A DNA stretch of 64,000 nt, taken from Polyangiaceae bacterium (GTDB lineage: Bacteria > Myxococcota_A > Polyangia > Polyangiales > Polyangiaceae). The notes under the pieces were generated by a model. It did no database searches. It was not told the origin of the DNA and was given only the letters and a program-made list of their open reading frames with translations. The stretch covers positions 1-64,000 of the forward strand of contig CANJMI010000021.1 of the NCBI GenBank assembly GCA_947475525.1, written 5' to 3'. Position 1 is the stretch's first letter, and each line of letters starts with the position of its first letter. Both the position numbers and the translations under genes were made by a program. This document shows positions 1 through 64,000 of the stretch, in pieces.

Positions 1-315
1 CAAGGTGAAGCGCGACTTCGGCTCCGCCCACGGCACGCGCGCTTGCCGCACGCCGTGCTCGTCGCAACGAACGCGTGGGATACGAGCATGCAGGTGCGTC
101 TCGAATTGGCAGCTATCGAGATGCCGCCATGACCGCTCCTCGTCGTGATCGTGCAGCGGACAGGCAAGTCCGCATTCCGGGCAGCTGAAGTTGGTGTCTC
201 TGCGATGCTCAGCGTAGACGCTCACGCGCTGCGCCTTGACGTCCAAATCGACTTGCCCGACATGCCACGGCGACGTTAGCCCCAGGAGGTGGGCGTAGAG
301 CTCGGTGTCCTTCAT
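1..315 (-). CDS. ISL3-family transposase, N-terminal part (runs off window)
   Basis: The reading frame opens with ATG at 315 and runs to the left edge without a stop, giving 105 residues beginning MKDTELYAHLLGLTSPWHV. It has the ISL3 N-terminal layout: a strand with VDLDVKAQRVSVYAEHR, then a zinc-finger-like CPECGLACPLHDH, a segment with RSWRHLD, and RVRCDEHG followed by VPWAEP. These match the zf-ISL3 and helix-turn-helix entry region of ISL3 transposases, which cut and join insertion-sequence ends. The DDE catalytic part would lie outside the window, so intactness cannot be judged. No inverted repeat was identified in the 210 bases between this start and the next gene. Confidence 0.85.
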   Translation of the reverse strand, partial: MKDTELYAHLLGLTSPWHVGQVDLDVKAQRVSVYAEHRRDTNFSCPECGLACPLHDHDEERSWRHLDSCQFETHLHARIPRVRCDEHGVRQARVPWAEPKSRFTL

Positions 316-525
316 GCCGTCAAGGTTACACCGTCACGCCCACCCGTTTCCCGGATGAGCTCGATTTTCTGCGAGCTTTTTGGGATTATTTGAGGGGATG
401 GGTCAGCAGGTCAGGAGGAGGTGACTCTGAGCGGAAAGTTGTGGGTGCGCCGCGGCGTGCACACCGTAAGCCAGTAACGAGGGGCCGTTCCTTGGTCGGC
501 GGTTCGCTACGACTCGGGCATCCGG

Positions 526-1644
526 TCAGGCGGGGGGGGCACCGAGGGTCGCGGCTCGCGCCAGGAAGCGTCGCTCGACCGTGTGAAAAAACACTCGAGA
601 CGTGACTACGGCCACTGGCACAGCGGTGAGGGCCATCGCGAGGTGTGGCAACCCGAGAGTGGCAAACGCCCACCCCCAGGTCGCGAGGGCGAGAGGGTGG
701 AAAAGGTAGAGTGAATACGACGCCACGCCGAGTGCCACGAGCGCTGCGAACGGGGCGCTGCGCGACTGCACGAGGCCGCACGCGCGAACAACGACGAAGG
801 CAAACACAAGGGGGCCGACGAGCGCCACCGTCTCGTTGCCGAGCATGCGGCCAAGCTCGACGCCGAGAAGGGCGCGCACTCCGAGACGCAGGACGGGGCT
901 CATTGCGATGGAGCCGACGCAGAGAGCGACGAAGCTACGGAGGCTCGTTGGACGAGGAGCGCCGCGGGCCACGAGCGACTCGGCGAGGCAACAGCCAAGG
1001 GACCACTCCCAAAGGCGGCAGATGAAGTTGGTCTTGACGATGGTGCCAAACCACGCGGGCGCGTCGAGGCTAATCCCCCGGGCGAGGAGCGACACGACGG
1101 CGAGCGTTGCCGTCATGCGGACGAAACCGAACCGTCGCGAGCCTGCCAGGAGCAGCGGATAGAGGAGGTAGAAATGCGTCTCGACCGCGATGGTCCAGAG
1201 CACGGAATTGATGCTGCTGATGGCGCTCGGAACGAACGAGTGGACCATCGCGAGGTGCAGTCCGAACTGCGCGGTGGTTGGCTTCGATAGCAGTGAAGAC
1301 CCCGCGAGCGACCACGCGGGCAGCGCGAGGGCGAGCAGCGCACTCAAGACGAGCGCGACCAGATGCGGCGGGTAAATGCGCACGAATCGCCGCTCGAAGT
1401 AAGGGCGGAGCGCGAGTTCGGCGGAAGGGTCGGCGGCGCGGCGGCGCGCCATTGGAAGGTGGATGCAGAGGCCGCTCAGCACGAAGAAGAGGCCCACGCC
1501 CCAAGCGCCAAGGCTCTGTTGCACAACCGAGGTGAGCCAGGTCGCCGTGCCGGGGGCGCCGGGGCCAGGATCAGGGCAGTGGCGAACGTGGCTGACGACG
1601 ACGGCGAGCGCTGCGACCGCGCGAACGACGTCGATGCCGATCAT
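526..1644 (-). CDS. acyltransferase family 3 membrane protein (OafA/YrhL type)
   Basis: About 372 residues from ATG 1644; a GTG start at 1695 would add 17 residues and cannot be excluded. The N-terminus MIGIDVVRAVAALAVVVSH holds the R-x10-H arrangement typical of acyltransferase 3 proteins, where the His is essential for acyl transfer. It is followed by about ten hydrophobic segments, with FVLSGLCIHLP in the expected place after the second helix. The family moves acetyl or other acyl groups onto cell-surface sugars in the cytoplasmic membrane. The acceptor is unknown; no polysaccharide genes are adjacent. The downstream neighbour is the partial transposase, the upstream neighbour an RCC1 lipoprotein on the same strand. 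Confidence 0.88.
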   Translation of the reverse strand: MIGIDVVRAVAALAVVVSHVRHCPDPGPGAPGTATWLTSVVQQSLGAWGVGLFFVLSGLCIHLPMARRRAADPSAELALRPYFERRFVRIYPPHLVALVLSALLALALPAWSLAGSSLLSKPTTAQFGLHLAMVHSFVPSAISSINSVLWTIAVETHFYLLYPLLLAGSRRFGFVRMTATLAVVSLLARGISLDAPAWFGTIVKTNFICRLWEWSLGCCLAESLVARGAPRPTSLRSFVALCVGSIAMSPVLRLGVRALLGVELGRMLGNETVALVGPLVFAFVVVRACGLVQSRSAPFAALVALGVASYSLYLFHPLALATWGWAFATLGLPHLAMALTAVPVAVVTSRVFFHTVERRFLARAATLGAPPA

Positions 1645-1775
1645 GCGGCGTTGAAGTTCATCTCGCGGAGGGGAGGGGCTCTTCGAAGTCGGCACCGCAG
1701 ACTACGGCTAGCACACGCGCTTAAAAAAAAAAGCTTTTCGGGCGACACCAATCGCTGCCGCCGACGCGAATGACC

Positions 1776-3473
1776 TCAAGGCCCGAGGCCAGTGACCCGG
1801 TCCGCGCGCGCCCGAGAGTGACCGTCGCAGTTGGCTCCACTCTTTTCGTCACCGAGCTGGCCGCTCGCGCCGCAGCCCCAGCAGTAGGCGTTGCCGTCCG
1901 ACGCCACGACGCAAGTGTGTGTCGAGCCCAGAGACGCGTCCTTGACGAGGCCCGTTGGCAGACCCTCGACGATCCGAGGTTTGCCCGGTTGAGGCGCCGT
2001 GGGCGAGGTGGCCCCGAGCTGCCCAAAGCGGTCGTCTCCCCAACACTGGAATTGCGGGAGCGTTTTTCCAATCGGCGTGATGTCCGCGCAGGCGATGCCG
2101 CCTCCCGCGTAGACCGACTGAGGCTCTCCGGCCGCGAACACCAGGGTGGCCAGCTGGAGGGCCCCTGCTTTGTTGGATGGCATCGCCCCGAGTTGCCCGT
2201 GGTTGTTCGCACCTACGCCGACGATGAAGTTGCCACCGGCGTGGCCATAGCGAATGAGGTGAAAATCTCCGACACCGGACGAGTCACCGCTGCGCGAGCT
2301 TACGATCGCAAGCGGCACGGCGTTCTGCATGTTCGTGGCGACCCCGGTCCAATTGAATAGCAAAATGGGTAGAGATTGAGACGCTTGGTCCGGGAAGAAT
2401 TTTTGGCATTGCGGCACACTCGTGGCACTCGGCAAGTTGCCTGAAATGAAGCACCACTCGTCGCGCCCGGTGCCGAAACTTACGTACGGCACAGTCGGGC
2501 GACTTATGAAGGCCGCCGTGTTGCTTCCCCAGCATTCGTACTGGGTTCCGCCTTCGTCGCCGCAGACGACCGTGGCCGCTGCCGAGAGGCGTGTCACCGG
2601 CGCCTTAGGCTTGGGAAGTAGAGTGGGCTTGCCCATTGAGTCGCTGAAGCGTTTCCCCCAGCACATCACGGTGCCGTCTTTAAGTAGGGCGCACGAGTAA
2701 TCGAAGCCTGCGACGACCTGCGTCGCCCCGACCAAGTTAGGTACATCGAAGGGCACGAGCGACTGGGCCATGCCGGACGCCGGCACGCCGAGTTGTCCGT
2801 CCGTATTGTCGCCCCAGCACCGAACCGTGCCGTTTCTCAGGACCGCGCAGCTGTGGCCCGCGCCGTTGGGGGTGTCGAATCCGGCCGCAACCGAGAGCAC
2901 ACCGTCCGAGGCTTGCGCCGCCGTTTCAGTGAGGCTCGCGTCGTCGCAATTCGTGCCCTCGGGACACGTTGCGTCGGTGCAGACCCCTTCGACGCAGGTG
3001 GAGTTCGGGTCACACGGATTGCCTGAACAAACGCTGCGAAGCTCGACCATAAGCGTGTGCGGCTGGTGCTCGATGAACCGGAGCCTGCGGCGCGCCACGA
3101 TGCAGCCCACTGGCTTCGCGGGGTCGGCGCTCGGCTTGAGGTCTTTGCCGTAGCCGCTCGTTTGGCCGCACGCGTCGAGACCGACGTTGCGACTTGCGAC
3201 CACCTTCACGCCGAACTCCGCGGATCGGTCGCCATGCGGCACGACCACGAGCGTCCCGAGCGTGCCTTCCTTGCAGGTGACCGCCTCGGTGCTCGCGTCG
3301 CGCGTCTCGAGTTCGGAGGGGATGCCGACCGTGATCGCAACGCCGCCGAGCTCGTCGCAGGGGACATCCGTTACGAGCGTGAGCGTCACCTGCGTCGGGG
3401 CAAGGCAAGCCTCGCTAGCACCTAGAACGATGAGTACCCAGAGCGCGAGGCGAGTGGGGCTGCCGACGACCAT
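1776..3473 (-). CDS. RCC1-repeat lipoprotein
   Basis: 565 residues from ATG 3473. The signal peptide ends in a lipobox (GASEAC), so the protein should be lipid-anchored and exported. Residues about 25-160 form a beta-rich domain with paired Cys. A short Cys-rich stretch (CSGNPCDPNSTCVEGVC) follows. From about residue 195 come RCC1/alpha-tubulin-suppressor repeats, recognised by HSCAVLRNGTVRCWGDN, CALLKDGTVMCWGK, FQCWGDDRFGQLG and HTCVVASDGNAYCWG. Such repeats build a seven-bladed propeller and usually bind proteins; secreted versions are common in myxobacteria. No enzyme function is visible. The gene stands alone, with a non-coding stretch upstream. Confidence 0.9.
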   Translation of the reverse strand: MVVGSPTRLALWVLIVLGASEACLAPTQVTLTLVTDVPCDELGGVAITVGIPSELETRDASTEAVTCKEGTLGTLVVVPHGDRSAEFGVKVVASRNVGLDACGQTSGYGKDLKPSADPAKPVGCIVARRRLRFIEHQPHTLMVELRSVCSGNPCDPNSTCVEGVCTDATCPEGTNCDDASLTETAAQASDGVLSVAAGFDTPNGAGHSCAVLRNGTVRCWGDNTDGQLGVPASGMAQSLVPFDVPNLVGATQVVAGFDYSCALLKDGTVMCWGKRFSDSMGKPTLLPKPKAPVTRLSAAATVVCGDEGGTQYECWGSNTAAFISRPTVPYVSFGTGRDEWCFISGNLPSATSVPQCQKFFPDQASQSLPILLFNWTGVATNMQNAVPLAIVSSRSGDSSGVGDFHLIRYGHAGGNFIVGVGANNHGQLGAMPSNKAGALQLATLVFAAGEPQSVYAGGGIACADITPIGKTLPQFQCWGDDRFGQLGATSPTAPQPGKPRIVEGLPTGLVKDASLGSTHTCVVASDGNAYCWGCGASGQLGDEKSGANCDGHSRARADRVTGLGP

Positions 3474-4193
3474 AGCGCCAACGCTACCACGCGGAACACT
3501 GCAACATGCCTCCGAGCTGACCTTGACGCCGGCGCATGCGCTTCAGAGCGCGCACCCTGCTGCGTCGAAGGGCCACCAGCGAAGCTCTCCTAGAACGGAA
3601 CGCATTGAAGTGCAGGGCAACTCCGCTGCGACCGAGTGAACTCGCGTTCGGCAAGCCGCTCTGTGCTGCGCTTGACGGGTTCACCCTTCACCGTCCTTCA
3701 CCTCGCCACGCGCCCAGAAACGCTCGTCACCGCTGGCCGAGAGAAGCTGCGCTGCTACGCGTTGCGCTGGCCGGTCGCGTAAGAGCGGGTTGAGTTGTTG
3801 CCCGAGAAGGTTGTGCTCATCGTGCTCGAGCGCCCCTACGCCAGCGGTACTCGCCGTGGCGAGCACGTTGTGGCTTTTCGCGCGTGCGTTCGAAGTACGT
3901 CAATCTACGCAAGCGCGAGTTCACGCCAAATAAAACGTCCGTTCTGTTCGATAATCAAAGAATGTACTTCGTGCGGTGACTACAGTTGCCAAAGTCACCT
4001 GCCATCCACGTTCCAGGTTCGACCTCGCTTGTACTTGGCGTGTAGACGTTCGCGGCCGGACCCATCCTCTCAAGTAATCCCGAAAAGTTCACGGAGCCTC
4101 GCATGTTCCCGAAACACATTGGCGGACGCCGTCGTGGGCACGACGAGCTGGTCCTCGCGGGGCGCGGCGATCACAAGGTGCCAATGAAGCCAC
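3474..4193. other. long intergenic stretch without a supported gene
   Basis: About 720 bases upstream of the first modular lipoprotein gene. The open frames here lack convincing composition, signal peptides or recognisable motifs. The centre (about 3880-4030) is noticeably less GC-rich than the flanks. The only element I can support lies at its right end, the inverted repeat at 4194-4221. Confidence 0.4.
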
Positions 4194-4221
4194 TGACGTA
4201 CTGGCATTATGAGCGACGTCA
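4194..4221. promoter_or_regulatory. inverted repeat TGACGT-N16-ACGTCA upstream of lipoprotein A
   Basis: TGACGT at 4194-4199 and ACGTCA at 4216-4221 form a perfect 6-bp inverted repeat with a 16-base spacer. The same arms and spacer length occur at 5843-5870 upstream of lipoprotein B. Downstream in both copies lies a similar stretch with ACTTGAC followed by AACCC about 40 bases before the ATG, which may be the -35 region. An operator or activator site is inferred, not shown. Confidence 0.45.
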
Positions 4222-4290
4222 GAATCCGGCTCTGGGAGGCCCGCTTTTACTTGACTAACCCATAGGTTGGTTAGTACTGCACCCCCCCCA

Positions 4291-5523
4291 ATGAAGTTCC
4301 GAGCCTCCCGTATTTCCAAGTCAAGCCTTCTCGTTCTCTTCGCCGGGGCGCAGGCAGCTTACGCCTGCAATAGCGTGGAGACCGGAGGCTCAACCGGTGC
4401 CAACGGTTCGACGACCGCCACGACGAGCACGGGCGGCCCAACGTCGGCGACGACCTCAACCACCTCAACCACCTCGACGACTGGCGCGGGTGGCGCGGGT
4501 GGCGCGGGTGGCGCGGGTGGCGCGGGTGGCGCGGGTGGCGCGGGTGGCGCGGGTGGCGCGGGGGATTGCGCCTTCGTACTCGCTGGGTCGACGAAAACGC
4601 AGATTGCCAACGGCAACGGTGAACTCGCGTGTGACGCCGCGCACTACGCGGGCACGGTCTCGTACACCTGCGAGAACGGTACGTTCACGGCAGCCGGCGC
4701 GTGCGCGTGTGCGGTCGGGTACTCGGGCGCCACCTGCCAAACACCTGGCGCTAGCAACAGCGAGGCCAACTCTTTCATTGTGGCAGCAGGCATAGCCGAT
4801 GCGACACAATCGGCGGCGATTGATACGCTCGTGACGGGTTTGAAGACAGACGACCTCTGGACCAAACTAAAGGCCGCTTATCCATTTGTCGGTGGAACGC
4901 AACAATCGCATAAATTCAATCTGAAAGATCCGCGTGATCTCGACGTGGCGTTCAGGCTCGTGTTTTCGGGTGGCATCACGCATGACGCCAACGGAATCAC
5001 CGGGAACGGGGCGGATGGTTGGGCCAACACCTTCATCGTGCCGAGCGTTGAATTGGCGACGAGCGGCTCGGCGATTGGTGTCTATTCTCGTTCGCCAAAC
5101 AATGGGCAAAGTACTGAAATTGGCGTTTCGTCGAACTCGAATTTACCCATCCTGGGCCTAACGACTCGGAATGTAAACGGTGACACCTTCTTCGACGGAT
5201 ACGACTACGACACGCACCGACTTGTCGTCTCGAATCCGGACGGAAATGGTCTGTACGTCGGAAGCATCGAAAACGCGACGAGCCAGCGCCTTTTCAAAAA
5301 CAACAGCGAAATCGGGGTGGTTACCGCTCCGCAAACTCTAGGGCCGCCGAACACTTATGCGATCGCGGTGCTGGCACGAAACGATGCCGGGAACCTCGTG
5401 AACTTTTCAACGCGAAACCTCGCATTCGCATTCGTTTCAGACGGATTGAGCGTCGCGAACGTGGCGAACCTTTACGCGCGCGTTCAGGCGTTTCAGACAA
5501 GTTTGTCGCGCTCTGTCATGTAA
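4291..5523 (+). CDS. modular lipoprotein A (shared N-terminus, phage-like C-terminal domain)
   Basis: 410 residues from ATG 4291; this start is chosen over an upstream TTG because the paralogue at 5938 begins at the same codon. The signal peptide MKFRASRISKSSLLVLFAG ends in lipobox AAYAC. A Thr/Ser linker and a GAG repeat (residues about 65-91) follow, then a small Cys domain ending in CACAVGYSGATC, EGF-like in pattern. From about residue 155 the protein switches to a domain with FVGGTQQSHKFNLKDPRDLD, LVFSGGITHDANG and a C-terminal VQAFQTSLSRSV. I recall this as a LamG-like domain common in phage and metagenomic structural proteins. That assignment is from memory. Function is unknown; probably surface display. 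Confidence 0.75.
   Translation: MKFRASRISKSSLLVLFAGAQAAYACNSVETGGSTGANGSTTATTSTGGPTSATTSTTSTTSTTGAGGAGGAGGAGGAGGAGGAGGAGGAGDCAFVLAGSTKTQIANGNGELACDAAHYAGTVSYTCENGTFTAAGACACAVGYSGATCQTPGASNSEANSFIVAAGIADATQSAAIDTLVTGLKTDDLWTKLKAAYPFVGGTQQSHKFNLKDPRDLDVAFRLVFSGGITHDANGITGNGADGWANTFIVPSVELATSGSAIGVYSRSPNNGQSTEIGVSSNSNLPILGLTTRNVNGDTFFDGYDYDTHRLVVSNPDGNGLYVGSIENATSQRLFKNNSEIGVVTAPQTLGPPNTYAIAVLARNDAGNLVNFSTRNLAFAFVSDGLSVANVANLYARVQAFQTSLSRSVM
4483..4563 (+). repeat. 9-bp tandem repeat (ggcgcgggt) in lipoprotein A
   Basis: Eight exact copies of ggcgcgggt plus one degenerate copy, encoding Gly-Ala-Gly units in the linker. The unit is a multiple of three, so copy-number change alters linker length without a frameshift. 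The paralogue at 5938 has a shorter, less uniform version at about 6121-6171. Confidence 0.95.
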
Positions 5524-5610
5524 TTCGCCGCAGAACCGCGAACGAACAAAGGGAACGGTCCCTAGGTATTTTAAAGCTGTAAAAACCTCCCCATCGGGCA
5601 GGTACTCGTC

Positions 5611-5820
5611 TCAATCGTGCGCGAGCAGGACGGTTGCGGAAGCAGCAGCCTGCTCGGCGGCGAGGTCGAAGCACTGAAGGCCATTCCGTCGTTGCCATGT
5701 GCCAGCGTTTTCGTTGCCGGAACGCTTGTTTTCGCCATGGGCATCATCGGAACGACGGCGTCCGCGAGCCCGCTTGTGGCTTCGTTCGAAATCTCTCTCT
5801 GAAGCGAGTCCCCGGGGGCC
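5611..5820 (+). pseudogene. chimeric relic: 3' end of a 7703-type gene joined to 3' end of lipoprotein B
   Basis: Bases 5611-5676 are nearly identical to 7703-7768, the last part of the small minus-strand gene, starting exactly at its stop codon. Bases 5671-5820 are nearly identical to about 7536-7685, the last 42 codons of lipoprotein B plus the bases after its stop. The two homologies meet at a shared gcact (5671-5675). The order is the reverse of that at the intact locus. The reading frame of the lipoprotein tail (ending ASASPLVASFEISL) is still open to 5802 but has no signal peptide or promoter of its own. It is best read as a rearrangement scar. Confidence 0.8.
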
Positions 5821-5842
5821 GGCGTCACGTGCGACGCGCCAC

Positions 5843-5870
5843 TGACGTACCGCCATCATGATCCACGTCA
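5843..5870. promoter_or_regulatory. inverted repeat TGACGT-N16-ACGTCA upstream of lipoprotein B
   Basis: TGACGT at 5843-5848 and ACGTCA at 5865-5870, the same arms and 16-base spacing as at 4194-4221. The spacer is only partly conserved, suggesting the arms are what is kept. A TTGACA-like sequence lies about 35 bases further on, before the ATG at 5938. Confidence 0.45.
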
Positions 5871-5937
5871 GAATTCGGTTTTGAGGGGCTTGGTTTGACT
5901 TGACAACCCGATAGTTTAGCGGTACGCGCGCACCCCT

Positions 5938-7665
5938 ATGAACTTCCGAGCCTCCCGTATTTCCAATTCAAGCCTTCTCGTTCTCTTCGCCGGGGCGCAG
6001 GCGGCTTACGCTTGCAATAGCGTGGAGACCGGAGGCTCAACCGGTGCCAACGGTTCGACGACCGCCACAACGAGCACGGGCGGCCCAACGTCGGCGACGA
6101 CCTCAACCACCTCGACGACTGGCGCGGGCGGCGCGGGTGGCGCGGGTGGCGCAGGTGGCGCAGGTGGCGCGGCGGATTGTGACTTCACGCTCGCGGGGTC
6201 CACGCAAACGCAGATCGCGAACGGCAACGGTGAGCTCGCGTGTGACGCCGCGCATTACGCGGGCACGGTCGCGTACACCTGCGAGAACGGCACGTTCACG
6301 CCAGCGGGCGCGTGCGCGTGTGCGGTCGGGTACAAGGGCGAGGCCTGCGGCACGTGCGACACGGGGTACGACGCCGAGGGTGACACTTGCATAAAGAGCC
6401 CGTTGGGCTCGTGGGGTGGGCCCGGAAACCCCTCATCGAGCACGCTGATTGGCGGAATCGCTGCTACGGAGCCGCTTTTCACGCGTCACCTGTCCATTGT
6501 TGAGGGTTCGGTCTCCCTCACACCCGACACGGCCGGATTCGCGGCTTCAGGGTCCTTCACCGTTCCTGGCGGAGTCACAAGCCTGACGGCGTATGTGCTT
6601 GGTGCGGGCGGCGGCGGTAAAGGCGACTTTAGCCCTGGTGGCGGCGGCGGCGGAGCGGCGAAGCGGACGTTCGCAGTAATGCCGGGTGATATCATCCCCT
6701 TCATGGTTGGCGCAGGTGGCATAGGCTCCACCGGGGGTGGCTCCACTGATGGCGGCGACTCAACGCTCAACTTCGGGGCCGTCAGCCTCGTTGGCGGTGG
6801 CGGGATAGGCACTGTTGGGGGAACGGCGACTGGCGGTGACGTGAACGTGCCAGGCGGAGATGCACACAAGAGTGGCACCAACGTGAGCGGTGTCTGCAGC
6901 TCCGGCGGTGGCGCACCGCCCATCGACGACGGGCTCGTTCACTACGTCGTTGGGCCGGCGGGAGGCTGTTACCCAGCGGGCTCTGGAGGCTACGGTATTG
7001 CACAGTGGGGCCTTGTCGATACGGGCCCGGGGTTCTACTCGGCAGATCCCGGCGGCTGGCTCAGCCAGCCTGGCGGCCATGGTCTCGCTTTCGGAGGCGG
7101 CGGGGCAGCGGGCGGAAACTACTCTGGTCGCGGTGGCGACGGCGGAGGCGGCTACGTGTTCTTTTCGTGGGCCGCAGCCGCTCCCGTTTACCCAACCATC
7201 CTCGGAACGGCGGTCACGGCAAGCGCGCAACTCGACACGAGCGCCTGGGCGTCGGTCGTGGGCATCACGCCAAAGGAGACTCTGAACGGCGGCTCAATCT
7301 CGTATGCGGTCTCGTTCACGAACCGCGCGTCGTTCGTCATTCACAACGGAACGACGTGGCGGACGGTGATGAAAGGCTTCATGCCGAACACTCAGTCCGT
7401 CGGCTCCTACGAGCTGCAGTACAACAGTGCTACGGTGTACGGCTCCGAGACCTGGACCCGCTGCACCGAGAGCATCCTCACGGCGTGCTACGAGCAGGCC
7501 CTTGGTGTAGAGGCCAACCGCTTGAGCGGCGCCGCACTCAAGGCCATCCCGTCGTCGGCGTGGGCCAGCGTTTTCGTTGCCGGAACGCTCGATTTCGCCA
7601 TGGGCCTCAGCGGAACGACGGCGTCCGCGAGCCCGCTTGTGGCTTCGTTCGAAGTCTCTCTCTGA
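5938..7665 (+). CDS. modular lipoprotein B (shared N-terminus, glycine-rich C-terminal region)
   Basis: 575 residues from ATG 5938. The first roughly 130 residues are nearly identical to lipoprotein A: signal peptide, lipobox AAYAC, Thr/Ser linker, GAG repeats and the Cys domain. It then adds CGTCDTGYDAEGDTC and, from about residue 200, a glycine-rich domain opening FTVPGGVTSLTAYVLGAGG with AKRTFAVMPGDIIPFMVG. This resembles glycine-rich tail-fibre and adhesin domains. A beta-rich C-terminal domain (about 415-575) carries two Cys and ends ASPLVASFEVSL; its last part is the one found as a relic at 5671-5802. Function is unknown. The pair looks like one exported scaffold that has exchanged its distal domain. 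Confidence 0.78.
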   Translation: MNFRASRISNSSLLVLFAGAQAAYACNSVETGGSTGANGSTTATTSTGGPTSATTSTTSTTGAGGAGGAGGAGGAGGAADCDFTLAGSTQTQIANGNGELACDAAHYAGTVAYTCENGTFTPAGACACAVGYKGEACGTCDTGYDAEGDTCIKSPLGSWGGPGNPSSSTLIGGIAATEPLFTRHLSIVEGSVSLTPDTAGFAASGSFTVPGGVTSLTAYVLGAGGGGKGDFSPGGGGGGAAKRTFAVMPGDIIPFMVGAGGIGSTGGGSTDGGDSTLNFGAVSLVGGGGIGTVGGTATGGDVNVPGGDAHKSGTNVSGVCSSGGGAPPIDDGLVHYVVGPAGGCYPAGSGGYGIAQWGLVDTGPGFYSADPGGWLSQPGGHGLAFGGGGAAGGNYSGRGGDGGGGYVFFSWAAAAPVYPTILGTAVTASAQLDTSAWASVVGITPKETLNGGSISYAVSFTNRASFVIHNGTTWRTVMKGFMPNTQSVGSYELQYNSATVYGSETWTRCTESILTACYEQALGVEANRLSGAALKAIPSSAWASVFVAGTLDFAMGLSGTTASASPLVASFEVSL

Positions 7666-7681
7666 AGCGAGTCCCCGGGGG

Positions 7682-7696
7682 CCCCGCGACGCGGGG
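7682..7696. terminator. hairpin between convergent genes
   Basis: CCCCGC (7682-7687), loop GAC, GCGGGG (7691-7696): a perfect 6-bp GC stem between the stop of lipoprotein B (7665) and the stop of the minus-strand gene (7703). There is no T run. Its position suits a bidirectional terminator. Confidence 0.45.
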
Positions 7697-7702
7697 AGCG
7701 GG

Positions 7703-7999
7703 TCAATCGTGCGCGAGCAGGACGGTTGCGGAAGCAGCAGCCTGCTCGGCGGCGAGGCCGAAGCACTCGCGTAGGAGCCCGGTGGCGCCGTCGTGGTCCT
7801 TCTGTTCAACGACCGCACGAAGACCCATCGCCTTGATCACGAATTGCGGATCCGCAGCCATTTTCGCGACAAATGCGCTCGTGGCGGTGGCTGCGGTCGG
7901 CGCGTCGAGCCCGAGCAGCGCGGACAACACCTGCGCGGCTCGTTCGTGCTCAGTGGCCATGATGGCGCCTGCGAAGTCGCGGAAGGTTACCTTGCTCAT
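7703..7999 (-). CDS. hypothetical small soluble protein
   Basis: 98 residues from ATG 7999 (MSKVTFRDFAGAIMATEHER); an upstream ATG at 8017 would add six residues. The product is Ala-rich, predicted mostly helical, with no signal peptide, membrane segment or Cys pattern. I do not recognise a family. The last roughly 22 codons are duplicated at 5611-5676. It converges on lipoprotein B across a hairpin. Confidence 0.6.
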   Translation of the reverse strand: MSKVTFRDFAGAIMATEHERAAQVLSALLGLDAPTAATATSAFVAKMAADPQFVIKAMGLRAVVEQKDHDGATGLLRECFGLAAEQAAASATVLLAHD

Positions 8000-8321
8000 C
8001 GGCGACGCATAACACACGCGGCGGTTTCAACCAGCGCCCGTCCCGCCGTGCGCACTCAGAAGAAACCGGTCAACGAAACGCTGAGTGGCGAGAGCGTCAA
8101 GGAGACGGTCGCGGCGGGGTCCGCGCCAGACGAAGAGCCAACGTGCACCACTGTTTCGGCGGAGCGTGCTTTCAACTCTGAGGGCGCCGGTTGAGGGCTC
8201 GCCCGAGAACACGGGCACAAGGCCCCCGCGGCTGGCGCGCCTGCACGAAGGGAGCAGGATTGCCACAACACTCCACCTTGCCTTAAGCCGCTGACTCGCC
8301 TAACTCTCGCCGAGAAATCCG
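8000..8321. other. divergent intergenic region
   Basis: About 320 bases between two divergently transcribed genes; it must hold both promoters. I see no clear -35/-10 pair, repeat or RNA structure. Confidence 0.3.
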
Positions 8322-9335
8322 ATGAAAATACCACGCATCCTGTCGATCATTGTCGCGCTCTTTTTTGTCGCTTTGCCCGCCCGTGCCGAGACGGCGACTG
8401 TGCGCCTCGGCAACCCGGAGATTCAGCGTTTGATGGGCGATACCTTGGGCTCGGTGCAGATTACTGCGAGTAGCGGCCCGGGCGGCGCTATCACGTTTCG
8501 GCTGCCTGGGGGCCAAACCATCAACTCGCCTCTTCGTCTCCCCGTGGTGACCATTCCCGCGCCCGACCCCTTTCCCGGGCTCGTCGCCACCACGACGATG
8601 CTGCGCAGCCTTGGAACGCCGACGCTCACGTACGCGAACGGCCGCCTGCGCGTCGCCCTGGTGCTTCGGCCTGACGACAGGATTCGCACGATCACGACCA
8701 ACTGGACGAGCAGTTCGATTTTCCTGCCCGATCCCCCGGACCTTGGTGTCCAGCAGATCGTGATTAACGCAAGCTTCCGGCTTGGACGGCAGGGGAACCA
8801 GGTTGTGGCGGAAGATTTCCAGGTCGTCGTAGGGGCCGTCTGGCAGCTGCCCGGACTGTTGAACGCGCTTTCGTCGACCATCAGCCCGATCATCAATCGA
8901 GCCGTCTCGGAGTCCATGGCCGACCTGTTACGGCAGCGCGTCGAGTTGCTCGTGCGCTTGAGCATCGCGCCCTATCTCCTCCAGGCGACCGGCTACTCGT
9001 CGCCGTTGCAGTTGGACTCGATTGCTCACAACGCCGATCACATTGCGCTGGCTGTCACTGGACACCACCAGCGACCGCCCGTGGATCTTACCGCCTTCAA
9101 CTTGGCGCTGTCGATCGATCCGAGCGCACTCAAAGCGGGCCTTGAACAAAGCAAGACGCACGAAGCGCAAGCCAAGAAGTCGGCTGAAGATACCGATGAA
9201 AAGAACAACAAGGCCCAAGCTGCGGCAAAGGCGAATGCCAAAGTTCCGCTGACGCCGGCGCAAACGAAAGCCGTGGAGGCCTACAAGAAGGGCGCTGATG
9301 GTGACGGCGGGAACAACAACAAGAAAGGCAAGTAG
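8322..9335 (+). CDS. exported hypothetical protein with Lys-rich C-terminus
   Basis: 337 residues from ATG 8322. The signal peptide MKIPRILSIIVALFFVALPARA ends in an AxA site and no lipobox, so the mature protein should be periplasmic or secreted. The central 200 residues are predicted beta-rich (strands such as LTYANGRLRVALVLRPDDR) followed by a helical stretch around NALSSTISPIINRAVSESM. That order loosely recalls lipid-binding TULIP-like proteins, but I cannot support it further. The last 75 residues are low complexity, rich in Lys, Ala, Asn and Gln. The stop codon is immediately followed by the hairpin repeat element at 9336. Confidence 0.65.
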   Translation: MKIPRILSIIVALFFVALPARAETATVRLGNPEIQRLMGDTLGSVQITASSGPGGAITFRLPGGQTINSPLRLPVVTIPAPDPFPGLVATTTMLRSLGTPTLTYANGRLRVALVLRPDDRIRTITTNWTSSSIFLPDPPDLGVQQIVINASFRLGRQGNQVVAEDFQVVVGAVWQLPGLLNALSSTISPIINRAVSESMADLLRQRVELLVRLSIAPYLLQATGYSSPLQLDSIAHNADHIALAVTGHHQRPPVDLTAFNLALSIDPSALKAGLEQSKTHEAQAKKSAEDTDEKNNKAQAAAKANAKVPLTPAQTKAVEAYKKGADGDGGNNNKKGK

Positions 9336-9563
9336 CCCTCGATTCGTTCGAATCGAGGCGCAAGTAAACAGCCGTACCTGAGTCGATAGCATCGCAACTC
9401 GATGGGCAACTCGGTGTCCTCGCGAAATCGGGGACGTCGAGTTGCCCATCGTTTCGATGGACTCGGGGTACTAGTCCTCGATTCGTTCAAATCGAGGCGC
9501 AAGTAAACAGCCGTACCTGAGTCGATAGCATCGCAACTCGATGGGCAACTCGGTGTCCTCGCG
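9336..9563. repeat. dispersed hairpin repeat element, copy 1 (one full unit plus a truncated unit)
   Basis: The unit begins one base after the stop codon. Hairpin 1 is CCTCGATTCG (9337-9346) with CGAATCGAGG (9349-9358). Hairpin 2 has an outer stem (TACC-T-GAGTC at 9375-9384 with GACTC-GG-GGTA at 9460-9470), a 14-bp inner stem (9400-9413 with 9438-9451) and an apical GTCC/GGAC. A second unit starts at 9475 and is cut off at about 9563. The same element occurs at 17575-17789. Confidence 0.9.
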
Positions 9564-9627
9564 CCTCCTATCACGACGAAACAGAGGGCGATGGCGCCTT
9601 CTGTTTCGCCCGGCGTCTGGCGAGCGT

Positions 9628-10158
9628 TCAGTGGAGGAGGATCGTCTTCTTGTCCGTCACCGCCGTGCCGTTCTCGTCAACCGAGAGCGAGATGGTGAGG
9701 TTGCGTCCCGAGAGGTTGTCTCGGTGCGAGAGAAGATCGAAGAGCGGTTCGGTGTAAGCCGCATCGCCGTCCCGCGTGAACTGCATCCTTCCCCCAAAGC
9801 CGGGGCTTATCGCGCCGTCGCCGTCGATCGAATGTACCGCTGCCACCACAAGACAAATCGTGGCGGGGTCATCGGCCAGCAGCTCGATCCTGATTGACGG
9901 GGTGATCATGTAGCCGCCCTGGAAGCCGAGCACCACGTCCACGGTCTGGCCGTCGACGTACGGCTTGAACTCGCTTCCGTCGTGTTCGCCGATGGTGACG
10001 GGTGTCGTGCCTTTTGTGGCCCCGTCGACCTCCAACGTCATCTCGGCCTCGACCGTGCATTGGTCGAAGCGCGGTGCGCTGGGCGGGCCGCAATGGGTCG
10101 TTGCCAATGCGAGTGCACAACCTACGACCGTCCAAACGTGCGATTCGCTAGCGCGCAT
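9628..10158 (-). CDS. hypothetical lipoprotein
   Basis: 176 residues from ATG 10158 (MRASESHVWTVVGCALAL); the frame is open further upstream but this start gives a clean signal peptide with lipobox ATTHC. The mature protein is a predicted beta-sandwich of about 150 residues with two Cys and no family motif that I recognise. It lies 82 bases downstream of the three-gene operon ending at 10241 on the same strand and may be its last member. Confidence 0.7.
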   Translation of the reverse strand: MRASESHVWTVVGCALALATTHCGPPSAPRFDQCTVEAEMTLEVDGATKGTTPVTIGEHDGSEFKPYVDGQTVDVVLGFQGGYMITPSIRIELLADDPATICLVVAAVHSIDGDGAISPGFGGRMQFTRDGDAAYTEPLFDLLSHRDNLSGRNLTISLSVDENGTAVTDKKTILLH

Positions 10159-10240
10159 TCGGGCGATTCTACTCGCTGACGCTGGCCGCCGCGACAATTG
10201 TACATGCCCGCGACGTCGGTTCCGTCTCGGCGCGGGCCGC

Positions 10241-12007
10241 TTACGGATACGTGTAGCCGATGACGTTGCACGCCGGCTGCGACAGAAGCTCGATCTTCGG
10301 CTCGAAGCCGTCGTCGTGAGGGCAGCCCATGCCCTCGTCTGCGCACTCTGGCTCGAAGGCGACCACCCAGTGGCCTTCGCTTCTCCAAACCTTCGAGTAG
10401 CCCGATACGCGCAGCGTGGCGGACGGGGCGAGATCAGCGAACGCGGGGGTTGAGGTGGCGAACTTCGCGAGATCTCCCGCGAAGAGACCATTCGCATCGG
10501 CGACGTAACCGTCGATGCGAACAACGCCGCGTTGGGATCGCTCGGCGTCGAAGCCTCCGCGCGTCCAGATGCGATGGCTTGGAACTCGGACGACGATCGA
10601 GCCGCGGGACGTTTTCTCGTCCGCGACGCACGCAAAGAGGTGCTCCTTGAGAGCGCCCTCCGTCACGCCGGCTCGCTCCGCAATCGCCTGACGCAAGCGC
10701 GTGAAGCGTGGCTTCTCCGCGACGGTGACGTCCGTGAGTTTGCAAGCGATAGGCTCGAAGCCACCGAGCGCGAGCACGCGGTTGCGCCAGATCTCCGCTC
10801 GCGGATGGCGGTCGATGGGCCGACGCATGGCTCCGCCGTCGCCAGGGGCCGCTTCGCTGGTCCTGACCTCGATCGTCACCGTCGCAGTCGTGAGCGGTAT
10901 CGGTGCAGCAAGACCGTAACTCCCAAGTTCGCAATAGGCGCGGTCCCAGCGGCCTTCTACGGCCTCGCACGGGACGATGGCGTTCCTCTCCTTCGCCTCC
11001 GTCACCATCTCTTGCCATCGGCTTGAATCGCCGCGCTTTGTGAGCTGCAGGCTCGCTCCACCTTCTGTCGGCAGACTGACCTGCCACACGTCGCCGCGTG
11101 ACAGGACCGCGGCGGCGAGCTCGCGGGCGACCCCGAAGGTCCCGATCGCGCTTACGGTTCCATCGATAAATCCCTCGCCGCGCGCGTGGCGGCGGACAAA
11201 AGTGACAGAGCGAACTTCGACGAGAGCTGGCTCCTGTGGCACTGGGAGCTCGACGTCCGCCCCCGTCAGGGCGCGAACCCCAAGCGCGGCGGCGAGGCCG
11301 TCGGTGTCTGCCGCGCGGAGCAGCGTCTCCCCCAACACGCTCGACCGTGCGCTTTTCGGCACATCCACCAACACGTGTCCCGAGAAGCTCTCGACCTGGC
11401 AGACGAGCGTGTCGATCTCGGCGCCGTTTGCGCTTCGCGTGATGCTCGCGATGGCCCGACAGGTGAAGGGCTTCGTCGTGTCGAAACGCTCCCAAGGCGC
11501 CTTAAACGCTGCACAGTCTTTCGCGAAGGCATCGCCGCCCGTCACGGAGCAACCGTTCGCGATGGCATTGAGCAGCGGAGCGCGCCCAATGTACCAAGGA
11601 CGGTACCGAGCGGCCCATTCCGCCACACGTTGAGGTTCTCCTTTCGCCACCTCCTCGAGGAGGCGTGCGTACGCGTCTTTGAATTTCTCCCGGAGGAAAT
11701 TCTTGCCGATGGTGTTTGCGCAGGCGAGGGCGGGTGCCTTCACTTCGGGCGCGGGGATCTTGATGGGTCGTTCGCCGAGTGCGGAGTCATACGTGGTCGC
11801 CCAGGACTCCGGACCGGACTTCGGCGGCTTTTTCGCTTCCGCGCTCGCGCTCGGTGACGGCGCTGAGGCTGAGGCGTCTGCGTCTCCGGCTGAGGCTGAA
11901 GCTGAGGCCGCCGCGTTCGAGTCGCCGCGTTTGCCGCATGCCGCGAGTCCGACGACGCCTGTCGCAAGGAGAGCGGCCCAAATCGTCCTACGAACACGGG
12001 CCGTCAC
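10241..12007 (-). CDS. large hypothetical lipoprotein
   Basis: 588 residues from GTG 12007; the start overlaps the upstream stop as GTGA, which supports it. The signal peptide ends in lipobox GLAACG. A low-complexity Ala/Ser/Pro linker (residues about 32-65) separates the anchor from the rest, as expected for a lipoprotein that reaches out from the membrane. The mature part has scattered Cys and alternating beta and helical stretches, with no domain I can name. Translational coupling to the SUMF1-fold protein suggests the two are made in proportion. Confidence 0.75.
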   Translation of the reverse strand: MTARVRRTIWAALLATGVVGLAACGKRGDSNAAASASASAGDADASASAPSPSASAEAKKPPKSGPESWATTYDSALGERPIKIPAPEVKAPALACANTIGKNFLREKFKDAYARLLEEVAKGEPQRVAEWAARYRPWYIGRAPLLNAIANGCSVTGGDAFAKDCAAFKAPWERFDTTKPFTCRAIASITRSANGAEIDTLVCQVESFSGHVLVDVPKSARSSVLGETLLRAADTDGLAAALGVRALTGADVELPVPQEPALVEVRSVTFVRRHARGEGFIDGTVSAIGTFGVARELAAAVLSRGDVWQVSLPTEGGASLQLTKRGDSSRWQEMVTEAKERNAIVPCEAVEGRWDRAYCELGSYGLAAPIPLTTATVTIEVRTSEAAPGDGGAMRRPIDRHPRAEIWRNRVLALGGFEPIACKLTDVTVAEKPRFTRLRQAIAERAGVTEGALKEHLFACVADEKTSRGSIVVRVPSHRIWTRGGFDAERSQRGVVRIDGYVADANGLFAGDLAKFATSTPAFADLAPSATLRVSGYSKVWRSEGHWVVAFEPECADEGMGCPHDDGFEPKIELLSQPACNVIGYTYP

Positions 12008-13236
12008 TGGGCACCTCCGTCCGTCGCGCAGCGGAACCCGATGCCCTCGAGGGTCAGGTGTTTAAAGAGCCGAAAGCGGTTGGTAGCGCTCGCGTCCTCG
12101 GGGCTTTTTTGGGCCCGCGTTCCGCTATCGTCGGTCCCCCAACCTCCGCCGCGTAGCACGCCGAACGCCGAGCTGTACTCGCTCGAGGGGCGGTCGTCGC
12201 TTGCTTCGGCGTAGTGCGCCGCGGCGTAGGTCCCCGCGACCCACTCCCACACGTTGCCGGACATGTCCCGTACTCCGAAGGGCGACTCCCCGTTTGGGTG
12301 GGTGCCGCCTTCCGCGGTGTGCCGCGTCGAGCACCCGCGCGTCCCGTAAATCTTGCCTGCGTCAACGTGGGCGCGACCGCAATCGGCAGGGGAAATCCCC
12401 CACGGATAGCGTCGACCCGCCGTTCCACGTGCGGCTTTTTCCCACTCGAGCTCGCTCGGCAGGCGCGCCCCAGCGAAGGCGCAGTACGCCTTTGCCGCGG
12501 GTTGTGTCACGCAGTTGATCGGATGGGCTTCCCGCCCCGCGAGGCCCCAGTTGCAGCCCATGCGCGTGACACGCGCTTCGCCGTTGCCTTCACGATCTTC
12601 CGGCGAATCAACGACGTCGGCCTCGGCCGCCGGACAGGCCCCGCGCTGGTAGCAGACGAAGTAGCGCGCAACGGTGACCTCGTCGCGGTCGATCCAGTAC
12701 TCTGGCAGCTCGACAGCCCCCGCGTCCTTCTCGTCCGGCGCCCGCGCTTCGCTCGGTACACCCGCGATGAATGACCCTGCAGGAACGCGAAGCATCGTCG
12801 CGCCGTCGTTCGTTCGGACCCGCGTCCCTTTCGGTTCGACGTGCGCGACCTCCTTGCCGCTGTTCAGGCACGCGACGTATTCGCCGCACGTCAACTGGGG
12901 GAAACAAGCGTCGACCCGCGTGACCTCAGCGTCGGTCCAAAAGGTGCAGTCTTCTTTGCAATTGAGCTGCGTTAAGCGAGCCACTTCTGCGGCTTCGCCG
13001 AGTATCGAGGGGCCATAGTTCCCTCGTCCCGTTGTGCACTCGGCGAGCACGAGCTTTGAGCGCTCACAGGCTTCGACGCACGTCGGCGGCTTCGCTGGCG
13101 GGTCGCTTGCGAGCGGCGTGCCCGAAGGCGAGGCGGTTGCGCCGGGCGCCGGTTGTGCGTTCACGATGGCGATGGCGGCGAGACTAGCTGCGCCGATGCC
13201 AACGGCGACGGCATGCGAAAATTTGCGTGGGGTCAT
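12004..13236 (-). CDS. SUMF1/FGE-fold exported protein
   Basis: 410 residues from ATG 13236, whose ATGA overlaps the upstream gene's stop. A signal peptide (KFSHAVAVGIGAASLAAIA) leads into a Cys-rich region (CVEACERSKLVLAEC, NCKEDC, CFPQLTCGEYVAC). The C-terminal 250 residues carry the formylglycine-generating-enzyme fold: PAGSFIAG, YWIDRDEVTVARY, ARLPSELEWEKAARG, FGVRDMSGNVWEWV, LRGGGW and GIGFRC. True FGEs need two copper-binding Cys shortly before the last motif; here that segment (KSPEDASATNRFRLFKH) has none. It is therefore more likely a non-FGE member of the fold. Its partner genes are lipoproteins. Confidence 0.88.
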   Translation of the reverse strand: MTPRKFSHAVAVGIGAASLAAIAIVNAQPAPGATASPSGTPLASDPPAKPPTCVEACERSKLVLAECTTGRGNYGPSILGEAAEVARLTQLNCKEDCTFWTDAEVTRVDACFPQLTCGEYVACLNSGKEVAHVEPKGTRVRTNDGATMLRVPAGSFIAGVPSEARAPDEKDAGAVELPEYWIDRDEVTVARYFVCYQRGACPAAEADVVDSPEDREGNGEARVTRMGCNWGLAGREAHPINCVTQPAAKAYCAFAGARLPSELEWEKAARGTAGRRYPWGISPADCGRAHVDAGKIYGTRGCSTRHTAEGGTHPNGESPFGVRDMSGNVWEWVAGTYAAAHYAEASDDRPSSEYSSAFGVLRGGGWGTDDSGTRAQKSPEDASATNRFRLFKHLTLEGIGFRCATDGGAQ

Positions 13237-14027
13237 GGGAGGGGACGATCGAAGAGTGGAGGTTCGGAAGCGACGTAGACGGCGACGGGTGAAGCGTCGG
13301 TGAACGATTGGTGGCGCCGTTTCGCCGAGAAGCGGAGCGCCGGAATGGTCGACAGCAGCGCCGCCTCGGCGAGCCGAGGGACCGCGACGGCGTAGCGGCT
13401 TGCGGGGGCCTGAAAGTATCCAAACCGAGCAAGCTCTTCGACCGCCTTGGGGTAGTTCGCGGCGTCGAAAGCGCGCAGGGCGTCGCCATGCTGCGTTTTG
13501 AGGACGCGCCAAAGGGCCGCAGCCCCCGCGTCGGCTGTCTCGTGCGCCGCCATGGCCTCGGACGATGGGTCTGGCCCGCGGGTGTGCAGACCGCCGACGT
13601 TCCCCGCCACGACGTTCCCGAAGTTGAAATTGTAAAGCGCCTCGCCGTGCGCGTTTTCGAAAGCGCAGAGCCCAAAGGCGCCTGCGAGCCGAGGATCCAG
13701 GGGCGGGACCCCGAAAGCGAGCTTATGACCGCGGGCGAGCGCGACGAGCATGTCCGTGCGCGACATTTGCGTAAGAACTCGTGGAACGCGCGTGCCGCTC
13801 TCCTCCAGGGCGGCCCGAGCGAACCCTTCCGCCGGCGCTGCCGGGACTTCCGTGGGCACTTGCGTCGGATGGGGCAGCGTGGTCGTTGCCCCGTCCGTCT
13901 GCGCCGCTGCTATCAGCGCGGGCCCTGATTGAGGCGAGGTGCGGTCGGCGCACGCCGTGGTGCCGAGCGTTGCCGCTGCGGCGAGGCACGTCGCAAAACC
14001 ACCTTTTCCGCCACCCCGTCCCAACAT
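13233..14027 (-). CDS. lipoprotein with lysozyme-like (glucosaminidase-type) domain
   Basis: 264 residues from ATG 14027. The signal ends in lipobox GTTAC. After an Ala/Pro linker comes a helical domain (residues about 90-215) with LAGAFGLCAFENAHG, ALYNFNFGNVVAGNVGG and a later FGYFQAPASRYAVAVPRL. The Glu in a helix followed by N-x-N-F-G-N is the signature of glucosaminidase/lysozyme-like peptidoglycan hydrolases. It probably cleaves or binds cell-wall glycan. First gene of an operon with 4-base overlaps (13233-13236 and 12004-12007). The fold call is from motif memory and moderately sure. Confidence 0.65.
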   Translation of the reverse strand: MLGRGGGKGGFATCLAAAATLGTTACADRTSPQSGPALIAAAQTDGATTTLPHPTQVPTEVPAAPAEGFARAALEESGTRVPRVLTQMSRTDMLVALARGHKLAFGVPPLDPRLAGAFGLCAFENAHGEALYNFNFGNVVAGNVGGLHTRGPDPSSEAMAAHETADAGAAALWRVLKTQHGDALRAFDAANYPKAVEELARFGYFQAPASRYAVAVPRLAEAALLSTIPALRFSAKRRHQSFTDASPVAVYVASEPPLFDRPLP

Positions 14028-14455
14028 TGATCAATCGTACCTGACATTGAATGACACCCGACAAGTTCTTGGTGTTGATGTGCGCTAGCCACGCGGCTTC
14101 ATGGACAGGCTCGTCTCACGAAGCGCCCGCGGCGAAACAAGCCGACCGATTCAACGGCCTCGGCCTCGGCCTCGGCTTCGGTGACCTTCACTTGGCCACA
14201 ATGATCTCATGGCTCACTCAATGAGTTCATGCGCCGCTGGCCCTTAGGTTCGACGCGTACAGTTCTGGGAAGGCTTCGCTTATGGGCCTTTGACGCAGCA
14301 GGTCCGCACGAACTTGCACCTTCGCAAATTTTAAGGCCAATTAGCAGCAACAAGCCAAGGCGAGGGCCTTCGCTTTTAAGTCTCTCGGCGGTCGCCTGCT
14401 AGCTCGCGCGCGGCTCTAAGAGCGCCTTCAAATGTGGTACAAAAGGATTAGGACG
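14028..14455. other. divergent intergenic region
   Basis: About 430 bases between divergent lipoprotein genes. It contains a short run of ggcctc-type triplets at about 14156-14178 and a lower-GC stretch at 14310-14350. No gene, RNA or clear promoter was recognised. Confidence 0.35.
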
Positions 14456-15403
14456 ATGCGACTCGGAACGATGTTGGGATGGTTGGCTGCGGTTTCACTC
14501 GCTGGGGCGGCGTGCAGTTCTCCGAACTCCGGCAACCCGACGGGCGCGGGGGGCGGCGCGAGCGTGGCGACGGGCGCGGGGGGCGGCGCGACCGTGTCGA
14601 CGTGCGACGGGCTTGCGAAGGTTGTGTGCGACAAACTCGACGCGTGCGCGCCGACCGTCATCGAGCTCCTCTATGGTTCGGTGGCGCACTGTTCCGAACG
14701 CCTGGCGCTCGGGCTCTGCGCGAGTTCGGCCGGCGTCGACTTCGCGGCCTGTGGCACGGACTACGCGACCCTATCGTGCGACGCCATTTTCGCCAGCGAT
14801 TCTGCGCCCGCGGGGTGCGTTTCAACGAACGCTGCAGCCGACGGTGCGCCATGCGGCGACGACGCCGAATGCAAGAGTTCGCACTGCGTGAAGGGAACCG
14901 ATCCGGCCTGCGGCACCTGCGAGGCCAAAGTCGCCGCGGGCGGGGCTTGCGGCATGGTGGATCAGGTCTGCGAGAGCGGCTTCACCTGCCTTGCGGACAC
15001 GTGCACGAAGTTAAAGCCGCCCGGGGATGCCTGCGCGGCGACCGACGAGTGCTCGGGCGCGCACGTGTGCATCGGGGGCAAGTGCGGCGCTCCGCCGACC
15101 GAGGGGGAGGCCTGTGCGCAGGACATCCGCTGCTCCCCCTTCGAGGCGATTTTCTGTTCGCCGAAGACCAACACGTGCAAGGCGGTTGGGCTTGCGAACG
15201 TCGGAGAATCTTGCGGCTACGACATGGCGGGCGACAAAATCACGGCCTGCAAGGTGAGCGATTGCGCCGTCGACGATAAATGCGTCGCGCCACTCAAGGA
15301 CGGTGACGCCTGCATGACCGGTCCGAACCAACCGAGCTGCGAGGCGCCGGCCGAGTGCCTGCAGGGCAAGTGCACGCCGCCGATGGCCGATACGTGTAAG
15401 TAA
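14456..15403 (+). CDS. Cys-rich lipoprotein with disulfide repeats
   Basis: 315 residues from ATG 14456, chosen over ATG 14432 because it gives a compact lipoprotein signal (MRLGTMLGWLAAVSLAG, lipobox GAAC) with AAGGA upstream. The linker is GAGGGA-rich. Residues about 45-120 form a helical Cys domain; about 130-315 hold repeated four-to-six-Cys modules of the form DG-C-x-C-x-SxxC (GAPCGDDAECKSSHCV, GGACGMVDQVCESGFTC, GDACAATDECSGAHVC, GESCGYDMAG). Such modules fill many myxobacterial secreted proteins and probably stabilise an elongated stalk. No catalytic motif is seen. Confidence 0.82.
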   Translation: MRLGTMLGWLAAVSLAGAACSSPNSGNPTGAGGGASVATGAGGGATVSTCDGLAKVVCDKLDACAPTVIELLYGSVAHCSERLALGLCASSAGVDFAACGTDYATLSCDAIFASDSAPAGCVSTNAAADGAPCGDDAECKSSHCVKGTDPACGTCEAKVAAGGACGMVDQVCESGFTCLADTCTKLKPPGDACAATDECSGAHVCIGGKCGAPPTEGEACAQDIRCSPFEAIFCSPKTNTCKAVGLANVGESCGYDMAGDKITACKVSDCAVDDKCVAPLKDGDACMTGPNQPSCEAPAECLQGKCTPPMADTCK

Positions 15404-15416
15404 GCAACTGCGAGGA

Positions 15417-15863
15417 ATGGCGATGAGCGAACGCGTAGCCAACATGATGACACGCGGACTCGTGACGGTGTCGCCCGACGCGACTTTGCTCGACGCCCAA
15501 CGCTTGTTCGCCTTGCACCGCTTCCACCACCTTCCGGTGGTGGAGGGTGACGCCCTTGTCGGCGTCTTGTCGGACCGCGACATCCTGCGCGCGCTGTCAC
15601 CGTTTCTCGACACGCTCGCGGAGCGCACCCAAGACCTCGACACGATGCGGCGGCACGTTCACGCGGTCATGTCGCGCAAGCTCGTTACCGTCGACACGGA
15701 GGCCGAGGTCGCCACGGCCGCGCAGCTGATGCTGACTCACCGAGTTTCGTGCTTGCCGGTTCTCCAACGGGGAAAGCTCGTCGGCATCCTCACGACGCGC
15801 GACATGTTGCGCAGGGTGGTCGGCGGCGGCTCCAGCACCGTGCGAGCAGCGCGGCTGCCGTGA
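15417..15863 (+). CDS. CBS-domain pair protein
   Basis: 148 residues from ATG 15417 (ATG 15423 also possible). It consists of two CBS domains in tandem: MTRGLVTVSPDATLLDAQRL with HHLPVVEGDALVGVLSDRDI, and MSRKLVTVDTEAEVATAAQL with SCLPVLQRGKLVGILTTRDM. A CBS pair usually binds AMP, ATP or related nucleotides and acts as an energy or redox sensor. There is no attached effector domain. It is cytoplasmic, unlike its neighbours, and starts 13 bases after the preceding lipoprotein gene, so co-transcription is possible. Confidence 0.92.
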   Translation: MAMSERVANMMTRGLVTVSPDATLLDAQRLFALHRFHHLPVVEGDALVGVLSDRDILRALSPFLDTLAERTQDLDTMRRHVHAVMSRKLVTVDTEAEVATAAQLMLTHRVSCLPVLQRGKLVGILTTRDMLRRVVGGGSSTVRAARLP

Positions 15864-16125
15864 TTCTCGCGCCCATGTCACGACCGAGATGTCGTGGGTG
15901 CCGAGCTCGAGCGACCGCCGCGTGAGCGGGCCCTCCGCTCATTGGAAACGTTCTGTGTCTGCACATAGGCAGTAAAAACACAGGCAATCGTGTAGTGGCA
16001 CGGCTTCTGCCAATGGCAGCGTAAACCCTGCTCATGTCGAGCACCAAAGGAGTCTTACGTTGCTTCATCCCAAACACGATCGCCCCGTCCCGTCAAAACG
16101 TGTAACCGCAGTTGCCACAGTGTTC

Positions 16126-17574
16126 ATGCGCTCCGCGCGTCCGTCCTTCGTTGCACTCTCGCTCTCATTCGCGGCGTGCACCGGCTCTCAGCTCGGGTCC
16201 GAAAGCGGCGGCCGTGGCTGCAACGCCGGCGGCGCGAATGATCAAGTCAAGGCGCCCGGGAACGCACCGGGCGGCGTTGACCTCGCGTACGGAGACATCG
16301 CCGTCTCGCCCGATGGAAGTTACGTCGTCTACGACCACGCAGCCACGCTCGCCGTCGCGTGGACCAAAACAAGTCTCGTCGAGGCCTTGCCGCTCGAAGA
16401 GCCGAGTCGCCTCGGTTTCGCAAAGGATCGGCATGTCGTCTACGTGAGCTCGACGAAGGACGGCGCTGTCCACGCGATCGACGTCGATTCAGCCACCCAA
16501 CTGTGGTCGTCCCCGCTCGGCGAATACGCGGATGGCTTTCTTGCCGTCGCCGAGAGCGATACCCGGCTCGTCTTCGCCGCGTCGAAGCGCCTCTGGGTGC
16601 TCGATGCCAAAGATGGTCATGTCCTTCATGACCTCGCGCTCTCTTCGCCGCCGGTCGATCTCAAAATCCTCCCCGATGACGAGCGCGTTCTCGTCGTCGA
16701 GCAGCACACGTGGCCGCCCGCTGTCGTGCCTGGCTCCGACGCGCCAACGGCGAACACCATTGTTCACGTACTCGACATGGCGACGGGTCAAGACCGCGTG
16801 ATTTCGGTGCCGAATTGCAGCGATGACATCGTGGTTACCGGCGACGGAAAGATGGCCTTCCTCGCGCCTACGTCGTGCTCGAAGGACCCTATCAGCGTCA
16901 TCGACCTCGTCCCGGGCAAGGAGGCCTTTCGGAAAAACCTGCCCGGATTCGGTCCGGTTGTCCTCGCTCCAGACGGTGTCACCGCCGTCGGTTTTCTCGA
17001 TCGAGCGCAGGCCGACGCGAGCCTCTTCGACGACCCGAAGCTCCTCCCCGCGAAGGGCGCGTATCACCTCATGGTGATCGATACGCCGACGCTTCAGTAT
17101 GCATTCTACGAATACGGCGACATTCGTCCCCGTTATGCGCTTTCGCCCAACGGCAAGGCGCTGCTTGTCGATGAGTCAAACGGCCTTTCGGGCATTTCGC
17201 GCGCGCGCCTCTTCGACATGGAGATGCGCGCCTTCGAAACCATCGAGGGACCTGCGATTCAGTTCGAACAGGTGGCTCTCTCGAGCGACTCCGTGCACGC
17301 GTACGTTCTGTCGAACGCTCAACTGACGTCCCGCACGCGTGGTCGTGGTCGCCGCGGTGCCGCGAACGGTACTGACTACGGGCTCTACGATCTCGAGCTC
17401 GACGCCGCGAAGGTGGCCGAGGTGCCGCTCGACTTCCGACCCGTGAACGTCAACATCGCCCCGGACGATGGAAGCCTCTTTTTGCGCCGAAATCCTCGTG
17501 AGATATGCCTCTTCTCACTCACGTCGAAGAGCTGCGAGCGCGAGCTCAAGCTCGACGTGACCGCGGTGAACTAG
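16126..17574 (+). CDS. lipoprotein with beta-propeller-like repeats
   Basis: 482 residues from ATG 16126 (MRSARPSFVALSLSFAAC), chosen because it gives a proper lipoprotein signal; the frame is open from 16060. The mature part has repeated blocks such as DIAVSPDGSYVVYDHAATLAV, HAIDVDSATQLWSSPLG, VLDAKDGHVLHDL, MVIDTPTLQYAFY and ALSPNGKALLVDE, typical of YVTN/PQQ-like beta-propellers. A basic RTRGRGRRG loop interrupts the sixth block. No ligand residues can be identified. The stop codon is followed at once by the hairpin repeat element at 17575. Confidence 0.75.
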   Translation: MRSARPSFVALSLSFAACTGSQLGSESGGRGCNAGGANDQVKAPGNAPGGVDLAYGDIAVSPDGSYVVYDHAATLAVAWTKTSLVEALPLEEPSRLGFAKDRHVVYVSSTKDGAVHAIDVDSATQLWSSPLGEYADGFLAVAESDTRLVFAASKRLWVLDAKDGHVLHDLALSSPPVDLKILPDDERVLVVEQHTWPPAVVPGSDAPTANTIVHVLDMATGQDRVISVPNCSDDIVVTGDGKMAFLAPTSCSKDPISVIDLVPGKEAFRKNLPGFGPVVLAPDGVTAVGFLDRAQADASLFDDPKLLPAKGAYHLMVIDTPTLQYAFYEYGDIRPRYALSPNGKALLVDESNGLSGISRARLFDMEMRAFETIEGPAIQFEQVALSSDSVHAYVLSNAQLTSRTRGRGRRGAANGTDYGLYDLELDAAKVAEVPLDFRPVNVNIAPDDGSLFLRRNPREICLFSLTSKSCERELKLDVTAVN

Positions 17575-17789
17575 ACCCTCGATTCGTCAGAATCGAGGGG
17601 TAAGTAAACAGCCGTTCCCGAATCAAAAGCATGGCAACTCGATGGGCAACTCGATGTCCTCGCCAAATCGGGGACGTCGAGTTGCCCATCGGTTCGATGG
17701 ATTCGGGGAACTAGACCCTCGATTCGTCAGAATCGAGGGGTAAGTAAACAGTTGTGCCCATCGGTTCGATGGATTCGGGGAACGAGACC
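17575..17789. repeat. dispersed hairpin repeat element, copy 2 (one full unit plus an internally deleted unit)
   Basis: Hairpin 1 is CCCTCGATTC (17576-17585) with GAATCGAGGG (17590-17599). Hairpin 2 has an outer stem (GTTCCC-GAATC at 17614-17624 with GATTC-GGGGAAC at 17700-17711) and the same 14-bp inner stem (17640-17653 with 17678-17691) as copy 1. Outer-stem bases differ from copy 1 in a way that keeps the pairing. A second unit at 17715-17789 lacks the middle. It follows a stop codon directly, as at 9336. Confidence 0.9.
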
Positions 17790-17850
17790 CATCACACTCG
17801 AGAGCGCTAGGCGGCGGGGAGGGGCGGGGAGGGCACTTTGCGCCGCGCGT

Positions 17851-18462
17851 TCATTGAGCCAAGCAGGACTCGCCGAGTACGTAGTCCTTCTTGCATTGGC
17901 AGAGGCACGCATTCTTGAAGGGCGGCTCGGCGCACTCGGGAATGACGTTGATGCTCTTCGATGCGGTCCGGCCGTCGCGGTCAGTTATGCTGTACGTAAG
18001 CTCGATCGGCAGACCTGGTATCGCTTGCGATGCCCACTGGTTCGGGCACGTCGGCACGTTGGCCACCGTGGAGATGTCCTCGTCCACCGGGCCACCCCAG
18101 CCATCGCCGGTCGGCACAAGCTTGGTCGTTCGCTCGTCGACGCGCACTTGCTGATTGTTCGCGTCGCGGAGGACGCCTTTCACGGTGACGCCGCACGGCT
18201 CGAGGTTCGTCGCGCGTGCCCCGACGAAGACCACCCACCCTCCTTGCGGCGGCACGATCATCGGGAGCGCGCCACCGTCTTGGAGCGGCTGAATCTTCTT
18301 CGCGGTATCGAGGTAGACAAGCTCCATCTCGATGGGTTTCGCCAGGTCGCCGAGCGGCGCGAGCGTGCATCCCGCGATCGGCGTCTCCGTTGTCTCGTCG
18401 CCACCACACGAAGCGCCGAAGAGCGCAGCGGCGAAGGCTACGGAACCGACGACGAACCGCAT
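17851..18462 (-). CDS. hypothetical lipoprotein, coupled to UnbV gene
   Basis: 203 residues from ATG 18462; the A of this start is shared with the stop of the upstream gene (TGATG). The signal ends in lipobox GASC. The mature part is a predicted beta-sandwich (PPQGGWVVFVGARATNLEPC, LPIELTYSITDRDGRTASKS) with a C-terminal CLCQCKKDYVLGESC knot. I do not recognise the family. Coupling to the FG-GAP/UnbV protein suggests the two lipoproteins act together. Confidence 0.75.
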   Translation of the reverse strand: MRFVVGSVAFAAALFGASCGGDETTETPIAGCTLAPLGDLAKPIEMELVYLDTAKKIQPLQDGGALPMIVPPQGGWVVFVGARATNLEPCGVTVKGVLRDANNQQVRVDERTTKLVPTGDGWGGPVDEDISTVANVPTCPNQWASQAIPGLPIELTYSITDRDGRTASKSINVIPECAEPPFKNACLCQCKKDYVLGESCLAQ

Positions 18463-20267
18463 CACTCCTCGAGGACCATCAGGACCTGGTTCGCCTTGAC
18501 GTTCTTTATGATCTGCGTTTTTCCGGTGGTCCAGTGCACGTGCACTTCCTCGACGGACTGGCGGTCGCCAAGGCCGAAATGCGCACGGTTCCACGACTGC
18601 CCGATCGACCCTTGGGTGCCGATGGTGCGAATCTGCTTCATCTTGCCGAACTCGAAGAGCTGCACTTCGACGCCGATGCCGTCGCGGTTCGATTTTGTGC
18701 CTTCGACGTCCACCACGAGCCATTGGCCCGGGCGCTGCTGGTTCTTCAAATAGCGGAACACGAGCGGGTTGCCTGAGCTCGACAAAATGTCGAGGTCGCC
18801 GTCGCCGTCGGTGTCCGCAACCGCGGTCGTGCCGTAGATGACGTTCGGCGGGGTGTACACGCGGTGCGGAAGTTTCTGGTTCGAGAAGCCCTTGCCGTTC
18901 TCGTTCCAGAACATGAGGTCGTACTGATCCACGATGTCCTGAATATTACCGAACGTGTTCGCCATGGCGACCAAGTCCGGATCGTTTGCGACTACGGCCG
19001 CTGCGTTCACGTAGATGTCGGTCCGCCCGTCGAGATCGAAGTCTTCGGCGATTGGCGCCCAATTCGAGTGAAAATGCGTAGGCGTGGCGATGCCGAGCTG
19101 GAGCCCGCGGTTCTCCAGTTTTCCGTCACCGACGCCCATCCAAAGGTTGTTCGGCCCGATGTCGACGCCGTAAATATCGAGGAGGCCGTCGTTGTTGAAA
19201 TCGCCGATCGTCGCGCCCATCCCGTGGTTGTATTCACCTACGCCCGCCGCGTCCTCGGCGTGGACGTACCCGTTCGGCGTGCTGAGATGCATGTGATTTG
19301 CGTAGTAGTCGTTCGACATGAAGAGATCGGTTTTGCCGTCCCGGTTGATGTCGGCGATCGTCATCGCGTTGGTCGAAGATGGGTACGGCGGCTTCAGCAG
19401 GTTGCCGTCGACCTTGAAGGTCCCATTCCTCTCGTTGTGGTACACGCGCGGGCCTGGGTAGTTGCCACCGGGCACGAGGCAGCGGAAGTCCGCCTCCGAG
19501 GTGAACTTGCACAGGTCGTTGATGGAATTCGGGGTGCCTGACGTGCCGCCTCCCGCGGTAAAGAGCCGGCCGACGACAAAGTCGAGCCAGCCGTCGTGGT
19601 CGTAGTCCCACGCGGTCATCCCGACGACGAGGTGGTCGGGCATCGACGGAAGTTCGATCGCGTCGTTTTGGAGCTCGAACTTAAAGTTGCCTTTGTTCTT
19701 GTAGTACTGGACGAGCACGGACTCGGGTCCCCTGCCGACCGCTGCTTGCACGACATCCGTAAATCCGTCGTTGTCGAAGTCGCCGATGACGCACTTCATT
19801 TCAAACGCGCCATCGTCGAGCGTCGAGATGGGGGGTACGAGGAACTCGCCCCCGGGCAGGCCGCGCATGAACGAGACCTTCCCCGGGAAAGCACCGACGC
19901 TTTGCATCAGGTCGAGGACGCCATCGCGGTCGAAGTCCTCGATGGCGAGGCATGCTCCACCTTTGCCGAAGACTGAGAGCAAGTTCGTCGCGTCGATGAA
20001 GCCATCACGCGGTACCGAAGGAGGCAGCGTACACGAGCCGCACGCCGTGTAGCCGCTGCCGTCGGCCAAGCACGAGTGCACACCGGCGCCGCCCTCCTCG
20101 CATTCGCACCCGAGGGTACGGCCTGGCACGCACGCTTTCGGTGGCGCAGGGCCATCGTCGTTCGTGCACGAGCCAAGCGCGCCGACTCCGACCGCGAGAG
20201 CAAGGACCGTGAGGAGGGATGTCGCGAGCGAGACGCCGAGAGAGAGCCGACGGGTGATGCGATTCAT
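18462..20267 (-). CDS. FG-GAP/VCBS repeat lipoprotein with ASPIC/UnbV C-terminus (paralogue 1)
   Basis: 601 residues from ATG 20267. The signal ends in lipobox LGSC. Next is a six-Cys module CVPGRTLGCECEEGG with CLADGSGYTACGSC. Then come FG-GAP/VCBS repeats with calcium-binding DxDxDG loops (DFDRDGVLDLM, DFDNDGFTDVV, DYDHDGWLDFV, DINRDGKTDLF, DFNNDGLLDIY, DFDLDGRTDIY, DTDGDGDLDIL). The last 80 residues are an ASPIC/UnbV domain (SNRDGIGVEVQLFEFG, HFGLGDRQSVEEVHVHW). This architecture forms a surface propeller; the ligand is unknown. Transcribed divergently from the monooxygenase-like gene at 20373. Confidence 0.92.
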   Translation of the reverse strand: MNRITRRLSLGVSLATSLLTVLALAVGVGALGSCTNDDGPAPPKACVPGRTLGCECEEGGAGVHSCLADGSGYTACGSCTLPPSVPRDGFIDATNLLSVFGKGGACLAIEDFDRDGVLDLMQSVGAFPGKVSFMRGLPGGEFLVPPISTLDDGAFEMKCVIGDFDNDGFTDVVQAAVGRGPESVLVQYYKNKGNFKFELQNDAIELPSMPDHLVVGMTAWDYDHDGWLDFVVGRLFTAGGGTSGTPNSINDLCKFTSEADFRCLVPGGNYPGPRVYHNERNGTFKVDGNLLKPPYPSSTNAMTIADINRDGKTDLFMSNDYYANHMHLSTPNGYVHAEDAAGVGEYNHGMGATIGDFNNDGLLDIYGVDIGPNNLWMGVGDGKLENRGLQLGIATPTHFHSNWAPIAEDFDLDGRTDIYVNAAAVVANDPDLVAMANTFGNIQDIVDQYDLMFWNENGKGFSNQKLPHRVYTPPNVIYGTTAVADTDGDGDLDILSSSGNPLVFRYLKNQQRPGQWLVVDVEGTKSNRDGIGVEVQLFEFGKMKQIRTIGTQGSIGQSWNRAHFGLGDRQSVEEVHVHWTTGKTQIIKNVKANQVLMVLEE

Positions 20268-20372
20268 GCGGTGCTCCGGATTCCTTTCAACGGGACGCTT
20301 TGAACGGGACGCCAAGGCGAGCTTCTTAACTTTACTACGGCGACGCCTCTAAGATCAGCTATCTTTCTCGCT

Positions 20373-21449
20373 ATGCGCGCCCTCGCCCTCGCCCTGGCAT
20401 TCGCTCTCGGTTGCGCCGGCTGCGGAGGAGAACCCGCACACTCGACCGGCCCGTTGCTCGCGCCGCCGCCTCTGGGAGAGGGGCTCCAACTCTCGACCGG
20501 AGACTTCGAAGTGCCCGCGGGCACCGACGTTCAGGCGTGTTATTTTTTCAAAGTCAGCGAGCTGGCCGAGAAATTCGGCTACTCGCCGTCGGAGCCGTTG
20601 CTCCTGCATCGCACGCAGATTGCGTACAAGGTGGGCAGCCACCACATGAACATCTTCCGGGTTCGGACGATCTCGGCTCTCGACCCGGCGAACGGGGACG
20701 TTCAGGTCAGTATCAACGGCAACCATCCTTGCGCGTTCAGCACCAACTGGGCGGATTGGCCGCTTGTCGCGAACAATCAAGCGCCCGGTGACTTTGACTG
20801 GACCTACCCCGAAGGCGTTGGCAACGAGCTTATGCCCGACGAAACGCTGATGCTTCAGAGCCACTACGTCAACACGACCTCGCAGACGACGCCCGATGGC
20901 GCGCGCGCTGACATCAACCTCTGGACGATGCGGAAGAGCGAGATGCAGTGGTCCCTCGGCACGGTTTTCGCGACAAAACAGTCGATTCGCGTGTGCCAGT
21001 CGAACCCGTCGCCGACGTTCTCCGGCTCGTGCCAGTTGAACAGCCCCGCCCCCGTGAAACTCGTCGGCGCGAACGGCCACTTTCACACTCGTGGGAGGGA
21101 ATTCGGCATGTACACGTGGGACGGCAAGACCACCGAGACCCCTCCCGAGTCGGCGCGCTTCTACACCTCGCTCGAGTGGAATGAACCGCCGATGGCGCGC
21201 TCTCCGGAGCTCTCCGCCGAGGTCCCCGCATTCGGTGGGTTTTGGTACACGTGCGCGTACGAGTGGGCGGCACCCAAACCCTCGATTGGCTGCAACGGGC
21301 TGAACAAGCTCGACAAAGAAGGGGACAACAAAACCCCCGACGCGTCTCTCGATTGCTGCTACACGTTTGGCAACACGGTCGACGGCGCCGAACACTGCAA
21401 CAGCTTCGTTTATTATTACCCGAAGCAGGATGACGTCCGCTGTTTCTGA
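20373..21449 (+). CDS. copper type II monooxygenase-like lipoprotein (PHM/DBH fold)
   Basis: 358 residues from ATG 20373. The signal ends in lipobox GCAGC. The motifs match copper type II, ascorbate-dependent monooxygenases: His90-His91 in KVGSHHMNIF and His164 in LQSHYVN for the first copper, and His236-x-His238 in NGHFHTRG for the second. The third ligand of the second site, a Met in the eukaryotic enzymes, is not certain. Bacterial members occur in myxobacteria with unknown substrates. Eight or more Cys suggest an extracellular, disulfide-bonded protein. It sits between two UnbV paralogues and overlaps the next start by four bases (CTGA at 21446), so it may act with that protein. Confidence 0.75.
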   Translation: MRALALALAFALGCAGCGGEPAHSTGPLLAPPPLGEGLQLSTGDFEVPAGTDVQACYFFKVSELAEKFGYSPSEPLLLHRTQIAYKVGSHHMNIFRVRTISALDPANGDVQVSINGNHPCAFSTNWADWPLVANNQAPGDFDWTYPEGVGNELMPDETLMLQSHYVNTTSQTTPDGARADINLWTMRKSEMQWSLGTVFATKQSIRVCQSNPSPTFSGSCQLNSPAPVKLVGANGHFHTRGREFGMYTWDGKTTETPPESARFYTSLEWNEPPMARSPELSAEVPAFGGFWYTCAYEWAAPKPSIGCNGLNKLDKEGDNKTPDASLDCCYTFGNTVDGAEHCNSFVYYYPKQDDVRCF

Positions 21450-23236
21450 CGCGCCTCGCCACAGCGTTGCTTCCCCTCGCACTCACCTGCGGCGGTGACC
21501 CGGTCGTTGCGGCGTGCGTGCCCGGCCGCACCGTGGCTTGTGACTGCGAAGCCGGGGCGGCTCGTGGCCTGCAGACGTGTCGTCCCGACGGCGCCGGTTT
21601 CGGTGCTTGCGCTGCGTGCGTCGAGACGCCGATTGTGTTTGACGCGCATTTTGTGGAGGTCTCGAGCGAGGCCAAGGTCGGCTACCACGAGGGTGAGCCG
21701 ATCGACGGGCAAAGCAATTGCGTCATCGAGAGCTTTTGCGAGTTCAACTTGTTCACCGGCGCGGTTGCCGTCGGAGACTACGACTCCGACGGCTGGCCCG
21801 ACCTCTGGGTGAGCCGCCGCTCGAATACGCCCGTGCTCTTTCGCAATCAGGGAGACGGCACGTTCGTCGACGTGACCGCCAACGCCGGGCTCGCAATTTC
21901 GGGCAACTGGAACGGTGCCGCGTGGCTCGACGTCGACAACGATGGAGACCTCGACCTCGCCGCGCTCACGTTCGGCGATGACCGCTATTTCCTCTTCATC
22001 AACGACGGCAACGGGCACTTTGCCGACGAAGCCGAGGCTCGCGGTACCGCGTTCGACGACGGGGCGCTCAAGCTCTCGATGAGCGTGGCCGTTGGCGACT
22101 ACGACCGCGACGGCTGGCTCGATCTCCACGTCACCGAGTGGAGCGCGAAGGGCGTCCTTCCCCAAGCGCAAGGGCACCAGTTTCTCGATCCGAAACGCCC
22201 CGGGCATACACGCCTTCTGCACAACCGGGGTGCCGCTGCGCCGGGCCACTTCGAGGACGTCACCGAGCCGGCCGGCGCCCTGACGGATCCCCCCGCCGCC
22301 GACGGGACCTATGCCAACGTCTTTGCTCACGGGACCGCGTTCGCCGACTTCGACGGCGACGATTGGCCCGAGCTCGCGGTCAGCGGAGACTTCGGAACGA
22401 GTCGGTTTTTTTGGAATAATTCGGGCAAATTCGAAGAATCATCGGTGGCGTCTGGCGTTGCCAAAGACCGCTTCGGGATGGGCTCATCGATCGCCGACAT
22501 CGACGGCGACGGGCGTCTCGATTGGCTCGTCACCTCGATCTCGGGAGCGCCCTCCTGCGTGCAAGGCGTCTGCCTCATCGGCGAGAGCGGCAATCACCTT
22601 TACCGCGCGCGCGACGACCGCATGTTTGAGGATGTCGGCGAGGCCTGGCTTCTCCACGACGGCTTCTGGGCGTGGGGCGCCGCGATGTTTGACCAGGACA
22701 ATGATGGTGACCTCGACGTCGTGCAGACGAACGGCGCCGACTACCCGATGATCCAGTCAAATTCGTATTTCGCGACTGACCCGAACCGCTTTTGGAAGAA
22801 CGAGGCCGGTACGTTTGTTGAGCGCTCCGATGCCCTCGGAATTTCCGACACGCGCCGCGGCAAGGGTTTGGTCACGCTCGATTTCGATCGCGACGGCGAT
22901 CTCGACGTCTTCGTCGTCAACAACTCCGACACCCCATCGCTCTTTCGCAACGACGGCGCCCACGGCGACTGGCTCCGCGTCCGCGTGCTCGGGCCCGGCG
23001 GTCGTGACGCGACGGGCGCCCGCGTGACGATTCGGAAAGCCGCAACCCTCCCGCCGCGAGTCGCGTTCGTCGGCGTCGGCACTCACTTCTTGGGCCAGAG
23101 CGAGAGCATCGTACACTTTGGCCTCGGAGCCCAAACGGGACCCGTAGCCGAGGTCGAGGTCCACTGGGCGGACTCCGGGACAACCAAGGTCCTAACGGAC
23201 GTCGAAAAAAACCAAGTGCTCGTCGTCGAGCCGTGA
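21446..23236 (+). CDS. FG-GAP/VCBS repeat lipoprotein with ASPIC/UnbV C-terminus (paralogue 2)
   Basis: About 596 residues. No ATG or GTG lies between the in-frame stop at 21431 and the lipobox. The likely start is CTG 21446, overlapping the upstream stop as CTGA and giving a signal LTRLATALLPLALTC; TTG 21467 would leave too short a signal. Then come the Cys module CVPGRTVACDCEAG with CAACVE, calcium-loop repeats (DYDSDGWPDLW, DVDNDGDLDLA, DYDRDGWLDLH, DIDGDGRLDWL, DQDNDGDLDVV, DFDRDGDLDVF), and an ASPIC/UnbV tail (HFGLGAQTGPVAEVEVHW). Probably expressed with the monooxygenase-like protein as a surface pair. Confidence 0.88.
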   Translation: MTRLATALLPLALTCGGDPVVAACVPGRTVACDCEAGAARGLQTCRPDGAGFGACAACVETPIVFDAHFVEVSSEAKVGYHEGEPIDGQSNCVIESFCEFNLFTGAVAVGDYDSDGWPDLWVSRRSNTPVLFRNQGDGTFVDVTANAGLAISGNWNGAAWLDVDNDGDLDLAALTFGDDRYFLFINDGNGHFADEAEARGTAFDDGALKLSMSVAVGDYDRDGWLDLHVTEWSAKGVLPQAQGHQFLDPKRPGHTRLLHNRGAAAPGHFEDVTEPAGALTDPPAADGTYANVFAHGTAFADFDGDDWPELAVSGDFGTSRFFWNNSGKFEESSVASGVAKDRFGMGSSIADIDGDGRLDWLVTSISGAPSCVQGVCLIGESGNHLYRARDDRMFEDVGEAWLLHDGFWAWGAAMFDQDNDGDLDVVQTNGADYPMIQSNSYFATDPNRFWKNEAGTFVERSDALGISDTRRGKGLVTLDFDRDGDLDVFVVNNSDTPSLFRNDGAHGDWLRVRVLGPGGRDATGARVTIRKAATLPPRVAFVGVGTHFLGQSESIVHFGLGAQTGPVAEVEVHWADSGTTKVLTDVEKNQVLVVEP

Positions 23237-23300
23237 CGCGCCCGTTTGACAGACCAGCCACTACCGCCCCCGCAACGGCCCGTGCTATCTTGAGAGACCC

Positions 23301-24242
23301 GTGGCAGAAAAACCGATGACGAGCGACAACGACAACCGACCTCGAGACTTCGATCGACCTCGGGACTTCGACCGACCGGCGTCGACGGGGGTGGACAACA
23401 AACTTCTGATGGCGGTGGGCGTCGGCGTGCTTTTCGGCGCTCTCGGTGCGTACGCGTACCTTTCGTCGAGCTATCAGTTCGTCCCGAAGGACGAATACAA
23501 GCAATTGCTGCGCGGGGCCTTGCCGGTTGCCGACACGGCGGTTGTGCCCGTCGCGCATGGTCCGGCGCCGCAGAACAATTCGTCTCCGCAGAACAACGCT
23601 TCTCCGCTGCCAAACAACGATGCGGGCCGCGACCGCGGTGGCGATCGCGATCGAGGCCGAGGCAGTGAAGATGGCGGCGGCTCGGATCGTCCGCCTCCGG
23701 CTACGGGTGAGTACATCGGCGAGGTCGAGCAGTTCGACCTCGCGGGGTCGGCAGCGAAGGGCGCGGAAGGCGCGAAAATCACGCTGATTGAGTTCAGCGA
23801 CTTCGAGTGCCCGGCGTGCGAGCATTGGGCTCCGGAGGTCGTCGACCTCTTCAAGGAGCGTTCGACGAAACTACGGCTCGTGTTCAAGCACGCCGTACTC
23901 CCCGATCACAAAGACGCGCGCAACGCGGCGCACGCGTCGGAAGCCGCGAAGCTTCAAGGTAAATTCTGGGAATACTCCGAGGTTCTATTCAAGAACAACA
24001 AGGCGTTGGCGAAGACCGATCTCGTTCGCTACGCGCAGCAGGTCGGCCTCGACCTCGAGAAGTTCAAGCGCGACCTGGAGTCGCCCGAAGTGCGCGACAT
24101 CGTGAACCGCGACGTCAAGGAAGGCGAGCGTTCAATCGCTCGTTCGAAGCGCGCGGGCGTGCCGGCGTTCTTCATCAACGGCCGCCGCGCCGACGTGAAC
24201 TCGCCGCAGCAGCTTGCAACCTTGCTGGATGACGTGAAATAG
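23301..24242 (+). CDS. membrane-anchored DsbA-like thiol-disulfide oxidoreductase
   Basis: 313 residues from GTG 23301 (ATG 23316 is an alternative). The short N-terminus repeats RPRDFD, then a single membrane helix (residues about 34-55, LMAVGVGVLFGALGAYAYL). A low-complexity Asn/Arg/Asp/Gly linker leads to a thioredoxin-fold domain at about 148-313. The active site is CPAC (Cys170, Cys173) in FSDFECPACEHW, followed by a helical insert and the cis-Pro loop RAGVPAFFING. This is the DsbA/BdbD group that introduces disulfides in exported proteins, which fits the many Cys-rich lipoproteins nearby. The 3' end carries a 17-bp direct duplication. Confidence 0.9.
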   Translation: MAEKPMTSDNDNRPRDFDRPRDFDRPASTGVDNKLLMAVGVGVLFGALGAYAYLSSSYQFVPKDEYKQLLRGALPVADTAVVPVAHGPAPQNNSSPQNNASPLPNNDAGRDRGGDRDRGRGSEDGGGSDRPPPATGEYIGEVEQFDLAGSAAKGAEGAKITLIEFSDFECPACEHWAPEVVDLFKERSTKLRLVFKHAVLPDHKDARNAAHASEAAKLQGKFWEYSEVLFKNNKALAKTDLVRYAQQVGLDLEKFKRDLESPEVRDIVNRDVKEGERSIARSKRAGVPAFFINGRRADVNSPQQLATLLDDVK

Positions 24243-24261
24243 ATTTGCTGGATGACGTGAA
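24222..24261. repeat. 17-bp direct repeat at the 3' end of the DsbA-like gene
   Basis: ttgctggatgacgtgaa occurs at 24222-24238 and again at 24245-24261, period 23. The first copy encodes the last codons before the TAG stop; the second lies just beyond it. A small tandem duplication. Confidence 0.9.
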
Positions 24262-24350
24262 GTAAACGGTAACCGTTCGGCCATCGACGCGTAAGCACGG
24301 TGACCCCAAGGAAGCCATTACGGGTTCAAACGAACACGAGGAGACGAAAC

Positions 24351-24911
24351 ATGACGAGCCGAATCTCAGGGGTAGCGCTTCTGGCTGTGATGGCGTTGGG
24401 GTGCTCGAGCAAGAGCGACACGACGCCAGGTGCGGCGTCCGCGAGCTTGCAGGGGGCTCAGCCTCCCGCGGGTGCCGTGGCGCCGAACGGGGCCGCGCCA
24501 GTGACGGACGCGTCGCAACCACCGGGAGCTGGGCGCCAGAACCCCGGCATCGTGAATCCAGGCGGTGCCACGCCACCTGCCGCAGGCGGCGATCCCGCGG
24601 CTGCGGGCACCGGCGCACCCGGCGGCGCAGGCGAGGCGACCCCGAAGGAGCTTGAGGAAGGCTGCAAGGCTCTCTGCACCCGCGCGGTCTCTTGCATGCC
24701 CGCGAGCGAAGGCAAGGGGGCGAAGATGACCGAGGGGACGTGCGTCTCGAGCTGCACGACGCCGCCGAGTGGCAAGGCGGCCCCTCGCGACGCTGTCGCG
24801 AAGATGACGAAGTGCGCGGTCATCACCAACTGCAACGAGTTCAACACGTGCATGGCAGCACCCGCGCCGGGCGCGACCCCGCCGGGCGCGCCTCAGCCCC
24901 CGGCGCATTGA
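24351..24911 (+). CDS. small Cys-containing lipoprotein
   Basis: 186 residues from ATG 24351, with GAGGAGA about eight bases upstream. The signal MTSRISGVALLAVMALGC gives a lipobox. A long Gly/Pro/Ala linker (residues about 20-100) leads to a short helical domain with six Cys (GCKALCTRAVSC, GTCVSSC, KCAVITNCNEFNTC). The C-x3-C spacing recalls the C-terminal domain of the proteins at 25006 and 33315. No function can be assigned. Confidence 0.75.
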   Translation: MTSRISGVALLAVMALGCSSKSDTTPGAASASLQGAQPPAGAVAPNGAAPVTDASQPPGAGRQNPGIVNPGGATPPAAGGDPAAAGTGAPGGAGEATPKELEEGCKALCTRAVSCMPASEGKGAKMTEGTCVSSCTTPPSGKAAPRDAVAKMTKCAVITNCNEFNTCMAAPAPGATPPGAPQPPAH

Positions 24912-25005
24912 GCGGCCGGTCATCGAATGAGGATGGGGTGTCGGATGCGTGCACGCCGCCGCCGACTCCTCCCGTCCGGTTTGCTTGCTTTCTGTGGGGA
25001 AAATC

Positions 25006-25602
25006 GTGAATTCCTTCGTTAAATTGAGTTTTTGCGGTTTGGCGCTCGCGGCGCTCTACGCGTGTGGCACCAAGACCGGCGCCGCGACGGCGTGCCCCCC
25101 GAATCAGTCGGTGGCGTGCAACTGCCCGGGGACCAGCGTGCCCGGGGCCCAGGTCTGCCTCGAGGACGGCAGCGGCTTTGACATGTGCGTCTGCGAAGGC
25201 GTCGGCGGGGGCGGTCCCTCCAGCGGCATGACCTCGACGACCCCCAGCAGCTCGTCTCAGGGCGCCCCGTCTTCGGCCACTGGCTTCACCACCAGCGGCG
25301 CCGGCGGTAGCGATCCCAACAAAGGCGCGTGCGATACGGGGGCCACGTGCTCGGTGTGCCAGGCGTCTCCGTGTGCGATCGCCATCTGCAAGAACGAAAA
25401 AAGCAACTGCGAAAACAACCCTGCGTGCAGCGGTCTCTTCGAGTGTGTTCAGGCCTGCGCGGTGATGGATTCCGCTTGTTTCAATGAGTGCATTCAGCAG
25501 TTCATGGGCGGCACGACCGACCTCATCGCGTACTTTACCTGCACGGCCTGCAAACCCGGACCTTGTGCCGGGGACTGCAAAGGTTCGCTGCAGTGCCAGT
25601 AG
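25006..25602 (+). CDS. Cys-rich lipoprotein (paralogue of 33315-33944)
   Basis: 198 residues from GTG 25006, which has GGGG five bases upstream; GTG 24994 is possible. The lipoprotein signal ends in LYAC. A six-Cys module (CPPNQSVACNCPG, CLEDGSGFDMCVC) is followed by a Ser/Thr/Gly linker and a C-terminal helical domain of about 85 residues with fourteen Cys (CSVCQASPCAIAIC, CSGLFECVQAC, CFNEC, CTACKPGPCAGDC). The gene at 33315-33944 has the same three-part layout. It lies 30 bases before the third UnbV gene and is probably co-transcribed with it. Confidence 0.78.
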   Translation: MNSFVKLSFCGLALAALYACGTKTGAATACPPNQSVACNCPGTSVPGAQVCLEDGSGFDMCVCEGVGGGGPSSGMTSTTPSSSSQGAPSSATGFTTSGAGGSDPNKGACDTGATCSVCQASPCAIAICKNEKSNCENNPACSGLFECVQACAVMDSACFNECIQQFMGGTTDLIAYFTCTACKPGPCAGDCKGSLQCQ

Positions 25603-25632
25603 GCGAATAACCCAACACAACTTCGAGGATAG

Positions 25633-27405
25633 ATGAACCGAATCGTCACTGCATTCCTCGGAGTCATCGGAGCGGGCGCGCTTCTCGTCGCGGCCCCAAG
25701 CTGCTCGTCGAACGAAGGCAACGCAGCGCTCGTGTGCGTTCCGGGCCGCACGCTGAGCTGCAGCTGCGACACCGGCGGCGAAGGCCTTCAAACCTGCCTC
25801 CCGGGCGGCAGCGGTTACGGCACGTGCTCGTTCTGCCAGGAGGCGCCGAACATCGGCATCGAGGCAGGCTTCGTCGACGTATCGCCCGACCTCGGTGGTC
25901 TCGATGAAGGCGTCGGCCCGTGCCTCGGCTTCGACGATTTTGACATCGACGGCGATCAGGACGTCATTCTGACTGGCAGAAGCAGCGATCCAAGTACGTT
26001 CTCGCCCGGTCAGGTGATGATCTACGAGAACCTCGGCGGCGGAAAATTCTCGCCTAAGCCGGTAGCGCTGCTCTCGACAGGGACCTCGCTCCTCTGCGTG
26101 AGCGCCGACTTCGACCGCGACGGAAAGCCCGACGTCGTCGTCAAAGTCGACGGGCTCGACAACTCGAGCACGCTCGCCTACTTCAAGAACCTCGGGGGCT
26201 TCAAGTTCGAGAAAGACGAGCTCGGCTTCGACGTCATTCCGCTCGACGATCACATGGTGCTGGGTCTCGGCACCTTCGACGCGAACAACGATGGCTGGCT
26301 CGACCTCGTCATCGGTCGCTCGCACGGCGGCGGTCCTTCGACATCGGACGCCTGCAAGATGCTCGACAATGACTTCGTGTGCGAATCCTCGCCAAGCCCG
26401 GGAACCTCCGGCCCCATCGTCTATCGCAACGACAACGGGCGCTTCAAGCTCTTGCCGTTCATGCTGAGCGGGCCTTTCCCAGGAACGACGAATGCGCTCG
26501 CGTTCGCAGACCTCGACGGCAACGGTCTCCCCGATCTCGTGATGGCGAACGACTGGTACTCGAACCACGTTCACCTCCAGACCGCCGCCGGTCAATTCTC
26601 GCGCGCGGAGACCAACCTCGGTCTCGCGCAGTTCAATCACGGGATGGGCATCGCCATCACCGACTTCGACCTCGACGGTTACCCCGACGTTTACACGACC
26701 GACCTCGGACCGAACAACCTCTGGTTCGGCAACTCGAAGGGGACCTTCGAGAACCTGAACAAAGAGACCGGGATATCGGCCATCACGCGGTACCACTCCA
26801 ACTGGGCCTCGATCGCCGAAGACTTCAACTTGAACGGTCTCCCGGACATCTTCGTCGCAAGCTCGGGCGTCGTGACGAACGAAGAAGACATGATCAAGAT
26901 GGCGATGGTCGCCATGGCGCCGATAAACGACCTCGTCCCCCAGTTCGACCTCCTCTTTTGGAACCACGGCAACCGCGTCTTCGCCCCGATGTCACTTCCC
27001 CATCGCGGCCACCAGAATCCCTTCGTCATCTTCGCGTCCTCCGCCGCGGCGGACTACGACGGCGACGGTGATGTCGACATCCTCGTCTCGGCGGGCGATG
27101 GCCTGCAGATGCGCCTCCTGCGCAACGAACAGCCCCCGGGGAACTACCTGACGATTGAGCTCGTCGGCAGAAACTCAAACCCCCATGGCATCGGTGCCGT
27201 CGTCGAGCTGATGAAAAGTGGCATCGTGGCGCAGCGACGTTATGCGGGCGCCGGCGGAAGCCTAGGAACGTCGTGGCACCGGGTCCACTTCGGCCTCGGG
27301 ACATCGCCGACCCTCGATGGCGTCAGGGTCCGCTGGCCAGGCGGGCACACTCAGGTGGTCTCGGGCGTAGCAGCGAATCACGTGCTGACCATCGTCGAAG
27401 ACTAA
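25633..27405 (+). CDS. FG-GAP/VCBS repeat lipoprotein with ASPIC/UnbV C-terminus (paralogue 3)
   Basis: 590 residues from ATG 25633. The signal ends in lipobox PSC, then the Cys module CVPGRTLSCSCDTGG with CLPGGSGYGTCSFC. Calcium-type loops (DFDIDGDQDVI, DFDRDGKPDVV, DANNDGWLDLV, DLDGNGLPDLV, DFDLDGYPDVY, DYDGDGDVDIL) make up the propeller. The tail is ASPIC/UnbV (NSNPHGIGAVVELM, HFGLGTSPTLDGVRVRW). It is most like paralogue 1 in length and loop order. The gene ends 166 bases before the Trp/Tyr/Cys repeat gene. Confidence 0.92.
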   Translation: MNRIVTAFLGVIGAGALLVAAPSCSSNEGNAALVCVPGRTLSCSCDTGGEGLQTCLPGGSGYGTCSFCQEAPNIGIEAGFVDVSPDLGGLDEGVGPCLGFDDFDIDGDQDVILTGRSSDPSTFSPGQVMIYENLGGGKFSPKPVALLSTGTSLLCVSADFDRDGKPDVVVKVDGLDNSSTLAYFKNLGGFKFEKDELGFDVIPLDDHMVLGLGTFDANNDGWLDLVIGRSHGGGPSTSDACKMLDNDFVCESSPSPGTSGPIVYRNDNGRFKLLPFMLSGPFPGTTNALAFADLDGNGLPDLVMANDWYSNHVHLQTAAGQFSRAETNLGLAQFNHGMGIAITDFDLDGYPDVYTTDLGPNNLWFGNSKGTFENLNKETGISAITRYHSNWASIAEDFNLNGLPDIFVASSGVVTNEEDMIKMAMVAMAPINDLVPQFDLLFWNHGNRVFAPMSLPHRGHQNPFVIFASSAAADYDGDGDVDILVSAGDGLQMRLLRNEQPPGNYLTIELVGRNSNPHGIGAVVELMKSGIVAQRRYAGAGGSLGTSWHRVHFGLGTSPTLDGVRVRWPGGHTQVVSGVAANHVLTIVED

Positions 27406-27466
27406 AGGCCTCACCTCAAAGCGAAGCCGTCGCGATGGACAAAAACCTACCCAGGTGTGAGCGAAT

Positions 27467-27498
27467 GGAACCTTTTTGCGAGGAAGCGAAAAAGTTCC
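27467..27498. promoter_or_regulatory. imperfect hairpin upstream of the Trp/Tyr/Cys repeat gene
   Basis: GGAACCTTTTTGCG (27467-27480) can pair with GCGAAAAAGTTCC (27486-27498) across a five-base loop, with a bulge and one mismatch. It lies 62 bases after the preceding stop and 74 before the next start. It could terminate the upstream transcript or regulate the downstream one. Confidence 0.35.
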
Positions 27499-27504
27499 CT
27501 ATGT

Positions 27505-27522
27505 CGGAAATTTATTTTTCCG
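27505..27522. promoter_or_regulatory. AT-rich palindrome upstream of the Trp/Tyr/Cys repeat gene
   Basis: CGGAAA (27505-27510), TTTATT, TTTCCG (27517-27522) is a perfect 6-bp inverted repeat in one of the most AT-rich patches of the window, 50 bases before the start codon. The position suits an operator or promoter core. Confidence 0.35.
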
Positions 27523-27571
27523 TGCTAGCCTCCGGAGTTGGGCACGAAATTTTTCTGAGGGCCGACGCAAC

Positions 27572-30500
27572 ATGCAACGCGTGACGAGCTTCATCGCCAG
27601 GAATCGCTGGGCAGCAAAGCTGTTTGGCGTGTTCGCGATCCTCATCGTTGCCCTCGCTTCATGTGCGCAAGGCGATGAAAGCGATCCCGCGCACGTCTCG
27701 CTGAGCGGCCCCTCGGACGGAGGTTCGGCCATCGCGACAGGCACGGGCGGCGGCGACGGCGGAGCTGGCGCCTGCAACGAAGGCGACAAGCGAGCCTGCC
27801 ACGTCACCCTCGGTCAGCACGAAGGCGTGCTGAGTTGTTTCGTCGGCCTTCAGTTCTGCACCGATGGCGCATGGGGAGAGTGCGGCGACGGCTCGAACGT
27901 CACCAAGGTCCCGGCAAAAGACGACGGCAAGCCGCTCTCCCTGACCGAGCAGAAGGTCTGCGATGACAACCCCTGCGACCCTCGCTGCAAGAAGTGGGTA
28001 GAAGACGGCAAGTGGAAGGCCGATGGCAGCGTCTGCAAATGGGTTTGGAGTTGGTCCGCCGCGCCGGCCGCCAACATCGCGAAGGCGAACAAAGCCGGGG
28101 CCGCGAGCACTCCATGCACGTTCGGCTCGGACTGCCAACAGAATCAGCTGTGCCAAGATCCGGCACAGGGCGCCTGCTCGCACGACATCTGCACCAAGGG
28201 TGCCGGACTGGTCAAAGGCTGCGAGACGCAGTGCGTCGACGAAATCTGTGCGCTCAAACCGCAGTGCTGCGAAAAGAAATACGACGGCACCTGCGAGACG
28301 GAGCCCTGCCTCACCTATGAAAAGGGCCTGACGAAGGACTGCGATCCCAAGGTCACGAAGACCTGCGACTGGGACAAGACCTGTTGCCCTTATAAGAAGT
28401 GGGAGGTCTGCAGTTACTGGGACATCGTCGGCTACCAGACCGTCTGTGAGTGGGTTGACACCTACGTCTGTGGCTGGCGCTGGGGGTATGTGTACACGTA
28501 CTTCTGCGGCTGGCGCTGGATCGAGACCTACCTCTGCGGCTGGCATTGGACGTATGTGTACACGTACCTCTGCGGCTGGCGCTGGATCGAGATCTACCTC
28601 TGCGGCTGGCACTGGAGGTATGTGTACACGTACCTCTGCGGCTGGCGGTACATCTACACGTACTTCTGCGGCTGGCGCTGGCGTTACGTCTACACGTACA
28701 TCTGCGGCTGGCGTTACATCTACACGTACATCTGCGGCTGGCGCTGGCGTTACATCTACACGTACATCTGCGGCTGGCGTTACATCTACACGTACATCTG
28801 CGGCTGGCGCTGGCGTTACATCTACACGTACATCTGCGGCTGGCGTTACATCTACACGTACCTCTGCGGCTGGCGCTGGCGCTACGTCTACACGTACATC
28901 TGCGGTTGGCGGTGGATCGAGACCTACATCTGCGGCTGGCGCTGGACGTACATCCAAACCTACGTCTGCGGGTGGCGTTGGATCCAGAACTACGTCTGCG
29001 GCTGGACATGGCAGCTCACCTACTACTGTGACTGGTGGAGCTGCTGGTGGCAGCAGGAGTACGTCTACACCTGCTGGTGGGAGCAGCAGTACGTCTACGA
29101 TTGCTGGTGGGAGCAGCAGTACGTCTACACCTATGAGTGCTGGTGGGAGCAACAGTACGTCTACCAATGCTGGTGGGAGGACGTCTACACCTACCTCTAC
29201 GAGTGCTGGTGGGAGTACGTCTACACCTACGGCTGCTGGTGGGAGGACGTCTACACGTACCTCTACGAGTGCTGGTGGGAGTACGTCTACACCTACGGCT
29301 GCTGGTGGGAGGACGTCTACACCTACCTCTACGAGTGCTGGTGGGAAGACGTGTACACCTACGGCTGCTGGTGGGAAGACGTCTACACGTACCTGTACGA
29401 GTGCTGGTGGGAGTACGTCTACACCTACGGCTGCTGGTGGGAAGACGTCTACACGTACCTGTACGAGTGCTGGTGGGAGCAGCAGTACGTCTACGACTGT
29501 TGGTGGGAATACGTCTACACGTACCTGTACGAGTGCTGGTGGGACCAGCGGTACGTTTACGAATGCTGGTGGGAGGACGTCTACACGTACGTGTACGAGT
29601 GCTGGTGGGAGCTCACGCAGGTCTGCTGGGAGGAGGCGATCTACGGCTGGATCTATTACGACTGCGAGAAGAGCTACGACGGCCTCTGGGACCAACACTG
29701 CGTCGATCAGTACAAGGTGTACGCGCCTGGTACCTGCCCGATGAGCTGGAAGGGCGACTGGGATGCAACGTGCATCAACGCCGTCCACGACACCTGCCAC
29801 GACTATTGCGACGGCGTGAACAAGGGCGCCGGCGCGTGCGTCGAGTGGGAGGCTCCGAACTACGACTCCAAGTGCGACACCTATGAGCTTGGTGTCGGCC
29901 TTACCTGCAAGGGCGTGAACCCGGTCATCCCGATCTGCAACACCGGAGCGAAAGAAGCCCCGAAAGGGATCGCCATTGCCATTCTACCGAAGGCCTCAGG
30001 CTACTTCGGCGGAGACCACGCGACGCTCAAGGGCGCAAAGTACTGCTACACCGACGTTGCCATTCCTGCCGGCGAGTGCCGCAATGTGACGACCTGCGAT
30101 GTGACGGACGGCCAAGAGGTCGTCGTCAACCCCAAGGCGAACGCGAACTACCTGAAGAGCGAATGCTTCGACGGGGACAACTGGGGCTTCTACTACGCCG
30201 ACACCTGCGGCTATCCCCCGAAGTGCCCAGGCGGCTACCTGGACACGACCAAGACGGAGAACTACGAGAACACCTGCGACGCCGGGCTCACGCCTCAGTG
30301 GGGCTACCTCTCCTGGGACGCGACGACTCCGACAGGCAGTGAAGTCTCATTCCGAGTTCGCGCGGCCGACGCCAAGGCCGATCTCGTCAACGCGAGCTGG
30401 TACACGGTGACTACCAAGTCCACGAACGCGAAGCCGGATTGCTCTGCGAGCGGCCCTTCTCCCTGCCCGATCGATATCTTCGCTCTGGTCGGAAAGCAGC

Positions 30501-30616
30501 TCGCACAGAAGAAGTTCCTCGATCTCGAGGTAACTTTTAAGGTCAGCGCCGATCAGAAGAGCACCCCGACGCTTGAGTCCTGGCAGCTTTCTTACACGTG
30601 CATCGAAGAGCAGTGA
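27572..30616 (+). CDS. giant Trp/Tyr/Cys-repeat lipoprotein of unknown family
   Basis: 1014 residues from ATG 27572, with a lipoprotein signal ending in ALASC. Residues about 40-300 are Cys-rich (CNEGDKRACHV, CDDNPCDPRC, CCEKKYDGTC, CDWDKTCC). Residues 300-485 are 17 units starting CGW, strictly alternating 12 and 10 residues for the first 16 (for example CGWRWRYIYTYI then CGWRYIYTYI). After a bridge CDWWS, residues 491-684 are 18 units starting CWW (CWWEDVYTYLYE then CWWEYVYTYG), again mostly 12/10. A further Cys domain and a C-terminal beta domain (about 900-1014) follow. I do not recognise the repeat. Regular Cys and stacked aromatics suggest a rigid extracellular solenoid or a redox or metal-binding fibre; this is inference. 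It overlaps the next gene by GTGA. Confidence 0.85.
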   Translation: MQRVTSFIARNRWAAKLFGVFAILIVALASCAQGDESDPAHVSLSGPSDGGSAIATGTGGGDGGAGACNEGDKRACHVTLGQHEGVLSCFVGLQFCTDGAWGECGDGSNVTKVPAKDDGKPLSLTEQKVCDDNPCDPRCKKWVEDGKWKADGSVCKWVWSWSAAPAANIAKANKAGAASTPCTFGSDCQQNQLCQDPAQGACSHDICTKGAGLVKGCETQCVDEICALKPQCCEKKYDGTCETEPCLTYEKGLTKDCDPKVTKTCDWDKTCCPYKKWEVCSYWDIVGYQTVCEWVDTYVCGWRWGYVYTYFCGWRWIETYLCGWHWTYVYTYLCGWRWIEIYLCGWHWRYVYTYLCGWRYIYTYFCGWRWRYVYTYICGWRYIYTYICGWRWRYIYTYICGWRYIYTYICGWRWRYIYTYICGWRYIYTYLCGWRWRYVYTYICGWRWIETYICGWRWTYIQTYVCGWRWIQNYVCGWTWQLTYYCDWWSCWWQQEYVYTCWWEQQYVYDCWWEQQYVYTYECWWEQQYVYQCWWEDVYTYLYECWWEYVYTYGCWWEDVYTYLYECWWEYVYTYGCWWEDVYTYLYECWWEDVYTYGCWWEDVYTYLYECWWEYVYTYGCWWEDVYTYLYECWWEQQYVYDCWWEYVYTYLYECWWDQRYVYECWWEDVYTYVYECWWELTQVCWEEAIYGWIYYDCEKSYDGLWDQHCVDQYKVYAPGTCPMSWKGDWDATCINAVHDTCHDYCDGVNKGAGACVEWEAPNYDSKCDTYELGVGLTCKGVNPVIPICNTGAKEAPKGIAIAILPKASGYFGGDHATLKGAKYCYTDVAIPAGECRNVTTCDVTDGQEVVVNPKANANYLKSECFDGDNWGFYYADTCGYPPKCPGGYLDTTKTENYENTCDAGLTPQWGYLSWDATTPTGSEVSFRVRAADAKADLVNASWYTVTTKSTNAKPDCSASGPSPCPIDIFALVGKQLAQKKFLDLEVTFKVSADQKSTPTLESWQLSYTCIEEQ
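28469..29026 (+). repeat. CGW repeat block (17 units, 66-bp superperiod)
   Basis: Seventeen units start at Cys codons from 28469. Units 1-16 alternate 36 and 30 bases, a 66-base superperiod; unit 17 is 30 bases. Units 7-13 are nearly identical at DNA level, the outer units more divergent, as expected if the array grows and homogenises from the middle. Confidence 0.95.
29042..29623 (+). repeat. CWW repeat block (18 units, 66-bp superperiod)
   Basis: Eighteen units start with tgctgg-type codons. After three leading units, lengths alternate 30 and 36 bases until a shorter last unit of 24. The core pair encodes CWWEDVYTYLYE and CWWEYVYTYG. Synonymous differences (gag/gaa, acc/acg, ctc/ctg) show older and younger copies. 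Confidence 0.95.
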
Positions 30617-31830
30617 TTATTCCTACAGTACTTGTCCCCTCCCGGATTGTGCGAACGCGGACGCGTCACACTGTGGTCGCCCTGCTGCTCGGGGCGACTA
30701 TCCTCTCCGGCTGCAAACCAACAGAAACCAAGTCAAAGCCCCCTGCGCAAAGCACCGTGTCCACGTCGAACTCGACGGGCTCGGGCGGAGACGGCGGTTC
30801 GGGCGGTGCGGGCGGCTCCGGCGGCTTTGGCGGGGCGGGCGGTTCAGGTGGCGCTGGGGCAGGAACTGGCGGCGCGCCCGCTGAGGACTGTTACGACGGC
30901 ATCGACGGCGACGGAGATGGTTTCGTCGATTGCCTCGACCACGAATCGGAGTGCAAGCCGCTCTGTGTCGACACCGGCGCGACCTGCATGGGCTCGAAGG
31001 TTCTGAGCGACCCGAGCGTGGATGTGCTCGGGGACAACACCGAGTTTGCACAACTCGCCGGCGCCTCCTGCGGGACGATACAGCCCAACCTCGACGGGCA
31101 CGCCAACGTCTACAAGGTGACGGCGGCGATTAGCGGGATCTTTGACGCGACGGTGACGCCCGTCGAGATGAAAGATGACCTCCTCCTTACGGTGCGCAAG
31201 GCGTGTGACGACCCGGCCTCGGAGCTCGCGTGCGGGGATTCGCTGGGGAGCGAGTGCGTGCGGGTTGCCGTCCAGAAGGGTGATGAGCTTTTCCTTCTCG
31301 TCTCGGGGTACTCGGCGCTCACCTATGGTCCCTACCACCTCTCGGTCAAGACGCGTGCCGCGGTGTGTGGAGACAAGCTGCTCGATCCGTCGGAGAGTTG
31401 CGACGATGGCAACGCGCTGCCGGGTGACGGTTGCAGCGCAGCCTGTACGCTCGAGCTCTCGGAAGTTGAAGACAACGGCACCGTCGCGATGGCAAACGCC
31501 TTCAAAGAGCCAATGATTGGGCGGATTGAGCCCACCGGCGACGTCGACGTGATGTCGTTCGACGTGATTAAACCCAACTCCAGCGTCACGGTGACGAACA
31601 CCGTCACTCCAGGCACCGGCTGTCGGAAGGTCTTCATCGACAGTTACCTCGAGCTCATCGGCACCGATGGCGTGACCGTGCTCGCCCAGAACGACGACAA
31701 CGGCGGCCCCGCGGCGAAGATCATCAAGACGGGACTCGCGGTGGGCAAGTATTACCTGCGGCTGAAGAAGGCACCGGGCGCACCGCCGAACCACACGTTC
31801 GCGTATCGCTGGTCGCTTAAGCTCCAGTGA
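30613..31830 (+). CDS. lipoprotein with MopE-like and DUF4215-type Cys motifs and PPC-like domains
   Basis: 405 residues if started at GTG 30613, which overlaps the repeat gene's stop as GTGA; GTG 30649 would give a neater signal (RTRTRHTVVALLLGATILSGC). A Gly/Ser linker follows the lipobox. DCYDGIDGDGDGFVDC resembles MopE-type calcium motifs. Two beta domains of pre-peptidase C-terminal (PPC) type (about 120-240 and 285-405; GDELFLLVSGYSALTYGPYHL, YYLRLKKAPG) flank a DUF4215-type Cys motif (CGDKLLDPSESCDDGN, GDGCSAAC). PPC-like domains usually accompany secreted peptidases and target or fold them. The next gene is a protease, so a paired role is plausible. Confidence 0.82.
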   Translation: MIIPTVLVPSRIVRTRTRHTVVALLLGATILSGCKPTETKSKPPAQSTVSTSNSTGSGGDGGSGGAGGSGGFGGAGGSGGAGAGTGGAPAEDCYDGIDGDGDGFVDCLDHESECKPLCVDTGATCMGSKVLSDPSVDVLGDNTEFAQLAGASCGTIQPNLDGHANVYKVTAAISGIFDATVTPVEMKDDLLLTVRKACDDPASELACGDSLGSECVRVAVQKGDELFLLVSGYSALTYGPYHLSVKTRAAVCGDKLLDPSESCDDGNALPGDGCSAACTLELSEVEDNGTVAMANAFKEPMIGRIEPTGDVDVMSFDVIKPNSSVTVTNTVTPGTGCRKVFIDSYLELIGTDGVTVLAQNDDNGGPAAKIIKTGLAVGKYYLRLKKAPGAPPNHTFAYRWSLKLQ

Positions 31831-32798
31831 CCCGCGCGAGTTTCGTGTTGCTCGCCGCGCTCGCGTCGACCGGCTGCAGCGGCGAGTCGGTCGGTGTGGT
31901 GCGGATGCCGATCGAGAGTGGCGTCATCGATACCGAGGATCGCGCTGTTGTGGCCGTGGCCCGCACCGGGGAAGGCCTTTGCAGCGGGACCCTGGTCGCT
32001 CCGCGCGCCGTACTTACCGCTCGGCATTGCGTAGCCGACCTTCTGCGAACGAGTCCGAGCGGAGGCGTGGTTTGCGGGCAGACGCAATTTGCGGCGCCTG
32101 CTTCGCCTGGCAGTTTTGGTGTAAGTGCGTCGCTCGACATTCGTGCGGTGGACGTCGAATGGCGCGGGGTAACGGGGGTACTTGTGCCCGAGGTGGACGA
32201 GTTTTGCGGGGGTGATCTCGCGGTACTCGTGCTCGCGGAGTCGAGCGCGACAGCGCCGCTCCAATGGAGAGTGGATGAGCCCGTCAGTGCCGGTGAAACC
32301 TACGCGGCAGTCGGCTACGGAGGCACCGATGAGAGTGCGAAAGAGTACGGGATCCGCAGGCGGCGCGATGCGCTCCTGGTCGAGTGTGTCGGTGCCACGT
32401 GCGCGACGACGAGCGTCGTTCCAACGGAATGGCTGGGTCCTGAAGGCACGTGCGCGGGTGATTCGGGCGGGCCTGCGCTCGACGCGGCGTCGCGCGTGAT
32501 GGGGGTCGTTTCGCGCGCCCTCGATGGGTGCAAGACGATCGTTTACAGTGCCCCGTCCGACCACGCGCAGTGGCTTGCGGCGGCCGTTGGCAGCATCGAC
32601 GACGAAGGACCCGAGGAGCGCATCGAAGCCCACGGAGGGTGCGGAATGACGGGGGCGCAGGCGGGGCGCGTCCCGTGCAACGCGCTGGCCCTGGCTCTGG
32701 CCGTGGTTACGGCGTGCCGCAGTTGGGCGCGGCGTCGGTCGGATCGAAGCCGGCGGCGCACGTGTCTTCGTAATTGTTCCCGTAATACGTCTCGATGA
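31827..32798 (+). CDS. trypsin-like serine protease lipoprotein (S1 family)
   Basis: 323 residues from GTG 31827, overlapping the previous stop as GTGA. The signal ends in lipobox STGC. The S1 catalytic triad is complete: His67 in LTARHC, Asp130 in GGDLAVLVL and Ser213 in CAGDSGGP. The C-terminus has GGCGM, a hydrophobic helix (ALALALAVVTA) and an Arg-rich stretch, resembling a MYXO-CTERM sorting tail, then about 20 further Arg/Cys-rich residues that overlap the convergent gene. It is third in an operon with the Trp/Tyr/Cys repeat protein and may process it or a neighbour. Substrate unknown. Confidence 0.9.
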   Translation: MTRASFVLLAALASTGCSGESVGVVRMPIESGVIDTEDRAVVAVARTGEGLCSGTLVAPRAVLTARHCVADLLRTSPSGGVVCGQTQFAAPASPGSFGVSASLDIRAVDVEWRGVTGVLVPEVDEFCGGDLAVLVLAESSATAPLQWRVDEPVSAGETYAAVGYGGTDESAKEYGIRRRRDALLVECVGATCATTSVVPTEWLGPEGTCAGDSGGPALDAASRVMGVVSRALDGCKTIVYSAPSDHAQWLAAAVGSIDDEGPEERIEAHGGCGMTGAQAGRVPCNALALALAVVTACRSWARRRSDRSRRRTCLRNCSRNTSR

Positions 32799-33324
32799 GC
32801 GCCGTCACGAGGCTCGAATCGAAGCAATCTGCGCGCAAATAATGACCCCAAACGACTGCCGCGAACGGCGCTCCGAGGGTCGGGTAGGGGAGCATCAGCG
32901 TTCGATTGCGCGTCGGTGGTGTGCAGTCGGGATCCTGCGGCAGCCCCGTCATGTAGGTCCGCATGTCGACGACCAATTCCGAGCATCCCGGATCACTTGC
33001 CGGGTCGCAGCCGTAGAGAAACGCTGTGCCACCGTGTTCGATCGAGTGGACCCAGTATCCCGGCGCAATTGTCTCCGGATATTCTTTGTAGTCGGCCCAT
33101 ACGGCGTAGTGGTGTCCCGCACAAGGCGGGTTGGTCGGGTACTCGATCGCGTTGCATTCACCGACGTGAAACCCAGGGTCCGGTGATGGGACACCGAAGA
33201 TCGTGTTGCACGCGCCCGTGGCGGTGACTCCGTCTTCAGGTGGCAAAGCCGACGCGGTCTTCGGCGAGCCGCAGCCGAAAGTCGCGAGCGAGAGCGCAAA
33301 GAGCGCCGCTTCGATTATTTGCAG
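32707..33324 (-). CDS. DUF3105-domain lipoprotein
   Basis: About 205 residues. The frame upstream is blocked only by overlap with the preceding gene. The best start is CTG 33324 (MQIIEAALFALSLATFGCG), which overlaps the upstream stop by ten bases and gives a lipobox TFGC; there is no ATG, GTG or TTG in a sensible place. The mature domain has HHYAVWADYKEYPE, YWVHSIEHGGTAFLYGC and RTLMLPYP, the DUF3105 pattern with conserved His residues, often linked to membrane or redox proteins. The function of the family is not established. Its last 92 bases overlap the protease gene on the opposite strand. Confidence 0.8.
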   Translation of the reverse strand: MQIIEAALFALSLATFGCGSPKTASALPPEDGVTATGACNTIFGVPSPDPGFHVGECNAIEYPTNPPCAGHHYAVWADYKEYPETIAPGYWVHSIEHGGTAFLYGCDPASDPGCSELVVDMRTYMTGLPQDPDCTPPTRNRTLMLPYPTLGAPFAAVVWGHYLRADCFDSSLVTALIETYYGNNYEDTCAAGFDPTDAAPNCGTP

Positions 33325-33944
33325 ATGTTGTTGGTGTTGCACAAATCTCGGCACGCCTCGGGCGAGCAGTAGATGCAGGTGCTCTTGGCGCTGTAGTATT
33401 TCGGACCCGCCGGGTACGCCATCTTGCATTGCGTGAGGCAGGTGACCGACTGGCACGAGCTCAAGCAGGCCTCGTAGCCGACGCAGTCGGGCTCGGCATC
33501 ACACGCCATGATTTCCGTGGAACAGGCGAGCTCCGCGCATTCCGTCGTCAGGCATTCCTTGCAGTCATTGGCTACGCATCCGGTGCCTCCGCCGGTGCTG
33601 CTCGATGAGCTCGCCGTCGCGCTGCTCGCCGTTGCGCTGCTCGCCGTCGCGCTGCTCGCCGCGGTCTGAGAAGGCATTCCGCTTGCTGTCGTCTCCATGC
33701 CTCCGCCCGCGCCGCCCCCGCCGCCCGCTCCCGCCGTCATGCCTTCCCCGCACTGGCACTCGCCGAAGGCGCTTCCGTCGTCGAGGCATGTTTGCGAGCC
33801 GGATTTTCCGGTGTCGCAGGTGCACGCTTGCTTCGCTCGCGGGATGCAGAACGTCGTGTCCTCCGTGCCGCAGCCTGGGCCCCATGCGGCGAAGGAGAGT
33901 GCGGCCACCGCAAAAAGACGAAAGGGTTTCACGATCTCAATCAT
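33315..33944 (-). CDS. Cys-rich lipoprotein (paralogue of 25006-25602)
   Basis: 209 residues from ATG 33944 (MIEIVKPFRLFAVAALSF); ATG 33968 would add eight. The lipobox is GPGC. The module CIPRAKQACTCDTGKSG with CLDDGSAFGECQC is the same six-Cys element seen in the UnbV proteins. A Gly linker and a repeated SSATA stretch (residues about 105-120) lead to a helical Cys domain (CKECLTTECAELAC, CVGYEACLSSC, CLTQC, CIYCSPEACRDLC) that matches the 25006 protein in spacing. Function unknown; probably paired with the DUF3105 protein by overlap. Confidence 0.78.
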   Translation of the reverse strand: MIEIVKPFRLFAVAALSFAAWGPGCGTEDTTFCIPRAKQACTCDTGKSGSQTCLDDGSAFGECQCGEGMTAGAGGGGGAGGGMETTASGMPSQTAASSATASSATASSATASSSSSTGGGTGCVANDCKECLTTECAELACSTEIMACDAEPDCVGYEACLSSCQSVTCLTQCKMAYPAGPKYYSAKSTCIYCSPEACRDLCNTNNICK

Positions 33945-33988
33945 GCCAGCCGCGCGCGCGCCTCGCAAGCACGCTCACCGCTTCGCCT

Positions 33989-35092
33989 TCACGGTGGCCC
34001 CGCGGCACGCATCCTCTTCGCGAGGGTCAGGTAACGCTCGGCTGTCGGGCGATGTTCGCTCGGAAGACCGGTCGCGAGCGCCATCGCGAAGTGGGTTTCG
34101 GCTTCGGCCGGGTGGTGGGTAACGAGCAGGGCGAGTCCAAGCTTCAGCTCGAGCACCGGGCGGGCTGGGGTGACGTCGGAGGCGATGGTGCTCTTGGAGA
34201 CAGCGAGGCAACGCTCGAGCGCGTGTGCGGCTTCTGCGTGGCGCTGCGACTGAAGGTAAAGATCGCCGAGCAGTGCCCAGCCGTAAAATTGCTGGGGAGA
34301 CAGGCTCGTGGATTCGAGCAGGACGGGGATCGCGAGGTCACGCCTCTTCGCGTCGGCGTGGACTTGCGCGATGGCGTTCAACACGGGCACGCGTGGCGGT
34401 CCGGCTTCGGTATGGCGTAGCGCGCGGTCGAGCCAACGAAGCGCTTCGTCGCCGCGGGCGAGCGTGAGGCAAGCGAAGCCGGCTTGATACAGGTAGAAGC
34501 CGTTGTCCGGATCCTCGGCGAGGACGGCCAGCGCGGCATCGAGGTTGCGCTGCCGTTTTTTGTTCAGAACGTCGGGAGTTTGCGCGTACCCGTGATGCAA
34601 AATGCGCAGCGCGCTGTCGTAGATGCGCGGCGCGTACTTCACGAGCGAGGGCCATATTTGCTCGTGGATCCGGTACTGAAAGCGCGCGTCGGGGTAGTTC
34701 CGGAAGGCGCGCGGATACACGTCGATGCTCGTCTTGTCGGTGCCGTAGAGGGGGCTGACGATGCGCATCAAGACCGCGTCGAAGCGGTCCGATTCGAGGA
34801 CCTCCCGCAAGGGGCGGCGGTCCTCTGCCATGACCTCCTCGTCGGCATCCACGTAGAGGATGAAGCGGCCGCGCGCGTGTGCAAGGCCGACGTTGCGCGC
34901 TTCGGCGTAGTCATCGTTCCAGGGATGATGGAGCACGGAAGCCCCAAATTCATTGGCAATAACGAGTGTTCGGTCGGTTGAACCCGTGTCGACGATCACG
35001 ATCTCGTCGGCAACCCCCGCCAGTGATGCGAGGCACCCCGGGAGAAAACGCTCTTCGTTTTTCACGATGAGGCACGCCGAGACAAGGATCAT
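33989..35092 (-). CDS. family 2 glycosyltransferase with C-terminal TPRs
   Basis: 367 residues from ATG 35092, overlapping the GH31 stop as ATGA. The N-terminal 210 residues are a GT2 domain: ACLIVKNEERFLPGCLASL, EIVIVDTGSTDRT, the nucleotide-sugar loop NDDYAEARNVGL and the DxD-type metal site YVDADEE. The C-terminal part has tetratricopeptide-like helices (NGFYLYQAGFACLTLARGDEALRWLDRAL). This fusion is common in GT2 enzymes that decorate proteins or polysaccharides from the cytoplasm. Donor and acceptor are unknown. Coupled translation with a glycosidase lipoprotein hints at a shared glycan. Confidence 0.9.
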   Translation of the reverse strand: MILVSACLIVKNEERFLPGCLASLAGVADEIVIVDTGSTDRTLVIANEFGASVLHHPWNDDYAEARNVGLAHARGRFILYVDADEEVMAEDRRPLREVLESDRFDAVLMRIVSPLYGTDKTSIDVYPRAFRNYPDARFQYRIHEQIWPSLVKYAPRIYDSALRILHHGYAQTPDVLNKKRQRNLDAALAVLAEDPDNGFYLYQAGFACLTLARGDEALRWLDRALRHTEAGPPRVPVLNAIAQVHADAKRRDLAIPVLLESTSLSPQQFYGWALLGDLYLQSQRHAEAAHALERCLAVSKSTIASDVTPARPVLELKLGLALLVTHHPAEAETHFAMALATGLPSEHRPTAERYLTLAKRMRAAGPP

Positions 35093-37587
35093 GTCCACGT
35101 GACCTCGACCGTGCTCGATGCCGACACGGAGACCCACAAGCTGCGCGTGCTCGCGTCGTAGAAGTAGCCTCCTTGCTGCTCGAGCTCGGCCAGTGTTGCG
35201 CGTTCGAGAAGCGGCAGCGTGCTCGAGACGGCCAGCGGAGCGTTGGCGCCGAGGAGCTCGAAGATCGCCCCCTTCGAGAGTTCCGCCCCGGGTGACGCGG
35301 CGAGGGTGCTCGTCATGCCGATCGTGGTGTGGCTGAGAACGCCGCCGTCGAAGAGCTCGAAGCGACCCGTGGTCCCGCTAACGGCCCGAACGTAGAGGCG
35401 CCCTGCGTCGGTCGCATAGCTATCGACGCGGGTTGGTTCCGTTGTTGGGGCGAGAGCGTCGATCGTCGGGCGCAGGAGGGGCACGAGGCCGCCGGCGCGC
35501 AAAAAAAGCGGTAGCCGACCGATGGGGGCCGCGACCTTCGTAGGCTTTCCTCGCAACGCATCGCCGTCGAACGTCTCGCCGGTGAACCAGTGAACCCACC
35601 TGCCCGGCGGAAACAGAACCTCGCGAGCGAGCTGCCCGCGCACCAGCACCGGTGCGACGAGGAGGTCATCTCCGAGCATGTAGCTGTCGTTCGGGTGTGC
35701 ACCGAGCTCGGGATACGCGAGACCGAGTGCGCGCGCGATCGGGCGCCCGTCTTTTGCGATGCGCGTGGCGTGAGTCCATACGTAGGGGAAGAGCCGCAGG
35801 TGAAGCCGTGCGTACGCGCGGTAGCGATCGAGGAGTGCGGCATCGAATCCGTTTTGCGCGGTGGGCTCCCAGGGAACATCGTTGGTGCTGGTTCCGACCT
35901 GCATCACCGTGGATAGCGCGGTCTGCTCGAACCACCGCGAGAAAAGCTCGTTGTCCGGTGGTGAGTGGCGATAGCCGCCAGTGTCGGCGCCGTAAAATGG
36001 GAAGCCCGCCGCTGACAAGCTGAGTCCACTCACCACCGAGGCCGGTAGGCCGCCCGTCGCGAGGTAGGTCCCGTCGCCATCCTTCACCGTCTCGCCGCGT
36101 TCGGCGAAAGACGCGTCGAGATCGCCCGGCCACATCACCATGCCGTGCACGTGATCGCCCCAACGCGCGGCGCGTGTCAGCAGAAAGCCTCCGCCTTTCG
36201 GCATCAGATCCGCGTAGGTTCGGTGGTAGCGAAGCTGGAACTCAGAGTGCTGCGTGCGCTCGTCGCTGCCGTCGAAGAAGGACCACGCGACGCGGTTTGC
36301 CGTCGGGCCGATGATGACGTCTTCGGTGTAGTCGAGTTTGAAGCCCTCGATGCCCATGTCGACATACGCCTGCGCGTGCTCTTGCCACCAGGCGACGGCG
36401 TCGGGGTTCGTCAAATCGAGCAGCGTGCCCCACTTGTTGAGCGCAAGGCCGTGGGCCTTCGGGTAGTAGCCTTTTGACTTCGCCTCTGCGCGCAGTGCCG
36501 CGGTGGCCGCATCTTTTTCGTCGAGGTACGGCACGTGCCAGAGGGCCGTGCGCAGGCCGAGCGCATGCGCCTTGTCGAGCATCGCTTGCGGAGTAGGAAA
36601 GCGTTTCGCGTCGAAGTCGAACGTGTTCACGCCCGTCGCGTAGGGGCGGTCCACCCACACGCCCGTCGTCGCGAGGTCGCGATCTCGGATCGCATCGAGA
36701 TCGCGTTCGACCTCGGCTTGATCGACGTTTTCGTCGCGCCATATCCAAGGTCCGAGGGCCCAGCGCGCCGGGAGTCCCGGGGTTCCGGTAACGTCGAAGT
36801 AGCGCCGCGACACATCGAGAGGGTGCGCCGCTCCGAAGAGATGAAACGCGAGGCCATCGTTCGCGCTCGTCCCAAGGCCGAAGCTCGCGGTGATGACGTC
36901 GGCCGCTTCGGTGGCGACGGCGAACGCGCCTGGATAGCGCGACTCGACGAACAGACCCCAGCCGCGCGTGCCGACAACGAAGGGTACGGGCGCGTGCCCA
37001 TCGTTGTAGCCGGCCTCGGTCGTGGACTCGACTTCGATCTGCATCGCACGGACCTGCCCGCGCTGTTCAACTTGGTCGGAAAACTCCCCGAGCCCGTAAA
37101 AACCTTCGTCGGGTGACGCGTGACCCTTGAGGTCGAGGTAGGCGACGTCGCTCACTCCGAGCGTTGGAGTGAACGTCAGCGCGAAGCGGCCATCCCCTCC
37201 GACGCGCGCGACGAGGGTGGCTTCGTGGGCGGCGTCGTAGTGCAGTCGAAGGCGCAGCTCGTTTGGATCGCTCGGCTCGAACGCGGCCGTCGTGGGCCAT
37301 GCGAAGGTCGGTTCGACGGGTGGAATGTAGAGCCCCGAGGGCACGAAGCGACGGTACGGATCGTAGTTGGTGAGGTCGTCGACGGGACCTGCAAAGCCGA
37401 GCTGCATGCCATCGGCCTCGAAGCGGAAGAGCTCGTCGTCGATGCGGAGGAGTCGCAGGCTCGGTTGGTTATCGACAAGCAGGCGGTAGTCTCCGGCGCG
37501 GAGCTCCGCGGTGTCGTACCGACGAGGCTCGGTAGTCGAGCATCCGACGAGCATCAGCAGCATCGCGAGAGCGCCTGTTCGCGTCAT
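35089..37587 (-). CDS. GH31 alpha-glycosidase, lipoprotein
   Basis: 832 residues from ATG 37587, overlapping the endonuclease stop as ATGA; ATG 37596 is also possible. The signal ends in lipobox LVGC, so the enzyme is exported. GH31 landmarks: GFYGLGEFSDQVEQRG in the N-terminal beta-sandwich, WALGPWIWRD at the start of the barrel, the nucleophile Asp419 in GFKLDYTED, the acid/base Asp489 in MVMWPGDLDAS, and GADTGGYRHSP. GH31 includes alpha-glucosidases, alpha-xylosidases and sulfoquinovosidases; the motif context does not decide among them. It probably degrades alpha-linked oligosaccharides outside the cytoplasm. Confidence 0.92.
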   Translation of the reverse strand: MTRTGALAMLLMLVGCSTTEPRRYDTAELRAGDYRLLVDNQPSLRLLRIDDELFRFEADGMQLGFAGPVDDLTNYDPYRRFVPSGLYIPPVEPTFAWPTTAAFEPSDPNELRLRLHYDAAHEATLVARVGGDGRFALTFTPTLGVSDVAYLDLKGHASPDEGFYGLGEFSDQVEQRGQVRAMQIEVESTTEAGYNDGHAPVPFVVGTRGWGLFVESRYPGAFAVATEAADVITASFGLGTSANDGLAFHLFGAAHPLDVSRRYFDVTGTPGLPARWALGPWIWRDENVDQAEVERDLDAIRDRDLATTGVWVDRPYATGVNTFDFDAKRFPTPQAMLDKAHALGLRTALWHVPYLDEKDAATAALRAEAKSKGYYPKAHGLALNKWGTLLDLTNPDAVAWWQEHAQAYVDMGIEGFKLDYTEDVIIGPTANRVAWSFFDGSDERTQHSEFQLRYHRTYADLMPKGGGFLLTRAARWGDHVHGMVMWPGDLDASFAERGETVKDGDGTYLATGGLPASVVSGLSLSAAGFPFYGADTGGYRHSPPDNELFSRWFEQTALSTVMQVGTSTNDVPWEPTAQNGFDAALLDRYRAYARLHLRLFPYVWTHATRIAKDGRPIARALGLAYPELGAHPNDSYMLGDDLLVAPVLVRGQLAREVLFPPGRWVHWFTGETFDGDALRGKPTKVAAPIGRLPLFLRAGGLVPLLRPTIDALAPTTEPTRVDSYATDAGRLYVRAVSGTTGRFELFDGGVLSHTTIGMTSTLAASPGAELSKGAIFELLGANAPLAVSSTLPLLERATLAELEQQGGYFYDASTRSLWVSVSASSTVEVTWT

Positions 37588-38477
37588 CGAATCCATGGGT
37601 TTTCGTTGCCTTGCTCGGCGTGGATCATTCGGTTTCGTGCGTGTTCGAGTTCGTCGGGAGGGTCGCTCGTGTGCCATTGTTCATACGTGGCGCGGGCCTC
37701 GTCCGTCAGCACCACGAGGTCGGGGTAGACGTCGTTCATGTAGAGGTAAGCGCGGGCCACGTCACCGCGCACCCCGGGGCGGGGTTCCACGGTGTGCTCG
37801 CCGAACGTGAGCCCGCAGCCAGCCAGCTCGCGATGACGTGGCGTGGGATTGGTCACCGTTCCCATCGGTTCGCTGCCGCGCGCGCCGTTCACGTCGCCGA
37901 GCTCGGGGAAGAGGTTGTGCATGTCGCCCTCCACTTGCTGAAAGCGGGTTGACGCGCGACGGGCGCATTTTCGGCCGCGGAAGGGCCGGCCTCGTTTTTG
38001 GCAGCGCTCATGACCGTCGCGCCATTCGGGCAGGCGTGCGCCGATGGCCGCGGCAGGGACGACGTGCTCCCATTCGATGGCGCCGCGATGCGCCCGTTCT
38101 TTCGCGAGACAACAATGGGCCCAGTCGAGCGAGCCTCCTTGAAGCGGGCAGCCCGAGTAAACGGTGCGCGCGGTCCGTGTGGCGTAAAACGCTGCGAGCA
38201 AGCGTTTTGCCTCACGAAAGTGACGTGGGCGCGTCGGGGAGGGGGCCCGTGTTCGCGCGCGGTCCGGCTCCAACGGAGCTTGGGGTGGTGCGTTGAGAGC
38301 GGACGCTTGGGCCGTGCTTCGCTTAGCCGAATCGAGGCCTCGAGCATCGCAGTTGAGCGCGGCTGCAGCGAGAAGCGCAATTACGGCAAGGTTTTTAGGG
38401 CGCGGAGCGCGCGGCTGAAAGCACGCGCAGCCACCCTTCACCCGGCGAGTCAGCCAACATATCGCGCGAATGAGCAT
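37584..38477 (-). CDS. endonuclease I family nuclease, exported
   Basis: 297 residues from ATG 38477; GTG 38441 would give a shorter N-terminus with signal KNLAVIALLAAAALNC. The nuclease region (about 110-290) has YSGCPLQGGSLDWAHC, the metal-site motif EWEHVVPA, EGDMHNLFPELGDVNGARG and ARAYLYMNDVYP, matching bacterial endonuclease I (EndA/Vvn type), a beta-beta-alpha-metal enzyme secreted to degrade DNA. The first 50 mature residues are a basic linker. Divergent from the FHA gene; coupled downstream to GH31. Confidence 0.88.
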   Translation of the reverse strand: MLIRAICWLTRRVKGGCACFQPRAPRPKNLAVIALLAAAALNCDARGLDSAKRSTAQASALNAPPQAPLEPDRARTRAPSPTRPRHFREAKRLLAAFYATRTARTVYSGCPLQGGSLDWAHCCLAKERAHRGAIEWEHVVPAAAIGARLPEWRDGHERCQKRGRPFRGRKCARRASTRFQQVEGDMHNLFPELGDVNGARGSEPMGTVTNPTPRHRELAGCGLTFGEHTVEPRPGVRGDVARAYLYMNDVYPDLVVLTDEARATYEQWHTSDPPDELEHARNRMIHAEQGNENPWIR

Positions 38478-38538
38478 GGTCGCGGTGTGAGATGTTTGGC
38501 GCTTTGCACCACTTGGTTTACGGTCCGCCGCTAAATAG

Positions 38539-39066
38539 ATGGCCCGAGAGCCGCAATTCCTAGTTGAGTTCGCCGCCGAGATGAATACCCTCGGTCCAAC
38601 GGCGTTCCAGGTCAAGTACCGCGGCTTCGTGCTAGTCGGCGTAAGCCTTGTCGCGCGCGTATCCGAACGCCCGCTTTCGTGGAAGCGCCGCACGCTTGGG
38701 GCCATCTCGTCGGACGAGCCGCTGCATGCGGCAAGCATCGTTGGGCGCGTGTGGCGCGTGCGCAAAGGCGAAGGCGCGCAGCGTGGTGCGGCCGTGATGG
38801 TTGGCCAAACCGCCGACAACGACATCCTCTTGCCCGAGTACACCGTGTCTTCGCAGCACGCGTCGTTCAGCTTCGATGCCGCCGGGATGTCGATTACCGA
38901 TCTCGGTTCACTGAACGGCACGAAAGTCGATGGAGTGCTGCTTGAGCCGCTCCAGCCGATCCGTATCAAGGACCAGCAGCAGATCACCATTGGGCGCATC
39001 TGCTTCGACTTCTTGGGCGCCGACAATTTCGTCGCGGCCGTTCGCGCTCGCTCCGATTTTCGCTGA
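38539..39066 (+). CDS. FHA-domain protein
   Basis: 175 residues from ATG 38539. The C-terminal 100 residues are a forkhead-associated domain: AVMVGQTADNDILLPE (the Gly-Arg position is Gly-Gln here), SSQHASFSF and LGSLNGTKVDG. FHA domains bind phosphothreonine peptides, so a Ser/Thr kinase partner is expected, as is usual in myxobacteria. The first 65 residues are not a known domain. Cytoplasmic. The second position of the usual GR-x-N loop is changed, but the SxxHA and NGT elements are intact. Confidence 0.9.
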   Translation: MAREPQFLVEFAAEMNTLGPTAFQVKYRGFVLVGVSLVARVSERPLSWKRRTLGAISSDEPLHAASIVGRVWRVRKGEGAQRGAAVMVGQTADNDILLPEYTVSSQHASFSFDAAGMSITDLGSLNGTKVDGVLLEPLQPIRIKDQQQITIGRICFDFLGADNFVAAVRARSDFR

Positions 39067-39071
39067 CAGCG

Positions 39072-41465
39072 TCAGGGCGCTTTGACGTCGATCGCGCGAA
39101 AGCGGCTCTTCGCCCTCGCGTAGTGGGCTTCAATCTCCTTGCTGCGCGCGGCCCATAGATTTTTCGTTTCCTCGGGATCGCCTTCAAGGTCGAAGAGCTC
39201 CTTTGAGGCATCGCGCGAGATGACAAGCTTGAGGTCGTTGCGGATGTAGGCTCGGCGAGCCTCGTTGTAGGGCCCGGCGGGCATGTCGATGAGAATGTCT
39301 CGCGGCGCGGGCGCGCGGCCAGCATCGCGCAAAAGATCCGGTACGAGCGAGAGGCCCGAGATGAAATCCGACGAGCCTGCCGGCGCCGTTTCGCGGGTCG
39401 GGACAGGCGGACTGTCGAAAAGATCGAGCACCGTCGGGACGAGGTCGATAAGGCTCCGGCGGTCCTGGACGCGCGACGCTGCGAGCCCGGGGACGTGCAC
39501 GATAAGCGGCACCCGCACGAGGGGCTCCCAAAGCTCGAAGCCATGCCGCATCATCCCGTGTTCGCCGAAGGCCTCGCCGTGGTCGCTCGTGACGATCACC
39601 GCTGTGCGCGCCCCCCACGCCTCTTTCGAGATCGCGTCGATTAGCCGTCCAATATGCCGATCGGTGTAGGCGACCTCGTGATCGTATTGATCGCGAGGGG
39701 CCTTGCCGAAGTTCGGGACCTCCGCGTGCGTGAGATAGTCCGCATGCGGATCGAGGTAGTGCACCCAAAGCATGAAGCGCTGGTCCGTTTTTAGGGCCGC
39801 GAGTTGCTTGAGTGCCGCATCGGTTAGCTTCTCGCTCGTGCTCGTCTGATCCGTCGCCCAGTTGGCTCCTTCGGGTGGGGCGGCCGACATGTCGACCTCG
39901 TCGAACCCGCGGTCGAGTCCTCCGAACGAGCCGAAATAGCGGTGAGCGTGAACGCTTATCGTGCGCACCCCGTTTGTGCGAACGCGCTCGGCGAGGAACG
40001 TGTCGTCCCGGCTGAACTTGTTGAAGTGCCCCCAATTGCGGTGCGTTTCGCTGCCGTACTTGCCGATGAGCATCGGGCCGACGCTCTTGCCGGTGTAGGA
40101 GGCGAGCGAGTAGGCGCGCTCGAAGACCGTTGCGCGGCGTGCAAGGGCATCGAGGTTTGGCGAGACGGCGCGAGGGTAACCGCTGAAACCGAGGTCGGCC
40201 CGAAGGGTGTCGACCGTGATGAGCACGAGGTTCGCGTTCTTCGGCAGGCGACTCCGTTCGGTGCGCGGTGCGAGGGCCGTGGGCTTCGCGTCTGCGCTTT
40301 CTGCGAGGGAGAGATCACTGCCGGAGCAGTCCTCGTCGATCCCGTTGTCGGCGATGTCCTCGGAGCCCGGTCCGATGTGCGCGTCGTGGTCGTTGCAGTC
40401 TCCGCCGCCGAACCACGCGCTCGCACCGTCGTGGTCGCGGTCCCACAGCTTGCGAACGAGCGCGAGTGGGATGCGCGAAGCCGGGGCACTCCGTTCGAGG
40501 ATGCGCGCGGTCTCTACGGTTCTTTCGAGGCGCCGGCCTTCTTGAAACGTGAACACGAAGGGGGCCACCGCGACGATCAGCGCCGCGATGGCCGGTACTC
40601 GCGGCACAAACGAGGGGCCGAGGTAAACGAGCGCCATGAACCCGAGCCACGCGAAAGGCGCGCGAAGGTCGAGCTCGGGACGCTTCAAAATGCCGTAAAT
40701 TCCTAGGATGCCGCCTTCGCCCGATACGCTGCCGTGCCACGCGCCGTACGTCACGACGACGCTGATCGCGATGAGCGAGAGCGCGAGCGTTGCGGCAGGA
40801 TCGACGAGGAACTGGAAGCGCGCGCGTCCAACGGCGAGGAGCTGCCGCAGCGTCGGTGTTGCCGCGAACACGAGGACGGCGATGACGAGAAGGCCGACGA
40901 GTGCGCCAACCATGGCCGCGGTTCCGACGAGCTTCGAGGGGGCGTCGTGGTTGAGCAAGGCTCGCGTGAGCTGTGCCGCGAACGTGGTCCAAACGAAAAG
41001 ACCGAGAGTTGCGAGCGGTACGAAGGCCGCGAAGTCCGCTTGTCGGCCTGCGCCGAGTTTGCGAAGGCGGTCCATGAGCCGTCCTACGCTGGGCTCAACG
41101 CGCGGGTGGATGAGCCAACTGCCGAAGCCCACCAGCAAGGCCACGACCAGTCCGACCGGGGCGAGGGCTCCTTCGGCGGCGAGCGCAAGCGTGATGAGGT
41201 TCGCGCCTTCGTGGCTTTGCCGTGCCCATCGTGCGTCGAGCAATGCGACGAGTACACCTGCAACTGAACCGACACATGCGCTCGTGACGAGCCGCCGACG
41301 AAGCTCTTCGGTGCGGCGCCAGCGTTGCCCCCATGAGCGCCCGGAATTCGGCGCGCGGCCCCGTCCCAAGAACGACCGAGCGCGAGGGCCAGCCGTTGAC
41401 CCGGCCGAGGACTGGCGGCCTTTCGGCGAAGAGGAGGGCGCGGATGTTCGGGGGCCACGGCTCAC
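39072..41465 (-). CDS. membrane sulfatase/phosphatase-fold protein
   Basis: 797 residues. A basic, disordered N-terminus (about 55) is followed by six or seven membrane helices to about residue 300. A soluble domain then begins with a MopE-like loop (DRDHDG, GGGDCNDHDAHIGPGSEDI, NGIDEDC). Residues about 400-790 are the alkaline phosphatase/sulfatase fold: NLVLITVDTLRADLG, LASYTGKSVGPMLIG, DPHADYLTH and VIVTSDHGEAFGEHG. The nucleophile region lacks C/S-x-P-x-R, so it is not a classic formylglycine sulfatase. A transferase or phosphohydrolase at the outer face of the membrane is more likely. It is last in the thrS-to-xerC minus-strand run. Confidence 0.82.
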   Translation of the reverse strand: MSRGPRTSAPSSSPKGRQSSAGSTAGPRARSFLGRGRAPNSGRSWGQRWRRTEELRRRLVTSACVGSVAGVLVALLDARWARQSHEGANLITLALAAEGALAPVGLVVALLVGFGSWLIHPRVEPSVGRLMDRLRKLGAGRQADFAAFVPLATLGLFVWTTFAAQLTRALLNHDAPSKLVGTAAMVGALVGLLVIAVLVFAATPTLRQLLAVGRARFQFLVDPAATLALSLIAISVVVTYGAWHGSVSGEGGILGIYGILKRPELDLRAPFAWLGFMALVYLGPSFVPRVPAIAALIVAVAPFVFTFQEGRRLERTVETARILERSAPASRIPLALVRKLWDRDHDGASAWFGGGDCNDHDAHIGPGSEDIADNGIDEDCSGSDLSLAESADAKPTALAPRTERSRLPKNANLVLITVDTLRADLGFSGYPRAVSPNLDALARRATVFERAYSLASYTGKSVGPMLIGKYGSETHRNWGHFNKFSRDDTFLAERVRTNGVRTISVHAHRYFGSFGGLDRGFDEVDMSAAPPEGANWATDQTSTSEKLTDAALKQLAALKTDQRFMLWVHYLDPHADYLTHAEVPNFGKAPRDQYDHEVAYTDRHIGRLIDAISKEAWGARTAVIVTSDHGEAFGEHGMMRHGFELWEPLVRVPLIVHVPGLAASRVQDRRSLIDLVPTVLDLFDSPPVPTRETAPAGSSDFISGLSLVPDLLRDAGRAPAPRDILIDMPAGPYNEARRAYIRNDLKLVISRDASKELFDLEGDPEETKNLWAARSKEIEAHYARAKSRFRAIDVKAP

Positions 41466-41469
41466 GCGG

Positions 41470-42420
41470 TCATCCTCGAGCGACTCGCTTTTGAGCGAGC
41501 GGATGTGCGCGATCGTATACTTTGATCAGTCCGTCGATCGACGTGTGGGTGTAGCGCTGGGTCACCGAGAGCGTCGAGTGGCCGAGCAGCTCTTGAATGC
41601 TCCGAAGATCCGCCCCGCCGTCGAGCAAGTGCGTCGCGCAGCTATGTCGAAGTGCGTGAGGATGGAGGTCAGCACGTCCAGCTCCGAGGACGCCGTAGCG
41701 CTTCACCATCTCCTGGATGCGCCGTACGCCAAGACGTTGTCCGCGCGCCGAGAGAAAGACCGCATGGTGTTCAGGCCGCGTTGGTTCTTCGAGCTCGTGC
41801 CGCACGGCGAGGTACGCGCGCAAAGCCGCGAGCGACTTCGAACCAAGTGGTACCATGCGCTCCTTGTTACCTTTGCCGACGACGCGCGCCGACCCGAGGT
41901 CGCCGTCGAGCTCCAGCCGTCCGATGTCGAGGCCCGCGAGCTCGGAGACCCGCAACCCACCGGCATAAAGGGTCTCGAGAATCGCTCGGTCACGCAGCGT
42001 CTCGACGTCGCTGGCCGCGGCGGTTTCGATCACTTCCCCCATCGTCTCGGCGTCGAGAAATACCGGCATCGGTCGGCGCAATCTTGGGGCCTTGAGTTGC
42101 GCGGCGGGGTTCTCCGTGAGCACGCGTCGCCTTTGCAAGTGGCGAAAGAGCGACCGCACCGAGGCCACTTTTCTGCCGATGGTCGAGCTTGCGGCTCCGC
42201 CGTCGTGTCCGCCCCGTCGCGCGATCTCTCCAAGCCAGCGTCGCAGCAGCGGGAGGTCGACCTCTTCGATCGATGGCGCGTGGCCTAGGCATTCGGCTGC
42301 AAACCGCTGGAACTGAACGAGGTCGCGACGGTAGGCCGCTACCGTGTGGCGTGACGCTCGGCGCTCGCCTTCGAGATCGAGCAGCATTTGCTCGCACGCA
42401 CGCTCGAAAAGTTCGCTCAT
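41470..42420 (-). CDS. xerC: tyrosine recombinase XerC
   Basis: 316 residues from ATG 42420, with an ATGA overlap to the upstream gene. The N-terminal SAM-like domain (FERACEQMLLDLEGERRAS) binds DNA; the catalytic domain has the full set: Arg in GGLRVSELAGL, Lys in VGKGNKERMVP, His-x-x-Arg in HPHALRHSCATHLL, His in LLGHSTLSVTQ, and Tyr in RYTHTSIDGL. The length and HALRHS(C/F)ATHLL motif fit a chromosomal XerC that resolves dimers at dif with XerD, rather than a phage integrase. It lies in a chromosomal operon with thrS and infC, not in a mobile context. Confidence 0.9.
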   Translation of the reverse strand: MSELFERACEQMLLDLEGERRASRHTVAAYRRDLVQFQRFAAECLGHAPSIEEVDLPLLRRWLGEIARRGGHDGGAASSTIGRKVASVRSLFRHLQRRRVLTENPAAQLKAPRLRRPMPVFLDAETMGEVIETAAASDVETLRDRAILETLYAGGLRVSELAGLDIGRLELDGDLGSARVVGKGNKERMVPLGSKSLAALRAYLAVRHELEEPTRPEHHAVFLSARGQRLGVRRIQEMVKRYGVLGAGRADLHPHALRHSCATHLLDGGADLRSIQELLGHSTLSVTQRYTHTSIDGLIKVYDRAHPLAQKRVARG

Positions 42421-43138
42421 GGTCGAGCAGTCTGCCGAGGCTCTTGGCGGCTGTCGACTTTCACGAGCTCCGGAAGCTCCACGGTAATCAGAATGCGTTG
42501 GCGACCGCGCCACGCCACGCCGCTCATGGCCTTCGCTCGATGCCGAAGCGCCCCAATCACCGCTCCGACGACGGCCCCTTCCGAGGTTGCCGGGCCGCCG
42601 CCATTGACGAGAATGTCCCCGTCTCGCAAGCCTACCCCGAGGCCCCCTACGCCGGAGAGGGAAAGCCCTGCCGGTCGCCACGCAGTCGCAGGAACGGGGC
42701 TGCCGCTCGGTCGCATTCCCGCCTCGGCTGCCGCGATGACGCGATGACGGCTGACGAACACCCCGATTGGTGCCGGAAAGCCGCATGCTTGGCTCGGCTC
42801 ATTGCATTCGGTTGCCGAAGGTCGCCGCAGCGATGCGGTTGCGGCGGGCTCGTGCGGCAGCGCGGATGGGTCGTCCCCATCGAGGAGCGCGAGGTCGTGC
42901 GACTCCGGCGTCGGTGGCAGTGGTGTCGGCGGGACGTCGGTCGATAAGTCGGCAATTTGGTCGCCGATGACCTTCACGCCTTCTGCCATTCTCCTCGCGG
43001 CAGCCGCATTCAGGTGTGCGGCGTACCACGAGCAAAACGCGAACGGGAGCAGTCCGACGGCAAGGCCCACGGGGCCCCACGGGCGCCCCCAAACGGAAAA
43101 GAACGAGCGAAGGGGCGTCGTCGGCTGCGGGCTAAGGC

Positions 43139-43142
<4 letters not shown>
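42417..43142 (-). CDS. single-pass membrane protein with PDZ-like C-terminus
   Basis: 241 residues from GTG 43142, overlapping the infC stop as GTGA. One membrane helix at about 25-45 (VGLAVGLLPFAFCSWYAAHL) puts the rest outside the cytoplasm. A Pro/Asp linker leads to a C-terminal region (about 120-235) with PAPIGVFVSRHRVIAAAEAG, GLGVGLRDGDILVNGGG and ILITVELPE. The G-x-G-x-R-D-G-D-x-L pattern is that of PDZ-type domains such as GspC. Function unknown; an anchored scaffold or secretion-related part is possible. Confidence 0.65.
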
Positions 43143-44275
<1,133 letters not shown>

Positions 44276-44386
44276 ATCGAGCTTGGTGTTCTCCTCGTGC
44301 GGTCAAAGAAAGGGGTCGGTCTCGCGGAGCGAATTGTAGGGCCAAATCACCCAATTCCGCTCCTTGAAATTCAAGTGGCTGCCGAT

Positions 44387-46390
44387 TCACGCCAGGGAAG
44401 GCGGCGCACCCTCGGCAGAAAGCTGGTCCGCGAAGGCCTCGAGCGACATCACCTCGAGGTTCTTGTCGAGGTCGCGGGACCGCGGTGACACGGAGCGCGT
44501 CTCGACCTCTTTGTCGCCGACGACCAAAATGTAGGGAATGCGTGCGAGACGCGCTTCACGAATCTTTGAGCCGAGCTTGTCCGGGCTGAGGTCCGATTCG
44601 ACGCGCATGCCGCGAGCTCGCAGGTACCGAGAGGCTTCGGCGCCGTACTCGTTCTGCTTCTCGCTGACGGTGACGACGCGTGCCTGCTCCGGTGCGAGCC
44701 ACGCCGGGAAATTGCCGCCGGTGTGCTCGATGTAAATCGAAAGGAAGCGCTCGAGTGAACCGTATATCGCGCGGTGAAGCATCACCGGTCGATGACCCGC
44801 TCCGTCCGCTCCGGTGTACTCGAGCTCGAAGCGATCGGGCAGGGCGTAGTCCACCTGGAGGGTGCCGAGCTGCCAGCTGCGACCGATCGCATCTTCGACG
44901 TGAAACTCGTACTTCGGTCCGTAGAACGCGCCTTCTTTGGGGGCGAATTCGAAGGGCAGTCCGGCCCGGGTGAGCGCTTGTTCGAGCGCGCCTTCTGCCA
45001 TGTCCCATTGCTCGTCGGTGCCGAGTCGCTTGTCGGGGCGCGTCGCGAGTTTGATAGCGATTTTGCTGAACCCGAGCGCGAGGTACACGCCGTAGAAGAA
45101 CCGGATGAAATTCGAGATCTCGCTCTCCATCTGCTCGGGTTGGCAGAAGATATGCGCGTCATCCTGCGTGAAGCTGCGCACCCGGGCGAGCCCATGGACG
45201 ACGCCGCCGCGTTCGTAGCGGTGAAGCCGGCCGAAGTCTGCGACGCGCCACGGAAGTTCGCGGTAGCTTCGGCGACGTTGCCGAAAGATGAGGCAGTGCG
45301 ACGGGCAGTTCATCGGCTTGACGGCGATGTCGACGAGGCCCTTCAAGAGCTCTTGGATGCCGGACTCATCGCCCGAGCGGCGCGCGGCTTGGATCTTCTC
45401 GATCGTGGACCCCAGGGCGGGGTCGGCGAAGAGCTCGGCGAGGCGGTCCTCGCTCGTGGCGAAGAACATGTTCTCGGTGTAATTCGCCCAGTGTCCGCTC
45501 GTCTCGAAGAGTCGCTTGTCGAAGATTTGCGGCGTGACGACCTCTTGGTAGCCCTCGCCGCGGTAGGCGCTGCGAATGTAATCGATGAGGCCGTTGTAGA
45601 CGTGCGCTCCCTTCGGCAGAAGGAATGGCATCGCGGGCGCGTACTCGTGGAACATGAAGAGCTCGAGCTCTTTGCCGAGTTTTCGATGGTCGCGCTTCTT
45701 CGCTTCTTCAATCTGCAGCAGGTGTTTGCGGAGGTCTCCCGGCGTCCCGAACGCGGTTCCATACACGCGCTGCAACATCGCGTTGCGCTCGTCACCTCGC
45801 CAGTACGCCCCCGCGACGCTGACGAGCTTGTGTGCTTTCAAAAAGCCCGTGTGCGGCACGTGCGGCCCTTCGCACAGGTCGACCCAGAGGCTTTCGGCCG
45901 CGCCGTGGCGGTAGAGAGAGATCGCCTCGCCTGCGGGGATCGAGTCGATGATCTCGCGCTTGTAGGACTCGTTCATCTGAGCGAAGAGCGCGTGCGCTTC
46001 CTCGCGGCTGACGGTGTCGCGTCGGAAGGGGTGGTTGCCCTCGACGATCGTCGCCATCATCGCCTCGATTGTCGCGAGGTCCTCCTCGCTGAACGGACCC
46101 GAAGGTTTGTCGAAATCGTAGTAGAAGCCGGCCGCCGTCGCCGGGCCTATGGTGACCTTCGTCCCAGGAAAAATTCGCTGGACCGCATCGGCCATCACGT
46201 GGGCCGTCGAGTGGCGAATGATGCGCAGGCCATCGGCGTCGTCGGAACGCACGGGAGCGATCGTCGCGTCGGCGGCGACCTCGATGGGCGTGTGCAGATC
46301 GTAAACCTTGCCGGCGACTTTGACGCCGATGATCTGCTTGTCTTTGTCGAGGCGTTCGCCAAGAAGTTCGCGTGCGGTCTGTCGGCTCAT
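44387..46390 (-). CDS. thrS: threonyl-tRNA synthetase
   Basis: 667 residues from ATG 46390 (MSRQTARELLGERL). Order of domains: TGS-like start (KVYDLHTPIE), editing domain (HSTAHVMADAVQRIFP, the HxxxH zinc motif), catalytic class II core and C-terminal anticodon-binding domain (ARVVTVSEKQNEYG). The catalytic zinc ligands are present as Cys in PMNCPSHC, His in QDDAHIF and His in VMLHRAIYGSLERF. It charges tRNA-Thr. An insert of about 38 residues (317-355, LAELFADPALGSTIEKIQAA) separates NMFFATSED from the zinc Cys. First gene of the run leading into infC, 111 bases downstream. Confidence 0.97.
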   Translation of the reverse strand: MSRQTARELLGERLDKDKQIIGVKVAGKVYDLHTPIEVAADATIAPVRSDDADGLRIIRHSTAHVMADAVQRIFPGTKVTIGPATAAGFYYDFDKPSGPFSEEDLATIEAMMATIVEGNHPFRRDTVSREEAHALFAQMNESYKREIIDSIPAGEAISLYRHGAAESLWVDLCEGPHVPHTGFLKAHKLVSVAGAYWRGDERNAMLQRVYGTAFGTPGDLRKHLLQIEEAKKRDHRKLGKELELFMFHEYAPAMPFLLPKGAHVYNGLIDYIRSAYRGEGYQEVVTPQIFDKRLFETSGHWANYTENMFFATSEDRLAELFADPALGSTIEKIQAARRSGDESGIQELLKGLVDIAVKPMNCPSHCLIFRQRRRSYRELPWRVADFGRLHRYERGGVVHGLARVRSFTQDDAHIFCQPEQMESEISNFIRFFYGVYLALGFSKIAIKLATRPDKRLGTDEQWDMAEGALEQALTRAGLPFEFAPKEGAFYGPKYEFHVEDAIGRSWQLGTLQVDYALPDRFELEYTGADGAGHRPVMLHRAIYGSLERFLSIYIEHTGGNFPAWLAPEQARVVTVSEKQNEYGAEASRYLRARGMRVESDLSPDKLGSKIREARLARIPYILVVGDKEVETRSVSPRSRDLDKNLEVMSLEAFADQLSAEGAPPSLA

Positions 46391-46477
46391 AGGCGTTTCA
46401 TGCGCAGGGCGTGCCCGCGAGGGCGGGACCATACACGCCGCCGGTAGGGCGATCCACCGGCACGCGCTGGTACGCGC

Positions 46478-46822
46478 GTGAAACCTAATAAAATAACCGC
46501 AAAAGCGAAAAACCGCCGCAGCGGTTCGATCAGTTCACCGGCAGCCAGCAAGCGGGCCCCGCATGGCCAGCACCTCGCGACGTCATCGGAGTGGTTCACC
46601 CCTCATGCGGTCGCGGACGCCGCGCGCGCCGTCTTGGGCGGAATCGACCTCGACCCGGCGAGCTGCGCGCCCGCTAACACGGTCATCAAGGCGTGGAAGT
46701 TCTTCACCAAGGCCGACAACGGACTGGAGCTGCCGTGGAGCGGTCGAACGTTCGTCAATCCACCAGGCTCCAACGTAGGTGCGTTCGCGGCGACCAAGTG
46801 CGGAAGAGCATGGCCCCTTTGA
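46478..46822 (+). pseudogene. truncated phage-type DNA N6-adenine methyltransferase
   Basis: The frame starts at GTG 46478 and reads 114 residues. SSEWFTPHAVADAARAVLGG, DLDPASCAPANTVIKAW, FFTKADNGLELPW and FVNPPGSN match the N-terminal third of phage N-6-adenine methyltransferases, including the NPP(Y) catalytic motif, though Tyr is Gly here. After about 46770 homology stops and the frame runs into sequence belonging to the AbiEii fragment on the other strand. The rest of the enzyme is gone, so it is a broken gene. Mobile origin is likely. Confidence 0.82.
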
Positions 46823-46982
46823 GGATGAAGGCGTCCCGGTGCTTTGAGCTTGAGAGCCGCACCAAGAACCGCTCGAGCGCGTACCGGATCAGGACGTAGT
46901 TGAACTCTTCGCCCTCGGCCTTGGCGTAGGTGAGAAGGCGCGTGCGAACGGAGTGGGCGACGTTGGTCGGAGGCGGCTTCAT
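46755..46982 (-). pseudogene. truncated AbiEii toxin (nucleotidyltransferase) fragment
   Basis: 75 residues from ATG 46982, overlapping the antitoxin stop as ATGA, the usual abiEi-abiEii coupling. SVRTRLLTYAKAEGEEFNYV, RYALERFLVRLSSSKHRD and FILKGAMLF match the N-terminus of AbiEii/AbiGii nucleotidyltransferase toxins. The DLD catalytic strand that should follow KGAMLF-x-W is missing; the frame ends in unrelated residues shared with the methyltransferase fragment. The toxin is almost certainly inactive. Confidence 0.85.
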
Positions 46983-47563
46983 GCGAGGGCTTCGAGGTAC
47001 GGGCGCATCACCCGTGCGACGCGGCAAGCCTCCGCGGCTTTGGTGAGGTGGTCAATCGAACGCTTCCGCGATCGCAGGTACTCGCGAAGTGCCTCGAGGG
47101 CCACGTCGAGCCCGATCTTGTTCCGGTACTTGAAGCAGTCAGCCACGGTCTTCTCGCGCGAAGTGATGCGCACGTCCACCCCCTCGAGCTTGTGGACCTC
47201 GACGCCGTAGGTGAGCGCAGTCCCCGAGAAGCGCACGATGCGGAGCGGAAGCGAGTCCGCGACCGGCTTCCACGCCTTCACGTCGATGGCGAGCCAGACC
47301 TCGTGCGGGTTCTGGGTGCCGATGCCGTGGAAGCGGAGGGCGGAAAGGAGACACACGACGCCATGGGGAATACGAGCGGCAGCCTCGACGAGCGAGTGGT
47401 GCTCGGTGATCTTCGCCTTGGCGGGCACGTAGAGCCCTCGGCCCACGCGCTCAAGTTTCCCCGATTGAACCAGCCTGGCTAGCTCGGGGCGGGCGAGCCC
47501 ATGGGCCTCGGCATCGCGGGCGCGAACGACTCCCTGGGCTGAAAGCTGGCTCGTACGATTCAT
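46979..47563 (-). CDS. AbiEi-type antitoxin / transcriptional regulator
   Basis: 194 residues from ATG 47563. An N-terminal winged helix (VVRARDAEAHGLARPELARL, GKLERVGRGLYV) precedes the AbiEi antitoxin C-terminal domain (HHSLVEAAARIPHGVVCLLSALRFHG, VDVRITSREKTVADCFKYR). In type IV AbiE systems this protein represses its own promoter and counters the nucleotidyltransferase toxin. It appears full length, while its toxin partner is truncated. A low-GC patch just upstream (about 47564-47590, with tataattatgta) may hold the promoter. Confidence 0.9.
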   Translation of the reverse strand: MNRTSQLSAQGVVRARDAEAHGLARPELARLVQSGKLERVGRGLYVPAKAKITEHHSLVEAAARIPHGVVCLLSALRFHGIGTQNPHEVWLAIDVKAWKPVADSLPLRIVRFSGTALTYGVEVHKLEGVDVRITSREKTVADCFKYRNKIGLDVALEALREYLRSRKRSIDHLTKAAEACRVARVMRPYLEALA

Positions 47564-47620
47564 CGGTACTTATAATTATGTACCAATGTTACGGATCGCG
47601 CAACCCGGGGAACGGCTGAC

Positions 47621-48226
47621 CTATCGCCGTGTTCTGATGGCTCCGTCGAGCCTCGGGTGGAGCAGCGAGACCATGGTGAGAAGGTCGAGCGCCTCCCGTT
47701 CGGTCACGGCCCACTTGGTCTTCAGCTCGTGAGCGGTCGGGTTCCTGAACACGGCGAACACTCCCTTCATGAGCTGCATCATGCCGCGCTGCTCGCTCTC
47801 TCCCGACATCGTTCGGAGCGAGTTAAACGCGAGTACGAGGGTACCGTCGCGGGTGCCGAGGGCTTGGTTCACGAGGTCCGAGCCGTCCGACGTGAGGCCC
47901 GACAGGGATCGAATGCGATCCGCGAGGTTTTTGGTCGCCTCGAGCACCGCGTGGAAGTAGTTCTCCTCAAGCAGTTCGCTCCTGCAGGCTTTGAGAACCT
48001 CCGCGTGAACCTCTCGTCGCTGGAGCTCGGCGCGCAGTCGACCGGCGCGGGCGGCGGCCTCGGTGATCGTCGTCGCCGACGTCACGGCCCTGAGTTTGCT
48101 GTCTTCGCCAAGCTCAATCCCGGCGAACGAGAGCGCGCGATTGATCCCCGCCTTTCGGTCCTCGAAAACGCGGTGGCGCTCGACGTAGCGAGCGGGGTGC
48201 ATGGCGGCTTGCACGAAGGCGAGCAC
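47621..48226 (-). CDS. TIGR02391-family hypothetical protein
   Basis: 201 residues from GTG 48226. The C-terminal half has FHAVLEATKNLADRIRSLSG, LVLAFNSLRTMSGESEQRG, LMKGVFAVFRNPTAHE and ALDLLTMVSLLHPRLDG. This is the TIGR02391 (Hypoth_Ymh) pattern, a family often found in mobile or defence regions, with the RNPxAH element reminiscent of HEPN-like proteins. Biochemical role unknown. It sits between the AbiE remnant and tRNA-Val. Confidence 0.75.
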   Translation of the reverse strand: MLAFVQAAMHPARYVERHRVFEDRKAGINRALSFAGIELGEDSKLRAVTSATTITEAAARAGRLRAELQRREVHAEVLKACRSELLEENYFHAVLEATKNLADRIRSLSGLTSDGSDLVNQALGTRDGTLVLAFNSLRTMSGESEQRGMMQLMKGVFAVFRNPTAHELKTKWAVTEREALDLLTMVSLLHPRLDGAIRTRR

Positions 48227-48393
48227 CTGGCTCGCGCGCCTCAGTCATCGGGTCCGCGCTCGGCGCAAACACCTCCCCGAACTCCGCCCCAGGTCGGGAA
48301 GTTAGTGGGGAGGATTCACTCGCAGGTGGGGCGGAAACGAAAACGGGCTGAGCGCCGAAACGCCCAACCCGCTTGTTTTTCACTGCTATTTCG

Positions 48394-48465
<72 letters not shown>

Positions 48466-48608
48466 ATTGCCGCCCGGTCCCTACGTCGCACCGAGTCGAG
48501 TGAGCCGGGGCGACGTTGGCAGTGAGGTGACAGACCTCACACCGAATGCGCGGCGAGCAAGTAACAGCGAGGGGCAGGCGAGTCAAGTTCATGTGTTCGG
48601 CGTTACGG

Positions 48609-49265
48609 ATGGATCGCGCATCGAAGGCGGCGCGAATTCAAAAACTTCTCAGCGACCTTTTTCCTGCACCGCCCATCCCGCTCGCGCACGCGGATGCCTT
48701 TCAGCTCCTCGTCGCGGTGGCGCTCTCGGCCCAAACGACCGACGCCCGGGTCAATCTCGTCACGCCGGTACTCTTCGCCAGAGCCGGTACGCCCGCCCGC
48801 ATGGTCGAGCTTGGGCCCAGCGGCATCCTCGAGGCCATACGGACGTGCGGCCTCGCTCCCACCAAAGCGAAGAATCTTCATCGCCTCTCCCAGTTGCTGA
48901 TCTCGCGGCACGGGGGCCAGGTTCCCGCATCCTTCGAGGCACTCGAGGCGCTGCCCGGCGTGGGCCACAAGACCGCGGGGGTCGTCATGGCGCAAGCGTT
49001 TGGCTTCGCGGCATTTCCAGTCGACACGCACATCCATCGTCTCGCGGCCCGGTGGGGCCTCTCGAATGGGACGTCCGTTGTGCGCACCGAGCGCGACCTC
49101 AAGCGCGCGTTTCCTGAATCGGAGTGGTCGACCTTGCACCTGCAAATGATCTTCTTTGGACGCGAGCACTGCCCGGCACGTGGTCATTCACCGCCTGAGT
49201 GTCCGATTTGCTCGTGGGCGGGCCGCACGCGAGAACGCCGACCAGCGCCGCCCGTTGGCGCGTGA
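48609..49265 (+). CDS. nth: endonuclease III (Nth) with degenerate iron-sulfur loop
   Basis: 218 residues from ATG 48609. The glycosylase core is intact: QLLVAVALSAQTTDARVN, the helix-hairpin-helix LPGVGHKTAGVV with catalytic Lys121, and FPVDTHIHRLAARWG with Asp139. It removes oxidised pyrimidines and nicks the abasic site. The C-terminal 4Fe-4S loop normally reads C-x6-C-x2-C-x5-C. Here Cys188, Cys198 and Cys201 are spaced x9 and x2 and no fourth Cys follows. The cluster is probably absent or altered. Confidence 0.93.
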   Translation: MDRASKAARIQKLLSDLFPAPPIPLAHADAFQLLVAVALSAQTTDARVNLVTPVLFARAGTPARMVELGPSGILEAIRTCGLAPTKAKNLHRLSQLLISRHGGQVPASFEALEALPGVGHKTAGVVMAQAFGFAAFPVDTHIHRLAARWGLSNGTSVVRTERDLKRAFPESEWSTLHLQMIFFGREHCPARGHSPPECPICSWAGRTRERRPAPPVGA

Positions 49266-49409
49266 CTTGCTCGCCGCGCGAATTCGGCCTATGCACGCGC
49301 CCCCTGCTCCTGGCTACTGGCCAGGTGCCACAGCGCGGACCGGCTTCTCTTCCGAGGATCGGAGCGCGCTGCGTCTTCTCGAATCGAGAATAACCTCTTG
49401 CAAGTCTTG

Positions 49410-49889
49410 ATGCTTCAGCCGGCGACACCGCCTGGCCGCGACACCAGCAACGCTTCTCCCGCTCCGGCTTCCCCGCCGACCGGGACGGTGCAGACTGCCC
49501 CGTTGGGGGCGCCGCCAGCGAGCGGCGGCCTGCTCGGCAACCTCGTGGTGATGGCCCCCATCGCCATCATGGTGGTCGTGCTGTTCTACATGTCGCGGGT
49601 CGATCGCAAGAAGCGGGCGAAGCTCGAGTCGCAATTGAAAAAGGGCGATCGCGTCGTGACGCGCTCCGGTCTTATCGGTTCCTTGCAGACTCTCGGTGAG
49701 CGCACCGTGCGCGTCGACATCGCTCCCGGCGTGACGGTGACGATGCTGAAGACCGCGATCGAAGGCCTCGACGGTGGTGACACGGTCTCGACCGCGAAGC
49801 CCGCTGACGCCAAGGACAACGCGAAGGACGCCGGCAAAGACGACAAAGCCGACGACAAGCCGTCCGCCGACTCTAAGAAGAAAAAGTGA
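49410..49889 (+). CDS. yajC: preprotein translocase subunit YajC
   Basis: 159 residues from ATG 49410; TTG 49398 is possible. One membrane helix (LVVMAPIAIMVVVLFYM) is followed by the conserved YajC segment KKGDRVVTRSGLIGSLQTLG with TVRVDIAPGVTVTMLKTAI. The N-terminus (Pro/Ala/Ser, about 35 residues) and the Lys/Asp tail are longer than in E. coli. YajC joins SecD and SecF in the accessory complex that helps proteins leave SecYEG. First gene of yajC-secD-secF-recJ, spaced by nine bases. Confidence 0.93.
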   Translation: MLQPATPPGRDTSNASPAPASPPTGTVQTAPLGAPPASGGLLGNLVVMAPIAIMVVVLFYMSRVDRKKRAKLESQLKKGDRVVTRSGLIGSLQTLGERTVRVDIAPGVTVTMLKTAIEGLDGGDTVSTAKPADAKDNAKDAGKDDKADDKPSADSKKKK

Positions 49890-49898
49890 GCGTGTGAC

Positions 49899-52100
49899 GT
49901 GGTTTTCAGAAATCTCGCAATAGCCTTCGGCGCACTGGCATTGATCGCCGCCCTCGCGGCTTGGCGTAATCGGGGCAGCCGCGGCGTCCTGTTATGGGCC
50001 GCGGTATGCGCGGGCTTCGCCGGTGCCGCATCGTACAACCATGTGTTCTGGCCGTTGGCCGTGCTCGGGTTGATGGCGTTTTGGGGCTTGTTCGCTGCGA
50101 CGAACTACCAGTCGTCCGGTTGGCGTCATCGTGTCGGCTTGACGATCTACGTCGCCCTCGGCACGGCGCTCGCGCTCTACCCGACCATCCACGATGAGCT
50201 CCTCTGCACGCCGAACAAACCGGCCCTCGACCAGCGTGCGTCCTGTCCGGAGACGCTGAAGGACATGGCGGCCGAGCAGCGGGACGAGCACCTCAAGGCG
50301 GCGCAGTCCGGTGATAAGGGCTTCACCCAGTTCCTGCTGCAAAACATTCCCTTCCGCATGGTGCGCGGCCTCGACCTCGCCGGCGGCTTGCGTCTCGTTT
50401 ACTCGGTGCAGGTCGACGAGGCGATTCGCGACAAGCGTGACCGCTCCTACGAGGCCCTGCGCTCGGGGCTGACCAAGCTGTTCGGGTTCTCGACGTTGGA
50501 CACTCCCACCGTCGACGAGCTGAAAAAACTCGCGGAAAAGGCGAAGCTCACGAAGCCTCGCGACAAGGCCGACACGATCGTCCTCGCGCTCGAGGACGCG
50601 GCCGACGCGACCAAGGTCCTCGACCAAGCGTTTCTCGCGGTCTACCAACGCGAGCTCGCCTACACCCCTTCCTCGGATCGCAAGACGATCACGTTCCGCA
50701 TCAAGAACGAGATTGGCAGCGACATTCGCAGCAAGGCCGTGCAGCAGGCGAAAGAGACGATCGCCCGGCGCATCGACGGCATGGGCGTGAAGGAAGTCTC
50801 GCCGAGCGTGCGCGACGAAGATGTCATCGTCGAGGTCCCCGGCAACCAGGAGAAGGAGTTCGATCGGATCCGCGAGATCATCAGCGAGACCGCGCGCCTC
50901 GAGTTCAAGTTGCTCGACGATGAAGTCGACTTCTTCGGACAGTTCGTGAACCAAACCGAAGGGCTTCCCAAAGGCCTGCGCTTCGAGCAAGAGAACGCCC
51001 CGATCGGCAAGGCTGAAAACGGAGCCACGAAGACGAAGCCGAGCTTCTACGCACGCATCGGCCGCCTCGAAGGCGAGTCGATGGAAGAGGCGCTCAAGCG
51101 CTTCCGTGAATGGGCCGCGACGCTGCCCATCGACGAGGACCACGAAATCGGTTTCCACAAGGTTCTCGACCTCGACGAGAACACCGAGGTTTTCACCGAG
51201 GTCGGCTGGCGTACGTACTACCTGAAGGCGAAGGCCGAGCTCACCGGTGACATGGTGAGCGACGCTCAGGCTCAGCCCGACAGCAGCGACGCTGGGCTCG
51301 GTGGTTGGTACGTGCAGATGTCCCTCCGTTCGGACGGCTCAGACCGCTTCGAAGAAATCACCGGCGCGAACGTCAAGAAGCGCTTCGCCATCCTCCTCGA
51401 CAACAAGGTCGAGAGTGCGCCGATCATCAATGAGGCCATCGGCGGCGGCTCGGCTCGCATCAGCATGGGCTCGGGCAACCAGCAACAGCAGCGTGCGGAC
51501 GCCTCGAAGCTCGAGCTCGTTCTGCGCTCGGGTGCGCTCCCCGCCCCAATCTCCCTCTCGAATGAGCAGCGGATCGGCGCTCTTCTCGGCGACGATGCGA
51601 TCAAGGACGGCGTCACCGGAGCGGGCCTCGGAGCCGCGCTCGTCCTCGTCTTCATGTTCTACAACTACCGCCGAGCGGGGCTCATCGCGAACATCGCGGT
51701 GCTCTTCAACCTGCTGATTCAGCTTGCCGTGCTCGCGATGTTCAACGCCGCGATGACGCTCCCCGGCATCTGTGGCCTCGCCCTGACGATCGGCGCGTCC
51801 GTTGACGCGAACGTGCTGATAAACGAGCGAATTTCCGAAGAAATGCGGAACGGCAAAGGCGCTCGCTCGGCCGTGGCGATTGGCTACGAGAAGGCGTTCA
51901 GCGCCATCCTCGACGGTCACGTCGTCATGTTCATCACGGGGTTAATCCTGATGCAGTACGGCACCGGCCCCGTGAAGGGCTTCGCCGTTACGCTGATTGT
52001 CGGCCTGTTGACGAATCTCTTCACGGGAGTGTTCGTCACCAAGCTCATGTTCGATTGGTGGGTCCGCGGTCGTGCCGCGGCGAAGATCAGCGTCGGGTGA
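49899..52100 (+). CDS. secD: protein translocase subunit SecD
   Basis: 733 residues from GTG 49899. The canonical SecD starts around residue 75 (RVGLTIYVALGTALALYPTI); before it are about three extra hydrophobic segments that ordinary SecD lacks. Then come the periplasmic P1 head (LDLAGGLRLVYSVQVDE, RRIDGMGVKEVSPS, DEDVIVEVPG), the conserved AFFAK-like membrane start (GAALVLVFMFYNYRRAGLIA), GICGLALTIGASVDANVLINERI and the GTGPVKGFAVTLIVGLLTNLF helix. It uses the proton gradient to pull exported proteins. The stop overlaps the secF start as TGATG-type coupling. Confidence 0.95.
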   Translation: MVFRNLAIAFGALALIAALAAWRNRGSRGVLLWAAVCAGFAGAASYNHVFWPLAVLGLMAFWGLFAATNYQSSGWRHRVGLTIYVALGTALALYPTIHDELLCTPNKPALDQRASCPETLKDMAAEQRDEHLKAAQSGDKGFTQFLLQNIPFRMVRGLDLAGGLRLVYSVQVDEAIRDKRDRSYEALRSGLTKLFGFSTLDTPTVDELKKLAEKAKLTKPRDKADTIVLALEDAADATKVLDQAFLAVYQRELAYTPSSDRKTITFRIKNEIGSDIRSKAVQQAKETIARRIDGMGVKEVSPSVRDEDVIVEVPGNQEKEFDRIREIISETARLEFKLLDDEVDFFGQFVNQTEGLPKGLRFEQENAPIGKAENGATKTKPSFYARIGRLEGESMEEALKRFREWAATLPIDEDHEIGFHKVLDLDENTEVFTEVGWRTYYLKAKAELTGDMVSDAQAQPDSSDAGLGGWYVQMSLRSDGSDRFEEITGANVKKRFAILLDNKVESAPIINEAIGGGSARISMGSGNQQQQRADASKLELVLRSGALPAPISLSNEQRIGALLGDDAIKDGVTGAGLGAALVLVFMFYNYRRAGLIANIAVLFNLLIQLAVLAMFNAAMTLPGICGLALTIGASVDANVLINERISEEMRNGKGARSAVAIGYEKAFSAILDGHVVMFITGLILMQYGTGPVKGFAVTLIVGLLTNLFTGVFVTKLMFDWWVRGRAAAKISVG

Positions 52101-53512
52101 TGACGATGGGAACTACGGAAAAAACGAGCCCCAAACCGAAGAGCAGCTTCAGGACGGCCGATGGCGACATCGACTTCATGTCGCTGCGCTTCTACTTCAT
52201 TGGCTTCTCGACTCTCCTCACGGTGATCTCGGCCATCGCCCTCTTCTATCCGGGGCCGAAGCTCGGTACGGATTTCGTGGGCGGTACCGAGGTCGAGCTC
52301 GCGTTCACCAAGACGGTGGACAGCGGCACGGTTCGAGCGACCGTCGCCGCTGTTGGTTTTCACGAGCCCGAGGTCGTCGAAGTCTCAAAGAGCGGACTTT
52401 CGACCGGCACGCTGAAAAATCGCTACATCATCCGCGTGAAAGAGGTCAGCACCTTCGCGGCCGAGCAGCAGGCGCAGCTCGAGCGGGCGCTCTGCCTCGA
52501 GAAAGACGGCGAAGACACCAAGCTCGACGCGACCAAGTGCCCTGAGAACGTACGCGCGACCGAGGTCTCCTTTAGCCCCGGTGGTGAGAAAGTCAGCATC
52601 CGCTACAAGCAGAACATCTGCGCGCCGAAGTCGGCCGACGCGGCCCCAATTAAGGGTCACGCTTGCGAGCCGCGCGACGAGGTCGCCCACCAACTCGACG
52701 ACGCTCGCCTCGCTTCGCTTGGCATCACGATCTCGGGCGTGCAGCTTCAGACGGGCCGTGCGAACCCAGTGGTTTTGAACGCCCGCGACAACAAGGTCGA
52801 GTTCTACTTCAAGAGCAAAGGCGACCAAATCATGGACGGGCTGCGTTCCAAGCTCGGCGCCGATGCTGTGCCCGCCGAGGCGCTGCGAATCGAGTGGGTC
52901 GGCCCGAAGGCTGGCCGTCAGCTCCGCGACGCGGCGATAACGAGCGTCTCGCTCGCGATGCTGTTCATCATGATCTACGTCGCGTTCCGCTTCGACTTGC
53001 GGTTCGCGCCCGGCAGTGTCGTCTCGCTCATCCACGACGTGTTCATCGCTCTCGGCGCGATGATCGTGGCCCGGCGTGAAGTGACCCTCTCGACGGTGGC
53101 GGCGCTCCTCACCGTGCTCGGCTACTCGATCAACGACACCGTGGTCGTGTACGACCGCATCCGAGAGAATCTCGGCAAGCACCGCAACATGAGCTTCCCG
53201 AAGCTCATCAATCGCTCGATAACCGAGATGCTTGGTCGAACGATCAAGACGTCGGCTACGACCTCGATTGCCCTTGTGCCTTTCCTTTTCTACGGCACCG
53301 GTACGATCAAAGACTTCGCCTTTGCCATGCTCGTGGGCATCGCCGTCGGGACGTATTCTTCCATCTACGTTGCGGCACCGCTCACCGAGTATCTCGACAG
53401 GCGGTTCTTCGCGAAGCTTGGCGGCAACAAGGCGACTAAGAAAAAGCGGGTCGTGCGACGCGGTGACAAACCGACGTCTGGCCCGGCTCGTGAGGCCGGC
53501 GCGCCCGCCTGA
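52100..53512 (+). CDS. secF: protein translocase subunit SecF
   Basis: 470 residues from ATG 52100, sharing one base with the secD stop. First helix at about 28-48 (FYFIGFSTLLTVISAIALFY), GTDFVGGTEVELAF, a periplasmic domain of about 200 residues that is larger than in E. coli and contains a Cys-bearing loop (ALCLEKDGEDTKLDATKC), then the conserved membrane block: AFRFDLRFAPGSVVSLIHD, VLGYSINDTVVVYDRIREN, MLGRTIKTSATTSIALV and a basic tail. Forms a heterodimer with SecD. Confidence 0.95.
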   Translation: MTMGTTEKTSPKPKSSFRTADGDIDFMSLRFYFIGFSTLLTVISAIALFYPGPKLGTDFVGGTEVELAFTKTVDSGTVRATVAAVGFHEPEVVEVSKSGLSTGTLKNRYIIRVKEVSTFAAEQQAQLERALCLEKDGEDTKLDATKCPENVRATEVSFSPGGEKVSIRYKQNICAPKSADAAPIKGHACEPRDEVAHQLDDARLASLGITISGVQLQTGRANPVVLNARDNKVEFYFKSKGDQIMDGLRSKLGADAVPAEALRIEWVGPKAGRQLRDAAITSVSLAMLFIMIYVAFRFDLRFAPGSVVSLIHDVFIALGAMIVARREVTLSTVAALLTVLGYSINDTVVVYDRIRENLGKHRNMSFPKLINRSITEMLGRTIKTSATTSIALVPFLFYGTGTIKDFAFAMLVGIAVGTYSSIYVAAPLTEYLDRRFFAKLGGNKATKKKRVVRRGDKPTSGPAREAGAPA

Positions 53513-53513
53513 G

Positions 53514-55181
53514 ATGATCCTCGACCCCGGGCCTGCGGATGACGCGTCGCTCGCGCTCGCCGGCGAGCTCGGTGCAACGGTCACCGTCGCGCAATGGCTC
53601 GGGAAGCGTGGGTTTTCGGCAGGGAGCGACCTCGACCGGTGGCTCGATCCGAAGCTTGCCCATCTCACCTCGCCCGAGTCGATGGCGGACCTTCCCGCGG
53701 CGGTCGAACGGATTGCGTCTGCTATCCAGCGCCAAGAGCGCATCGCGATTTTCGGCGACTACGATTGCGATGGCATCACGTCCTGCGCGATTTTGACCGA
53801 GGTCGTGCGTGCGCTCGGTGGCGAGGTTTGCCCACTCGTCGCGAGTCGCTTCGAGGGAGGCTACGGGTTTTCTTCCGCCGCGCTTGCTCGGGTCAAGGAG
53901 ACAGGCGCAACGCTGCTCATCACGTGCGACTGCGGTTCGGCCGACCATGAGCGGATCGAAAGCGCGCGCGTAGCCGGGATCGATTGCGTCGTCATCGATC
54001 ACCATCTCGTCCCCGAAGAGGCGTTGCCGGCGGTCGCTTTCCTCAACCCCCATCGGCCCGGTTGCGGCTTCCCGTACAAGGGGCTCGCTTCCTGCGGGCT
54101 CGCGCTCGTGGTCGCGTCCGCGCTGCGCAAAAAGGTTGGCTCTACGCTCGACTTGCGGCCTTGGCTCGATCTTGTGGCCATCGGCACGATCGCTGACGTG
54201 GCTCCGCTCACCGGAGACAATCGCGCGCTCGTGCGACGCGGACTCGAGGTCCTCGCGGCCGGCGAGAGGGTCGGCTTGTCGGCGCTCGCAATGAACGGTT
54301 CGGGCGGCCGGAAACGGCCTTGGAGCAGCGAGGATGTCGCGTTTCAAATTGCGCCACGCCTCAACGCGTCCGGTCGTCTAACGCATGCACGCGTGTCGCT
54401 GGACGTGCTGCTCGAACGCGATCCGACGCGCGCCTGGGAGCTTGCCGGCGAGATCGAAGCACTGCAGAAAAAACGGCGTGAATTGCAGCGCGTCCTCGTC
54501 GAGGAGGCCGAGCGCGAGATCGCGTTGGGTGGGTTTGCGTCGGATGCTGGATTGGTTCTCGCGCGTCAGGGATGGCATCCGGGGATCGTCGGCATCGTGG
54601 CAGGGCGCATCGCGTCGCGTTACCGCAAGCCCACCATCGTCGTCGCTCTCGATGGCGAGTCCGGGCGCGGCTCAGCGCGTACACCCGCAGGCTTCCGCCT
54701 CTACGACGCACTCGTTGAATGCCGCGGCGAGCTCGTCGGTTTCGGGGGACACCAAGCCGCGGCTGGCGTGGAGCTACGAGCGAATCGAGTCTCGACCTTT
54801 CGTGACGCGTGGAATGTGGCGTGCGCCGCGCAACTTGCGACCTTGCCGCCGATGATCGAGCCGGGTCCCGATGTGCGCCTCGACGAGCGTGATGCTCTCT
54901 CGCGGGTGCTCTCTGACCTCGAGCGCCTCGAACCTTGTGGACACGCGAACCCGGCTCCGCTGCTGTACATCCTGGGGGCGGAGGTGCTCTCCGCGCGGGA
55001 CTTGAAGGGGCATCTCAAGCTCGAGGTGCGCGTTCGTGGCGAACGATTGAGCGCCTTCGCGCCTGAGCGCGGCTCCGAAGCGGGTCACGTCGTGGGTCGC
55101 ACGTTCGATATCGCCGGGCGCCTGAAGCGGGATCACTTTCGTGGGGGCGCGCAGCCCGAGATATTGGTCGAGCGCTGGTAG
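53514..55181 (+). CDS. recJ: single-stranded-DNA exonuclease RecJ
   Basis: 555 residues from ATG 53514, one base after the secF stop. DHH-family motifs are intact: IFGDYDCDGITSCAIL (motif I), TCDCGS, VVIDHHLVPEEAL (DHH), GTIADVAPL, and the DHHA1 part with GWHPGIVGIVAGRI, GSARTP and GFGGHQAAAGVEL. It degrades 5' single strands in recombination and mismatch repair. Length is close to the E. coli enzyme. Confidence 0.95.
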   Translation: MILDPGPADDASLALAGELGATVTVAQWLGKRGFSAGSDLDRWLDPKLAHLTSPESMADLPAAVERIASAIQRQERIAIFGDYDCDGITSCAILTEVVRALGGEVCPLVASRFEGGYGFSSAALARVKETGATLLITCDCGSADHERIESARVAGIDCVVIDHHLVPEEALPAVAFLNPHRPGCGFPYKGLASCGLALVVASALRKKVGSTLDLRPWLDLVAIGTIADVAPLTGDNRALVRRGLEVLAAGERVGLSALAMNGSGGRKRPWSSEDVAFQIAPRLNASGRLTHARVSLDVLLERDPTRAWELAGEIEALQKKRRELQRVLVEEAEREIALGGFASDAGLVLARQGWHPGIVGIVAGRIASRYRKPTIVVALDGESGRGSARTPAGFRLYDALVECRGELVGFGGHQAAAGVELRANRVSTFRDAWNVACAAQLATLPPMIEPGPDVRLDERDALSRVLSDLERLEPCGHANPAPLLYILGAEVLSARDLKGHLKLEVRVRGERLSAFAPERGSEAGHVVGRTFDIAGRLKRDHFRGGAQPEILVERW

Positions 55182-55239
55182 TCGCGCCGAAGCGAAGGCT
55201 TGACGCCGCGCGCCCGAATCTCGACTGTCGAGCCTCATC

Positions 55240-56016
55240 GTGGATCCAATCATCGAGTTTCACCACGTGGAAAAGGCCTTCGGCGAGAAGCGCGTTTACC
55301 GCGACCTCTCATTCGAAGTTCGAGCCGGCGAGACGCTCGTGGTGATGGGTGGCTCGGGCGTCGGCAAATCGGTGATGCTGAAGATGCTGATCGCCTTGCT
55401 CAAGCCTGATTCCGGAACGATTCGGTTTCGCGGCGAGGACGTCACACGCATGGATGAGCGTGCGCTGCGTGCGCTGCGCTGCCAGATCGCCATGCTGTTT
55501 CAAGGGGCTGCACTTTTCGATTCGCTCTCGGTCGGTGACAACGTCGCGTACGCGCTCCACGAGCATCACCGGGCCGACATGACGCAAGCTCAGATTCGGG
55601 ACCGCGTGCATTGGGCGCTGTCGCTCGTCGACCTTCCGGGCATCGAGAGCATGTCTCCGTCCGACCTCTCCGGCGGCATGAAAAAACGAGTGGGGCTCGC
55701 GCGGGCGATCGCGCTGAAGCCCGAAGTGCTTTTGTACGATGAGCCGAATACGGGCCTCGATCCCATCAATACCGCGCGTGTAAACCACATGATCAACGGG
55801 TTGAAACGCACGCTGAACGTCACCAGCATCGTCGTCACCCACGACATGTCGAGCGCCTTCGCGGTGGCGGACCGTTTGGCGATGGTCTTCCGCGGAGAGA
55901 TCATCGCGATGGGCACGCCGGAGGAGTTCAAGAGCTCTGCGGATGAGCGGGTGGCAAACTTCATCAACGGTCATGCCCCCGAGCACGAAGACGTCGCCAC
56001 GCTGCTTCACGCCTGA
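55240..56016 (+). CDS. mlaF: MlaF-type ABC transporter ATPase
   Basis: 258 residues from GTG 55240. Walker A is GGSGVGKS (residues 37-44), Q-loop LFQGAALFDSL, signature LSGGMKKR, Walker B VLLYDEPNTGLDP and switch VVTHDMSSAF. The LFQ-GALFDSLTV context is typical of the Mla/Ttg2A (Mkl) group that drives phospholipid movement between the membranes. The MCE-domain gene 122 bases downstream supports this. No MlaE permease gene lies beside it. Confidence 0.9.
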   Translation: MDPIIEFHHVEKAFGEKRVYRDLSFEVRAGETLVVMGGSGVGKSVMLKMLIALLKPDSGTIRFRGEDVTRMDERALRALRCQIAMLFQGAALFDSLSVGDNVAYALHEHHRADMTQAQIRDRVHWALSLVDLPGIESMSPSDLSGGMKKRVGLARAIALKPEVLLYDEPNTGLDPINTARVNHMINGLKRTLNVTSIVVTHDMSSAFAVADRLAMVFRGEIIAMGTPEEFKSSADERVANFINGHAPEHEDVATLLHA

Positions 56017-56138
56017 GCTCCGACCGCCCGTTGGCCGAGGCCCCCGGGGCCGCGGCGAGCCCGAAAGAAGGCAAAGCGCGGTAAGTCGCCGGCGAAGGCC
56101 GCTACGCCAACGAAAGTTGGTGTAGGCTCCGCGGCCGC

Positions 56139-57242
56139 GTGGGTAAGAGCGATATCAAAGTCGGAGCGTTCGTCCTCTTCGGGCTTGTGCTCGCAGCGCT
56201 CGTGATTTTCTTGATCGGCGACGCTCGCCGCGTGTTCGAGCGGGCGCAGAAGTACCACCTCGCGTTCGAGGACATCGCCGGGCTCAAGAAGGGGGCGCCT
56301 GTCCAAATGGGCGGCCTGATGATCGGCCACGTCGAGACCATCGATTACTCGAAGGACTCCGCCGATCCCCGGATATACGTCACGATCGACATTGTCGCCG
56401 GTGCCGCGCCCCGGCTGCGGACCGACAGCGTGGCTACCATCGTCAACAAGGGTTTCCTCGGTGACAAGATGCTCATGCTGACACGCGGCGCGTCGAGCGA
56501 CGTGGTTCCCTCGGGAGGCACGGTCAAGACCGAGGAGCCCGCCGACTTCATGAAGGCTCTCGGCCAAATTGGCGGCGAAGCCGAAGCGACCATGGGCGAC
56601 GTGAAGCGGGTGGCATCCGCCCTCGCCGACGAGAAATTGCACGCAGATCTCCGTGCCGGCGTGAAGAAAGTCGACCGCTTGCTCGGTGAGGTTGTCGACG
56701 GGCAGGGCTACCCGCACCGGTTCCTATCCGACCCCGAAGAAGCGAAGCGCATCTCGCGAACGATCGACAATCTCGACAAGACGACGGCGGAGCTCGCCCT
56801 TGCCCTCCGCGACGTCCGCCAAATTACCGAGCAAGTCAAGACCGGACCTGGCTTTGCCCACGATTTGATCTACGGCGAAGGGGTGTCGAAGCCGCTCGGC
56901 CAGCTCGGCTCCGCGGCCGAAGAGGTGAGTCTTTCCATGCGCGAATTGCGCACCGGAAGTGGTTTTGCCCACGATGTGCTGTTCGGCGGCAAAGGCGTAC
57001 CCGGGGATGCCTTGTCGAACGTCACCGCAATGACCGCCGATCTCCGCGAAATCGTTAAGGGAATCAAGCAAGGGAAGGGCACGCTCGGGGCTTTGCTGGT
57101 GGACCCTTCGGTGTACGAAGACGTCAAGCGCCTGATCGGCAACGTCGAGCGCAACGCGGTGCTCCGTTCGCTCGTCCGCTACTCGATTCAACAGAACGAG
57201 GGGCAGGCTCCTCGCGCGCCGGAAGTTCCGGCCTCCCGCTAG
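56139..57242 (+). CDS. MlaD-type MCE-domain membrane protein
   Basis: 367 residues from GTG 56139. A single N-terminal membrane helix (VGAFVLFGLVLAALVIFLIG) is followed by an MCE domain (residues about 38-125: YHLAFEDIAGLKKGAPVQMGG, GHVETIDYS, LRTDSVATIVNKGFLGDKML). The rest is a long helical tail with repeated motifs (TGPGFAHDLIYGEG, TGSGFAHDVLFGGKG, GKGTLGALLVDPSVYED) as in MCE proteins that build a periplasmic tube. Works with the MlaF-like ATPase in lipid transport, presumably with a permease encoded elsewhere. Confidence 0.9.
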   Translation: MGKSDIKVGAFVLFGLVLAALVIFLIGDARRVFERAQKYHLAFEDIAGLKKGAPVQMGGLMIGHVETIDYSKDSADPRIYVTIDIVAGAAPRLRTDSVATIVNKGFLGDKMLMLTRGASSDVVPSGGTVKTEEPADFMKALGQIGGEAEATMGDVKRVASALADEKLHADLRAGVKKVDRLLGEVVDGQGYPHRFLSDPEEAKRISRTIDNLDKTTAELALALRDVRQITEQVKTGPGFAHDLIYGEGVSKPLGQLGSAAEEVSLSMRELRTGSGFAHDVLFGGKGVPGDALSNVTAMTADLREIVKGIKQGKGTLGALLVDPSVYEDVKRLIGNVERNAVLRSLVRYSIQQNEGQAPRAPEVPASR

Positions 57243-57280
57243 CGTGCAGAAGCGCCAGGCATCGCCTACGATTCCGCAGG

Positions 57281-57308
57281 TTTGAATATGCCGCGGAGCC
57301 GGTAAAAT
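57281..57308 (+). promoter_or_regulatory. candidate promoter of the Rieske/cytochrome b operon
   Basis: TTTGAA (57281-57286) and TAAAAT (57303-57308) are separated by 16 bases, giving a leader of about 65 bases before ATG 57379. The -10 box is the best match in this gap. No experimental support. Confidence 0.35.
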
Positions 57309-57378
57309 TGGGTTTCCTGCAGGTATTCGTCACCTCGGTTTGACGGCGTGCGACGTGCCTGTTAGGTACTGCCCCAGG

Positions 57379-57933
57379 ATGCCAAAGGCAGAGGACGGAA
57401 CGAACCCCGAAGGTCACATTTGGCGCATCGCTCCGACGCGCCGCGACATGTTCGGCTTTCTCGGATGGGGCGCAGTGCTGACGTCGCTCGGTATTGGTAG
57501 CCTGGCGTTCGTTCGGTTCATGTACCCCCGGGTCTTGTTCGAGCCAGCTTCGCGCTACAGCATCGGTAAGCCCGTGGAATATGGCGTGAACTCGGTCAGC
57601 GAGAAGTGGATCAAGGCCCTTCGGTTCTGGCTCGTGCGGTTCGACGACCGCTTCGTTGCGCTCAGCGCAACCTGCACCCACCTCGGCTGTACGCCCCGTT
57701 ACCTGGGCACCGAGGACAAGTTCAAGTGTCCGTGCCACGGCTCGGGCTTCCGCGGTTTCAAGGGGGGATGGAACGTGCTCGGCGTAAACTACGAGGGCCC
57801 GGCGCCTCGTCCGCTCGAGCGCTACATGCTCGGTACCAACGATACGGGACAGCTCGTCGTCGACTTGGGCAAGGCCTACCGCATCGACAAGGGCCAGGCC
57901 GACGCCACAGGCGCGTTCCTCCCGTACGCATGA
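57379..57933 (+). CDS. Rieske 2Fe-2S protein of a bc-type complex
   Basis: 184 residues from ATG 57379. A short cytoplasmic start with RRDMFGFLGWGAVL leads into one membrane helix (LTSLGIGSLAFVRFMYPRVLF), probably a twin-Arg-type anchor. The cluster-binding motifs are CTHLGC (99-104) and CPCHGSGF (117-124), giving the usual two Cys and two His plus a disulfide pair. It carries electrons from quinol to cytochrome c. First of four genes forming one quinol-oxidising complex. Confidence 0.95.
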   Translation: MPKAEDGTNPEGHIWRIAPTRRDMFGFLGWGAVLTSLGIGSLAFVRFMYPRVLFEPASRYSIGKPVEYGVNSVSEKWIKALRFWLVRFDDRFVALSATCTHLGCTPRYLGTEDKFKCPCHGSGFRGFKGGWNVLGVNYEGPAPRPLERYMLGTNDTGQLVVDLGKAYRIDKGQADATGAFLPYA

Positions 57934-58024
57934 CTCCCTGACGTTAACTGGACTCAACTGATGATTGACCCGTCGGCAAACCGCCGCCAGGTCCGCTCCA
58001 ACTCCCCGGCTCCGAGGAAATAAC

Positions 58025-58792
58025 GTGGAAAAGAAAGGCTGGTGGGACGTCGTCCGAAGCTCGTACGTGTGGAAGAGCGTCTTCCGCCACGAGTATCAGG
58101 ACACGTACCGCAACCGCGTCCTGCAGGTTTCGTCCAACGTATTCTTGCATCTTCACCCGACGAAGATTCGTCGGCACGCCCTCCGCTTGCGCTTCACGTG
58201 GTGCATGGGTGGCATCACCTTCCTCCTGTTTCTCATCCTCGTCGTGACGGGCGTCATTCTGATGTTCTACTACCGGCCCACCGGTGAGTACGCCTACCAC
58301 GACATGAAGTACCTGCAGTTCGATGTGCCCTTCGGCATGATCATGCGCAACATGCACCGCTGGGGTGCGCACGCGATGGTCATTGCGGTTTGGCTGCACA
58401 TGTTCCGCGTCTTCATGACGGGGTCGTACAAGCCCCCGCGCGAGTTCAACTGGGTCATCGGTGTGAACCTTCTCGTGTTCACCCTCTTGCTGTCTTTCAC
58501 GGGGTATCTTCTCCCCTGGGATCAGCTGTCGATCTGGGCAGTCACCGTCGGTACCAACATGGGCCGCGCGACGCCGCTCCTCGGCCACGAGGGTCCTTTC
58601 GCCGAGCTCGTTGGCGTCAACGCACGCTACGACGCGCGCGCACTGCTCACGGCGGGTCGCCTCGTTGGACCTGCCACGTTGCTGCGTTTTTACGTGCTTC
58701 ACTGCATCTTCATCCCGCTTGTCGCGGCCGTCCTCATGATCGTGCACTTCTGGCGTGTGCGTAAAGACGGCGGCATCAGCGGCCCCCTGTGA
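58025..58792 (+). CDS. cytochrome b, N-terminal type (b6-like)
   Basis: 255 residues from GTG 58025, with GAGGAA about eight bases upstream. Four membrane helices follow a soluble start of about 55 residues. Heme ligands are His pairs in [20 protein letters not shown] and [35 protein letters not shown] and [14 protein letters not shown] are the conserved quinol-site segments. Length and helix number match b6-type split cytochrome b. Confidence 0.94.
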
Positions 58793-58812
58793 TCGGAACG
58801 AGGTCGACGACC

Positions 58813-59649
58813 ATGGCTCAAAGCGTTCTCGAAGGAACCGAAGCTGAACGAGGCGACGTGGAAGACGTCGCTAAGGTAAAAGAGCGCGCCACGAAGTTGG
58901 AGCGCTTGACCAAAGCGTTGCCCGACAAGGTGCACACGTGGCCTTACCTCGTTCGCTTGGAAATGATGGTCGGGACCGCCCTCATGGCGTTCATGACCAT
59001 CTGGTCGATCGTCGTCGATGCTCCGCTTGAGGAGCCTGCAAACCCGACGAAAACCCCGAATCCGTCGAAGGCCCCTTGGTACTTCCTCGGCCTCCAGGAG
59101 CTGCTCGTCTACTTCGACGCGTGGTTCGCGGGAGTGGTGCTGCCCGGGATGATCATCGTCGGCCTGATGATCATTCCGTACGTCGACATCAACCCGAAGG
59201 GCAACGGCTACTACTGCTTCAAGGAACGCCGATTCGCCATCTCGTTCTACCTGTTCGGGTTCCTCGTCCTCTGGATCGCAACGGTGATCATCGGCACGTT
59301 CTTCCGCGGACCGGGTTGGTACATGTTCACCCCGGGCGAGTACTGGGACGTGCACAAGACGGTGGCGATCACCAACATGGATTGGCCTACGAAGTTCGGT
59401 ATCACCGGCTTCTGGCCCTCCTTCGCCTTCGGGGCCGCGACCACACTCGGCTTCTTGTTTGGCCCCCCCGCGGTCTACTGGAAGCTAAAGGGCCAAACGA
59501 GCCAAGCCCTCCAGAAGCTCGGCTCGGTCCGCTATTGGATCGTTGCCTTCTTCGTGATGTCGATGGCTGGAGTCGTCGTGAAGATGATTCTGCGCCTAGG
59601 CTTCAACGTAAAATACATCATGGTTGGCCCTATGGGCTTCAACATCTGA
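58813..59649 (+). CDS. cytochrome b C-terminal subunit (subunit IV-like)
   Basis: 278 residues from ATG 58813; a GTG at 58789 overlapping the previous stop would add eight. The motif NPTKTPNPSKAPWYFLGLQE with LLVYFDAW identifies subunit IV, the C-terminal half of split cytochrome b. Four or five membrane helices are predicted, more than the three of chloroplast subunit IV, with an extra soluble loop (GPGWYMFTPGEYWDVH). It completes the quinol sites with the b6-like protein. Confidence 0.92.
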   Translation: MAQSVLEGTEAERGDVEDVAKVKERATKLERLTKALPDKVHTWPYLVRLEMMVGTALMAFMTIWSIVVDAPLEEPANPTKTPNPSKAPWYFLGLQELLVYFDAWFAGVVLPGMIIVGLMIIPYVDINPKGNGYYCFKERRFAISFYLFGFLVLWIATVIIGTFFRGPGWYMFTPGEYWDVHKTVAITNMDWPTKFGITGFWPSFAFGAATTLGFLFGPPAVYWKLKGQTSQALQKLGSVRYWIVAFFVMSMAGVVVKMILRLGFNVKYIMVGPMGFNI

Positions 59650-59673
59650 GCTGCCGAGCACCGGAGAAGTAGA

Positions 59674-62600
59674 ATGTCTCGCTTCGTTCGCGACGAGAAA
59701 AAGACCTTTCCGTTCACGTGGCTCGCCATCGCTGGCTTGTTCGCGTCGAGCGCCTTATGGGCCGGCTATGCGGAGATGACCTCCCGCGTGCCGTGGCAAC
59801 AAAATCAACAGCGATTCTTCGAGCTCGACGTCGAGCTCAGCCGCAAGGCGAAGGAGGCTGCGCAATCGGATTGGGACAAGGCTTCCTCGCAAGAGCCGCT
59901 GAAGAGTCTTCTCGCCGAGCAGCAAAAGCTCGAAGGCGAGATGAAGCCTCGGGCCGATGGCTCGTTTGATACGAGCACGGATTATGGCAAGGCGCAGAGC
60001 CGACTCGCTCAGCTGAACGCTGACTTCATGGCCGCCGAAACGCAGAAGACCTTCGGCGCGAGCGATCTCGACGAGGCCTATTACTACCGCAACAACGCGG
60101 AGTACCAGCGCGATCAAAAGCACGTCGAGGTGCGCAAGCTCTACAAGGAGCTCTACGAGGAAAGCGACCCGGCGCGAGTCGACGAGCCGAACGCGATTTA
60201 CGCGGACCCTCCTGCGCTCATTGCGAAACCGGACGACAGCGCCGCGACGCAGCACCTCACCCGTGAGGTGGCCCGCATGAAGGCCCACGCCGAGCAACTC
60301 GACAAGGCCATCGCCACCGGTCCCGCGACCGCCCTCGTCGTCGCACTTCGCGCATCGAAGAAGTCCGAACTCGAGGTCGTCACGATCCTCGAATCCGAGC
60401 TCAAGCACCAGGCGCGCATCGACGCGACTCGCGCGAAGATGTCGGCAATCGATGGGCCGGTCGAGCCGACCGTCGCCGAGAAGGATCCCGCCAAGCGTGA
60501 AGCCGCTCAGCAAGCTGCTCGCCTCCAGGCCTGCGGCGGCCATGAGGACACGCGGAACTGCATCAAGTGGCTGCAACTCGGGCCGTCGGATGCGAAGATG
60601 AAGTCGGTCGTCCTCGCCGTCGCCAAGGCCAAACGGCCGCTGGTTGATGCCGATGAGCGACTCAAAAACGCGGAAGCGAAGGCTCACCCGGCGTTCCAGC
60701 CAGAGAACCCGCTCGGGTTTCTCGTTGGCCAGTACGAAATTAAACAGGTCGTAACCAACTGGCTCGACTTCAAGCGAGACGTCGACATCCAGCAGGTCGA
60801 CCGTTGCGAGACGTGCCACCTCGGGACCGACAAGCCTTCGTACACGGGCAGTGACCTCCCGCGGGAGTTCCGCACGCATCCGCGGCGCGACCTCCTCCTC
60901 GGGACGCATCCAACCGACAAGTTTGGCTGCACCTCCTGCCACCAGGGTCAGGGTCGCGCGACCAACACGGAGTACGCGCACTCCACGATGAACCTCCATG
61001 AGCACCACGATGAAGAGCGTTGGCACATGGACGGGGACCACCACTGGGAGGACCCGCTCCTGCCGATCGGCAAGCTCGTCAAGATCACCATCGACGACGC
61101 GAACAACGAATTCGAGTTGCGCCTCGGCAAGAAAAAGCTGCCGATCACCCTCGAGTCGAAGGTCTACGCGACCGAAACTGAGTTCTTCGCTGAGCTGAAG
61201 TCGAAACTCCAAGAAGCCACCAAGGCCGAGATGCCCGGGTTCCAGGTCGTCGCGGATAAGCTCGACAACCGCGTGCGTATCGGTCTCGAAGCGACCCCAG
61301 AAGCGGACGCGTCGAAAAAGCCCAAGACCATGGGCCTTGTGTTTCCCAAGCTCGCGCTGGGCAAATTGCTCGGCTTCGTCGATGCTTATGGCGCGACCAA
61401 CCTGAAGACCGACGGCTCGCTCGCGAAGCGTGCCGAGGTCGAGACCTCGGAACTCGTCCTCACCGGCACCAATCCGCCAGCGTTGCCAGTCCGCGCCGCG
61501 AACGCGATGGCGCAAGGCACGTGGATCGACAACGACAAAGAGTACAAGTACCTGCCTCCAAGCGGAGCGGGCGGTCTTCAGATCCCGGACACGGAGCGCA
61601 ATCGCTTCATCCAGGCGCTGCCCGAAGTCGAGTCGGGTTGCTTGCGCTGCCACGCCACCGACTCCGACTTGGTCCCGCGTCGCTCGCATAGTGAGTTCAT
61701 CTCCGCGAAGCTCGATTACCAAAAAGCCGAGGTCGAGCGCGCTCACGATCCTGAGGGCTACCGCAAGTCTCACGGCTCCGACGAGCTGCCTCGGGTTCCC
61801 ATGGATTCGGTGGAAGCAGTGTCGCTCGCACCGACCCTCGACCGAGGCCGCGCGCTCTTCCGTCAGCTGAACTGCAACGGCTGCCACTTGCTCGAGGGCT
61901 ACGAGGGCAACAAGGACGCGGGCCCACAGCTCAATGACCTCAGCGCGAAGGCGACGGCGGACTGGGTTCTCTCGTGGATCCGCAATCCTCGCGGCTTCCG
62001 AGAGAAGACCGGCATGCCCAACCTCTGGCCGAAGCCGCTCGATCCTGCATCCAAGGTGCCGTATCCGGATGACTCGCCAGCGTATGCGAAGTGGCACAAG
62101 GCTAGCGCAGACGAGACCGTGGCCGTGGCGTCGTTCCTCTACGAGCGCAGCGAGAACGGCCCGGCCGGCGCAGGCGGCGCGCGTGACAAGGATGCAAAAT
62201 CGCTCCGTGAGCGCATCAAGGGTTACGGGACCGTCGACGGTGCGAACGCGCTGCTCGGCAAGCAAGTCTTCGAGGGCTACGGCTGCCAAGGCTGCCACGC
62301 GAACACCCTAGGGGCGGGCCTACCGGATAGCTGGCGCGCTCGCGAGCGGGACCTTGCGCCGAACCTCGCTAGCATCGCTGCGAAGACCAACGTCGATTGG
62401 CTTGCGTATTGGGTCGAAGACCCGCAGCGCTATTGGCACGGGACGTCGATGCCGAACCTGCGCCTCTCCCGCAAGGAAGCGGCGAGCGTCGCGCAGTACC
62501 TGATGACGCTGAAGGCGGCGGCGCCTGCACCGGCCGACGTTACAAAGGAGGAGGCCGCGATCGTGGCCGATCCGACGAAGCGCCAAGAGCTCGTGCCCTG

Positions 62601-63939
62601 CCGCGTTGCGGATGGCGCGAAGATGAGCCGCGTCGATTGCGGCGAGAAGACCATCGCCCATCGCGGTTGCTACGGCTGCCACCGGATCGCGGGCTTTGAA
62701 AACTACGCGCCGATCGGCCCGGAGTTGACCGGTTTCGCCAAGAAGGACGTGAGCACGTTCGACTTTGGCTACGCGCTGGCCGACCACAATCTGCAGACCA
62801 CCGAGACGTACGCGGCCCTGAAGCTCGACTCGCCGCGCATCTATTCGCGTGATCGCGTCGAGTTAAAGATGGGCGACTTCGACCTTTCCGCAGAAGAGAT
62901 TCGCGGACTGGTCGTGTTCCTCAAGGGAACGGTGCCGGCAACGCCGACCGTGGCTTTCAATCCGAAGACCAACCCGATGTATGCGGCCCAGGCTGAGGGT
63001 CGCAAGCTCGTCAACGATCTGAATTGCCGGGGCTGCCATATCCTCGAGGGACGCGGTGCGGAGATTGATGGGTGGCGTTCGGCGCAGCTCCTTCAGGACT
63101 CGCAGGCGCGCGCTCCGTGGCTCGATGGTGAAGGTGCTCGTGTTCAACCCGAGTGGCTCTTCAACTTCTTGCGAAACCCCGAGCAGCACGGCATCCGTCC
63201 GTTCATGCATCCGGAGTGGGTCTGGAAGGATGAGGTGCCCGGGGACAAGCTTGCCCTGCGCATGCCGTCGTTCAAGCAACTCACGCCGGAGCAGTGGACG
63301 TCGATCGTGCGCTACTTCGCCTCATGGGACCACCAGCCGTATCCGTTCCCGGCTCCGAAGGCGAAAGAGCTCTCCAAAGATGAAAAGCTCTGGGCGCTGA
63401 CGAACGTCAATTCCGACCAGGCCGGCAATTGCCTGAAGTGCCACTTTGCCGGAGAGTTTCCGGTGGCACGGGGCCAGGAAGAATTGGCGGCGCTTGCCCC
63501 CAACCTCGCCGAGGTCAAACATCGCCTGCGGCCGGAGTGGGTGCGTGGGTGGCTGTTGCGTCCGTCGAGTTATCTCCGCTACACGAAGATGCCGGCGTTC
63601 TTCGCGGTCACCAACCGTCCCAAGAATGCGGCGCTCTGGCCGGATGAGAACGACCCCTACCTCTCGCCTCCAGCCACCGGTTGGAACGAGGCTGTGCCGG
63701 GCTTCGAGAAGTACACCGCCGAGCAGCAGGCGATGTTGATCCGCGACTTCCTCTTCGCGATTCCTGATGGTGTCGTGTGGCCGAAGCGGGGCGAAGAGGC
63801 CGGTAGCGTGCTTGTCGATCCGAACGCCGCGGCGATCGCCGGCAAGATGGACGACGACAAGGACAAGAAGGATCCGAAGAAGAAGGACGACAAGAAAGTT
63901 CCGCGGACCGGTGCTGTGCCGGGCCCGCTGCGCTTCTAG
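59674..63939 (+). CDS. octaheme c-type cytochrome of the bc-type complex
   Basis: 1421 residues from ATG 59674, with GGAGAAG upstream. One N-terminal membrane helix (about 13-32) anchors it. Residues about 35-310 are charged and helical, coiled-coil-like, without heme sites. Eight CxxCH motifs follow at residues 378, 419, 656, 734, 871, 999, 1118 and 1253 (CETCH, CTSCH, CLRCH, CNGCH, CQGCH, CYGCH, CRGCH, CLKCH). A His-rich stretch (HEHHDEERWHMDGDHHW, about 447-463) may bind more metal. Residues about 470-610 are a heme-free insert. The tail is Lys/Asp-rich. It should accept electrons from the Rieske protein and pass them outward. Confidence 0.93.
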   Translation: MSRFVRDEKKTFPFTWLAIAGLFASSALWAGYAEMTSRVPWQQNQQRFFELDVELSRKAKEAAQSDWDKASSQEPLKSLLAEQQKLEGEMKPRADGSFDTSTDYGKAQSRLAQLNADFMAAETQKTFGASDLDEAYYYRNNAEYQRDQKHVEVRKLYKELYEESDPARVDEPNAIYADPPALIAKPDDSAATQHLTREVARMKAHAEQLDKAIATGPATALVVALRASKKSELEVVTILESELKHQARIDATRAKMSAIDGPVEPTVAEKDPAKREAAQQAARLQACGGHEDTRNCIKWLQLGPSDAKMKSVVLAVAKAKRPLVDADERLKNAEAKAHPAFQPENPLGFLVGQYEIKQVVTNWLDFKRDVDIQQVDRCETCHLGTDKPSYTGSDLPREFRTHPRRDLLLGTHPTDKFGCTSCHQGQGRATNTEYAHSTMNLHEHHDEERWHMDGDHHWEDPLLPIGKLVKITIDDANNEFELRLGKKKLPITLESKVYATETEFFAELKSKLQEATKAEMPGFQVVADKLDNRVRIGLEATPEADASKKPKTMGLVFPKLALGKLLGFVDAYGATNLKTDGSLAKRAEVETSELVLTGTNPPALPVRAANAMAQGTWIDNDKEYKYLPPSGAGGLQIPDTERNRFIQALPEVESGCLRCHATDSDLVPRRSHSEFISAKLDYQKAEVERAHDPEGYRKSHGSDELPRVPMDSVEAVSLAPTLDRGRALFRQLNCNGCHLLEGYEGNKDAGPQLNDLSAKATADWVLSWIRNPRGFREKTGMPNLWPKPLDPASKVPYPDDSPAYAKWHKASADETVAVASFLYERSENGPAGAGGARDKDAKSLRERIKGYGTVDGANALLGKQVFEGYGCQGCHANTLGAGLPDSWRARERDLAPNLASIAAKTNVDWLAYWVEDPQRYWHGTSMPNLRLSRKEAASVAQYLMTLKAAAPAPADVTKEEAAIVADPTKRQELVPCRVADGAKMSRVDCGEKTIAHRGCYGCHRIAGFENYAPIGPELTGFAKKDVSTFDFGYALADHNLQTTETYAALKLDSPRIYSRDRVELKMGDFDLSAEEIRGLVVFLKGTVPATPTVAFNPKTNPMYAAQAEGRKLVNDLNCRGCHILEGRGAEIDGWRSAQLLQDSQARAPWLDGEGARVQPEWLFNFLRNPEQHGIRPFMHPEWVWKDEVPGDKLALRMPSFKQLTPEQWTSIVRYFASWDHQPYPFPAPKAKELSKDEKLWALTNVNSDQAGNCLKCHFAGEFPVARGQEELAALAPNLAEVKHRLRPEWVRGWLLRPSSYLRYTKMPAFFAVTNRPKNAALWPDENDPYLSPPATGWNEAVPGFEKYTAEQQAMLIRDFLFAIPDGVVWPKRGEEAGSVLVDPNAAAIAGKMDDDKDKKDPKKKDDKKVPRTGAVPGPLRF

Positions 63940-63957
63940 TCATCGCGTTTGAGCATG

Positions 63958-63987
63958 GCCCGCCGTGGGAACACGGTGGGCTTTGTT
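63958..63987 (+). terminator. rho-independent terminator after the octaheme cytochrome gene
   Basis: GCCCGCCGTG (63958-63967), loop GGAA, CACGGTGGGC (63972-63981), a 10-bp stem with one G-T pair, followed by TTTGTT. It closes the four-gene complex operon. Confidence 0.75.
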
Positions 63988-64000
63988 CATTTTGTGGCGG

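Follow-up and report, generated by a model that had tools for sequence, protein, structure and literature searches.

Two neighboring genes in the window (the whole 64,000-nucleotide stretch analyzed here, C21:1-64000, from a genome of 5.15 Mb in 59 contigs) encode predicted lipoproteins which share a front end and change abruptly to unrelated distal domains, both related to domains of phage tails. The same distal domains, hereafter called tips, recur behind a different anchor in another genus, and a relic of an older gene end lies behind the upstream gene. A mosaic history of these genes is well supported. The explanation to which we give somewhat better than even chances is that they are outer-membrane lipoproteins in which a constant anchor carries an exchangeable, phage-tail-related and glycan-binding tip, and that the pair arose by duplication followed by tip replacement.

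Anatomy of the Gene Pair

The features of the locus, all on the forward strand (+), are the following:

4194-4221, +: inverted repeat TGACGT-N16-ACGTCA, putative regulator site, 5' of gene 1
4291-5523, +: gene 1, 410 amino acids, from ATG
4291-4368, +: gene 1 signal peptide with the lipobox Cys at its end (residue 26; PS00013-like pattern)
4369-4563, +: gene 1 Ser/Thr and (GGA)n linker (sequence, linker repeats)
4564-4737, +: gene 1 Cys domain, 58 amino acids, EGF-like by weak, sub-threshold Pfam matches (boundaries also from alignment)
4738-5523, +: distal domain 1 (tip 1), phage-type jelly roll, including the stop codon (viral relatives, model, fold matches)
5611-5675, +: 98% copy of 7703-7767
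5671-5820, +: relic, a 93% copy of the 3' end of gene 2 and bases beyond it (7534-7683)
5843-5870, +: inverted repeat TGACGT-N16-ACGTCA 5' of gene 2
5938-7665, +: gene 2, 575 amino acids, ATG start
5938-6015, +: gene 2 signal peptide with the lipobox Cys at its end (residue 26; PS00013-like pattern)
6016-6174, +: gene 2 linker (linker repeats)
6175-6348, +: gene 2 Cys domain (alignment, boundaries)
6349-7665, +: distal part 2 (tip 2), including the stop codon (Gly_rich_2, phrog_863, viral relatives): a short second Cys segment, a glycine-rich domain (about 6550-7170) and a C-terminal tail-fibre-type domain (about 7177-7635)

An earlier sequence-only reading had described a common front, from inverted repeat to Cys domain, followed by a sudden change to unrelated C-terminal domains, and the alignments agree on both counts. 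Positions 4189-4737 align with 5838-6348 at 83% identity including linker indels (BLASTN, E 8e-171); in ungapped blocks the identity is 78% over 80 nt of promoter, 91% over 247 nt of signal and linker, and 89% over 229 nt of linker and Cys domain. This similarity ends within a few codons of 4738/6348, and distal part 1 has no similarity to distal part 2 (best BLASTP E = 18). Since the two fronts differ almost solely at third codon positions, both appear to have been kept by selection. The G+C content drops from 69% in the front and Cys part of gene 1 to 55% in its tip, a point in favor of tip replacement.

The inverted repeat occurs in the window only at these two places, with 0.05 occurrences expected by chance, and precedes both copies of the genes in a sister species (G001) as well. 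A predicted lipobox with a PS00013-like pattern is found in gene 1, in gene 2 and in a third paralogue elsewhere in the genome (G000:C8, around 49.8-50.3 kb); this paralogue and the scar behind gene 1 had been missed by the sequence-only reading. The Cys domain matches EGF_Teneurin and EGF_laminin only below the curated Pfam cut-off, and an NCBIfam search of the proteins gave no match. Genome-wide DNA matches to the genes consist mostly of just GGCGCGGGT-type linker. A search of the open-licence literature found no paper describing the lipoprotein family, which is weak evidence given that coverage.

Phage Kinship of the Tips

The suggestion that both distal domains are related to phage tails holds up in profile searches. 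A relative of tip 1 is encoded in 89 viral contigs, mostly at 35-46% and up to 49% identity (E 9e-58), and most of these relatives span residues 2-258. They stem from phages of very different hosts and mostly form the C-terminal module on many different N-termini, sometimes with two in tandem. In Flavobacterium phage FL-1, a relative with 42% identity over 108 residues is encoded directly 3' of a putative portal protein; cluster L105 has one with portal genes on one side and holin/endolysin genes on the other, and in cluster L138 one adjoins tail and other virion genes. A further relative, in a Bacteroidia genome, stands among genes which look phage-derived on reading alone. The predicted structure of tip 1 (pLDDT 94.9) is a lectin-like, concanavalin A-like jelly roll, and its model matches Caudovirales proteins with TM-scores of up to 0.95. 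By full-length sequence and predicted fold, tip 1 is of the phrog_17104/phrog_26223 type. It is a member of a phage domain family and not a phage gene, because its neighbors in the window are bacterial genes (RCC1-repeat, acyltransferase and others) with no phage structural gene cluster among them.

Solved jelly rolls match the model only distantly (E 1e-7 to 1e-6, query TM-score about 0.4-0.57), which we count against the preferred explanation. Many of them are glycan-binding, and the tips are probably glycan-binding too. The botulinum, sialidase and CBM40 structures among the matches reflect the shared jelly-roll fold; nothing suggests that tip 1 is a toxin.

The distal part of gene 2 matches Gly_rich_2 in Pfam (E 3e-5) and phrog_863 (E 1e-4). 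Queried with a two-sequence alignment, part of its last 150 residues finds relatives in 22 viral contigs, where the matching regions lie close to the C-terminal end of long proteins. The same 150 residues align with eight viral proteins at E of about 1e-18 to 1e-9, and PHROGs scores two of the eight as tail fibre; by these alignments, this end is a relative of a tail-fibre C-terminal domain. Distal part 2 alone as the query found no relatives in the viral and phage searches, and its model built without relatives is useless (pLDDT 32). The glycine-rich tip of the C8 paralogue matches phrog_2295 at 1e-46; despite this strong match, its alignment gave no confirmed relative in the viral scan. Searches of PDB sequences with distal parts 1 and 2 and an A3 profile returned no meaningful match.

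A Relic behind Gene 1

The two copied pieces behind gene 1 stand in swapped order relative to their originals and overlap by five bases (GCACT), as a tandem-duplication joint would leave them. The 11 differences between the relic and gene 2 fall on all codon positions (5, 3 and 3), so it resembles sequence no longer under selection. In the simplest history, the upstream copy apparently once had distal part 2 as its end and now has distal domain 1. A third gene which once stood between genes 1 and 2 and was then lost may have left a similar relic.

Recurrence of the Tips in Related Genomes

A profile search of the 108 genomes of the family found the Cys domain in three: the window's genome, its sister species G001 and G188, a genome of another genus. 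All three are apparently metagenome-assembled, and several contigs end at the joints. We count this, and the small number of known members, against the preferred explanation.

In G001, gene 1 adjoins the same RCC1-repeat gene as in the window; its start-codon region is deleted, and its distal part is truncated after about 57 codons, with a transposase-like frame in the sequence beyond. A second front end, on another contig, shares promoter and 3' tail relic and departs from the common sequence after about 40 codons. Both genes are broken in G001. In several stretches, G001 and the window are 94-98% identical, compared with 65-78% elsewhere, as would be expected of mis-binned DNA from the window's species; these stretches, however, are not colinear with the window, and mis-binning is conceivable but not needed as an explanation.

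In G188, the front of four lipoprotein-like genes is a collagen-like (GAT)n sequence, in which Pfam DUF7151 was found in the one gene checked. This front is 54-71% alike among the four and unlike that of the window save for low-complexity stretches. One gene joins the Cys domain to distal domain 1 (85% to gene 1; the contig stops short of the gene end), another joins it to the glycine-rich tip of the C8 paralogue (69%), the third has a tip of a fourth type, and the last is cut off inside the Cys domain by a contig end. A further contig starts inside the Cys domain and carries distal part 2 (66%). G188 therefore has each of the three tips of the window's genome, two of them visibly behind a different anchor, so the tips are the conserved, shared parts and the anchors are genome-specific. 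The Cys domain of the C8 paralogue is 60-62% identical to those of its own genome, compared with 45% to that of its G188 tip partner, so that the joint falls where the Cys domain ends or close by.

The idea of a surface protein that diversifies by replacing its exposed part is correspondingly narrowed. The distal ends are swapped, as proposed; no open-ended set of new tips is seen. The known repertoire is small and shared, because G188 carries the same three tips and the Cys domain occurs in so few genomes of the family. Rapid variation among strains is not shown, both G001 genes being broken, while exposure of the tips at the surface and binding by them are what we infer.

Timing and the Origin of the Common Front

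As a yardstick, rpoB of the window's genus and G188 share 71% protein identity and a fourfold-site identity of 0.46. Tip 1 is 85% identical between the genera, with 40/61 fourfold sites (0.66) conserved, whereas the Cys domain beside it is at 64%, with 6/21 (0.29); these fourfold values differ with p = 0.005 (Fisher). Uneven divergence along the gene had been anticipated by the sequence-only reading. Because the genera are more alike in tip 1 than in rpoB, the tip was probably transferred between lineages later than the split of the genera. Permutation supports a change point in third-position identity (p about 0.01). The best position for it is 4896, closely followed by 4776; both lie inside tip 1 and not exactly at the join, which again counts against the preferred explanation. 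Around the Cys-domain end (about 4720-4740), wherever genes 1 and 2 differ and G188 agrees with one of them, it is gene 1 that G188 matches, which favors the preferred explanation.

The fourfold identities of tip 2 (0.47) and of the C8 tip (0.52) are about that of rpoB, so exchange between genera is not required for them. This too weighs against the preferred explanation; both tips would fit a transfer of earlier date, or else vertical inheritance with the fronts replaced. The latter leads to a possible, if rather doubtful, alternative, in which three old lipoproteins with fixed tips descended vertically and the anchor spread by gene conversion or replacement in each lineage, so that the front was swapped and not the tip. 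Such homogenization would account for the same three tips occurring once each in both genera, for fronts alike within each genome and for the rpoB-like divergence of tips 2 and C8. However, the divergence of tip 1 is clearly below that of rpoB, front conversion alone leaves the relic of the 3' end of gene 2 unexplained, and 105 of the 108 family genomes are without the Cys domain.

Under the preferred explanation, i.e., duplication and tip replacement on a constant anchor, a signal peptidase II signal, a flexible linker and a Cys collar would make up the lipidated anchor and hold the phage-type tip outward. A gene with tip 2 would have been duplicated in tandem. Recombination close to where the Cys-domain sequence ends would then have put tip 1 in place of tip 2 in the upstream copy, and the former 3' end would have stayed behind the new gene 1 as a relic. 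Movement of tips between lineages would have placed the same three in the other genus behind its collagen-like anchor. Most likely the tip would bind glycans on the surfaces of prey, particles or kin, a new tip thus providing a new target; within the same mechanism, its role could instead be the masking of phage receptors.

Such masking, in which the displayed tip occupies the phage receptor of the cell itself and blocks adsorption, appears improbable as an explanation of its own. The kinship of the tips with phage tail-tip domains speaks for it, and phage-excluding lipoproteins are known, for example in phage T5 (PMC9586334). On the other hand, the phages with tip 1 relatives have very different hosts, and there is no known phage of this host.

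Relation to Known Systems

SitA proteins likewise are lipoproteins with a constant N-terminal part and modular C-terminal parts, and are known from myxobacterial relatives (PMC5562445, PMC8546572). They are defined by an immunity gene in one operon and consist of an escort domain of about 375 residues and a C-terminal nuclease (PMC8546572). That the distal parts of the gene pair are similar polymorphic toxins against neighboring cells is very improbable. No immunity-type gene on the same strand lies directly 3' of gene 1 or gene 2, the nearest annotated candidate (7703-8017) being convergent; no nuclease or other toxin domain was found with Pfam and NCBIfam; front and Cys domain together span just 137-149 residues, and the escort domain is missing; and tip 1 is a domain of phage structural clusters. 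Membership in SitA and the polymorphic toxins is rejected on the lack of immunity operon, toxin domain and escort domain. In the Rhs and CdiA polymorphic toxins, C-terminal domains are swapped by recombination behind a constant body (PMC3482391), and a relic of the older end persists as it does here; the parts exchanged in the gene pair are phage-type structural domains without immunity genes.

The domain order and the anchor of the myxobacterial receptor TraA differ from those of the gene pair. TraA is a receptor at the cell surface in which Cys-rich repeats accompany a variable recognition domain, an arrangement resembling the one proposed here; it varies by allele within this one domain, whereas here whole unrelated domains are exchanged. 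Whole domains, and not scattered adenine positions, also set the pair apart from the targets of diversity-generating retroelements. Related to the tips are the C-terminal modules of phage tail fibres and tail tips (phrog_17104, phrog_26223), which belong to the same families by sequence, and in the case of tip 1 also by predicted fold, and which likewise stand on varying N-termini. Unlike these, the domain here is carried by a lipoprotein of a bacterium, and no phage gene cluster is visible around it.

Least probable of all is an assembly artefact joining unrelated genes through the repeated front end: contigs of the related genomes do stop inside the Cys domain, so repeats evidently trouble assemblers, yet G001:C411 independently has front and distal domain 1 joined, with the same RCC1-repeat gene alongside, Cys domain and distal domain 1 are present together in G188, and the window's contig measures 103 kb.

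Exchange of tips on a fixed stalk is already known from toxins and phage fibres. What differs here is that phage-type tips are exchanged on bacterial lipoproteins, with a scar pointing to one exchange and the same tips standing behind two unrelated stalks. As a tentative and rather unlikely generalization, bacteria might use lipoprotein stalks with a limited stock of phage tail tips, retained and traded, as a dedicated surface system for recognizing other cells or for masking their own phage receptors, with the Cys collar as the exchange joint of unrelated stalks. Bacterial reuse of phage receptor-binding domains in adhesion, recognition or phage blocking becomes directly testable with this gene pair, and tip 1 offers a handle on the phage family phrog_17104/26223, which is without assigned function.

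Stretches shared with the sister species

The left neighbour of gene 1 is conserved in the sister species (G001):

1776-3473, minus strand: protein with RCC1 repeats that begins like a lipoprotein

At the DNA level, the window and the sister genome are 94-98% identical at 1776-3473, 8150-9341 and 14441-15456, and 65-78% identical in the remaining stretches tested. Two of the three high-identity stretches hold lipoprotein-like genes. Such stretches could stem from recent exchange between the species, or from mis-binned contigs.

A palindromic intergenic repeat (CCTCGATTCGTTCGAATCGAGG ... AACTCGATGGGCAACTCG) lies at 9336-9562 and 17571-17760 of the window, with two copies at 9.4 kb and another at 17.6 kb. 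Its relatives number dozens in the sister genome, and two further genomes of the genus have a smaller number. The repeat resembles dispersed elements of the REP or MITE type.

Fronts and tips in other settings

In G188, a genome of another genus, the DUF7151/collagen-like front serves further proteins too, since a neighbouring gene (contig C314, L077 3192-4394) carries the same front with a different C-terminus that contains a CxxCH motif. At L059 5037-7140 and 7585-9558, on contig C8 of the window's own genome, the third paralogue adjoins a glycosyltransferase family 28 gene, and a VgrG-like baseplate gene follows on the opposite strand.

In several viral contigs (L101, L124, L127, L131, L138, L144), the phage-type jelly roll found as the distal domain of gene 1 occurs as a tandem pair within one protein, the paired domains being connected by a GTQTV-type joint.
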